In this document: positions 1 through 34,180 of the stretch, one piece after another
How the letters are laid out: every line of letters starts with the position of its first letter
Position numbering within the stretch: the stretch's first letter is position 1
DNA from: Candidatus Nanohalarchaeota archaeon QJJ-7
Lineage (GTDB): Archaea; Nanohalarchaeota; Nanosalinia; Nanosalinales; Nanohalalkaliarchaeaceae
Reading direction: 5' to 3'
DNA: 34,180 nucleotides
Assembly (NCBI GenBank): GCA_022865215.1
Contig: JALIDP010000006.1
Location: forward strand, 1-34,180
The notes under the pieces: generated by a model
The model's input: the letters and a program-made list of their open reading frames with translations, nothing else
Database searches by the model: none
Told to the model about the DNA's origin: nothing
Translations under genes and position numbers: made by a program

Positions 1-546
1 GAGGGATACACCTCGTACGGAACGCACACTGTCAAGGATTCGGATGACCAGGGTGACTTCACCCTGCACGTACCGTTCGGACAGGCTGTTGCTGGTGCTG
101 CGGTCACCGGAACTGACGGTGACTTAGGCTCTGGTGGCGGTTCTTCGTCCGCTACAGTCGAGTACGAGGCCATGACTGGCATGGGCTCGCTGGCTGACAT
201 GGGAATGCTGGACACGGAAGTGTCTGAGAGTGTCCGTAACAGTCAGCATCTGATCCTGGTCGGTGGACCTGCGGTGAACACGTTGGTCTCTGACCTGGCT
301 CAGGACAATGATGATGTCTGGACCCAGAGTGAGTGGGTGGACCAGGCGTCTGAAGGTACTGCGCGTGTGAACGTTGTGAACGATGCGTTCACTTCTGGTC
401 AGCACGCGATGGTTGTCGCTGGTTACAGTGCCAGTGACACGAGAGGTGCCGCGAGGTACATCTCGAACTACGCTGACGTCCAGGATGACCTGGAAGGTCA
501 GAACATGAAGCAGCTGTCTTCCGCGGACTACCCGACCGCTGAGTAA
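1..546 (+). CDS. S-layer-like surface protein, C-terminal part (5' end outside window)
   Basis: The reading frame is open from base 1 and ends at TAA 544-546, giving the last 181 residues. The tail has the pattern I associate with the C-terminal domain of archaeal S-layer family proteins: HLILVGGPAVNTLVSDLA, then a hydrophobic strand ending VVAGYSASDTRGAARYISN. A Gly/Ser-rich linker (GSGGGSSS) precedes it. Such domains sit at the end of large secreted proteins that form the cell envelope. The ORF track starts at an internal Met (172), but upstream codons stay open, so this is not the true start. The last residues, SSADYPTAE, and the following terminator are copied again downstream (see repeats). 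Family assignment is from motif memory and is fairly confident; full-length architecture is unknown. Confidence 0.75.
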   Translation, partial: EGYTSYGTHTVKDSDDQGDFTLHVPFGQAVAGAAVTGTDGDLGSGGGSSSATVEYEAMTGMGSLADMGMLDTEVSESVRNSQHLILVGGPAVNTLVSDLAQDNDDVWTQSEWVDQASEGTARVNVVNDAFTSGQHAMVVAGYSASDTRGAARYISNYADVQDDLEGQNMKQLSSADYPTAE

Positions 547-640
547 AAGGGGTAGTTGCGCTACGACGGCTGTTCCGTTGGGAGACGGGGTTCTGTCCCT
601 GTCTCCCTTTTTCTTTTCCTTTTTCTTTCTCTCTAGCTCT
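522..640 (+). terminator. S-layer 3' end hairpin and pyrimidine-tract terminator (copy 1)
   Basis: An inverted repeat ACTACC...GGTAGT brackets the stop codon. A second stem (GGGAGAC...GTCTCCC) is followed by a long T-rich pyrimidine tract, as expected for archaeal termination at oligo-T. This is the apparent parent copy of the repeats near 1435, 2308 and 3665. Confidence 0.6.
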
Positions 641-755
641 CTACCTTCCTTCTTTCCAGTCTCTGAACTTCTGTGGCCCTGTTCCAGAAGCCCGTTAAAG
701 TGTGATCAGTTACATGAGAGGAAGTCTGTGGAAACACCGACCTGTTTTAAATAGA
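640..755 (+). promoter_or_regulatory. Duplicated leader/promoter, copy 1
   Basis: About 115 bases here are nearly identical to 1499-1612. The block contains an imperfect inverted repeat (TTCTG...CAGAA type, 668-690) and ends in a TATA box TTTTAAATAG (745-753). The TATA centre lies about 32 bases before ATG 780, giving a very short leader. The inverted repeat could be an operator for autoregulation by the downstream TA pair or part of the S-layer terminator; the sequence alone does not decide. Confidence 0.6.
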
Positions 756-779
756 TGGACTGTGAATGCAGGGGCAGAG

Positions 780-1082
780 ATGACAGACGCTACGATCGTA
801 GAGGATATCGTACGACCTTTCGTCGAGGAAGGAGTTTACCGTACCGAGGAGGACGCCTTGAGAAATCTCCGGAACGAAATCATAGAGGAAAAGATAGAGG
901 AGAACCGTGAAGAGATCAAGGAGTTCAGGGAGAAGTACGGAAAAGATTTTGAAGAGTTCACAGAGGACGTCAAAGAAGGCGATACCAGTATAGATAAAGA
1001 AGACGACTGGATGCGGTGGGAGGCAGCCAGAAACATGCTGGAAAAATGGGAGAGCGTACAGGAACGCGTGCATGCAGCATGA
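780..1082 (+). CDS. Acidic coiled-coil protein, candidate antitoxin of TA pair 1
   Basis: The protein is 100 residues if started at ATG 780, which fits the TATA box at 745-753; the track start at 702 lies upstream of the promoter and is unlikely. Residues ~10-30 look like a short ribbon-helix region (GVYRTEEDALRNL). Then comes a charged helix IEENREEIKEFREKYGKDF resembling archaeal VapB/RelB-like coiled-coil antitoxins. It overlaps the next gene by 11 bases, implying translational coupling. The neighbour is a TumE/DUF6516-like toxin, so an antitoxin role is inferred from context. The paralogue at 1634 shares the same layout. Confidence 0.6.
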   Translation: MTDATIVEDIVRPFVEEGVYRTEEDALRNLRNEIIEEKIEENREEIKEFREKYGKDFEEFTEDVKEGDTSIDKEDDWMRWEAARNMLEKWESVQERVHAA

Positions 1083-1419
1083 AACACTTCAGGTTCTGAG
1101 AGATAGCAGTATAGTCGAGAATGTGGAGGACATCTCCTTCCAGGGTTACGAGGAGACGTTCCGGCTGGAGGCCAGGGCTATCCTGGTAAACGCGTGGAAA
1201 CTCGACGTGTTCATCCACAGGACTGAGGATAGAGACCGGTATTCTTTCCACGTTTCAGAAGACGCCGAACTTGTCGTTAGATGGGATAACGCGCCCCACC
1301 ACCCCGGGATACGTACGCACCCGTATCATAGACATGAGAACGATGAGATCCATCCATCGGAAGAGATGGATGTCAGAAAGGTTCTCAGAGAAATAGGGGA
1401 GAGGATGGAGCAGAAGTAA
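1072..1419 (+). CDS. TumE/DUF6516-like toxin, copy 1
   Basis: The 115-residue product carries the family signature I recognise for the TumE/DUF6516 group: YSFH (57-60), then RWDNAPHHP (70-78) and THPYHRH (82-88), then a C-terminal helix following HPSEEMD. His-rich motifs of this kind are the conserved core of these proposed type II TA toxins. The start ATG 1072 overlaps the partner stop. The second copy at 1948 keeps the same motifs but is otherwise diverged, so the two pairs are old duplicates or separate arrivals. Toxin activity is inferred from the family and was not seen. Confidence 0.7.
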   Translation: MQHETLQVLRDSSIVENVEDISFQGYEETFRLEARAILVNAWKLDVFIHRTEDRDRYSFHVSEDAELVVRWDNAPHHPGIRTHPYHRHENDEIHPSEEMDVRKVLREIGERMEQK

Positions 1420-1432
1420 CTGCTATAACACT

Positions 1433-1490
1433 GCAGCCAGCTGACTACCCTACGGATGAGTAAGGTAGTCGCGTTTTTTTCCTTTTCTCT
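1433..1490 (+). terminator. S-layer tail copy 2 acting as terminator
   Basis: The bases encode ADYPTDE and a stop in one frame, matching the end of the S-layer gene. They fold as GACTACC...GGTAGTC followed by TTTTTTT. This makes a compact hairpin plus oligo-T terminator directly after TA pair 1. Confidence 0.6.
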
Positions 1491-1498
1491 TTAGTTCT

Positions 1499-1612
1499 CT
1501 ACTTTCCTTCTTTCCAGCCTCTGAACTTCTGTGGCCCTGTTCCAGAGGCCTGTTACTGTGTGATCAGTTACATGAGAGGAAGTCTGTGGAAACACCGACC
1601 TGTTTTAAATAG
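1499..1612 (+). promoter_or_regulatory. Duplicated leader/promoter, copy 2
   Basis: This is nearly identical to 640-755, including the CCTCTGAAC...GTTCCAGAGG inverted repeat and TATA box TTTTAAAT (1603-1610). The TATA centre is about 27 bases before ATG 1634, so the downstream mRNA is probably leaderless. Confidence 0.65.
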
Positions 1613-1633
1613 CTGAGAGTGCAACAGTGGGAC

Positions 1634-1951
1634 ATGCCTGAAGAAGTACGTTTGGAGGTTCCTGAAGGGTTTTCAGAGCTGCTTGAGGACAGTGTTATCG
1701 AGAGAGGAGCTCTCAGGGAGCTGGCGAAGAGAAGGGTAGAGGAGCTGAGGGAAGAGAGGGAGGAGGCCGAGGAACATATAGAAGAGTTCGAGGAAGAGTA
1801 CGGAATGGATCTCCAGGAGTTCGAGGACCATATAGAGGGAGAGGAGGTCGGGAAGGAGGAGATCGAGGACTATAACGAGTGGAGCTTCTGGGTCCAGATG
1901 CGTGAGAAGAACACCGACCTCATCGAGAAAGCGAAGAGTATACGAGGTTGA
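1634..1951 (+). CDS. Acidic coiled-coil protein, candidate antitoxin of TA pair 2
   Basis: The product is 105 residues from ATG 1634. This start fits leaderless initiation from the TATA box at 1603-1610 better than the GTG at 1619 used in the ORF track. The centre is a long Glu-rich helix (EEAEEHIEEFEEEYGMDL) aligning in register with the helix of the 780-1082 protein. The N-terminus (MPEEVRLEVPEGFSELLED) looks like a short swapped-hairpin DNA-binding or capping segment, but I cannot assign it. It overlaps or abuts the toxin gene. Confidence 0.6.
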   Translation: MPEEVRLEVPEGFSELLEDSVIERGALRELAKRRVEELREEREEAEEHIEEFEEEYGMDLQEFEDHIEGEEVGKEEIEDYNEWSFWVQMREKNTDLIEKAKSIRG

Positions 1952-2301
1952 TTCCTGTGGAGGCCTTTCACAGAGTTATAGATCATTATGAGGATCTGGT
2001 TTCTTCCATCGAATCCCTGGATCTGACCGAGAGATACGATCTATTACATTTAGAGGCGCGTATAGTGCTTATCGATGGTTCAGAACTACACGTCTCTGAG
2101 GTCTGGAAGGGAGAAGATCTGGAGAAATATTCCTATTACTGGCTGGAAGAGAGCGGGGAAACGATAGTCGGGTGGGACAATGCCCCGCATCACGACGTCG
2201 AGACCTTCCCGCATCATCGTCATGAGGGCGGCGAGGTAGAACCCTCCGAACCCATGGACGCTGAGACCGTTCTGAGGGAACTCCAGGACAGGATTCTCTG
2301 A
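1948..2301 (+). CDS. TumE/DUF6516-like toxin, copy 2
   Basis: The frame is 117 residues from TTG 1948. GTG 1957 is an attractive alternative because GAGGTTGA lies about 8 bases before it. Motifs match copy 1: YSYYWLEES, GWDNAPHHD (75-83), TFPHHRH (86-92), and a closing helix AETVLRELQDRIL. The family is proposed to be the toxin half of TA modules. The gene is coupled to the coiled-coil partner and followed by S-layer tail copy 3. Confidence 0.7.
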   Translation: MIPVEAFHRVIDHYEDLVSSIESLDLTERYDLLHLEARIVLIDGSELHVSEVWKGEDLEKYSYYWLEESGETIVGWDNAPHHDVETFPHHRHEGGEVEPSEPMDAETVLRELQDRIL

Positions 2302-2304
2302 CCG

Positions 2305-2460
2305 GTCTTCCGCGGACTACCCTACGGCCGAGTAAGGTAGTTGCGCTTCGGACAGTTTCCGTCGGGGAGCAGGGAACCGTTCCCAGCCTCCATTTTTTCT
2401 TTCTCTCTAACTTTCTTTCCAGTCTTGAGTCTTTCTGTGACCGTGTACAGAGAAATAGGA
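2305..2460 (+). repeat. S-layer tail copy 3 with terminator and decayed leader
   Basis: From TCTTCCGCGGACTAC on, this segment re-encodes SSADYPTAE plus a stop, keeps the ACTACC...GGTAGT stem, and then has a GGGAACCGTTCCC stem and pyrimidine tract. After it come degraded bases of the leader (TTTCTGTGACCGTGTACAG). Beyond that, 2475-2523 reads SDVLDDLKEIVYRQKI and a stop, possibly a gene-end remnant. No functional gene start is seen on the plus strand here. Confidence 0.6.
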
Positions 2461-2519
2461 TGACCTAGTTACAGTGATGTTCTCGATGATCTCAAAGAGA
2501 TAGTCTACCGCCAGAAGAT

Positions 2520-3176
2520 CTAGGAAAGGGAAGATGAAGGAGTTCCAAGCACTACCTGACGCTCGCGGTTGGAGGCCAGGGCTGTGAAGACATCACGGTT
2601 CCCTAGGTCGTAATCGGCCAGCACCTTCTCCATTGCATCCTGGTACGCCTCCTGTCCAGCCTCGTACGCTTCCTCAACTGTTTTACCTTTGATCAGGGCG
2701 CGTGGAGCAGCGTTCGAAGCCTCCATGATCGGTTGCGCGACCCGGTCCTGCAGAGGGTTAGCAGATCTGTTCCCGTTCCAGACCAGTGTGAACTCGCCCT
2801 CGTACCCGATGAACGCGTCCGCGTCATGGTTCTCGACACAGCTCCGCCCGAGTTCAGCCGCAGAACGACAGGTCCGGACGTAGAAGAGCTTGTCCGTCGT
2901 GGTATCATCGTTCTCATCTTTCACCAGGATCGGTTCGTCTTCATGGCCGCCAACCCGCTCCGCATCCCCGTGACCGTTCAGTACGATCAGTCTTGGTTCA
3001 ACACCGCCCATATAGCTCTCGAACTTGTCCCTTTTCGCCTCCTCCTCTTCCAGATCGTGCACAGTCAGTCCTTCCTCCTCTGCGTCCTGGATGAGCCTGG
3101 TACTCCACTGGTGAAGGTAGAAGACCATGGTCTCGTGGCGTGGCCGGGTGATGAGAAACCTTTCCGGATCCGGCAT
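2520..3176 (-). CDS. Caspase-like (clan CD/CHAT-like) cysteine peptidase
   Basis: This 218-residue protein has the two landmarks of caspase-fold peptidases in the right order: a hydrophobic strand then His-Gly (LIVLNGHGD, His69), and a second strand then Cys (LFYVRTCRSAAELG, Cys103), followed by AFIGYEGEF. No signal peptide or membrane segment is visible, so it is probably cytoplasmic. It is the last gene of a three-gene minus-strand operon (starts at 3619 and 3391; 2-9 base gaps) lying inside the S-layer tail cassette array in reverse orientation. Proteases of this type act in regulated proteolysis or abortive-infection modules in other microbes; here that is only a hypothesis. The fold call is from motifs. 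Confidence 0.6.
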   Translation of the reverse strand: MPDPERFLITRPRHETMVFYLHQWSTRLIQDAEEEGLTVHDLEEEEAKRDKFESYMGGVEPRLIVLNGHGDAERVGGHEDEPILVKDENDDTTTDKLFYVRTCRSAAELGRSCVENHDADAFIGYEGEFTLVWNGNRSANPLQDRVAQPIMEASNAAPRALIKGKTVEEAYEAGQEAYQDAMEKVLADYDLGNRDVFTALASNRERQVVLGTPSSSLS

Positions 3177-3178
3177 CG

Positions 3179-3391
3179 CTATACCTCCTTGAAGGCGCGG
3201 AGGCCGGCCATCTGCATCTGCGTGTAGGCCCTGGCCACCTCGTCATCCGTTCCCTGATTCATGTGGTCCTTCAGTTCTTCCTTGGTGAAGGACCCGAGTT
3301 CTCCCATACCTATCTCGAGATGGGCCGGCATCGTTTCCAAGCGGTACTTTGCTATCTTGAACTCGTCCTCCGTGATAGTGTTATCCGGCAT
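3179..3391 (-). CDS. Small helical protein of the caspase-like operon
   Basis: The product is 70 residues. I do not recognise a family. It is predicted helical: TEDEFKIAKYRLETMPAHLE, then SFTKEELKDHMNQGTDDEVARAYTQMQ. The TKEEL...HM..GT pattern suggests an interaction helix. It ends 2 bases before the peptidase start, so co-translation with the peptidase is likely and a regulator, adaptor or substrate role is possible (inference). Confidence 0.6.
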   Translation of the reverse strand: MPDNTITEDEFKIAKYRLETMPAHLEIGMGELGSFTKEELKDHMNQGTDDEVARAYTQMQMAGLRAFKEV

Positions 3392-3400
3392 ATTACCCCT

Positions 3401-3619
3401 CTATATTATGTCCAGCGAATCCAGTTTTTTTAGAATATCGGCGCCTAGATCAGTCTCCTCGGTCACCTCCCGTTTCGCCATCTTCCAGGAGACAGGTTCG
3501 TCCTCGAGGACTACCACCGTCTGTTCCCGTTCCTTCATAGGAAGGTTGTTGTACGTCTTCATGAAGCGAGAAGGCAGTTCAGAAGCCCATACATCCGCCT
3601 CCTCTGTGGGAGGACTCAT
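3401..3619 (-). CDS. Small protein heading the caspase-like operon
   Basis: The product is 72 residues with no recognised family. It has a mixed sequence, MSPPTEEADVWASELPSRF, then KEREQTVVVLEDEPVSWKMA and a charged C-terminal helix. The start at 3619 lies about 26 bases from the centre of a TATA box on the minus strand, indicating leaderless transcription. As first gene before a peptidase it could be the sensor, inhibitor or target of the module (inference). Confidence 0.55.
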   Translation of the reverse strand: MSPPTEEADVWASELPSRFMKTYNNLPMKEREQTVVVLEDEPVSWKMAKREVTEETDLGADILKKLDSLDII

Positions 3620-3639
3620 AGTTATGTAGGCGCTTGCAC

Positions 3640-3652
3640 GGCTTATAAAAAT
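3640..3652 (-). promoter_or_regulatory. TATA box of the caspase-like operon
   Basis: The minus strand reads TTTTTATAAGC, centred about 26-27 bases before ATG 3619. It is the only AT-rich block at this spacing and supports the start choice. Confidence 0.6.
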
Positions 3653-3659
3653 TCATGTC

Positions 3660-3900
3660 CTTCCCGGAGAACGGTAGCCGACCGCTGAGTAAAAGTGTTG
3701 GTCGCGCCACGACAGCTGTTCCGTCGGAGATTCAGGGGTTCCGTCCCGCCCCTTTTCCTTTCTTTCTCACTCCACTTCCTCTACTCTATACCTCTCTTTT
3801 TCACATCCCCTGAGCTTCTGTGAATGTGTACAGAGAACTGTTAAAGTGTGAATGGCCCTGCGAGAGGAGGCCAGTGGAGATATGAAACGATTTTAAATAG
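3660..3900 (+). repeat. S-layer tail copy 4 plus decayed leader and TATA box
   Basis: CCGACCGCTGAGTAAAAG and the following TCGCGCCACGACAGCTGTTCCGT match the S-layer end near 530-580. The reading frame is lost, but a stem (CGACC...GGTCG) remains. A pyrimidine tract follows. The leader then recurs in diverged form (CTGTGAATGTGTACAGAGAA, GTTAAAGTGTGA), ending in TATA box TTTTAAATAG (3891-3900). Confidence 0.6.
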
Positions 3901-3922
3901 CTCCGAGGAGGAAAATTTCTGT

Positions 3923-4111
3923 ATGCCTGCTGAAGCTAAAGCTGTGGAGGCCGGTGTTGAGAGGGAGAAGAAGATAACAGGGATGAAGCTGGAACGGCTC
4001 CGGGAGAAGATAGAAGACTTCGAGGAAGACGACGATGTCGAATCAACCCCGGAGATAAAGGGAGAAAAGATTCTGGGAGAGATGTGTGAACGTGTTATTG
4101 AGGCTGTCTAA
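3923..4111 (+). CDS. Orphan antitoxin-like small protein
   Basis: The product is 62 residues from ATG 3923, about 28 bases after the TATA centre (leaderless); the track start at 3848 is upstream of the promoter. The helix MKLERLREKIEDFEEDDDV resembles the charged helix of the partners at 780 and 1634, but the protein is shorter and no TumE-like gene follows. It is therefore either a remnant of a third TA cassette or a solitary antitoxin. Confidence 0.5.
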   Translation: MPAEAKAVEAGVEREKKITGMKLERLREKIEDFEEDDDVESTPEIKGEKILGEMCERVIEAV

Positions 4112-4151
4112 ACCATTGTTCCAGAAGCGGAGAACTGAAAGGTCTCGGAAG

Positions 4152-4221
4152 TGGACCGGTCGGGATTTGAACCCTGAGCTTCCGCAGGATGCGAGGATAT
4201 CAAATCCCGGAGAGAATGAAA
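4152..4221 (-). repeat. Downstream copy of the tRNA-Ala 3' end with hairpin
   Basis: The first 23 bases (4152-4174) exactly repeat the 3' end of tRNA-Ala (4222-4244). In between lies an inverted partial copy (TCAAATCCCGG), so the minus strand can pair GGGATTTGA with TCAAATCCC. This is one of four such downstream copies in the window. An att-like scar or a miniature element are both possible. Confidence 0.75.
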
Positions 4222-4375
4222 TGGACCGGTCGGGATTTGAACCCGAGGCCTCTCCCTGTCTCGCGTCGAAGCCCTCCTCGGAGATAAGAGACCTCCTCTG
4301 ACCGCTGTCTCTCCTTCAAGGTCGAGAAAGCGGTGTTGCGAAGGGAGCGTTCTAGCCAGGCTGAACTACCGGCCC
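4222..4375 (-). tRNA. tRNA-Ala(CGC) with 79-nt intron
   Basis: Acceptor strands GGGCCGG and CCGGTCC pair with G3:U70, the alanine identity element, and A73 follows. The D stem is GTTC/GAAC, the anticodon stem CTCCC/GGGAG, and the loop TTCGCA plus A gives anticodon CGC. T arm is TCGGG TTCAAAT CCCGA. Exons are 4337-4375 and 4222-4257; the intron 4258-4336 lies at the canonical 37/38 site. No CCA is encoded. It is probably co-transcribed with tRNA-His upstream, as no TATA box sits at the right distance. Confidence 0.88.
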
Positions 4376-4388
4376 ATATAGCGGGATT

Positions 4389-4448
4389 CCGCCCGACGGG
4401 CGGAAGAGCCCGTTAGGGCGACTGTACTGCCAACTGCTACGGCAGTTG
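4389..4448. repeat. Three short snapback hairpins between tRNA-His and tRNA-Ala
   Basis: CCGCCCGACGGGCGG, GCCCGTTAGGGC and CCAACTGCTACGGCAGTTG are consecutive palindromes with 3-5 base loops. The third has a near twin in the rpl3 leader (31554-31575). Confidence 0.65.
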
Positions 4449-4449
4449 A

Positions 4450-4509
4450 GGGCGAGGGCCGGGCCGAAAACTGACGTTTTCTTGACGACCCTCGTACGCT
4501 TCGCTCAAA
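4450..4509 (-). repeat. Downstream copy of the tRNA-His 3' end with hairpin
   Basis: GGGCGAGGGCCGGG at 4450-4463 repeats the tRNA-His end at 4510-4523, exactly 60 bases away. The insert holds the palindrome GAAAACTGACGTTTTC followed by TTGAC, a core also present near tRNA-Ser (15774-15800) and, inverted, near tRNA-Pro (6738-6761). Confidence 0.7.
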
Positions 4510-4510
4510 G

Positions 4511-4644
4511 GGCGAGGGCCGGGATTCGAACCCGGGGCGGGAGCGCCACAGGCTCCTAGTTTAAGCCACTCCAAACTCCGTAAGGAGTTTGCGCGTGGTT
4601 GAAACGCCACGCATTGGAGTTTAAGCCACTAACCTACCCTCGCC
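4511..4644 (-). tRNA. tRNA-His(GTG) with ~60-nt insertion in the D arm
   Basis: The anticodon stem-loop GGAGC CTGTGGC GCTCC gives GTG. The gene encodes the extra G-1 opposite C73, the histidine hallmark. T arm is CCGGG TTCGAAT CCCGG. The 13-base segment AGTGGCTTAAACT of the D arm occurs twice (4618-4630 and 4558-4570) around hairpin sequence, so the gene is interrupted by 60 bases at an unusual position. A TATA box (CTTTAAAAGC, minus strand, ~4668-4677) is at leaderless spacing from the 5' end. It may be a D-arm intron or an inserted element. Confidence 0.85.
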
Positions 4645-4680
4645 ACGAGAAAAGAACAGGTTTTACAGGCTTTTAAAGCA

Positions 4681-4983
4681 TTATTCTGTTTCGTCCTCAA
4701 CCCATCCCTCGTAGCTCTCGTTCGCCTCGACCCCGATCTCCAGGATCTCAGGCACATCGTAGGGGTGCTCATCCTCCAGTTTCTCCACCAGCTCCTCCGA
4801 CATACCATCAGAAGTCTTCAGGAAGGCAGCGACCTCGCCCTCACGCTTCTTCTCTCCTTCCCAGGTGTAGACAGAACCGACAGGGAATGAGTTGACGCAG
4901 GCAGCGATATCCTCCTCGATGAGGTTACCTGTGATCCTCTCCATCTCAGACCGGTCCGGGAAAGTCACGTAGTAGAGTTTCAT
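4681..4983 (-). CDS. cutA: CutA1 divalent-cation tolerance-like protein
   Basis: The 100-residue protein matches the CutA family throughout: MKLYYVTFPDRSEMERI, then IAACVNSFPVGSVYTWEG (conserved Cys-Val-Asn strand), EVAAFLKTS, and HPYDVPEILEI. CutA proteins form PII-like trimers and have been linked to metal tolerance, with an unclear molecular role. ATG 4983 is the real start; the track extension to 5055 reads through the tRNA-Leu gene. The start lies only 3 bases after the tRNA 3' end, so it has no promoter of its own and tRNA maturation would release a leaderless mRNA. Confidence 0.92.
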   Translation of the reverse strand: MKLYYVTFPDRSEMERITGNLIEEDIAACVNSFPVGSVYTWEGEKKREGEVAAFLKTSDGMSEELVEKLEDEHPYDVPEILEIGVEANESYEGWVEDETE

Positions 4984-4986
4984 GAG

Positions 4987-5069
4987 TGCGGGAGGCAGGA
5001 TTTGAACCTGCGAACCCCTGCGGGAAGGGATCTTGAGTCCCTCGCCTTTGGCCACTCGGCCACTCCCGC
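4987..5069 (-). tRNA. tRNA-Leu(CAA)
   Basis: The 83-base uninterrupted gene has acceptor GCGGGAG/CTCCCGC plus A73, anticodon arm AGGGA CTCAAGA TCCCT (CAA), a long variable arm and T arm GCAGG TTCAAAT CCTGC. A TATA-like AATTAAAAGG on the minus strand (~5090-5099) is correctly spaced. Confidence 0.95.
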
Positions 5070-5107
5070 GCGTTTACGGTTGTCTTCTGGAGCCTTTTAA
5101 TTCGGGT

Positions 5108-6256
5108 CTATACTATTATCTGTGCGAGGTAACCCGCGCCGATGTACGAGGCTATCGAGCTCCCCAGGTTCACCAGCATGAATATGAGGAGGAGTCTTAG
5201 AGCGGAGTTGGTCCACAGTTCCCTGATATGCTTCACCTCTCCCACCGATTCCAGGTCCCCTACTGTGGGTGGTCTGAACCGGTTCTCCGCGTAAGCAGCC
5301 ACCAGGCCGGAAGGAAGTGCAGGGTTGATCGAAGTGAACGGGGCCGCCACGAAAGACACGATAGCGGTGAGGAAGTGGGAGCGTGACAGGAGCGCTCCGG
5401 TTGCCGCAAGAGTCCCGTTCAGCAGGAACCAGACAGCGAACGCGCGACTGCCCGTCTCGAACCCTATGAAAAGGAAGATGTAGGCCAGCATCCCGATTAT
5501 AAGTGCAGGGACCCCGTACTCCACCGCCTTCTTCAGGTGCCCCCCTATCTTCCCTTTCCTCCTCCTTTCTGCCACCTTGGAAGGCTCTTCCAGCTCCTTC
5601 TCTATACCTTCGATGTGCGCGGCTCCGACGACCGCGACTATCTTCTCCGCCTCCAGCTCCCTCAACCGTTCGGCCATGTAGGCGTTCCGTTCGTCGAGGA
5701 AAGCTCTCTTTATCCCTGGATAATGTTCGCCGAGCTCTTCCACCAGTGCAGTTATAGCGTCCTTCTCCTTCAGCTCCTCGATTTCCTCTTTCTCCACATC
5801 GACGCTGCTGAAGAAGGACGCGAAGAACTCGGTGGAGAGCTTTGCTTTCTCCCAGACCGAGAGGCTGTCCCGCGCGGAACGGAACGTCTTCGATATATCC
5901 CTGTCGATGAGGGAGACTTCCTTACCCGAACCCTCTGCTGCCTGGACAGCCGCGAGCATGTCCGATCCCGGAGCGACCTCCAGGTCCTCTCCCAGTTTCC
6001 TCTGGTAGATGGAAAGTATAACGTTGAGAAACAGGAGGGCGCCGTTACCGTCCTCTATGGCCTCGGCCACGTTCTTCTCCTCCCACCCTTTCTCGTCTCT
6101 CAGCGACTCGTACCTGTCCTGGTCCAGTTCCACGGCGACGGTGTCAGGCTCTTCCTCCTCTATAACACTGTTCACTTCTTCTGCACTCTCTTCCGAGACA
6201 TGGGCGGTACCGACAAGCACTATCTCTTTCCCATCGATGGAGACTCGCCGCTTCAT
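5108..6256 (-). CDS. TraB/PrgY-family membrane protein
   Basis: The 382-residue product has the TraB family signatures LVGTAHVSEES near the N-terminus, VAVELDQDRYE, a Glu/Lys-rich middle, and VVGAAHIEGIE around residue 213. The C-terminal third carries about four hydrophobic segments (PALIIGMLAYIFLFIGF, AVWFLLNGTLAATGALL, FLTAIVSFVAAPF, LLLIFMLVNLGSSIASY). Archaeal homologues are thought to be membrane-anchored members of a gumN/EreA-like superfamily; substrate unknown. A TATA-like TCTTAAGC lies about 26 bases upstream of the start. Confidence 0.88.
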   Translation of the reverse strand: MKRRVSIDGKEIVLVGTAHVSEESAEEVNSVIEEEEPDTVAVELDQDRYESLRDEKGWEEKNVAEAIEDGNGALLFLNVILSIYQRKLGEDLEVAPGSDMLAAVQAAEGSGKEVSLIDRDISKTFRSARDSLSVWEKAKLSTEFFASFFSSVDVEKEEIEELKEKDAITALVEELGEHYPGIKRAFLDERNAYMAERLRELEAEKIVAVVGAAHIEGIEKELEEPSKVAERRRKGKIGGHLKKAVEYGVPALIIGMLAYIFLFIGFETGSRAFAVWFLLNGTLAATGALLSRSHFLTAIVSFVAAPFTSINPALPSGLVAAYAENRFRPPTVGDLESVGEVKHIRELWTNSALRLLLIFMLVNLGSSIASYIGAGYLAQIIV

Positions 6257-6299
6257 GGGTAGGGGACGTCACTGGAAGCTTAAGAAAAGAAAAGAAAGG

Positions 6300-6480
6300 G
6301 GTTAGCAGGTCTGGGCTAGCTTCCTCGCCCGCACCTTGTCCACAGGACGCGACTAGCAGCGTTCTCCCGTGTGTTTTACTGGCTACTTACAGCCCGTCTT
6401 GAAGCCTTGAATCGGCAACATGTGTCGGACTGCTCGACGCCTCGAGACAGGATCGACCTATTGCTCCCTGTAAAAAACAG
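6300..6480 (-). ncRNA. Possible structured RNA upstream of the TraB-like gene
   Basis: This ~180-base stretch has no ORF. On the minus strand a TATA box (GAGTTTTAAAGG, ~6498-6509) would start transcription near 6476. The ends can pair (AGCA..AGGTC with GACCTGCT), and internal stems include CTCGAGGCGTCGAG, GGCTGTAAGTAGCC and GTCCTGTGGAC. That suggests a stable RNA. I looked for SRP and RNase P landmarks and found none convincing, so class and strand remain open. Confidence 0.3.
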
Positions 6481-6557
6481 GTGCACCAACCTTTAAAACT
6501 CGGAGCCTCCCCTGACCCTAGAATGTCTGTTTTCTGTGAATTTAGTTAATATAGGAA

Positions 6558-6632
6558 TGCCCCGACGGGGATTTGAACCCCGGTCTTCGGCTCGAAAGGC
6601 CGAGATGATTGGCCGGACTACACTATCGGGGC
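6558..6632 (-). tRNA. tRNA-Glu(TTC)
   Basis: The 75-base gene has acceptor GCCCCGA/TCGGGGC plus A73, D arm starting GTGTAGTCCGG, anticodon arm TCGGC CTTTCGA GCCGA (TTC) and T arm CGGGG TTCAAAT CCCCG. It is uninterrupted and without encoded CCA. Confidence 0.94.
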
Positions 6633-6652
6633 CTCGATAGCTCGTCACGGTG

Positions 6653-6668
6653 GAGAGAAATTTAAAAG
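6653..6668. promoter_or_regulatory. Bidirectional TATA element for tRNA-Glu and tRNA-Pro
   Basis: GAAATTTAAAAGCG is almost palindromic. Its centre (~6660) is about 26-28 bases from the tRNA-Glu 5' end on one side, and on the other side about 38 bases from the upstream copy of the tRNA-Pro 5' end. One AT-rich box could serve both divergent genes. Confidence 0.5.
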
Positions 6669-6697
6669 CGTCAGAGCTGGAGACTGTTTACATCGTC

Positions 6698-6781
6698 GGC
6701 GGGGTGGTCGTCCAGTTCCTCGGAAGAAGTGGTGGACGGAGAAAACCGTCAGGTTTTCGAAACCCCCGCCTGAGCGTAAGC
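6698..6781 (+). repeat. Upstream copy of the tRNA-Pro 5' end with hairpin
   Basis: GGCGGGGTGGTCG (6698 on) imitates the tRNA start GGCGGGGTAGTGT (6782 on), and CCCCCGCC (6763-6770) is its complement, so a foldback forms in front of the true gene. The loop contains GAAAACCGTCAGGTTTTC, the inverted form of the core seen near tRNA-His and tRNA-Ser. Confidence 0.65.
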
Positions 6782-6852
6782 GGCGGGGTAGTGTAGTGGC
6801 ATCATTGGACGCTGGGGGCGTTCAGAACCGGGTTCGATTCCCGGCCCTGCCA
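6782..6852 (+). tRNA. tRNA-Pro(GGG)
   Basis: The 71-base gene has acceptor GGCGGGG/CCCTGCC plus A73, anticodon arm GGACG CTGGGGG CGTTC (GGG) and T arm CCGGG TTCGATT CCCGG. The D stem is weak in my folding. It is followed by the palindrome GCCATCTCAAAGAGATGGC, which uses the last tRNA bases, and by another stem GGTAC...GTACC. Confidence 0.88.
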
Positions 6853-6898
6853 TCTCAAAGAGATGGCGGTACTAGCGTCTCGATGAGATGCGTACCCC
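6850..6898 (+). terminator. Two hairpins after tRNA-Pro
   Basis: GCCATCTC-AAA-GAGATGGC overlaps the tRNA end and could compete with tRNA folding or mark the 3' end. A second stem GGTAC...GTACC follows. No oligo-T follows directly, so termination is only suggested. Confidence 0.35.
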
Positions 6899-6906
6899 TT
6901 ACATGT

Positions 6907-7263
6907 CTACTTGTGGGTCTGGTCGGCGTGGAGAAGAGATAATATGATAGGTATAGGCTCTTCCCTACTCCAGTCGATGAAGACCCGGTGATCGGACTCT
7001 TCACCTTTTATCTTTAGTTGCCAGATATCCTCAGATTCTATGTATTTCATATCGGGGTGGGAGGGAGGAAAATTCCAGTATTCGAAAATGAGCTCCAGAA
7101 GTGAGGCAGAGATCTCGTCCCGTGTATCCTTATTCAGCGCATCGAAAGCGGTAACAAACTCCTGTGTGCAGAGAGACTTATCCTCATACCCTCTCTCGGA
7201 TAATTTCGAGAGTTCTTCCGGCAGGTGGTTGTTCTCTCGCTCTCCTGATGGATTCCTTGGCAT
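6907..7263 (-). CDS. RelE/ParE-like toxin (probable)
   Basis: The 118-residue frame ends with the pattern of RelE/ParE/HigB toxins: a strand IWQLKIKGEESDHRVFIDW, then PIPIILSLLHADQTHK, resembling the WRLRV..YRVFY...LVVLAIFHR ending of the superfamily. It is preceded by helices (TAFDALNKDTRDEI). It overlaps the candidate antitoxin frame by 80 bases; no later start codon exists before Met72, so the long overlap appears real or the start is non-standard. mRNA-cleaving activity would be expected if the family call holds. Confidence 0.55.
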   Translation of the reverse strand: MPRNPSGERENNHLPEELSKLSERGYEDKSLCTQEFVTAFDALNKDTRDEISASLLELIFEYWNFPPSHPDMKYIESEDIWQLKIKGEESDHRVFIDWSREEPIPIILSLLHADQTHK

Positions 7264-7339
7264 CGTCTGACAGCTCCTTTTCCAGCTTCTTCTCTTCCTT
7301 CAACATCTCCAGATCCCTGCTGGACACTTGTTCTTCCAT
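7184..7339 (-). CDS. Small antitoxin-like protein paired with the RelE-like toxin
   Basis: The product is 51 residues from ATG 7339; the track start 7387 lies upstream of the TATA box. It is an all-helical charged protein (DLEMLKEEKKLEKELSDDAKESIRRA) with no recognised family. A TATA box TTATAAAAATTT (minus strand, ~7367-7378) lies about 30 bases upstream. The overlapping toxin-like gene suggests a TA pair. Confidence 0.5.
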   Translation of the reverse strand: MEEQVSSRDLEMLKEEKKLEKELSDDAKESIRRAREQPPAGRTLEIIRERV

Positions 7340-7447
7340 GGAATCCACCGTTTTACAGTCTCTTTTAGAAATTTTTATAATCACCACAAATTTCCATATC
7401 TTGATACTTCTCCAATTAATAACAGAAGAGGGAAAGAAATTTACTTT

Positions 7448-7648
7448 CTACTCCTTCTTGAACGCCGCGACCTCGTCGAGAACGTCCACGTGGGTCAGGA
7501 AGATACTCCTGCAGCAGTAACGGTCGAGACCGAGGTCATCGAGAACCTCTCCCGCGTCCTCGTCTCCCTCCTTCGCACGCTCCTCGAACTCATCCCATCT
7601 GTCTCCTATGACTTTACCGCAGCTGAAACATCGATTTGGAACTATCAT
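7448..7648 (-). CDS. rpoN: RNA polymerase subunit Rpo10 (RpoN)
   Basis: The 66-residue product matches archaeal Rpo10/Rpb10: MIVPNRCFSCGKVIGDRW with the atypical CX2C zinc half-site, and the second half YCCRSIFLTHVD. It anchors the assembly platform of the polymerase with RpoD. ATG 7648 is preceded by the Shine-Dalgarno sequence AGGTGA; the track start at GTG 7657 lies within that site. It is the last gene of the rps13-rpoN operon and its start overlaps the end region of rps9. Confidence 0.95.
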   Translation of the reverse strand: MIVPNRCFSCGKVIGDRWDEFEERAKEGDEDAGEVLDDLGLDRYCCRSIFLTHVDVLDEVAAFKKE

Positions 7649-7653
7649 TTTTG

Positions 7654-8052
7654 TCACCTGTAGCTCTTCTGCTGCTTGTGCCGCGCACCCTGACTGGACT
7701 GGGAGGGTTTGCGCGTCTCGGTCCTCCTGAAGTCCTCCACAAGCATGTACCGGTCGTATCCTCTCATATCCTCTTCCAGATCTTCATCGTCCGAATACTC
7801 GACAAGCGCGCGTGCGATCGCCATACGGGCAGCTTCCGCCTGACCCATCTTGCCTCCACCGTCCACGTTAACATCGATATCCACTTCGTCAGAAAGCTCT
7901 CCCGCGATCCTCAGCGGCTCCTTCATCCTCAGTTCTTCCATCTCAGGGAAACGTTCCAGCGGCTTCTTGTTGACCCTTACAGTCCCTTCTCCTTCTTTCA
8001 GTGACGCGCGTGCTTTCGCCGTCTTCCGCCTTCCTATAGTGTTGACAGGCAT
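7654..8052 (-). CDS. rps9: 30S ribosomal protein uS9
   Basis: The 132-residue protein starts PVNTIGRRKTAKARASLKEG and ends with the conserved basic tail RRTETRKPSQSSQGARHKQQKSYR that reaches the P-site tRNA anticodon. GGGKMGQAEAARMAIARAL is typical of the family. It lies 2 bases after rpl13 and before rpoN in the standard archaeal order. Confidence 0.96.
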   Translation of the reverse strand: MPVNTIGRRKTAKARASLKEGEGTVRVNKKPLERFPEMEELRMKEPLRIAGELSDEVDIDVNVDGGGKMGQAEAARMAIARALVEYSDDEDLEEDMRGYDRYMLVEDFRRTETRKPSQSSQGARHKQQKSYR

Positions 8053-8054
8053 CT

Positions 8055-8453
8055 TCAGATGTTCTCCGATAGCTTTTCCAGTGTCACGTGTTTGCGCCCT
8101 TTCAGTTCTCCGACCGTTTTAACATCGATATCGTCCGTCTCACGGCCTTCCGGGTTTCCACGGTAGGTCTTCAACCTCTTAAATGCTTCTCTCCCGTCTG
8201 AATTATCCGGTAACATGCCTCTTACAGTCCTCTTCAGCATCCTTTCCGGGGCTTTCGGGAACCTGGGACCTTTCTCTTTGCTGCCGCTACCCCTCCTTTC
8301 CCTGTAGTCCTCGAATATCTCTTCAGGAGTTCCCGATATAACCGCCTTCTCGGAGTTGACTATACGGATCTCATCGCCGTCCCTGACCCCTTCCGCAACA
8401 TGAGAAGCGAGTCTCCCGAGTATCTTTCCTTCCGCATCTATAACTTCAGCCAA
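8055..8453 (-). CDS. rpl13: 50S ribosomal protein uL13
   Basis: The 132-residue product shows the archaeal uL13 pattern: DAEGKILGRLASHVAEGV, IVNSEKAVISGTPEEI, and KAPERMLKRTVRGMLP. It is an early-assembly protein of the large subunit. It overlaps the rpl18e stop by 8 bases, implying coupled translation. Confidence 0.95.
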   Translation of the reverse strand: MAEVIDAEGKILGRLASHVAEGVRDGDEIRIVNSEKAVISGTPEEIFEDYRERRGSGSKEKGPRFPKAPERMLKRTVRGMLPDNSDGREAFKRLKTYRGNPEGRETDDIDVKTVGELKGRKHVTLEKLSENI

Positions 8454-8808
8454 GGAGGATCACCCCTTCTCCATCGGGATTCTCGTCCACCAGTTCTTCC
8501 AGATAGACGGCTTCCCCGGACTCGTTTATAGTTTCCAGAGCTCCGTCAGTAAATTTGAACGCTCCGACAGTGATATCCTCGGTCATGTGGCCTGAACCCA
8601 TGACTTTGCCCGGCACCACCACGGTGTCGCCGTCATCGGCTTCTCTTTCTATGGTGGATACGTTCACCTCTCGTACCTTCCTGTTGGCCTTTTCAAGCTC
8701 TTCAGCCACTATATCCCATATTTTCGCATCGTTACGTCTCCCTGCTTCCTCGCACTTCCTGATCGCTTCCTTCAGCACCGGGTTGGTCTTCTGTTCAAGG
8801 TCTGTCAT
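8446..8808 (-). CDS. rpl18e: 50S ribosomal protein eL18
   Basis: The 120-residue product has KTNPVLKEAIRKCEEAGRR, VVVPGKVMGSGHM and ITVGAFKFT, typical of archaeal eL18. ATG 8808 is preferred over the track GTG 8817. The gene begins 17 bases after the copied tRNA-Leu 3' end and has no visible TATA box, so it is probably transcribed through tRNA-Leu(TAA) from rps13. Confidence 0.95.
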   Translation of the reverse strand: MTDLEQKTNPVLKEAIRKCEEAGRRNDAKIWDIVAEELEKANRKVREVNVSTIEREADDGDTVVVPGKVMGSGHMTEDITVGAFKFTDGALETINESGEAVYLEELVDENPDGEGVILLG

Positions 8809-8824
8809 GTTGTACACCGTTTAG

Positions 8825-8889
8825 TGCGGGGGGTCGGATTTGAACACGAAGCTCGCCTCCGGGAGCTTCTCGGGGTTCAAATCCCTTGA
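8825..8889 (-). repeat. Downstream copy of the tRNA-Leu(TAA) 3' end with hairpin
   Basis: The 21 bases at 8825-8845 repeat the 3' end of the tRNA (8890-8910). The insert is the hairpin core CGAAGCTCGCCTCCGGGAGC followed by GGTTCAAATCCC, an inverted T-arm copy. The core is the same as the one after tRNA-Ser (15172-15199). Confidence 0.8.
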
Positions 8890-8976
8890 TGCGGGGGGTC
8901 GGATTTGAACCGACGAAAGGTCTGCACCTACAGGATCTTAAGTCCTGCCCCTTTGGCCGGACTTGGGTACCCCCGC
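8890..8976 (-). tRNA. tRNA-Leu(TAA)
   Basis: The 87-base uninterrupted gene has acceptor GCGGGGG/CCCCCGC plus A73, anticodon arm CAGGA CTTAAGA TCCTG (TAA), a long variable arm and T arm TCGG TTCAAAT CCGA. It sits between rpoD and rpl18e, a position also occupied by a tRNA-Leu in other euryarchaeal operons as I recall. Confidence 0.94.
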
Positions 8977-9002
8977 ATATCGGAAGGTTTGAGGCTCTGG
9001 AA

Positions 9003-9611
9003 TTATAAGTTCTCTTCCAGAGACTCCTCGAACCCTTCCAGGTCTTCTTCCAGTCTTTCCACCGCCTTGGAGACGATGGTGCGGGGGTCGAGACCGGAGA
9101 CCGACTCCACCTTGAAGTGGAAAGTCCCGTCCTCGTATGAATATGAAGTGTTAGCAGCCTGCCATTTCGCGTGTTCCTGTCCTATCCCGATATAAGCAGT
9201 CATCTCGAGATCGAGTTCACCGTCCTCCTTCAGGTCCGCCACCTTCGTCTCCGGCTTGGCGGGTTCTACATCTTCTGAGGGTACAGAGATGTCTGATGCG
9301 GTGATAGTACCAGGTCCTTCCTTCTGGAGCGCCATCTGTACCTCGCATTCGGGGCAGCCGTCATCGCAGTCACACTCCTCGTGGATATCGTAGTTATCCG
9401 GGTCGAATTCCCACGGGATCATACCGAGCCTGTGAGCGAGTATCTCATCGAAAAGTCCAGAGTTGTTCCGGGTGACCCTGATCTCTTCTATCGCGAGTGT
9501 GGGAACGTTCCCTACCATGGTCCTCCGTAGAGAGTTCGCGAAACCGGCAGATACTCCTTCAAGTTCGAATTCGATGGTGTCGCCGGATTCTTCTGTTATA
9601 TCTATCTCCAT
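9003..9611 (-). CDS. rpoD: RNA polymerase subunit Rpo3 (RpoD)
   Basis: The 202-residue product has the alpha/Rpb3 dimerisation core VSAGFANSLRRTMVGNVPTLAIEEI and the C-terminal RTIVSKAVERLEEDLEGF. Residues 80-89 carry four cysteines, C-x-C-x3-C-x2-C, in the insertion domain where some archaeal RpoD bind a Fe-S cluster. ATG 9611 follows the Shine-Dalgarno-like AGGTGG; the track start 9704 lies inside rps11. It forms the assembly platform with RpoL, RpoN and RpoP. Confidence 0.95.
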   Translation of the reverse strand: MEIDITEESGDTIEFELEGVSAGFANSLRRTMVGNVPTLAIEEIRVTRNNSGLFDEILAHRLGMIPWEFDPDNYDIHEECDCDDGCPECEVQMALQKEGPGTITASDISVPSEDVEPAKPETKVADLKEDGELDLEMTAYIGIGQEHAKWQAANTSYSYEDGTFHFKVESVSGLDPRTIVSKAVERLEEDLEGFEESLEENL

Positions 9612-9621
9612 ATTGATCCAC

Positions 9622-10014
9622 CTACAGCCTCCTTCCCCGCTTTCCTCCTTTCTCCCGGGTGGAGTCGTGGGGGACAGGCGTGACGTCCTCGATATCTCCG
9701 ACATCGAGCTCCGATCTTGTTATAGCCCTTATCGCTGGCTGAGCTCCTTTACCAGGCATCTTCTGTTTCGTGCCTCCAGGAGCCCTGACCTGGATGTGGA
9801 CTCCTTCAAGACCCTTCTCCTGGGCCTCTGCTGCAGCCTTCTTCGCGGCCTGCATCGCAGGGAACGGGTTCCCCTGGAGCCTCCCCTTGTCCGTTATCAT
9901 ACCGGAACTCTGACGTGAGAGAGTCTCAGCGCCTGTTATATCGGTTATATGGACTATGGTGTTGTTGAAGCTGGAATAGATGTGTGCTACTCCCCATTTA
10001 TCTTCTTCAGGCAT
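9622..10014 (-). CDS. rps11: 30S ribosomal protein uS11
   Basis: The 130-residue product has [41 protein letters not shown] (quoted in part) and the basic C-terminus [10 protein letters not shown]. It binds the platform region of the small subunit next to 16S helix 23. It is separated from rps4 by 56 bases holding two hairpins. Confidence 0.96.
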
Positions 10015-10015
10015 C

Positions 10016-10062
10016 TACGAAAACACCTCGTGTTTTCTATGAAGCCGAAAATCTCCTATTTT
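10016..10062. repeat. Two hairpins between rps4 and rps11
   Basis: GAAAACACCTCGTGTTTTC and GAAAATCTCCTATTTTC are perfect short-loop palindromes with CTC-containing loops, in an otherwise tightly packed operon. They could modulate translation or mRNA processing between the two genes, or be traces of the same snapback elements seen elsewhere. Confidence 0.55.
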
Positions 10063-10070
10063 CAAATTTA

Positions 10071-10544
10071 TCACTCCACTATCTGCTCGGAACCGGGAGC
10101 TACTTTTATCTCGGTTTCCTCTTCCTCTGTGACAAGGTAACCTGGAACATCTACCTTCCTTCCTCCGACCATTATATGGCCATGGCCGACCAGCTGTCTC
10201 GCCTTTCTCATGGTGTCTGCAAGGCCTCTACGGTACACAACGGTCTGAAGCCTTCTCTCCAGGACATCCTCTATATCTATATCCAGGACATCGTTCAGTT
10301 CCGCGCCCTCGTTCAGTATACCGAGGGATACCAGCTTCTCCAGCAGGTCTTCCTCCATATCCTCGTTCTCCTCAGCGTTCAGCCTCCTGGCCTGGCGCCG
10401 GAAATCCCTCACACGACTTTGGGCCTTCCAGACCTCCTTCTTGTTCACCAGCCCGTAGTCCTGCTGGATATCGGATTCGTTCCTGATACGGTCTTCTGAC
10501 CAGCCCTGCACAGGCGTCTCGTATCCCTTGCTCTGCTTCTTCAT
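10071..10544 (-). CDS. rps4: 30S ribosomal protein uS4
   Basis: The 157-residue product has the archaeal uS4 features [35 protein letters not shown] and the S4 RNA-binding motif [20 protein letters not shown]. It is a primary 16S binder. ATG 10544 is chosen; the track extension to 10748 reads back into rps13, whose stop (10549) is only 4 bases upstream. Confidence 0.95.
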
Positions 10545-10548
10545 CTTA

Positions 10549-11031
10549 TCATTCCTCCTCTTCTGTCGTTTCCTCGGCCTCTTCCTGTACGCGTTCTCTT
10601 TCCACACCGATCTTTTCTCCACCACGGAAGGATCCCTGTGTCTGCTGTCCCCTGACAGGGAGACCCATCTCATGCCTCTTACCGCGGTAAGTGCCTGTCT
10701 CCTTGTACCTCCTGATATCGAACTCCTTGACCAGATCAAGATCTGCACCTATAACGTGCTTGTTTTCCCCGGTCTCGCGGTCCTTCCTCCTGTTCCGCGC
10801 CCACCGCGGGATACCTGCTTCCTCCGGGTCCTTTATAACTTCCTCGATCCGCTCCAGTTCGTCCTCCTCAAGCGATCCTATACGTGTCTCGGGATCGAAT
10901 TCGAGGTTTCCCTCGACCGCGTTCGCGACCGTATCTCCGATACCCTTGATATCCTGTATAGCATCGACTATCCGCTTCGTACCGTCGATATCCGTGTCCG
11001 CGACACGTACGATCTCCTGGACGTCAGCCAT
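10549..11031 (-). CDS. rps13: 30S ribosomal protein uS13
   Basis: The 160-residue product has [31 protein letters not shown] and [18 protein letters not shown], the small-subunit head protein contacting uL5. It leads the rps13-rpoN operon. Upstream on the minus strand is TATA box CCTTTAAAAGAG (~11055-11066), plus GGAGGAG close to the start. The C-terminal tail is unusually acidic ([12 protein letters not shown]). Confidence 0.96.
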
Positions 11032-11054
11032 GATATTATCTCCTCCAAAGTAAC

Positions 11055-11066
11055 TCTTTTAAAGGA
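11055..11066 (-). promoter_or_regulatory. TATA box of the rps13 operon
   Basis: CCTTTAAAAGAG on the minus strand, centred about 29 bases before ATG 11031, is the best promoter for the operon. Confidence 0.55.
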
Positions 11067-11116
11067 AAACGTCTGCATGAGAGCCTCCCGTTGTATCGGT
11101 AGACGGCCCTCAGCGA

Positions 11117-11255
11117 TAGCCCGGCCAGGATTCGAACCTGGGTCGGGAGGCCCAGAACCTCCTATGACTGGTCCTCTGGAGTTTTGACCGTCGGACTTCT
11201 CCCTGAGATGGCCGACGGGAAGCTCGCCAGAGCTTGACCACTACACCACCGGGCT
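11117..11255 (-). tRNA. tRNA-Gln(CTG) with ~67-nt insertion in the D loop
   Basis: Acceptor AGCCCGG/CCGGGCT plus A73, D-arm start GTGTAGTGGTCA, anticodon arm GGAGG TTCTGGG CCTCC (CTG) and T arm CCAGG TTCGAAT CCTGG identify the gene. Between D-loop position ~21 and the 3' D strand (TCAT) lie about 67 extra bases with stems CCGTCGG/CCGACGG and CTCTGG/CCAGAG. This is a non-canonical intron position or an insertion. Confidence 0.85.
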
Positions 11256-11309
11256 TTTCCTCCGGTGCGTGTATCAGGCACCGCCAGGTGCGCACTACAC
11301 CACCGGGCT
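11256..11309 (-). repeat. Upstream copy of the tRNA-Gln 5' end with hairpin
   Basis: CACTACACCACCGGGCT at 11293-11309 repeats the tRNA 5' end at 11239-11255, 54 bases away. The insert contains GGCACCGCCAGGTGCG, matching the cores GCACTGCCAGGTGCG and GCACCGTCAGGTGCG upstream of tRNA-Ser. A TATA-like GCTTTAACT (minus strand, ~11329-11337) is spaced for the copy, not for the real tRNA. Confidence 0.7.
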
Positions 11310-11335
11310 CTGGACCCTGGATTCAAGTTAAAGCT

Positions 11336-11761
11336 TTATCTACTATCGGTCTCTTCAAGGAGAAACATGACCGATTCCTCTACCACGAAAGACGCCAGCC
11401 AGAGGATCATGAATGCGGAATAGGCCCAGAAAACTTCTACTGCGAGCCCGAAAAAGATCGAGAGCAGCATAAAGTAGGCGAAAACCTTGAGGATCAACTG
11501 GAGTTTCTCCGCCTCCCTCGCTTTTTCCGGTATAACTCTCATCATCCTGAAGGTGAAGGCCTCCGGGACAAGATCCAGGACTGCCGAGAGGACAAGTATA
11601 AGGGCTGCGATACGTGTTATCTCGCCGAGGACGGACACCTGTCCCAGCACGAAGAGGAAACCTATTGCCGCGAGCGATTTGACTATGAACAGGAAAGCCT
11701 TGAAGCTCTCCTCTGGTTCCAGTTCCATATTCGTGTGGAAACGGTCTGCCACCTTCCTCAT
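11336..11761 (-). CDS. Hypothetical membrane protein (four hydrophobic segments)
   Basis: The 141-residue product has no recognised family. Hydrophobic stretches are AFLFIVKSLAAIGFLFVLGQ, IAALILVLSAVLDLV, LILKVFAYFMLLSIFFGLAV and AFMILWLASFVVEESV, so about four membrane helices with acidic ends. Its start overlaps the stop of the Nudix gene 11758-12171, indicating one operon. Confidence 0.7.
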   Translation of the reverse strand: MRKVADRFHTNMELEPEESFKAFLFIVKSLAAIGFLFVLGQVSVLGEITRIAALILVLSAVLDLVPEAFTFRMMRVIPEKAREAEKLQLILKVFAYFMLLSIFFGLAVEVFWAYSAFMILWLASFVVEESVMFLLEETDSR

Positions 11762-12171
11762 TTTTTCACCTCTGGACTCCTGATGAGCAGGAGCCGGAGC
11801 TCGTCTATCCTCTCCTCAAGGTTCGGAGCCAGCGGGATATCGAGCAACTCCTCGTCATCGAACCAGTCCTGCTTCCCGAACTTAGACTCCTTCAGCTCAG
11901 GTTCTCCCCCATCTATCTCCGACAGGAATCCCCTGAACTGGTATTCCTTCCCGTCATGATCGAAATCTATGTCGAGCCGGCCGACCGATGAACGGACCTC
12001 CACCTCGCACCCTATCTCCTCCTCAGCCTCCCGCCTGGCCGCATCCCGCGGCATCTCTCCTTTCTCCACCTTCCCTCCTGGAAGTTCCCAGTATCCCTTG
12101 TCGTCCCTGTAGAGCATGAAAAGCTCCCCGTCTTCGATTATCAGGTTCCCTGCCAGGGTCTCGGTCTCCAT
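11758..12171 (-). CDS. Nudix hydrolase
   Basis: The 137-residue product has a full Nudix box: GGKVEKGEMPRDAARREA followed by EEEIG. Nudix enzymes hydrolyse nucleoside diphosphates linked to another group, using Mg2+ bound by the REXXEE glutamates. Strand WELPG before the box is typical. ATG 12171 fits a TATA box on the minus strand (GATTTAACG, ~12195-12203); the track start 12300 would lie inside the divergent gene. Substrate unknown. Confidence 0.88.
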   Translation of the reverse strand: METETLAGNLIIEDGELFMLYRDDKGYWELPGGKVEKGEMPRDAARREAEEEIGCEVEVRSSVGRLDIDFDHDGKEYQFRGFLSEIDGGEPELKESKFGKQDWFDDEELLDIPLAPNLEERIDELRLLLIRSPEVKK

Positions 12172-12205
12172 GAGTATTAAGTCTTGGAACCACGTTAAAT
12201 CACTT

Positions 12206-12577
12206 ATGCAAGAAGTCCGGGTGTGCCCCAACTGTGGATCGACCGAGATAGGCCACGATTCCATGAGCGTCATCTCAAGGCTGTCGCTGTCAGGTTCCAT
12301 GGAATGCCGCGAGTGCGGTTATAACGGGATATTTCCGGAGATGGAGCCGGAGGCGGTCGAGGAGTTCGATGGCGGTGAGGTAGAGGAGATGCAGAATGAG
12401 AGCCCCGTAGGGTTCAGAAAGAAACGTTTCCTTATCGGAGCAGTTCTGTTCCTTCTCGGTCTCGGTGCTTCCTCCTACGCTACCTGGGGGAACGGTCTCC
12501 TGGCCGGTCTTCTCGCCCTCGCTGTCGGTGCAGCGGTAGCAGCGGAGGAGCTGTCGAAAGGACCGTTCCGGAACTAA
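12206..12577 (+). CDS. Zinc-ribbon membrane protein
   Basis: The 123-residue product begins with a zinc ribbon, CPNCGSTEIGHD and MECRECGYNG (CX2C-CX2C). It ends with two hydrophobic helices (FLIGAVLFLLGLGASSYA, GLLAGLLALAVGAAVAAEEL). Similar small zinc-ribbon/TM proteins are common in Archaea; function unknown. ATG 12206 is at leaderless distance from ATTAAG (12176-12181), overlapping the promoter of the divergent Nudix gene. Confidence 0.75.
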   Translation: MQEVRVCPNCGSTEIGHDSMSVISRLSLSGSMECRECGYNGIFPEMEPEAVEEFDGGEVEEMQNESPVGFRKKRFLIGAVLFLLGLGASSYATWGNGLLAGLLALAVGAAVAAEELSKGPFRN

Positions 12578-12605
12578 TAAGACTGTTTCTTCTTCAAATC
12601 CGGTC

Positions 12606-13373
12606 ATGGAGGAACTTGTCGAGGACCCTGGAATCGAGGAAGCCGCGGAAGTGATCGAGAGGTACGTGGCGCGGCCCTACACCGTCCAGGTGAACGGTCT
12701 GTGCAGCGTTAACTATCAGGGGAGAGCGAAGTCCTCGCTGGATCGGGGGGAACGTCTCGTAGTGATTAAGCAGGACTCGGCACTCCTTGTCCACGGCCCT
12801 GAGAACTACCAGCCGAAGAACTGGCAGCCCGAGGTCGATTCGTGGAACGTAGAGTCCGATGAGGAACTCCTGCTGACTGCCAAACGTAACGATCCTGACG
12901 AGACCGTGGAGTTGAGGTTCGAGGACGTGGAGACTGTTCTCGTAACCCAGATGGTGGACCGTTCCGAGCTGAAGCTTCGCGGCCACGAGATCGACATCCA
13001 CGAATCTATAGAGGAGGACCCCGAACTGGTCGAGGAGGGACTGAAGGTGATAGAACGGGAGAGGAAGACTCCTGCAGGTTACATCGATGTGTTCGCCCGG
13101 GATCCGGAGGATCGTTACGTGGTGATAGAGGTGAAGCGTAACCCAGACTACAACACCGTTCTACAGCTCCAGAGGTACGTGGACGAGATAGAGGACGAGT
13201 TCGCCTCCGAAGTGAGAGGGATCCTGGTAGCACCGAAGATGACCGACAACGTTCTGGACTACCTGGACGACCACGGTCTGGAGTTCGTAGAGGTCGAGAT
13301 GGAGGACGTGATAGCCTCTTACGAGTCACTGGACGATTCGCAGACAGAGCTGGAATCGTTCTCGGAAGTTTGA
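12606..13373 (+). CDS. nucS: Endonuclease NucS
   Basis: The 255-residue protein matches archaeal NucS. It has an N-terminal beta-rich DNA-binding half (GRAKSSLDRGERLVVIKQD, DSALLVHGPENYQPKNWQP in part) and a C-terminal RecB-like nuclease with GYIDVFARD (Asp161), VIEVKR (Glu175, Lys177) and QLQRYV. NucS cuts branched or mismatched DNA and works with PCNA in a MutS-independent mismatch response. A C-terminal acidic tail follows; I do not see a clear PIP box. Confidence 0.93.
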   Translation: MEELVEDPGIEEAAEVIERYVARPYTVQVNGLCSVNYQGRAKSSLDRGERLVVIKQDSALLVHGPENYQPKNWQPEVDSWNVESDEELLLTAKRNDPDETVELRFEDVETVLVTQMVDRSELKLRGHEIDIHESIEEDPELVEEGLKVIERERKTPAGYIDVFARDPEDRYVVIEVKRNPDYNTVLQLQRYVDEIEDEFASEVRGILVAPKMTDNVLDYLDDHGLEFVEVEMEDVIASYESLDDSQTELESFSEV

Positions 13374-13438
13374 AGCAGGACCGGAGCGATAGAGATGCCT
13401 CTAAAACTTCTGGTATCCTCCGGTTCTTTAAGAGGGAT

Positions 13439-13861
13439 CTACCAGAACTTTCCTGTCAGGGCGCCCCATATCGTGTCGGCCACCAGGATAGTCCCCATGA
13501 CCATCACGCCTCCCTGGAAGTTGAGGATGGCGAATACCACTCCCACGCCGACTCCGAAGATGGCGCCTTTCTGGAGCGCATCCTCTCCCGGGAGGGATTC
13601 GAAGATCGCGGCGAAGACAGCTCCGCCGATAGCACCTCCTATGGCTCCGCCTATGAGTCCCATGATGAAGGCTATAACTATGGCAACAGTATTCACTACT
13701 CCCGTTGCCATATTTGCGGGCATCATGGATGCTATCTGGGACATCCCTGTGAAGATAGCAAGAGCCGACAGGATCGCGAAGAGTGCTCCTGTGATAACTC
13801 CTGCTATCGCCCCGGCCTTGATCCCTCTTCCGAATTCCTTTTCGTCTTTTCCAGCCATCAC
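13439..13861 (-). CDS. Gly-rich multi-pass membrane protein
   Basis: The 140-residue product has four to five hydrophobic segments, including a glycine-zipper helix IMGLIGGAIGGAIGGAVFAA. I recognise no characterised family. TATA box CTTATAAATC (minus strand, ~13881-13891) lies about 26 bases upstream, giving a leaderless mRNA starting at one of two adjacent ATGs (13861 or 13858). The plus-strand ORFs here are shadows. Confidence 0.7.
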   Translation of the reverse strand: MMAGKDEKEFGRGIKAGAIAGVITGALFAILSALAIFTGMSQIASMMPANMATGVVNTVAIVIAFIMGLIGGAIGGAIGGAVFAAIFESLPGEDALQKGAIFGVGVGVVFAILNFQGGVMVMGTILVADTIWGALTGKFW

Positions 13862-13965
13862 TTGTCAAAAGTGCTGAACCGATTTATAAGTCTTTTTCGA
13901 AGGGAGAGACCGTTTTGACAGCGTAAAAGATAGGGTGATTGTAAACCGGTTCCTTCCTGTCAGTC

Positions 13966-14667
13966 CTATCCGCTGTAATCCTGGAGGGTGAACTCCATCT
14001 CCTTCTCCCCGGTTTCATGGTCGTAGGCGGCCACGTGGGTCGGGAACGCCAGTTCAGGAGCTACTGCAGCCTCGTAGAACAGGGTCTCGTCTTTCCTGCC
14101 TTCCTGGACGTAGCTCTCGTGACCAGCGTAGTTCTCGGTTCTCACGACCTCGAAGGTGTAGGTCCCTTCAGAGAGAGTGTAGGACCAGCTGTTCCCTACG
14201 TTGAGATCTCCCTTGGTGAGGGGAGTGATCCAGGGACCGTAGAACGTTGAGGCCAGTAGAGGCCCCAGAGGGGATGTCATCGCGTTCCTGTAGACGTTGC
14301 TTTCATCTCCAGTCATCGTCGTGGAGAAAGTTCTCCCGTCATCCATCTCCATCCCGGATTCAACAGTCACCTGGTCTCCGGAAACAGATTGGACGTCCCA
14401 GTAGAACGTTCCTGAACGGTCCTGGGCTGTGAAACTGTACTGGTAGTTCTCTCCCTCCTCGAACTGGTAAGGGCTCCAGTATTCGCCCTCGGAGGTGCCT
14501 GTATCGCCTGCTGCATCGGCTGATCCATCGGTTGGGACCTGGTCTCCGTCGATGGTATCGGTAGGTATCTGGGCCTGTCCCCCGATACAGCCACTGAGAA
14601 TCACTGTCAGAGAGAGGATCACCGCCAGCGATAGGACTCTTGTTCTCGATTTCAACGTGGTTCTCAC
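13966..14667 (-). CDS. Secreted lipoprotein of unknown function
   Basis: The 233-residue product starts with a basic n-region, a hydrophobic core LSLAVILSLTVILSGC and a lipobox LSGC, so it is probably exported and lipid-anchored at Cys27. A Thr/Asp/Gly-rich low-complexity linker follows, then a beta-rich domain (YQYSFTAQDRSGTFYWDV, SWSYTLSEGTYTFEVV). No family recognised. Confidence 0.75.
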   Translation of the reverse strand: MRTTLKSRTRVLSLAVILSLTVILSGCIGGQAQIPTDTIDGDQVPTDGSADAAGDTGTSEGEYWSPYQFEEGENYQYSFTAQDRSGTFYWDVQSVSGDQVTVESGMEMDDGRTFSTTMTGDESNVYRNAMTSPLGPLLASTFYGPWITPLTKGDLNVGNSWSYTLSEGTYTFEVVRTENYAGHESYVQEGRKDETLFYEAAVAPELAFPTHVAAYDHETGEKEMEFTLQDYSG

Positions 14668-14685
14668 CGGTGTATTCTTACACCT

Positions 14686-15045
14686 TCAGGCGTGTTTCTC
14701 TGCCATTCTCCCTACCAGCGGGAGCTTGTACCTCTCTCCCTCGTAGGCCTTGAACATCAGCAGGAGCCAGAGTGCTAGTCCTATCAGGTATATGAGCGTT
14801 GTTACCAAGCCCATCAGCATACCTATTCCGACGAAGAAGAGCACCCCGGACAGCATCCCTAGTACAATGCTGACTATCCAGATCCCAAGGAAAGTTATGA
14901 TGCTCTGGACCGCGTGGAACCTGACGAATTCGTTCTCGTCCTCGGAAAGGTAGAATATGGCTCCAGTGATGAACCCTAGCACGTAACAGAGAGCGCCCGC
15001 AAGGTTTTCATCGAGGCCGAACGTGGCCTCAGGTTCGTTAGCCAT
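14686..15045 (-). CDS. DUF4870/Tic20-like membrane protein
   Basis: The 119-residue product has the family layout: LDENLAGALCYVLGFITGAIFYL, EFVRFHAVQSIITFL (the conserved R-F-H-A-x-Q-S motif), and LIYLIGLALWLLLMFKAYEGERYKLPLVG. Members are small three- to four-helix membrane proteins of unknown function. TATA box TTTATAAAG (minus strand, ~15079-15087) lies about 38 bases upstream. Confidence 0.88.
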   Translation of the reverse strand: MANEPEATFGLDENLAGALCYVLGFITGAIFYLSEDENEFVRFHAVQSIITFLGIWIVSIVLGMLSGVLFFVGIGMLMGLVTTLIYLIGLALWLLLMFKAYEGERYKLPLVGRMAEKHA

Positions 15046-15142
15046 CTGTATGCCTCTGGATAGTATTAGAAATTATTCTTTATAAAGAAGTCTTATAACG
15101 GGATAATAATGCCTTCAGGGCGGTGGAATCTCCCCGAGATAT

Positions 15143-15232
15143 CGGGAGAACGCCCGGGGCCGGATTCGAACACGAAGCTCGCCTCCGGGAGCTTCTCGGG
15201 GTTCGGAATCCGGCTGATATACTTCGGGAGAA
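15143..15232 (-). repeat. Downstream copy of the tRNA-Ser 3' end with hairpin
   Basis: A 29-base direct repeat (15143-15171 and 15225-15253) covers the T arm, acceptor end and trailer of tRNA-Ser. The insert begins with the same core as after tRNA-Leu(TAA), CGAAGCTCGCCTCCGGGAGC, then GGTTCGGAATCC, an inverted copy matched to this tRNA's own T arm. Confidence 0.8.
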
Positions 15233-15635
15233 CGCCCGGGGCCGGATTCGAACCGGCGTAGGCGTTGCCGCCTACCCGCTCTCAACTTAGGACAGTCCTG
15301 AAATCGGAGATTTCAGTCGTGTCGAGTGAAACCTCCGGTTTCACGACAGGGCGGTACGCCCTGTTCCAAACTCCTCTGGGAGTTTGTGCACACGCACGAA
15401 CTCCGACGGAGTTCGGAGTGAAGGTCACCTGCGCTCCATTCTCGCTCGTTTCACTCGCTCGAATCCGTCTGGACTCGACCGAGCGGAGCGAGGGAGAGTG
15501 GAACTCACCTACTTCCTCCAGGAAGTAGGTTCGAACAGCTTTCCGGAGGAAAGCTGTGACGTGGTGACCTTGAGGTGGGAGGGCTCCCTCCTAAGCTCAA
15601 GGCGGGCGCATTTAGCCAGACTCTGCCACCCGGGC
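15233..15635 (-). tRNA. tRNA-Ser(TGA) with ~315-nt intron
   Basis: Acceptor GCCCGGG/CCCGGGC plus G73, a long variable arm GTAGGCG-GCAA-CGCCTAC and anticodon arm CCCGC CTTGAG|A GCGGG (TGA) identify serine. Exons are 15596-15635 and 15233-15280. The intron 15281-15595 starts CTTAGG and ends CCTAAGTTGAG, which pair next to the splice sites. It is far longer than the usual archaeal tRNA intron and filled with hairpins. Confidence 0.85.
15298..15591. repeat. Array of about eight snapback hairpins inside the tRNA-Ser intron
   Basis: Successive short-loop palindromes include CTGAAATCGGAGATTTCAG (15298), GTGAAACCTCCGGTTTCAC (15326), CAGGGCGGTACGCCCTG (15347), CAAACTCCTCTGGGAGTTTG (15367), CGAACTCCGACGGAGTTCG (15399), a 22-base one at 15509, one at 15537 (CAGCTTTCC...GGAAAGCTG) and GGGAGGGCTCCCTCC (15577). 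Several share a CTCC/GGAG-type loop, suggesting a common generating process. Confidence 0.7.
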
Positions 15636-15838
15636 CTGTGCCGCCCGGTGGGCAGATTGAGCACCGTCAGGTGCGTGACTCTGCCACCCGGGCTTTCTAT
15701 CGGGTGGCAGTTCGAGCACTGCCAGGTGCGTGACTCTGCCACCCGGGCTCTTTCCTCGCCGGGTGGCTCTGTCGAAAACGCTGGCGCGTTTTCTTGACCA
15801 GTGAACCTGGAAGGGTACACTGGATCTGCCACCCGGTC
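15636..15838 (-). repeat. Three tandem upstream copies of the tRNA-Ser 5' end with hairpins
   Basis: GACTCTGCCACCCGGGC of the tRNA 5' end (15619-15635) recurs at 15677-15693 and 15732-15748, and as GATCTGCCACCCGGTC at 15823-15838. Inverted copies (CGGGTGGCAG, GGGTGGCTCTGTC) alternate with them, so each unit folds. Cores are GCACCGTCAGGTGCG, GCACTGCCAGGTGCG and GAAAACGCTGGCGCGTTTTC. Confidence 0.78.
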
Positions 15839-15861
15839 TTGTACCTGAATTGAGGTAGAAC

Positions 15862-15871
15862 GCTTTAAAAT
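15862..15871 (-). promoter_or_regulatory. TATA box for the tRNA-Ser transcript
   Basis: TTTTAAAGCG on the minus strand is centred about 27 bases from the most distal 5'-end copy (15838) and over 200 bases from the real tRNA, so the primary transcript should carry all tandem copies. Confidence 0.55.
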
Positions 15872-16275
15872 CCGTCTTTTTTCTCCAGATAGTCGTCCAG
15901 GATCTTCCTGTGGTCGAAACCGAGCTTTTCAGGCAGCTCTTCGAGATCGAACCATCGGGCCTCCTCTGCGTCTGTGGCCGCGTCCATCTCTCCCTCTTCT
16001 TCCGAGCAGATGTAGGAGATGGATATGACAGGTCCTCTCGGGTCTCTACCGGGTTCATCGTAGACCCCGTGAAGCTCCTCGATGCTTATCTCCAGCCCGG
16101 TCTCCTCTCTGGCCTCCCGCCTCGCTGCATCCTCTACCATCTCACCTTCCTCCACGTGACCCCCAGGTATGGCCCAATGCCCCTTGAACGGTTCTCTTGC
16201 CCGTTTCACGAGAACGATCTCTCCCTCACTCTCTATGATCGTGTCGACCGCCACCCTGTGCCTGTTCCTTTCCAT
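15865..16275 (-). CDS. Nudix hydrolase (ADP-ribose pyrophosphatase/MutT-like)
   Basis: The 136-residue product has a complete Nudix box GGHVEEGEMVEDAARREARE followed by ETGLEI, and the preceding WAIPGG. The upstream VDTIIESEGEIVLVKRAREP is typical of small MutT/ADPR hydrolases. ATG 16275 lies 1 base after the cbf5 stop (16277), so it is the last gene of that operon; the longer track frame overlaps cbf5. Substrate unknown. Confidence 0.88.
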   Translation of the reverse strand: MERNRHRVAVDTIIESEGEIVLVKRAREPFKGHWAIPGGHVEEGEMVEDAARREAREETGLEISIEELHGVYDEPGRDPRGPVISISYICSEEEGEMDAATDAEEARWFDLEELPEKLGFDHRKILDDYLEKKDGF

Positions 16276-16276
16276 A

Positions 16277-17251
16277 CTACCACTCCCGCGGGTATTCATC
16301 CTTTCCGATATAGACCCTGTCCAGAGTTGCAGCTGTACCTCCCTCTTCCAACATCTCATCCGAACCGAACTCGGCGTTGGCTGTTGCGATTAGTTCTCCT
16401 TTGAGAGTGAGGACTGCCAGCAATTCGTCCGTCTCTATCCCCTTCTGTAACTTGGATATCCCGCCGGTCCCGAGGTCCGCACCGTGAGCGAGTGCCGCGA
16501 CCGCTGAGTCCTTCACTATTATCTTCTTCAGGTGTCTGACGCCTGCTTCTACGGGCAGGACCAGTTCTTCCAGACTGTTATCCTCTCCCTCTTTCCAGAA
16601 CTCGTACTGGTCCGCCAGATCCTGGAGATTGACTGTTTCCCTTTCCTCGAAAACACCTACTTTCGTCCGCCTCAGTTCGTCCATCTCTCCATCCGTTCCC
16701 AGGGCATCACCGAACTGTTTGCAGAAAGTTCTCACGTAGAATCCCTTCTCGCACTCGACCCGGAAAAGCACGTTTTTCCCATCTACCTCCAGCACCTCCA
16801 GTTCGTATATATCCCGCTCCCTCTCCTCTCTTTTCACCGCGCTCTTTTCCGGCGGGACCTGTTCCACCGTCCCGACGAACTCTTCGGAAGTCTCCTCTAT
16901 TTTTTCTTCTCCTATCTCTTCATCCAGGCTCATGAGCCCGATGTACTCCTTTCCCGCGTTGCTCAGAGGACCCATGATTTTCGTGCCCTCATCCAGTCCC
17001 ACCGGCAATAGACCGGTGACGTGAGGGTCCAGAGTGCCTGAGTGACCGGTTTTACCTCTCTCCAGGAGCTCTTTCACCCAGACAGATACCTGGTTGGACT
17101 GTGGACCAGCGGGCTTGTCGACAAGGACGATACCGTTCGAGAGCTTTTCCTCCAGTGGACGGTTCTCGGGCCTTTCACCGTAGTCCCAGTCGGTATCCGC
17201 TTCTTCCTTCACCAGCCATTCTCTATCCTGGTCGATCTCTGAAGGGAGCAT
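16277..17251 (-). CDS. cbf5: tRNA/rRNA pseudouridine synthase Cbf5 (TruB family)
   Basis: The 324-residue product has NGIVLVDKPAGPQSNQV, the catalytic motif HSGTLDPHVTGLLPV (Asp75), GFYVRTFCKQFGDALG, and a C-terminal PUA domain (LKKIIVKDSAVAALAHGADL...GELIATANAEFGSDEML, cited in part). Cbf5 isomerises uridines guided by H/ACA RNAs with Nop10, Gar1 and L7Ae, and can make tRNA Psi55. It sits at the end of the secY cluster, as in many archaea. The adk and cmk genes often found before it are missing. Confidence 0.95.
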   Translation of the reverse strand: MLPSEIDQDREWLVKEEADTDWDYGERPENRPLEEKLSNGIVLVDKPAGPQSNQVSVWVKELLERGKTGHSGTLDPHVTGLLPVGLDEGTKIMGPLSNAGKEYIGLMSLDEEIGEEKIEETSEEFVGTVEQVPPEKSAVKREERERDIYELEVLEVDGKNVLFRVECEKGFYVRTFCKQFGDALGTDGEMDELRRTKVGVFEERETVNLQDLADQYEFWKEGEDNSLEELVLPVEAGVRHLKKIIVKDSAVAALAHGADLGTGGISKLQKGIETDELLAVLTLKGELIATANAEFGSDEMLEEGGTAATLDRVYIGKDEYPREW

Positions 17252-17282
17252 GTAGGAAGAAATGAGACCTAGTTTAAAAACG

Positions 17283-18026
17283 CTACTGTATACCCAGTTT
17301 CTTGCTGAGGTACATCGTTACAGGGATGTTGAGAAGGATGTAGGTGGCCAGCCATCCCACGTCTTTCCCGGTCCCAGGTAGAGGTACAGGCGAGTACCAC
17401 ACGACTGCGGCCAGCTCCACGTTCGCGGAGTCGTCGGTCTTGATGTTCTTCACCTTCCACGGAAGGTCATCCATCCTGAAAGTCTCTCCCACTTCGTAAT
17501 TCTCTCCGTCCACCAGAACGCTTGCGTTACCGGTCTGGTTCTGGACCTGCAGGTTCATGCTTCCCCCGTTGAAAGCGAAGTCGCCCTGATAACCTCCATC
17601 TGCTGCTGGGAGCGTCACTATCGGGTTGAACGTGGCGAAAAGCCACGGGAACACGAGGAAGAAGAGGAGGAACGTGACCAGCATCGGCTTCTGCCGTGTC
17701 TTCATCATCTCCAGCTGCTTCTTGAAACTCTTCTTCATATGGTCGGTGCTCTCCCCCATGTCCTCGTTCTCCTGCGCCTCCTTCATCTTCTCCTGTATCT
17801 CAGAGATCTCGTCCTTCACCTTCTGGTACTTCTCCAGGTCCATCAGGTAGTAGGTTATGAGAGTGTATAGAACAGCCACGGTGATGGTTACGGCCGCCAC
17901 TGTCACCCTGACACCTGTCAGAGGACTCCCGAGACCGAGAAGCGGTCCGAAGAGGGGGTCGAAAGTGTACGGGAAGATGGGTTCCATGAAACCCAGTAAA
18001 AACCCGTATATTCCGCCGTAGGCCAT
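17283..18026 (-). CDS. EMC3/YidC-like membrane insertase (DUF106)
   Basis: The 247-residue protein has TM1 (VTVAAVTITVAVLYTLITYY), a cytoplasmic coiled coil (MDLEKYQKVKDEISEIQEKM...), TM2 (PMLVTFLLFFLVFPWLFATF) and a final TM3 (VGWLATYILLNIPVTMYLS), the arrangement of archaeal DUF106/Ylp1 insertases that cooperate with SecY. Between TM2 and TM3 lies an unusually long beta-rich external segment of about 90 residues (FNGGSMNLQVQNQTGNASVL). It lies 34 bases after secY. Confidence 0.9.
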   Translation of the reverse strand: MAYGGIYGFLLGFMEPIFPYTFDPLFGPLLGLGSPLTGVRVTVAAVTITVAVLYTLITYYLMDLEKYQKVKDEISEIQEKMKEAQENEDMGESTDHMKKSFKKQLEMMKTRQKPMLVTFLLFFLVFPWLFATFNPIVTLPAADGGYQGDFAFNGGSMNLQVQNQTGNASVLVDGENYEVGETFRMDDLPWKVKNIKTDDSANVELAAVVWYSPVPLPGTGKDVGWLATYILLNIPVTMYLSKKLGIQ

Positions 18027-18060
18027 GTCTGAATTCCTCCTTCACACCTTTAAAAGGGTT

Positions 18061-19497
18061 TCAGACTCCCTCCTGCATGAACTTGCGGAACGCCGGGTGC
18101 ATCTCCTCCATGTGCTTCTTCGCTAGCTCCTCGTACAGCTGGTATGCGATCATCACAGAGAGCAGGATGCCCATGCCTCCACCGAACGCGTTCGTGAAGT
18201 TAGCTACAGCCGCGAGGAATCCAACGAAAGCTCCACCGAGGACCGAGAGAGGAGGGATGTACCGTTTCAGGATCTTCTCGATGACCCGCGTGTCCTTTCG
18301 GTGACCGGGCACTTTCATCCCTATGTTGGCGATCTGCTCTGCCACGCTCTTCGGGTCCTGGCCCGATGTCTGCATCCAGAACACGCTGAAGATGGCTGAA
18401 CCGACCATGTAGAAGCTGGTGTAGAGCAGCATCTGGATTACCTGTGTGGGCGGTACCTGGAGGCTGAAAGTTGTTATAGAGTTGATCACGTTGGTTATAA
18501 GCCCGTTAGGAGCTGAGAAGTAGTATATGAGAGTATCTGCGGAGGGTGAAGCCGCTCCTGTGTACTTACCTACTATGTGGAAGCCCCCGATGGTCAGCTC
18601 GATACCTCTTTTTGTCAGTAGAGATGTGAAGAGCTGGAAGTTGGATAACAATGCGCCGACGAAGATTACCGGGATAACGTTGGTGTAGATGAACTTGAGC
18701 GGCCATTTCTGCCCGAACCCTCTCACGTTGCCGAACGTGAGCGGGATCTCGACTCGCATAGATTGTGCGTAGACTGCTATCAGGAATATCGTCACAGTCG
18801 CTACGAGGCCTATCAAGTTGGTTAGCTGCAGGTTCGCTGTTACGATCTGGAGGATGACACCTGCAGGCGCCTGGCCTGCTGCTGCGGGGGAGAACCAGAG
18901 GTTCGCTGGGACACTGGAGGTGAACGGGCTTAACGTGGCGATAAGTATGGTCTTTGAAACGCCTGCGAGGATTATCAGGGACACACCTGAACCGAAACCC
19001 CATTTCGAGATTATCTCGTCCATCAGGATTATCAGCGAGCCCCCGAGAGCCACCTGGAAGACTACGACGAAGAAGGGTATGAGACCTGCCTGTTCCGGTG
19101 ATATCGCACCCATACCGACGAAAGCGAACGCCTCGAATATCGCGAAAAGGTAGGATAAGAGCTTCTGGGTCCCCTGGAACTTCTGTTTACCTTCCGAAGT
19201 GTTTGTATCCCACGGGAGGATGTCCGCACCCACCAGCAGCTGTAGTATGATGGAAGCGGATACGATAGGTCCGATACCCAGAGTTATGAGCGTTCCTATA
19301 GACGATCCGAGGATGGTCTGTAACTGCTGGAACTGGGCCAGCTGTTCGGAAGAAGCCCCGTAGATGAGTATCTCGCTCATCACGTAGTAGAGTAGAATTA
19401 CTATACCAGTCCATGTCAGCTTCTCCCGGAAAGAAAGATCTCTGGAAGGCCTCTTGACTGCTGGAAGGTATTCTGAGAGAGTTACTAGGAGTGACAT
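18061..19497 (-). CDS. secY: Protein translocase subunit SecY
   Basis: The 478-residue product has about ten membrane helices. N-terminal VKRPSRDLSFREKLTWTGIV, TM2 plug region GTLITLGIGPIVSASIILQ, and cytosolic loop GFGSGVSLIILAGV are characteristic, as is TSGQDPKSVAEQIANIGMKV in the C-terminal half. It forms the Sec channel with SecE and Sec-beta. It starts 3 bases after rpl15, completing the spc-type operon. Confidence 0.97.
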   Translation of the reverse strand: MSLLVTLSEYLPAVKRPSRDLSFREKLTWTGIVILLYYVMSEILIYGASSEQLAQFQQLQTILGSSIGTLITLGIGPIVSASIILQLLVGADILPWDTNTSEGKQKFQGTQKLLSYLFAIFEAFAFVGMGAISPEQAGLIPFFVVVFQVALGGSLIILMDEIISKWGFGSGVSLIILAGVSKTILIATLSPFTSSVPANLWFSPAAAGQAPAGVILQIVTANLQLTNLIGLVATVTIFLIAVYAQSMRVEIPLTFGNVRGFGQKWPLKFIYTNVIPVIFVGALLSNFQLFTSLLTKRGIELTIGGFHIVGKYTGAASPSADTLIYYFSAPNGLITNVINSITTFSLQVPPTQVIQMLLYTSFYMVGSAIFSVFWMQTSGQDPKSVAEQIANIGMKVPGHRKDTRVIEKILKRYIPPLSVLGGAFVGFLAAVANFTNAFGGGMGILLSVMIAYQLYEELAKKHMEEMHPAFRKFMQEGV

Positions 19498-19500
19498 GCT

Positions 19501-19926
19501 TTACTCCTCTATTGCCGTGTTCCCGCTATCCTCTATCTTCTCCCTTGCGGAAGATGAGAACTCCGGCGCCTTGATATCGATGTCCCGGGAGAGACGGCCT
19601 CCACCGAGGATCTTGTCGTAACCTGCCTCTTCTGCATCGAATACGAATTTACCGTCCTCTTTCTCTGCGAACCCTTCCTCCACGAACTCCTCTATAAGCT
19701 GGTCTACTTGCCTGAGGTTTATCGCTTCAGAATCATCTACTTCGCTCTGAGGCCGCTTGAATCCCTTTTCCCCCAGCGAATAATCCTCCTGCCAGGCCTT
19801 CATCTTCTTGTGCTTGGCCTTCTTCCCGTAACCGGCCTTTCCTCTTCCTCCACGGTTACCTGCACCTCTACCTTTCTTGCCGCTTCCCTTCCCGTGAGTT
19901 CCACTTCCCCTATCCTTGTTACCCAT
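19501..19926 (-). CDS. rpl15: 50S ribosomal protein uL15
   Basis: The 141-residue product has the Gly/Arg/Lys-rich start GTHGKGSGKKGRGAGNRGGR, the aromatic SLGEKGFKRP, and the C-terminal KILGGGRLSRDIDIKAPEFS. It sits between uL30 and SecY in the universal order. Confidence 0.95.
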   Translation of the reverse strand: MGNKDRGSGTHGKGSGKKGRGAGNRGGRGKAGYGKKAKHKKMKAWQEDYSLGEKGFKRPQSEVDDSEAINLRQVDQLIEEFVEEGFAEKEDGKFVFDAEEAGYDKILGGGRLSRDIDIKAPEFSSSAREKIEDSGNTAIEE

Positions 19927-19936
19927 ATTGCATCAC

Positions 19937-20269
19937 CTATAGCATCCTTTCCAGCAGTTCTTCCATGTCATCACGCTCGCCTAAAGAACCTCCCTGGTTG
20001 TAACCCGTCTTAGGGTCCCGGAAACCCTTCGATGGGGGAGACAGGCTGAAAGGAGCCTCTCCCTGTTCTCTCAGCTTCTCCGCGGTCTCCTCATCAACGT
20101 CCCCGTAGGCGACATAGTCTTTGACCGCATCGAGCATACCCCTGTTGGAGCTGTTGTCTTCCAGGAGAACGCACGAGTGCTTCTTTTCCAGACGAAGACT
20201 CTCCAGAGTATCTGAGACTCTCCTTCCCGTATCGGGTATACCTCGGACACGTACTACTGCTATCATCAT
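19937..20269 (-). CDS. rpl30: 50S ribosomal protein uL30
   Basis: The 110-residue product starts IAVVRVRGIPDTGRRVSDTL and has EKKHSCVLLEDNSSNRGML, matching uL30. PPSKGFRDPKTGYNQGGSLG corresponds to the archaeal extension. It is shorter than the ~150 residues of many archaeal uL30, with the middle reduced. The start overlaps rps5. Confidence 0.94.
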   Translation of the reverse strand: MMIAVVRVRGIPDTGRRVSDTLESLRLEKKHSCVLLEDNSSNRGMLDAVKDYVAYGDVDEETAEKLREQGEAPFSLSPPSKGFRDPKTGYNQGGSLGERDDMEELLERML

Positions 20270-20964
20270 ATCTCACCCTCCACGACACCGACTTTCTCCT
20301 CGATCTCCTCGCTGGTCTTCATCTTGTTCAACTGCTTGAGGGCGTTGAATACCGCCTTCACATGGTTCTCCCGGCTCTTCGTGTTGCCCCGGGACTCGAC
20401 CCATATATCGTCTATACCTGCCAGGTCCAGGACCTTACTTATCTCCTCCGATGCAGCCCTTCCGATACCTCTTGGAGCGGGCTTCAGCTCGACCTCTACA
20501 GAACCTGACTTCCCTTCCACCCGGAACGGGATACTGTGGGGTTCTCCACATCCACATTCCCAGGAACCACAACCCCTCCTGACCTCTATCATCTCTAGCT
20601 TCGCGTTGTCGCGTGCCTTGTCTATCGCGTCCCGTGTATCGTCCGAATTCCCCTCAGATGCGCCGAGAAGCCCGTTATTGTTACCTACGACCACCATAGC
20701 CTTCGTGTTGAACCTCCTGCCCGACTTGTGCATCCGGACAGTTCTCCGTGAAACGATACGCCTCTGGCCTCCTCCTTTACCAGGTGTTCCGCCTATCAGG
20801 ATGACTTCCTCGTCCAGGTTCGGGAGCAGCTGGTCCACTATCTCAGGCTCTTTTATCTTATCTTTACTATGAAGAACCTGGTCTATATCAGATATCTCTC
20901 CTCTCAAGACGTCTCTACCGAGAGAGGTCTTCGGTTTCCATATTTCCTCAGATTCTTCTGCCAT
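20266..20964 (-). CDS. rps5: 30S ribosomal protein uS5
   Basis: The 232-residue product has IWKPKTSLGRDVLRGEISD, the S5 RNA-binding core RTVRMHKSGRRFNTKAMVVV and ELKPAPRGIGRAASEEISKV. The motif RRGCGSWECGCGEPHSIPF is archaeal/eukaryotic type. ATG 20964 follows AGGTGTGTGACG; the track GTG at 20970 falls within this segment. Confidence 0.95.
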   Translation of the reverse strand: MAEESEEIWKPKTSLGRDVLRGEISDIDQVLHSKDKIKEPEIVDQLLPNLDEEVILIGGTPGKGGGQRRIVSRRTVRMHKSGRRFNTKAMVVVGNNNGLLGASEGNSDDTRDAIDKARDNAKLEMIEVRRGCGSWECGCGEPHSIPFRVEGKSGSVEVELKPAPRGIGRAASEEISKVLDLAGIDDIWVESRGNTKSRENHVKAVFNALKQLNKMKTSEEIEEKVGVVEGEI

Positions 20965-20966
20965 CG

Positions 20967-21446
20967 TCACACACCTCCTCCGCTCTCGATCTCATCTTTA
21001 ACAGTCTCGAAGTCCCCGCCCTCGACCCTCTCCTGGTCCGGCAACACGTCATCGTCCGCGGGAACTTCCACTCCTGCGTCTTTCAATCCTTTTACCGCGG
21101 CGTAGTGCCTGCTGCCTTCCTGTCTCTTTATACCTCCCAGATCGACCACAGTCTCCTCTATCCCTTCTTCCATAGCCCGGTGACCTGCCAGGAAACCTGT
21201 CAGATAGGCTGCAGGCAGGTTCCCTGTATGATAGTCCCATCCGAGGTCCTCCAGTTCCTTGGAGAACGCGGAGGTTACTGTCTCGTCTCCTTCCTTCCCG
21301 TAGGCCACCAGCTGCACCTGGCAGTTGTTATTCGATACCCTCACCACAGCTCTCGCTTCCCCTGACTTTAGGAGTTCAAGTCTCTTCCCGTAGTCGGTCC
21401 TGCCTTCCCTTCTCCTCCTCAGAGGTAGTTCTGCGTCTCCTTCCAT
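20967..21446 (-). CDS. rpl18: 50S ribosomal protein uL18
   Basis: The 159-residue product has LRRRREGRTDYGKRLELLKS, AVVRVSNNNCQVQLVAYG and YLTGFLAGHRAMEEGIEETV, and binds 5S rRNA with uL5. ATG 21446 has GGTGA 6 bases upstream, so I prefer it over the TTG at 21458, which would overlap the rpl19e end. Confidence 0.95.
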   Translation of the reverse strand: MEGDAELPLRRRREGRTDYGKRLELLKSGEARAVVRVSNNNCQVQLVAYGKEGDETVTSAFSKELEDLGWDYHTGNLPAAYLTGFLAGHRAMEEGIEETVVDLGGIKRQEGSRHYAAVKGLKDAGVEVPADDDVLPDQERVEGGDFETVKDEIESGGGV

Positions 21447-21447
21447 C

Positions 21448-21867
21448 TCATTCACCAAGGTTCTTCTCTATATAAAGTTCCATGTGTTTCGTGTTCCGGA
21501 AATAGCCCCCGGACGCCATATCGTAGAGCTCCCTGTATTCGGACGAAGAGATCTCTCCTTCTTCCCTCATCTCCTTCAGATCTTTCCTTAAAGCCCGTAT
21601 CTTCTCCTTCCACTTGTCCTTGTCGGACTTCCTTGCACCGGCATGACCTTTCCGGGAACCAGGTCCTTTATCTTTCTCAGTTTCCTGACGGCTGGTGCCG
21701 TCCTTCTGCTTCTTCTTTATGACACCTGACTCTATCAGGTTCCGGATGTCCTGCTTCGTTATAGCACCATCGACATCATCGACCCGGTCAGGATCTATCC
21801 ATACCCGGCCCTCACCGACATCCAGGACGTCGGCTGCCATCCGTTTTTGGTTCGATATATCAGTCAT
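21448..21867 (-). CDS. rpl19e: 50S ribosomal protein eL19
   Basis: The 139-residue product starts TDISNQKRMAADVLDVGEGR and has VWIDPDRVDDVDGAITKQDI, GSRKGHAGARKSDKDKW and a basic helix, the archaeal eL19 pattern. ATG 21867 follows the AGGTGTCGGAA region; the GTG at 21876 in the track is within the ribosome-binding site. Confidence 0.95.
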   Translation of the reverse strand: MTDISNQKRMAADVLDVGEGRVWIDPDRVDDVDGAITKQDIRNLIESGVIKKKQKDGTSRQETEKDKGPGSRKGHAGARKSDKDKWKEKIRALRKDLKEMREEGEISSSEYRELYDMASGGYFRNTKHMELYIEKNLGE

Positions 21868-21876
21868 TTCCGACAC

Positions 21877-22038
21877 CTAGTTGTTCTTGAAGTGGACGTT
21901 TCTTCCCTCTTCCAGTACCATGTACTCGTTGAACTTGGTCTCGCAGCCAGGGCATCTCTGGTGGTCGTCCTCTTCTACCCCGAAATCCCCGCACTTCGGG
22001 CATTTATCTTCTCCAGGCCTGTAAAACGATGTCTCCAT
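21877..22038 (-). CDS. Small zinc-ribbon protein between eL32 and eL19
   Basis: A 53-residue frame missed by the ORF track starts with ATG 22038, sharing one base with the eL32 stop, and ends at TAG 21877. Its sequence METSFYRPGEDKCPKCGDFG then QRCPGCETKFNEYMV shows two CPxC knuckles, a classic zinc ribbon. It ends just before the ribosome-binding site of rpl19e. Tight coupling on both sides and matching codon use indicate a real gene. I do not know a ribosomal protein at this position in the standard cluster; a ribosome-associated factor is possible. Confidence 0.8.
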   Translation of the reverse strand: METSFYRPGEDKCPKCGDFGVEEDDHQRCPGCETKFNEYMVLEEGRNVHFKNN

Positions 22039-22379
22039 CAGTTATCGTCCTCCGTAACGTTCAGGAGTTTGATATCGAGTTCTTCCGCCTTTTCACTGAT
22101 AGATTCCCGCTTCCTGCCTCCTACTGAAGATCCAACCCTCGCGGCCTCTGTTTCCGGGTCCATCTCCTCCAGTTCTGTAGGAGTGTGGATCAGAACCTCA
22201 TCGTAGCCTGAAGGATGCTTACCCCTTTCGTCCACCGGTGAACGATAACCGGGCTTGGGGGCAGGAGCGGCGTGCTTCTCCCCTTTCCTCTGCGGTGAAT
22301 GGATGCCCCTGGGCCGTCTCCAGGAGGACGGGACCTTCTTCCGCTTGTGCGAGCCCTGCCGCTTGAAGTCGTCACTCAC
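22038..22379 (-). CDS. rpl32e: 50S ribosomal protein eL32
   Basis: The 113-residue product has FKRQGSHKRKKVPSSWRRPR, GIHSPQRKGEKHAAPAPKPG, YRSPVDERGKHPSGYDEVLI and VGGRKRESISEKAEELDIKL, the archaeal eL32 signature. It is short at the N-terminus compared with euryarchaeal eL32. It overlaps rpl6. Confidence 0.95.
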   Translation of the reverse strand: MSDDFKRQGSHKRKKVPSSWRRPRGIHSPQRKGEKHAAPAPKPGYRSPVDERGKHPSGYDEVLIHTPTELEEMDPETEAARVGSSVGGRKRESISEKAEELDIKLLNVTEDDN

Positions 22380-22905
22380 CTGCTTTCACCTCTCTGTCCG
22401 TGATATATATACCGTCCTGGAACTTCCTGGGATCCCTGTCCCCCTTGTGACATGCCTGTTCGATGTTGGCCGCGGTCTGCCCCACCGCGTCTTTGTCCGG
22501 ACCTGAAAGGATAACGTCCTCTCCGTCTATCTGGATATCTACAGATCCAGGGATATCTACCTCGCGGGTGGACCGCTCACCTATAAAGTTGCTTATGACG
22601 AACCTGTCTCCTTCCACCTTCATATCCATAGGAAAGTGGGAATAGAACCCTTTCATGTGGTATTCGAAACCTTCTGTGACGCCGTCGACCATGTTCTTTA
22701 TATGGGATTCGTAGGTCCCCATCAATGCCTTTACATCCCGTCTATCATTCGAAGCTGATACCGTGATGTCCCCGTTATCTGTCTGGATGTCGAGGTCCTG
22801 GTGATCGAGTTCTTTGTCCACTGAGGAATCTCCGGAACTTACCTGGACGGTACCGTTCTCGACTTCAGCTTCGACACCTTCTGGGATTTCGATATTCTTT
22901 TCCAT
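22372..22905 (-). CDS. rpl6: 50S ribosomal protein uL6
   Basis: The 177-residue product has IEIPEGVEAEVENGTVQVSS, DVKALMGTYESHIKNMVDGV and FIGERSTREVDIPGSVDIQI, with two repeats of the uL6 fold near the sarcin-ricin loop. It is strongly acidic. It lies between uS8 and eL32. Confidence 0.95.
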   Translation of the reverse strand: MEKNIEIPEGVEAEVENGTVQVSSGDSSVDKELDHQDLDIQTDNGDITVSASNDRRDVKALMGTYESHIKNMVDGVTEGFEYHMKGFYSHFPMDMKVEGDRFVISNFIGERSTREVDIPGSVDIQIDGEDVILSGPDKDAVGQTAANIEQACHKGDRDPRKFQDGIYITDREVKAGE

Positions 22906-22915
22906 CGTTGAAACC

Positions 22916-23305
22916 TCAGTAGACGTACGCGAGGAGGGCGCCCCCGACGCCTCTTTCCCTTGCCTCCCTGTGGTCCATGACCCCTTCAGGTGTAGTGACT
23001 ATAAGTTCACCGAAATCCCGGGCCGGGAGGTGCCGTTCCTCGTATTTCCTGTATTCATCCTTATCTACGTAGAACCGGGGTTTAACTGCGTTACATTCGT
23101 TCAAGCGGTTTTTCACCTCGACCTTGAACTTTCCACCCTTACCGTCCTCTATCTCCTCGAATACCCCGATATAACCTTTATCCTGTAAGACCTTCAGAAC
23201 GTCCTTGATAAGTCCGGAGGTAGGCGATATAGTGCACTCTCCTTTACCCGTGTTCCGCGCGTTCTTCACCGCGCTCAGAGCGTCTGCGAGTATATCTTGC
23301 TGCAT
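22916..23305 (-). CDS. rps8: 30S ribosomal protein uS8
   Basis: The 129-residue product starts MQQDILADALSAVKNARNTG and ends GVMDHREARERGVGGALLAYVY, matching archaeal uS8, a primary 16S binder. ATG 23305 is preferred; the track start 23359 overlaps rps14. Confidence 0.95.
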   Translation of the reverse strand: MQQDILADALSAVKNARNTGKGECTISPTSGLIKDVLKVLQDKGYIGVFEEIEDGKGGKFKVEVKNRLNECNAVKPRFYVDKDEYRKYEERHLPARDFGELIVTTPEGVMDHREARERGVGGALLAYVY

Positions 23306-23310
23306 AGCTA

Positions 23311-23535
23311 TCAACTCATCTTCTTGAAGCCCAGGTTCTCGGCTATCTCGCGGAAGCACTGCCTGCAGTAGTAGAGGTCGTATTTCCTGATGATACCTCT
23401 ACCCTGACGACCACATCTCCGACATTTACGCTTGGAATTGCCGAAATCCCGGTCCTTGGGAGCGTTATGCTTCCGGAACTTCTCGAGCTTCCCCTTCTTC
23501 TCTTCCAGCTGTTTGCGCACACCTTCGTAGCTCAT
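23311..23535 (-). CDS. rps14: 30S ribosomal protein uS14 (zinc-binding type)
   Basis: The 74-residue product has the zinc site [20 protein letters not shown] then [16 protein letters not shown] ~25-residue basic N-terminal extension ([20 protein letters not shown]) makes it longer than the usual ~50-residue form. Confidence 0.95.
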
Positions 23536-23568
23536 GTATCTTGGCCTCTCAGTAAACTTTTAAACAGG

Positions 23569-24072
23569 TCAGACGAGTTCTACCCCGAAACGCTCTTTCA
23601 CGAACTCTTTCGCTTCCTCTTCCGATACCTTCTGGTCTTTCCCTACTTCTCCACCTTCTTTCCTCCTTTTCAGCCGGCTCCCTGCCCGTTCCAGGACCAC
23701 AGCGACATCGAATCCTTCCATACCTATATCGGGATTGTACCTGGCGTCCGGCATATCGATATATTCACCGACTCCTACTGAGAAGTTTCCCTGGGTATCA
23801 AAGACTCCGTCATCCATCTCGTGGTTCTTCGCGTCGAAGACCCTTTCCAGGAACTCTTCTGCCTTCTCTCCTCTCAGAGTGACCTTGGCGCCGAGGTTGA
23901 GCCCTGCCCGCTTCCCGAACCCCTGGGCTGCGTCCGTGGATTCTGTCTTGACAGCCTGCTCACCGGTTAGCGTCTCCAAGAGGTCTACAGCTTTCTCGAC
24001 ATCCTCTCCCACGTCCCCTACACCGATGTTGACCACCGCCTTCTCTACTCCTATCTCTTCCATCTCACTCAT
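23569..24072 (-). CDS. rpl5: 50S ribosomal protein uL5
   Basis: The 167-residue product has VEKAVVNIGVGDVGEDVEKA, ESTDAAQGFGKRAGLNLGAK, KVTLRGEKAEEFLERVFDA and a conserved YNPDIGMEGFDVAVVLERAG. It contacts 5S rRNA and uS13. Start 24072 overlaps the eS4 stop; ATG 24063 is an alternative. Confidence 0.95.
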   Translation of the reverse strand: MSEMEEIGVEKAVVNIGVGDVGEDVEKAVDLLETLTGEQAVKTESTDAAQGFGKRAGLNLGAKVTLRGEKAEEFLERVFDAKNHEMDDGVFDTQGNFSVGVGEYIDMPDARYNPDIGMEGFDVAVVLERAGSRLKRRKEGGEVGKDQKVSEEEAKEFVKERFGVELV

Positions 24073-24769
24073 CGGTATCGACCTCTAGAACGGGCTCGTC
24101 CTCTCCAACCATGTAAACGTTATCTTCCACGGTCTGGAACTCTTCATCTCCGGAACCCAGCTTCACTGTGTTCTCCTGAGAACCGGGTTGTATCTCTATC
24201 GACAGGATTTCAGCGATCTTACCGACGTGTTTCCCTCCTACAACGTATGCTGTGTTGCCCTCCTCGAACCCGATCTCTTCCTCGATCTCCAGGTCGGGAA
24301 GAGTGACCAGGACTGAACTCCTTGTATCGAACCCGTCCTCGGTCTCGATATTGTTACCGTCATGAAGATTTAACTGGGTCTTGCCGCCTTTCAGAGTGGT
24401 TTTATCGGCCACCTTGGCGAGTTTCTCTCCTGCCTCGTCCTCATCGACCTCCTTCATCAGGAAACCCTCATCCGTTACCAGGACTCTATAGTGTTCGTCC
24501 AGTCCCGGGAATGAAAGAACGTCCATGAAACCGAGGTTGGAACCAGGGTTGCTACGCTTGCTGCCGTTGACCAGTACTTCTCCATCGCCCATGACCTGTT
24601 TGGCCTCGTCCATACTGTCCACGTATCCCAGAACGTCTCTGAGGACTACTGCCAGTGGGACGCCTCTTTCGTCCGGGTGAGGGCCTTCTGCCTTCACAAC
24701 GTAGGCTCCGTCATTCCTGTTGACAGGATAGTCGCCTGGAGAAGACATCCGTTTCTGGTGTTTAGTCAC
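24065..24769 (-). CDS. rps4e: 30S ribosomal protein eS4
   Basis: The 234-residue product begins TKHQKRMSSPGDYPVNRNDG and has AKQVMGDGEVLVNGSKRSNP (S4-like RNA-binding) and GGKHVGKIAEILSIEIQPGS (KOW-like). GTG 24769 has a strong GGAGGTGA 5 bases upstream, so it is preferred over the GTG at 24778 that overlaps this site. Confidence 0.94.
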   Translation of the reverse strand: MTKHQKRMSSPGDYPVNRNDGAYVVKAEGPHPDERGVPLAVVLRDVLGYVDSMDEAKQVMGDGEVLVNGSKRSNPGSNLGFMDVLSFPGLDEHYRVLVTDEGFLMKEVDEDEAGEKLAKVADKTTLKGGKTQLNLHDGNNIETEDGFDTRSSVLVTLPDLEIEEEIGFEEGNTAYVVGGKHVGKIAEILSIEIQPGSQENTVKLGSGDEEFQTVEDNVYMVGEDEPVLEVDTDE

Positions 24770-25433
24770 CGTCCTCACCTCCTTTACGGTCCTCTAGCCA
24801 ATCGACCAGCGTCTTCCGGTCCTTGTTATCCTTCTCTGCCTCGAGAACCTCTTCTACAGGGAGATCTTTTTCTTCGACTGCGTCCTTAACGTCAGGGATG
24901 TTCTCCTGGACGAGTTCGATGTAATCCTCTCCTTCTCCCGTATCCTCTTCCATCTCTTCCTGTTCTTTCTCCGCATCTAAATCCTCTTCTGTTTCTTCTT
25001 CCTTTTCGTCTTCCTCGGGCTCGACACTGATCTCTTCCTTCTCTTCTTCTGTAACCTCGTATTTCTCCAGCCTCTTCTCGTCGTCGAGGTCCAGTCTCGT
25101 TATCTTCAGGTTGGAAGGTCGCAGCGCGACCATGGTTTCAGACTCGTCTACTGATTCTGTCTCTATACCGTCGACGTAGACCTTCCCCTCCTCTGTATCT
25201 ATATCGTCCACTCGTCCGGCCTCGCCGGAGAAATCTCCTCTCATAACTTCTACCTGATCACCGGTGCGGAGGGGGACGCTCCTCGTACCTATCTTCTCTC
25301 TCACCGAGCTCTCCAGGTGGGAGTGGAGGAACCTTTTCCTGTGGTGGTGAGGTGCGTTCTCCTTAAACTTCCTCTGCTTGGAAGGATCTTCAGAACTCTT
25401 CCAGCTCCGGCTCCAGTCATTGTTGTTTTCCAT
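24762..25433 (-). CDS. rpl24: 50S ribosomal protein uL24 with acidic C-terminal extension
   Basis: The N-terminal ~115 residues are standard archaeal uL24 (KENAPHHHRKRFLHSHLESS, then KOW domain VEVMRGDFSGEAGRVDDIDT). An added tail has a Glu-rich stretch and a ~46-residue helical module YIELVQENIPDVKDAVEEKD...EAEKDNKDRKTLVDWLEDR. Two close copies of this module end uS3 in the same operon. The protein is about twice the family length. ATG 25433 is chosen; the GTG at 25442 overlaps rpl14. Confidence 0.93.
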   Translation of the reverse strand: MENNNDWSRSWKSSEDPSKQRKFKENAPHHHRKRFLHSHLESSVREKIGTRSVPLRTGDQVEVMRGDFSGEAGRVDDIDTEEGKVYVDGIETESVDESETMVALRPSNLKITRLDLDDEKRLEKYEVTEEEKEEISVEPEEDEKEEETEEDLDAEKEQEEMEEDTGEGEDYIELVQENIPDVKDAVEEKDLPVEEVLEAEKDNKDRKTLVDWLEDRKGGEDGD

Positions 25434-25438
25434 ATCTT

Positions 25439-25837
25439 TCACACCACCATTGAAGCTATCTTGCCGATCGCGGCGTGTCTTTCGACCACTTCCTTCGCCA
25501 CAACTCCTTTTATCCGGTTACCTTTCGGGATATCCGATTCCTCGAGGAGAACGGCTGCGTTATCCTCGAAACTTATCCTCAGTCCTTCCGGCCGCTTGTA
25601 TTCTTTCCTCTGGCGTATGATAACCGCGTTGTAGACCTCTCCCTTAACGTCCTGGTCACCTTTAGTGATCCTTACTGTGACTGTGTCCGATACTCCTGCT
25701 CTGGTCCTCCTCTGCCTGGTACCAGCCCTCGACTGTACCCCGATGATCTTCAGTTCGTCCGCTCCTGAGTTATCTGCACATACGAGTTTGGTGCCTGCTT
25801 CGAGGCTCTTGGTGATGCTAGAAGCTACTGCTTTCAT
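25439..25837 (-). CDS. rpl14: 50S ribosomal protein uL14
   Basis: The 132-residue product begins MKAVASSITKSLEAGTKLVC and has ADNSGADELKIIGVQSRAGT and VYNAVIIRQRKEYKRPEGLR, the uL14 core at the subunit interface. ATG 25837 is used; the track start 25894 lies in rps17. Confidence 0.95.
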   Translation of the reverse strand: MKAVASSITKSLEAGTKLVCADNSGADELKIIGVQSRAGTRQRRTRAGVSDTVTVRITKGDQDVKGEVYNAVIIRQRKEYKRPEGLRISFEDNAAVLLEESDIPKGNRIKGVVAKEVVERHAAIGKIASMVV

Positions 25838-26169
25838 TCTGATCCCTCCGATTCGACTACCACGAAGCTCTTGGTCTTGGATATCGGCCTGCACTCGGCA
25901 ACTGTCACACTGTCACCCTCACGCGCATCGATGCAGGAAGGATTATGGGCGGTGACCTTGGTGTTACGCCTCTCGTACCTCTCGTATTTCGGGATCTTCT
26001 CGGAATAACCCCATCGAACTCTGACCGTGTCTTCCATGTCTTCACTGACGACCTCTCCCTGGAAAGTCCTGCCTCTGACAGAGAGGGTTCCGTGGAAAGG
26101 ACAGTTCTCGTCCTCGCAACTGCCCTGTGGTGCTTCCACATCGAGTCCGATATCCGTCGTTTCAGCCAT
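25834..26169 (-). CDS. rps17: 30S ribosomal protein uS17
   Basis: The 111-residue product has the archaeal CEDENCPFHGTLSVRGRTFQ and YERYERRNTKVTAHNPSCID motifs. ATG 26169 is used; the GTG at 26202 lies within the rnp1 gene. It is co-translated with rnp1 upstream and rpl14 downstream. Confidence 0.95.
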   Translation of the reverse strand: MAETTDIGLDVEAPQGSCEDENCPFHGTLSVRGRTFQGEVVSEDMEDTVRVRWGYSEKIPKYERYERRNTKVTAHNPSCIDAREGDSVTVAECRPISKTKSFVVVESEGSE

Positions 26170-26183
26170 CTTAATCGCCTTTT

Positions 26184-26477
26184 TCAGTCGGTGTATTCCC
26201 ACTTCCGCGGAAACTTTTTTAATATGCGTTCTTCCGGTCTCGCTACCAGTATATCGCCCTCGACATCGATTTCCGCCTCCTCCAGCCGGAACCGGAACCT
26301 CGTGTCTTCCTTCGGGACCGTCTTCTCCTCTCCTCCACTATCTATAACGAGGGTCTGCCGGGTCTCGTCGACCACTTTTCCCTCGATCCCTTCCGTACCA
26401 GGATCGCTGGAGTCCAGGACCTCGGTATCCAGTCCTATGAGCTCGTGCCTGACCAGGTTCTCAACGGACCTTGACAT
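26184..26477 (-). CDS. rnp1: RNase P protein component 1 (Rpp29/Pop4)
   Basis: The 97-residue product has VENLVRHELIGLDTEVLDSS, GIEGKVVDETRQTLVIDSGG and TRFRFRLEEAEIDVEGDILV, the Sm-like barrel of archaeal Rpp29, which pairs with Rpp21 in RNase P. Its place between aIF1 and uS17 is typical for archaea. RNase P matters here because of the odd tRNA 5' regions. Confidence 0.94.
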   Translation of the reverse strand: MSRSVENLVRHELIGLDTEVLDSSDPGTEGIEGKVVDETRQTLVIDSGGEEKTVPKEDTRFRFRLEEAEIDVEGDILVARPEERILKKFPRKWEYTD

Positions 26478-26786
26478 CTAGTGGACCTCGATGGCGTCCT
26501 TCTCGAACCCGAGATCCTCCAGAACATCCTTTATCCTCCGCCTGTGATCTCCCTGTAACTCGATTACTCCCTCTTTCACTGTACCCCCGCAAGCCAGGTT
26601 CTTCTTCAGGTCGGTCTCTAGATCGTCGATATCGACCTCCTCGTCGTCGAACCCTTTGACCAGTGTAACCTTTTTACCGAAACGTCGCTCAGAGACACTG
26701 ACCTCGATCTGCTGCTCCTCCCTCGCGATGTCCTTACAGACACAGAGATCCTCCGGAAGACCGCAGTTAGGACACGTCTCTGTCAT
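26478..26786 (-). CDS. Translation initiation factor aIF1 (SUI1)
   Basis: The 102-residue product has an N-terminal zinc knuckle CPNCGLPEDLCVC and the SUI1 core RRFGKKVTLVKGFDD...LACGGTVKEGVIELQGDHRR. aIF1 binds the small subunit and polices start-codon selection. It sits between rpl29 and rnp1. Confidence 0.95.
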   Translation of the reverse strand: MTETCPNCGLPEDLCVCKDIAREEQQIEVSVSERRFGKKVTLVKGFDDEEVDIDDLETDLKKNLACGGTVKEGVIELQGDHRRRIKDVLEDLGFEKDAIEVH

Positions 26787-26986
26787 TGTCCCTCCTTTTC
26801 ACTCAGAACGGTCTTTATCCTGGCCATGGTTCGCCGGATCTCCTTTATCCTTCCTGGATCTTCCGGGAAACCTCCTACTTCTATCTGTCCTTTCTCTTTA
26901 GAAAGCTCCAGGTTGAGTTCCTCCAGCTTCTCCTCCAGATCGTCCGTACCCATATCTCTTACCTCATCGGCCCGTAGAATAGCCAT
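26783..26986 (-). CDS. rpl29: 50S ribosomal protein uL29
   Basis: The 67-residue helical hairpin AILRADEVRDMGTDDLEEKL...DPGRIKEIRRTMARIKTVL is typical uL29 near the exit tunnel. ATG 26986 shares one base with the uS3 stop. Confidence 0.94.
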   Translation of the reverse strand: MAILRADEVRDMGTDDLEEKLEELNLELSKEKGQIEVGGFPEDPGRIKEIRRTMARIKTVLSEKEGQ

Positions 26987-27942
26987 CAGTCTTCCACCCT
27001 CTTCTCCAGCCATCCCTTCAGGGTTTTCCGTTCCTTTTTCTCGGTCTCCGCTTCCAGGACCTCTTCAGGTACCAGGTCCTGGTCCCGGACCGCGTCCTTG
27101 ACCTCTTCGACGGTGCCTTCTACCAGTTCTTCGTAGTCCACGTCCGTCTCTTCCTCAGTCGACATCCGTCCTTCGAGCCAGCTGACCAGAGTGGTACGGT
27201 TCTTGTTATCTTCCTCCGCCTCGAGAACCTTTCCAGGATCAAGTCCTTCTTCCTCGACCCTCTCCTTGATATCTGAGATGTTCTCCTGAACCAGTTCATC
27301 GTAGTCAACGTCCTCGGGCTCCTCTTCACCAGCCTCATCCATGATCTTTTCTTCCTCCTGCTGGAGGGTCAGCTTCATGTGTTCGGGCATGTCCTTCATT
27401 ATCTGTACCTTGACCCCCAGTGCTCCAGGTTTCGTGACAGCTTTCTCGTATGACTTCTGCACGTAGTCCTTCGCGGTATCCCCGCACTTCTTGACGTAGC
27501 CGTCGATGAACTTTTCAGTGCGGCCACGGGAACCACTCAGCTTTCCTGAGATCTCGATCTCGACCCCTACAGCACCTGATTCCATGACTCTCCGCATGTA
27601 GGTGTTACCGACTCTCTTCGGGTGACCTCCCTTCTCCAGCCAGGATGCAACGTTCTTCGCTACTACGTTCGCGTCCAGATCAGGCTCTTCCACCTCCTGG
27701 GCATCGACCTGAGGGTTCTCTATCTCGAACTGGTCCTCCAGTGCATCGATTATCTCGTTGATGCGGGATCCTCCTCTACCGATGACCAGTCCGGGTTTCT
27801 CTGCGTATATTGTGATGTTCGTGCTTGTCGGTGTCTTGGTGATATCGATATGAGAATAGTTGGCTGTACGTAGCTCACTCTCCAGGAACTCCTCCAGCTT
27901 CGCCTTAGTGATACCTCTCTCTATGAACTCTTTCTCTATCAT
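26986..27942 (-). CDS. rps3: 30S ribosomal protein uS3 with two C-terminal helical modules
   Basis: Residues 1-210 are standard uS3: KH domain with KPGLVIGRGGSRINEIIDAL and the C-terminal GALGVKVQIMKDMPEHMKL. Then come two tandem ~47-residue modules, YDELVQENISDIKERVEEEG... and YEELVEGTVEEVKDAVRDQD..., each ending in an R-TTL/KTL-W-LE segment and resembling the uL24 tail. At 318 residues it is clearly longer than the usual archaeal uS3 (~210-300). Confidence 0.95.
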   Translation of the reverse strand: MIEKEFIERGITKAKLEEFLESELRTANYSHIDITKTPTSTNITIYAEKPGLVIGRGGSRINEIIDALEDQFEIENPQVDAQEVEEPDLDANVVAKNVASWLEKGGHPKRVGNTYMRRVMESGAVGVEIEISGKLSGSRGRTEKFIDGYVKKCGDTAKDYVQKSYEKAVTKPGALGVKVQIMKDMPEHMKLTLQQEEEKIMDEAGEEEPEDVDYDELVQENISDIKERVEEEGLDPGKVLEAEEDNKNRTTLVSWLEGRMSTEEETDVDYEELVEGTVEEVKDAVRDQDLVPEEVLEAETEKKERKTLKGWLEKRVED

Positions 27943-28355
27943 ACTTTCTCACCTACCTTGATGGTCACGTGCGCGGCCTTCGCTTTCCTTCCCCTGTGTC
28001 TCTTCGGTGTGAGCATACGGTTACCCTGGTTGATCATAACACCGGTAACCTTCAGGTTATCTGTATTCATACCTTCGTAACGGGCGTTACTCTCTGCACT
28101 CTGTAAAAGTTCTAGCATCTCTTCCGCCGTCTTTACAGGGTAACGACCGGAGTCCATGCTCCCCTTCCTGTGAGACTGCTCGGCATCGTGGCGCGTGTAG
28201 GGAACTGCCTGTTCCTCTTCGGTCACCCTATCCAGCTTCTGCTTCGCCTCTTCCACGCTCTCACCTTTGATAAACTCTCCGACCTCTCTGGCGTGCTTCC
28301 TCGATATGGGGAGGTTCTCTCCCCTGGCGACAGCTTCCTCTTCTTGTACTTCCAT
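27939..28355 (-). CDS. rpl22: 50S ribosomal protein uL22
   Basis: The 138-residue product has SRKHAREVGEFIKGESVEEA, a central AEQSHRKGSMDSGRYPVKTA and MLTPKRHRGRKAKAAHVTIK, matching uL22 whose loop lines the exit tunnel. ATG 28355 is preceded by AAGTGAT; the GTG at 28364 is within that site. Confidence 0.95.
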   Translation of the reverse strand: MEVQEEEAVARGENLPISRKHAREVGEFIKGESVEEAKQKLDRVTEEEQAVPYTRHDAEQSHRKGSMDSGRYPVKTAEEMLELLQSAESNARYEGMNTDNLKVTGVMINQGNRMLTPKRHRGRKAKAAHVTIKVGEKV

Positions 28356-28360
28356 TATGA

Positions 28361-28738
28361 TCACTTGAGCGGGATGTACTTGGAGCTCCTCGTCGCCCCG
28401 AGTCCCGGAGCGGAGTGCTCTACTTCTTCCCTGTTGTATGTGAACTCGCCGAGGTAATGGCCTATCATCTCGGGCTCTATCTCCACGTCGACGAACTCTT
28501 CTCCGTTGTATACTGCGATAGTCTTACCGGTCATCTCAGGGACGACGATCATGTCCCTCTCGTGGGTCTTCACATGATCGTTCTCTCTTATCTTCTTCAG
28601 CAGCTTTTTCTGACGTTCCTTCAGCCCCCGCTTGATCGTTCTCCTTTTCCTCGAGTCAAGCAGCTCCGCAAACTCGTCCATGTTCATCTTCTGGAGCTCT
28701 TCCAGGGAATATCCACGGTACTGGAAGTCGTCCGCCAT
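28361..28738 (-). CDS. rps19: 30S ribosomal protein uS19
   Basis: The 125-residue product has [40 protein letters not shown] and [20 protein letters not shown]. It is the small-subunit head protein; it overlaps uL2 by one base. Confidence 0.96.
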
Positions 28739-29439
28739 CAGTCTTCACCCCTTCCTGTTCTCTTCGGAGAGATGCTTCCGACCTTGGAACCAGGGGAAGC
28801 ATCCTTCGAAACTGTTTTAGGCCGTCCGGGTTTTGTGGAACCCCCGAACGGGTGGTCGACCGCATTCATAGCGATTGCGGAAGTCTTTGGGTAGAGCTTT
28901 CCTTCCGACCTCGCCTTGTGGTGGACCTGTCCAGCCTTCTCGAACTCTTTATCAGTCCTTCCGCCGCCCGCTACCTGTCCTATCGTCGCGCGGCAGTCCG
29001 GGTCCATGTCCTTGAAGTTCTTGGAAGGAAGCCTCACACGGGTCTTGTCCGATTCATGTGTGACGATAAACGCGTAAGTCCCGGAAGAACGCGCTATCTT
29101 TCCACCGTCACCAGGCTCCAGCTCGATATTGTATATCGGGACTCCTTCAGGTATCTCTCTCAGTGGGAGAGTGTTACCGGGTTCTACAGGCGCTTCTATA
29201 CCTACCTCGATATCGTCTCCGACAGAAACTCCTTCAGGTGCCAGAACGTTCCTCTCCTCCCCGTCATCGAACTCGACGATCGCGACCGGGGCGGTCCTCG
29301 CGGGGTCGTGGACTATATCCACCACTGTCCCGGCCACTTCATCTTCCCGGTGCTCCACTCCGCCCTTCCCTGTGTGGGAAGGTGAGGTGTACGTGGGAGA
29401 TCCTTTACCCCGTCTCTGGCTACGGATTCTTTTGCTCAT
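28738..29439 (-). CDS. rpl2: 50S ribosomal protein uL2
   Basis: The 233-residue product has [60 protein letters not shown] and the peptidyl-transferase-proximal [20 protein letters not shown] with the conserved His. Confidence 0.97.
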
Positions 29440-29445
29440 TTGGTA

Positions 29446-29703
29446 TCACAGCATTCCCAGACGTGTGGCCACGTCCATGGCGTCGTGCTCCGGTGCAAGT
29501 TTTACATACGCTTTCTTGTCGTTACCGCGGTTCAACGTATTGACCTTGTCGACACTCACGTCGAAAAGCCCCTCGACCGCGTCCTGTATCTCGTCCTTGT
29601 TACTCCTATCGTCCACTACAAGAGTCAGCTTGTTCTCTCTGTCCACCATGTCCATGCTCTTCTCTGTGAGATGCGGATGTTTGATAACGTCCCAGTCCTC
29701 CAT
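29446..29703 (-). CDS. rpl23: 50S ribosomal protein uL23
   Basis: The 85-residue product has VIKHPHLTEKSMDMVDRENK and DVSVDKVNTLNRGNDKKAYV, the compact archaeal uL23 at the exit tunnel that docks SRP. Confidence 0.95.
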   Translation of the reverse strand: MEDWDVIKHPHLTEKSMDMVDRENKLTLVVDDRSNKDEIQDAVEGLFDVSVDKVNTLNRGNDKKAYVKLAPEHDAMDVATRLGML

Positions 29704-29708
29704 CTATA

Positions 29709-30521
29709 TCACCTGAAAAGCTCCTCTTCCTCCAGCTTTTCTACCGCGTTTTCCGACCATACAACGAGTCTTCCAGGCTCTGTTCCTGGCGCGAGAACTT
29801 CCGCGTCCATGTGCTCAACTTCACGGACCTCGACTCCGGGGATGTTCCTTGCCGCCTTTGAGATACCCTGATCCTCTCCTACAACGAGTAGAGGACCTGC
29901 CTTCTCACGGGTCGGCCGTCCCCTGTTGGCTCCCTTCCCGGCTCTCGACTGTTTATCCCTGACCCGGTCGAGCTCCCCCTCCAGTCCCAGTTCTTCCAGG
30001 AGATCCACAACGTCAGAAGTGCTCTCGAGCTCTTCAACGCTCGAATCCACGACCAGAGGCAGCTCTGTATCACCTATAACGTGGCCTCTCTCCTGCACGA
30101 GCTCCTCGTCCATGGTGGCCGCGACCGCGCTCCTTATACCTTTCCGCCTCTCCTTGTCATTGATATCCTTCTCGAAGTCCTTCTCCGACTTTGGAGGATG
30201 AGCTTTCCTGCCTCCTACCGCCTGTGGAGCTTCTCCTCCCGGTCCTGACATCTGCATACCGCGCCTGAAGGTTATCTTCCTCGGCGTCCTCGAGGACGGG
30301 TAGCTCCTCCCTCTTATACCTCTGTACGCGCGGCTCCTCTTCTTCCAGTGAGTGACATGCTTCAGACCGGATTCCTCGTCCGCCCCGTACCTCTGCCTCC
30401 TCTTGCTCTGTGCCGAGAGAACAGCCTTCTTTATGATGTCCGGACGCACCCTTTCCCGGAACTGTAGAGGTAGGTCTAGTTCGTCCGTCTTCTTTCCGTC
30501 CGCGTCTCGAACTTTTACCAT
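29709..30521 (-). CDS. rpl4: 50S ribosomal protein uL4
   Basis: The 270-residue product has QFRERVRPDIIKKAVLSAQS, the tunnel loop region GIRGRSYPSSRTPRKITFRR and VVGEDQGISKAARNIPGVEV. Second gene of the S10-type cluster, 5 bases after rpl3. Confidence 0.96.
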   Translation of the reverse strand: MVKVRDADGKKTDELDLPLQFRERVRPDIIKKAVLSAQSKRRQRYGADEESGLKHVTHWKKRSRAYRGIRGRSYPSSRTPRKITFRRGMQMSGPGGEAPQAVGGRKAHPPKSEKDFEKDINDKERRKGIRSAVAATMDEELVQERGHVIGDTELPLVVDSSVEELESTSDVVDLLEELGLEGELDRVRDKQSRAGKGANRGRPTREKAGPLLVVGEDQGISKAARNIPGVEVREVEHMDAEVLAPGTEPGRLVVWSENAVEKLEEEELFR

Positions 30522-30526
30522 CTTTC

Positions 30527-31492
30527 TCAGCTCTCGATATGGGTGATTTCCGGGTTTTCCGGGTATTCTCCGTTCCTTACCGCGGGCCGAAACATTATAA
30601 GCCTCTTCGCAGGCCCGGGGACCGATCCTTTCACTATAACGTACTCGTTCTGGACCTCTCCGTAGTTCTTGAACCCGCCTTCAGGATTCACGTCTCCCGG
30701 TTCATCCCTGAGGTCGAGCACGCGCTTGTTCAGTTCCGTACGCTTGTTGTATCCCGTCCCACCGGGCTGGGGAACTGTCCATCGGGTGTGGTCAGGATGC
30801 CACGGACCGATGTTACCTGCCTTCCGGTTAGACTTCTGGGTCTTGTGCGAGAGGGTCTTGACACCGTGCCTCTTCACCGGCCCCTCGAATCCCTTCCCTT
30901 TCGTGATGCTGATAGTGTCAACGTACTGTCCAGGTTCAAATACATCGCTGACCTGGATCTCGGTTCCGAGAAGGTCTTCTGCAACCGCCCACTTGTCTTC
31001 AACCTGGTCGCCCCCTATAGGCATCTCGAAAACTTCCGGTTTCTTCTTCTCGACTCCTGCCTCCCACGGCTGGGTGTGGACCAGAAGGCGGAGATCGCTG
31101 ATCTCCTCCATCTTATCCTCTATCGTATCCTTATCGGTCCTGTCCGGGATAACTGCCTTCCTCTCCAGTTGAGAGGAGACGTTGTCGGCGTAGACCTCTG
31201 TTAGAGGGTTCTCTCCTTCTTCGGTTATCCAGTAGGCGCGTACTCCGTAAACTTTCAGCGGAGGTACTTCGAGTACTGTTACAGCGTCCGCGACCTCCTG
31301 TCCCTTGGTCGGAGATTCTATCTCGTCATCTATACGCAGGATCCGTGTCATTCCGGCCTTGTAACCCGCGAACCCTGTAAGCTCTCCTTCTCCTGTCTCC
31401 TCAGGTGGCTCCAGCTGCGGATAGGGCCGGGGAGCTCTTCTCTGCGGTTTGTATCCGAGTGAACCGCGTCTTGGATGGCTTTTATCTGGCAA
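30527..31492 (-). CDS. rpl3: 50S ribosomal protein uL3
   Basis: The 321-residue product starts PDKSHPRRGSLGYKPQRRAP and has GFAGYKAGMTRILRIDDEIE, KGFEGPVKRHGVKTLSHKTQ and IGPWHPDHTRWTVPQPGGTG, archaeal uL3. TTG 31492 is the better start: AGGTGAT lies 4-10 bases upstream, and the track GTG 31501 is part of that Shine-Dalgarno. It leads the cluster behind a hairpin-rich leader. Confidence 0.95.
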   Translation of the reverse strand: MPDKSHPRRGSLGYKPQRRAPRPYPQLEPPEETGEGELTGFAGYKAGMTRILRIDDEIESPTKGQEVADAVTVLEVPPLKVYGVRAYWITEEGENPLTEVYADNVSSQLERKAVIPDRTDKDTIEDKMEEISDLRLLVHTQPWEAGVEKKKPEVFEMPIGGDQVEDKWAVAEDLLGTEIQVSDVFEPGQYVDTISITKGKGFEGPVKRHGVKTLSHKTQKSNRKAGNIGPWHPDHTRWTVPQPGGTGYNKRTELNKRVLDLRDEPGDVNPEGGFKNYGEVQNEYVIVKGSVPGPAKRLIMFRPAVRNGEYPENPEITHIES

Positions 31493-31511
31493 GGTTATCA
31501 CCTGTAGGGTA

Positions 31512-31620
31512 TCCGCGCTACGCGCGGAGACCGGAGCAGCCGGTCCAGCATTGCCAACTGCTGCTCAGCAGTTGGGGCAGAGGCCTCGCACGAGGCATGC
31601 ACGCCCAGAACCTGGGCGTG
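31512..31620. repeat. Five consecutive hairpins in the rpl3 leader / rtcB-rpl3 spacer
   Basis: TCCGCGCTACGCGCGGA (31512), GACCGGAGCAGCCGGTC (31528), a 22-base palindrome CCAACTGC...GCAGTTGG (31554), CCTCGCACGAGG (31584) and CACGCCCAGAACCTGGGCGTG (31600, 21 bases, two halves) follow one another. The rpl3 transcript would start at the last one. The third is shared with the tRNA-His/Ala spacer (4430). Confidence 0.7.
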
Positions 31621-31639
31621 GTTCAAGGAGTTAAAAGAA

Positions 31640-31651
31640 CTTTTAAATAGG
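31640..31651 (-). promoter_or_regulatory. TATA box of the rpl3 (S10-type) cluster
   Basis: CTATTTAAAAG on the minus strand predicts a start near 31619, giving a leader of about 127 bases to TTG 31492, long for this genome where most mRNAs look leaderless. Confidence 0.55.
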
Positions 31652-31658
31652 GGCTGGT

Positions 31659-34180
31659 TTATCCTTTCACGTTGACGACCGGTCGCATCCTGGCCACCTT
31701 CCTACCTATACCTAGAGCGTCAGTGACTTTCACAACCTCGTCCACGTCCTTGTAGACCCCTGGGGCCTCCTCTGCTATGGTTGAACCGCTCTGTGCTTTC
31801 ACGTAGATCCCTTCCCTCTCAAGATCGTCCTGCACGTCTTCCCCCCAGTAGTCCTCTTTCGCCTGCGTCCTTGACATGAGACGGCCTGCGCCGTGCGCGC
31901 TGGAACCGAAAGTCTTCTTCATCGCCTCCTCTGTCCCCTTCAGAACGTACGATGAAGTTCCCATGGAACCCGGTATCAGAACTGGCTGTCCCACGTCACG
32001 GTACGCCTCAGGGACTTCAGGATGGCCGGCAGGGAACGCCCGTGTCGAACCCTTTCTATGCACGTAAACCTCCCTCTCCTCCCCGTCTATCTCGTGCTCC
32101 TCCTTCTTCGCTATATTGTGCGCCACATCGTATAACAGGTGCATGCCGAGCTCCTGCCACGACCTGTCGAATATCCTCTCGAACGCCTTCCTAGCCTGGT
32201 ACATAACCAGCTGCCTGTTAACCCAGGCAAAGTTGATAGCGGCGTTCATCGCCCCGTAATACTGATCCTCAAGCTCCGAACCTGACGGGGCGTAGGCAAG
32301 CTCTTTATCCGGCAACCCTTCCAGCTCCTCCTGGTGCTCCTGCTCTATCCTCCTCAAGAAATCGGAACACACCTGGTGGCCGAGACCTCGGGAACCGCAG
32401 TGGATGGTCACCACGACCTGGTCCTCCTCCAGCCCGTAGTCCTCAGCTGTCTCCTCATCGTATATCTCGGAGACTACCTGAACTTCGAGGAAATGGTTGC
32501 CGCTGCCCAGTGAACCGACCTGCTCCTTCGCACGGTCCTTCGCCTTCTCGGAGATGTGTTCGACCGATGCTTCCTCCCTGTATCCCTCGTCCTCGCAGTG
32601 TTCCAGGTCATCTTCCACCGCGTAACCATTGTCCTTGGCCCAGTGAACCCCGTTCAGACAGATCTCCTCTACGTCTCCCTTGGAAAGGCTTCCCGCGACC
32701 GCCCCCTCCCCCAGACCTGAAGGAACCTTCTGAAACAGGATGTTAGCCAGCTGCTTCTCCTTTCCCTTTATATCGTCGTAGGCGAGGTCTGTCTTCATGA
32801 CGCGTACTCCGCAGTTGGATACAATGAAGCTGTTCGCCTGGAAGTTGTGCTCCTCGTGCTCGACCCCTATATCGTAGACAGGCTTCCTGCCTGAGAACTC
32901 GATTGATTGGATCTCCACGGGAACAGAGAGGTTGTCCTTGACCTCTATTTCATCCTGGTGCTCCTCGAAGTCAGGGAAATCCTCAGGCGGACGTATCTTT
33001 GTATCTCGCCCGCTCCAGATACTTCTCTCGATGAACCGGTCGTTGATCTCAAAGCGCTGTTTCAGTTCTTTGGGCGCGGATCCGTTGTTGTAGAGGGACA
33101 CTGCTTTCTCTGCTATCTGGGCCCTTCTCTGTATCGCGTGTTCCTTCAGTTTCGTGTACTGGACGACCTTCATCGCTTCCTTCTGCTTTTCGAGATTGTA
33201 CCGGTAACCTACAGTGGTGAAGAACCGGGTAAGGTTCTCGGGTTTGCTGCTGATCCCGAAACGGAGCCGCAACATGTCGTGTTCTGCGTTACTGTCCGTC
33301 TCGAACGCTTCCAGGGCTGTAGTTTCGATATCAAGGGATCTGAGCAGGTCTTTGAGTTCCAGCATGAACTGTTCACCTTCCTCTCTTTTCTCTTCTGTCC
33401 GGTTCTGGGAGACCTGTGGTGTATAGAAATTCTTTCGGTACACGGCTGAAGGTTTGCTCATCTCGGCCCCGAAGAATGCCGAGAGGTACAATGCCTTCTG
33501 CCAGTCCGCCAGCTCTGAAAGGTAATCCGGGACGGTAAACCCGCTTTCCACCTTTTTCCCTGACGGAGCTCCGAGCTCTATGAGGAGCTTCTGGAACGCT
33601 CTCGATCCACAGGAGACGCTGGTCTCCGTTGCCTCGAACTCTTTACCTTCGACCTCGTGCTGTCGGTCCCGCTCGTAGATGCTTGACGGCGAGAACCCGA
33701 GCTGCCTTATATCCCGCTGGATGGTTTCGAGATCCTCCTTATCGGCGTAGAAGGTTGTTTTCCCTGTTTTATTGAAAGCTCCGTCTCCTGTATGGAACCC
33801 TACCAATTTCAGCAGGATGTTGAATTCGTGGTCCGTGGTCCGGAGAGGGAGCAGATCCCTGTCGGTGAGCGCTCTCACGAGCTGGGGATTATCGCCGGAG
33901 AAATCGTCTCTATCGAGAACTACTTTTTCTTCCAGCTCCTCGTCCGGAAGACCCTCGAAAGGCCTGACCATCACGGTATCTCCCTCTTCAAGGTCTTCCA
34001 GTTCCTTCATGCCCTCTGGGGTGAGGAAAGGATGGTCATCTGTCGCTTCGATTGTATCCCCGGTCCTGGTTTCAACCTGGTAAACTTCGTCTTCTTCTCG
34101 CTCCATGAAGAGGTGTATATCGGATTCTTCTGAACGTTCGGACGCTACTGTGGCCCTCTCACTTTCGAAATCATCCTTCA
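31659..34180 (-). CDS. rtcB: RNA-splicing ligase RtcB interrupted by an intein (N-terminal part outside window)
   Basis: The frame is open from 31659 to the window edge. The C-terminal 384 residues are RtcB: CGVRVMKTDL, GLGEGAVAGSL, GSLGSGNHFLEVQ, VVTIHCGSRGLGHQV, LLYDVAHNIAKKEEH, VHRKGSTRAFPAGHPE (catalytic His region) and PGSMGTSSYVLKG. Before Cys (codon 32811-32813) comes an intein: block B TGDTIEATDDHPFLT, LAGLIDADG-like LVGFHTGDG and LSAFFGAEMS, block F VYDIGVEHEEHNFQANSF and block G IVSN|C. Insertion lies exactly before the metal-binding Cys of the DINCGVR site. RtcB ligates tRNA exons after intron removal. The N-extein and intein start are not visible. Confidence 0.95.
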   Translation of the reverse strand, partial: KDDFESERATVASERSEESDIHLFMEREEDEVYQVETRTGDTIEATDDHPFLTPEGMKELEDLEEGDTVMVRPFEGLPDEELEEKVVLDRDDFSGDNPQLVRALTDRDLLPLRTTDHEFNILLKLVGFHTGDGAFNKTGKTTFYADKEDLETIQRDIRQLGFSPSSIYERDRQHEVEGKEFEATETSVSCGSRAFQKLLIELGAPSGKKVESGFTVPDYLSELADWQKALYLSAFFGAEMSKPSAVYRKNFYTPQVSQNRTEEKREEGEQFMLELKDLLRSLDIETTALEAFETDSNAEHDMLRLRFGISSKPENLTRFFTTVGYRYNLEKQKEAMKVVQYTKLKEHAIQRRAQIAEKAVSLYNNGSAPKELKQRFEINDRFIERSIWSGRDTKIRPPEDFPDFEEHQDEIEVKDNLSVPVEIQSIEFSGRKPVYDIGVEHEEHNFQANSFIVSNCGVRVMKTDLAYDDIKGKEKQLANILFQKVPSGLGEGAVAGSLSKGDVEEICLNGVHWAKDNGYAVEDDLEHCEDEGYREEASVEHISEKAKDRAKEQVGSLGSGNHFLEVQVVSEIYDEETAEDYGLEEDQVVVTIHCGSRGLGHQVCSDFLRRIEQEHQEELEGLPDKELAYAPSGSELEDQYYGAMNAAINFAWVNRQLVMYQARKAFERIFDRSWQELGMHLLYDVAHNIAKKEEHEIDGEEREVYVHRKGSTRAFPAGHPEVPEAYRDVGQPVLIPGSMGTSSYVLKGTEEAMKKTFGSSAHGAGRLMSRTQAKEDYWGEDVQDDLEREGIYVKAQSGSTIAEEAPGVYKDVDEVVKVTDALGIGRKVARMRPVVNVKG
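32814..34180 (-). mobile_element. Intein (protein-splicing element with LAGLIDADG-type endonuclease) in RtcB
   Basis: At least 455 residues of intein lie in the window, ending with Asn (32814-32816) before Cys+1. Two dodecapeptide-like motifs (LLKLVGFHTGDGAF and LYLSAFFGAEMS) have replaced the consensus acidic residue in the second one (GAE for DAD-G), so homing activity may be lost. Splicing motifs look intact on the C-side (HN...VSN|C). Confidence 0.88.

Follow-up and report, generated by a model that had tools for sequence, protein, structure and literature searches.

In a little-known halophilic archaeal lineage, most of the tRNA genes examined carry hairpin inserts of 50-90 nt, as seen in the DNA stretch analyzed here (34,180 bases, hereafter the window). 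Each insert couples a duplicate of the tRNA 5' end, if it lies upstream, or of the 3' end, if it lies downstream, to an arm complementary to that spare copy. The inserts look mobile, appear not to have been described before, and may feed tRNA introns. They were characterized by their tRNA copies, size classes, pairing, strand bias, and presence or absence between genomes. The whole account proposed here, fold-back copying or masking of the spare copy included, is that they are miniature non-coding mobile-type hairpin elements (probability about 0.6). Its core, mobile-type miniature hairpin insertion with target duplication, is considered highly probable in view of the repeats abutting the hairpins, the discrete unit sizes, the filled and empty sites, and the stems that vary but stay paired.

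The window is contig C31 of a 753-kb assembly (G000; 78% complete, 34 contigs), which is an incomplete Nanohaloarchaeota MAG. The comparison included a sister genus within the same family (G001) and the same-order relatives Nanohaloarchaea SG9 (G008), M3_22 (G015), and NHA25 (G014), and a set of 27 genomes was used for protein-family searches. Relatives were identified by alignment of uL24, and a scan with a TraB-family protein gave none that were named. Anticodons were assigned partly by eye, and the conclusions rest on DNA sequence and between-genome comparison only.

Hairpin cores and their families

The earlier note had described three hairpin core types recurring at tRNA loci of the window, and all of them were found at the tRNAs named there, with a distribution wider than first described. 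Core 1 (CGAAGCTCGCCTCCGGGAGC) is located at 8847-8866 and 15173-15192, adjoining tRNA-Leu(TAA) and tRNA-Ser, and these are its only two copies genome-wide with at most three mismatches (reversed control, 0). Core 2 is located at 4465-4482 (tRNA-His), 15773-15794 (tRNA-Ser), and, on the opposite strand, 6740-6759 (tRNA-Pro), being in transcript sense relative to its own tRNA in all three cases, and core 3 lies beside tRNA-Ser (twice) and tRNA-Gln. Read on the tRNA strand, core 1 is A[GAAGCTC..GAGCTTC]G and has the form of core 2, which is A[GAAAAC..GTTTTC]G. The three types are accordingly reclassified as two families: cores 1 and 2 constitute one structural family, hairpin A (A[GAAR..YTTC]G), and core 3 a second, hairpin C (CGCAC..GTGCTC). 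Of the six copies of A[GAAR..YTTC]G in the window, five lie beside tRNAs and the sixth in the uS4-uS11 junction.

The clustering of the cores at tRNA genes, also proposed previously, was confirmed. Hairpins with a stem of at least 7 occurred at 5.8/kb in tRNA territory versus 0.38/kb in the rest of the window, perfect hairpins being 15 times denser inside that territory than outside. Genome-wide, the pattern AGAAAAN{5,14}TTTTCG had 17 matches in G000, 18 in G001, 34 in SG9, and 27 in NHA25 (reversed controls, 0 to 6), with only background levels in many relatives and no match in G024. Assigned by position, 14 of the 17 matches in G000 were at tRNA genes, 2 at gene junctions, and 1 was attributed to chance. 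Moreover, the stem was extended by two additional base pairs (six types in all) in 53/62 matches from three high-copy genomes compared with just 6/57 matches from low-copy genomes, indicating that the stem sequence varies while its pairing is kept.

In the vicinity of tRNAs, hairpin A had its A..G flanks in tRNA sense in 35/37 scored cases (totals summed by the authors), suggesting either that the RNA structure is important or that insertion tracks the direction of transcription. This strand bias, absent from the earlier note like the complementary arm described below, is unusual for a DNA transposon and counts against the mobile reading. A rare exception was observed in a Glu-like tRNA with a D-arm insertion (L151, contig C9 of G000, ~401-540), in which the hairpin A[GAAAACC..GGTTTTC]G is antisense. 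A kink-turn reading of the GA flanks was dropped because only some copies fit it.

Units at the ends of tRNA genes

In a 3' unit, the intact tRNA is followed by a spacer, a complement of the T-loop region, a hairpin, and a second tRNA copy running from the T-loop to the last base. A 5' unit, which precedes the intact tRNA, begins with a duplicate of the tRNA's initial 12-17 bases; a hairpin or a pair of hairpins, the complement of the duplicate, and a spacer follow. The tRNA-Ser(TGA) gene (15233..15635, minus strand, limits set from sequence), which has a long intron with many hairpins, carries both kinds. Its 3' unit (15151..15232, minus strand; fold z -2.8) comprises a spacer, the complement CCGGATTCcGAAC, the core 1 form of hairpin A at 15172-15199, and a duplicate of the tRNA 3' end, the two forming a 29-nt identical repeat. 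On its 5' side there are three units in tandem, namely unit 1 with a 5'-end copy, hairpin C, and a complement (15636..15693, minus strand), unit 2 with hairpin C (15694..15748, minus strand), and unit 3 with a 5'-end copy, hairpin 1, hairpin A (15773-15794), and the complement GCCACCCGG (15749..15837, minus strand; z -6.1).

Similar 3' units were identified at tRNA-Leu(TAA) (8890..8976, minus strand), where the unit (8825..8889, minus strand) contains the complement GGATTTGAAC, hairpin A (core 1), and a 21-nt 3'-end copy, and at an intron-containing tRNA (4222-4375; Gly according to ARAGORN, Ala by eye), where it contains the complement CGGGATTTGA, hairpin C, and a 3'-end copy (4152..4221, minus strand). 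tRNA-His has a 3' unit with hairpin A at 4465-4482 (4450..4509, minus strand) and, by eye, a D-arm insertion flanked by two copies of GTGGCTTAAACT (4558..4629, minus strand). Further 5' units precede tRNA-Pro(GGG) (6782..6852, plus strand), with the copy GGCGGGGTGGT, hairpin 1, hairpin A (6740-6759), the complement CCCCGCC, and a spacer (6698..6781, plus strand), and tRNA-Gln, called Arg with an intron by ARAGORN, with the copy GCCCGGTGGTGTAGTG, hairpin C, and a complement containing a one-base bulge (11255..11308, minus strand). In addition, an mRNA-type double hairpin, with repeats that are not clear, lies in the uS4-uS11 junction directly upstream of the uS11 start codon (10017..10064, minus strand). 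The window units folded better than shuffled sequences, 8 of 10 having z values of about -2.8 to -6.1, and the value was -1.8 for both the tRNA-His and the uS4-uS11 unit.

Beyond the window, copies of the tRNA end on the expected side flanked 18/29 tRNA genes in G000 and 16/19 in G001, and the mirror control, which looks for 5' fragments on the downstream side and 3' fragments on the upstream side, gave 0/48 tRNA genes for the G000 and G001 family. Among other relatives, 7/57 sampled tRNAs passed the copy test, five of them with the same unit by eye, and the copy, hairpin, and complement arrangement was also present in other families (L046, L113, L116, and L048). The 5' units were bimodal in length (52-59 or 83-88, plus one of 111), the 3' units were mostly 50-82, and tandem 3' units were found in G001. 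Long 5' units and mRNA-type units have two hairpins, and short units have one hairpin together with the copy/complement stem.

Several other features were observed in this material. A bulge of one or two bases in the complement strand, about five pairs from the inner end of the copy/complement helix, occurs in L010, L091, and the window unit at 11255-11308, and its recurrence in three unrelated tRNAs suggests a structural feature rather than decay. Two tRNA-Leu genes of G001 (L081 and L092) have in common an upstream double-hairpin block of a different type, GCGGGGTTC..GAACCCGG..AAACGGATC..CCGTTT, without an obvious copy/complement helix. The window also contains repeats at 529-581 and 3675-3727 (53 nt, 85%) and at 626-757 and 1484-1615 (132 nt, 93%), the 53-nt repeat holding a structured-looking block, CCGACCGCTGAGTAAAAG..GCTGTTCCGTYGG, which might be a small RNA.

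The complementary arm and the working copy

Contiguous complementarity alone was significant in just 6/16 5' units and 13/29 3' units, which counts against the preferred account. As this test is weak, a permutation of fold energies was adopted. The 5' inserts folded with their own copies summed to -490.6 kcal/mol compared with -432.5 kcal/mol (SD 11.9) when copies were shuffled among loci, and 0/300 permutations reached the former value, indicating that the complement is locus-specific. Such a complement is also predicted by local template switching, in which the nascent strand doubles back at the tRNA and synthesizes its own complement before resuming at the start of the fragment, producing the order copy, complement, copy at both tRNA ends without any mobile element. 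This process may be the origin of the complementary arm, but it leaves unexplained the hairpin sequence common to loci and genera, the two size classes of 5' units, and the strand bias, and as a full alternative to mobile-type insertion it is considered rather unlikely.

By eye, the paired copy was always the spare one, which at tRNAs is the outer fragment and at mRNAs the copy of the start codon lying upstream (e.g., GTAAAATCAT/ATGATTTTAC in L159 and TGAG/CTCA in L152). Among 29 3' units, the inner copy paired better with the acceptor strand than the outer copy in 6, equally in 23, and worse in none. The median distance from an upstream TATA-like box was 34 bases for tRNAs lacking units and 34.5 bases for the outer copy of 5' units, indicating that the units lie inside the old transcription unit. 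The protein Rpp30 of RNase P is encoded in G000 and G001, so the leader should be removable in the ordinary way. The Rfam model of archaeal RNase P RNA (RF00373) had no match in G000, G001, G002, and G007 and a weak one in G006; the RNA may be strongly diverged, or missing through assembly incompleteness. Loss of RNase P as the cause of the 5' units was rejected on the grounds that RF00373 was likewise negative in G007 and weak in G006, and that Rpp30 is present.

The TATA spacing, which fits a start at the outer copy, and the undetected RNase P RNA of G000 and G001 would also suit terminal introns, a reading in which the outer tRNA copies would be the genuine exons and splicing would remove the unit together with the inner copy. 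In its standard form, this intron reading was rejected for terminal units, in view of the better acceptor pairing of the inner copy, of Rpp30 in both genomes, and of the bulge-helix-bulge motif, which is not expected at a direct repeat and was not seen at the terminal units; any version of it is very improbable.

Gene junctions and presence or absence between genomes

The earlier suggestion that the cores are specific to tRNAs did not extend to a general rule, given that ribosomal-operon junctions in other Nanohaloarchaeota genera also carry them, with hairpin A at the start codons. In SG9 and NHA25, most sampled hairpin matches were at gene junctions beside start codons and were accompanied by short repeats (AGATGAGTAA, GACAATGA, and GTGGTGTAAAA are examples). 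Overall, a direct repeat at least 9 long abutted the hairpin in 29/88 instances versus 2.5 expected with flanks permuted, an excess that comes mainly from the tRNA cases.

The rpl14-rpl24 (uL14-uL24) junction was readable in 24 genomes. It was filled in NHA25, SG9, M3_22, and G001, each with a different insert, and short in the remaining ones, including G000 (25430..25450, minus strand, in the window). Moreover, M3_22 and G003, which belong to one genus and are 84% identical at this locus, differ by a single clean insert of 45 bp. The repeat at the M3_22 insertion is imperfect and repeats are not visible at some other junctions, which counts against the preferred account. The earlier view of mobile insertion with target duplication instead of slippage is supported by the repeats, discrete sizes, filled and empty sites, and covariation, whereas the enzyme-encoding relative that it suggested looking for was not recovered in the searches described below.

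These comparisons also bear on whether the units are functional, non-mobile RNA elements under selection (leaders, trailers, or junctions, e.g., processing or translation signals) in which the duplications are secondary. Sense orientation, stem covariation, the location beside start codons and tRNA ends, and two compensatory pairs seen by eye between the tRNA-Pro units of the window and L018 are all in line with such a role. However, the units are not conserved at orthologous tRNAs of two genera (those at tRNA-Glu and tRNA-Pro are not common to G000 and G001) or at rpl14-rpl24 across genomes, and many tRNAs have none; function without mobility is considered unlikely. The spare tRNA copies are mostly identical to the functional copy, which could reflect constraint rather than youth and to that extent counts against the mobile account.

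Mobilizing enzymes, possible viral origin, and splicing

Searches of the 27 genomes for two mobilizing families, Y1 transposase and reverse transcriptase (RT), yielded no candidate mobilizing enzyme. The Y1 (HUH) transposase PF01797 was found in 0/27 with positive controls, on which ground IS200/IS605 or RAYT mobilization was rejected. The RT PF00078 was found only in M3_22 and G006 (2/27), both outside the heavily loaded family, and was absent in G000, G001, SG9, and NHA25, so that retrotransposition of the target-primed (TPRT) or SINE-like kind was rejected as well.

An intact tRNA followed by a 3'-end piece is the signature of an att site, and the units could be what viruses or plasmids left behind after a tyrosine recombinase had inserted them at tRNA ends, the tRNA fragments then being att-like remnants. 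This would fit the proposal of Sugahara et al. (PMC3293823) that integration is a route to tRNA introns and fragments. Nevertheless, the inserts are only 50-90 bp with hairpins and complements and with no tyrosine integrase gene inside, and the same hairpin is present at mRNA junctions without tRNA sequence. Two specific pattern scans of IMG/VR had no match, and a bare 19-mer had two, about the chance expectation. A viral vector was dismissed on these scans, and integration scars are a very remote prospect.

The same hairpins are also present in internal tRNA introns of the G000/G001 family (L014, L050, L065, L094, L096, and L153), a candidate bulge-helix-bulge in L094 being seen by eye and absent from the minimum-energy fold. 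For a normal tRNA, the predicted D-arm insertion of tRNA-His must be spliced from the RNA. The tRNA splicing endonuclease PF01974 is encoded in 27/27 genomes, and the tRNA-splicing ligase RtcB, with an intein splicing domain, is encoded on the same contig as the disrupted tRNAs (31659-34106, minus strand; the frame starts inside, with the contig end near).

Proposed mechanism and implications

In the proposed mechanism, an element of about 45-90 bp with one or two hairpins (A and/or C) would be moved by an enzyme and insert into a transcribed locus, highly transcribed or single-stranded DNA probably being favored as target, and would duplicate 6-29 bp of that target. A tRNA gene hit at one end would stay intact next to a spare fragment, and at an operon junction, the downstream gene would retain its start codon. 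The complementary arm, whether produced by fold-back copying during insertion or through selection for masking the spare copy, would make the spare fold away in RNA. Since internal inserts need splicing, with the endonuclease encoded and RtcB in the window, inserts inside tRNAs may seed or enlarge introns.

More tentatively, and with considerable doubt, the units could represent miniature mobile elements of a novel class. Insertion of such an element would itself generate the complement of the target by fold-back synthesis, masking the duplicate in RNA from birth; the elements could then colonize both essential tRNA genes and the start codons of operons without harm and would be a source of archaeal tRNA introns. 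No account was found of hairpin mobile elements with an arm complementary to the duplicated target, and no published description of such units in Nanohaloarchaea was found in the open-access literature. How archaea gain tRNA introns and fragments is an open question, and the filled and empty sites suggest that this lineage has been caught mid-process. If correct, a mobile unit that conceals the essential-gene copy arising from its insertion would represent a novel route to parasite tolerance. Furthermore, annotation of Nanohaloarchaeota genomes may mistake hidden tRNA inserts and partial tRNAs for missing or broken genes.

Comparison with known systems

The units resemble REP/REPIN sequences mobilized by RAYT/Y1 in being short palindromic hairpins that are often paired, but they have target duplications and their host genomes lack the Y1 transposase (27 genomes). 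Like MITEs, they are short and non-autonomous, with target duplication and insertion at gene junctions, whereas their duplications are not fixed in size (6-29 bp), their strand bias is strong, and no autonomous partner was found among Y1 and RT families. Integrative elements of tRNA 3' ends (SSV and pNOB8 types) likewise combine an intact tRNA with a tRNA fragment; in contrast, the present units are 50-90 bp, contain no integrase, and also occupy 5' ends and mRNA junctions. A 2010 study, as cited in PMC4090602, described tRNA introns whose sequences are similar between different tRNA genes within a single archaeal lineage; according to that citation the introns lie within tRNAs, whereas the present units are mostly outside the intact tRNA and also at mRNA junctions. 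The double-hairpin elements of Allomyces mitochondria and repetitive hairpin elements related to them (PMC2800124) are alike in being tiny, dispersed, non-coding paired-hairpin units present or absent between relatives, although no sequence relation is claimed. Flanking target duplication is reported to be lacking in the Allomyces elements (PMC2800124), whereas the present units, located in an archaeal chromosome, have target duplications and an arm complementary to the duplicated target.
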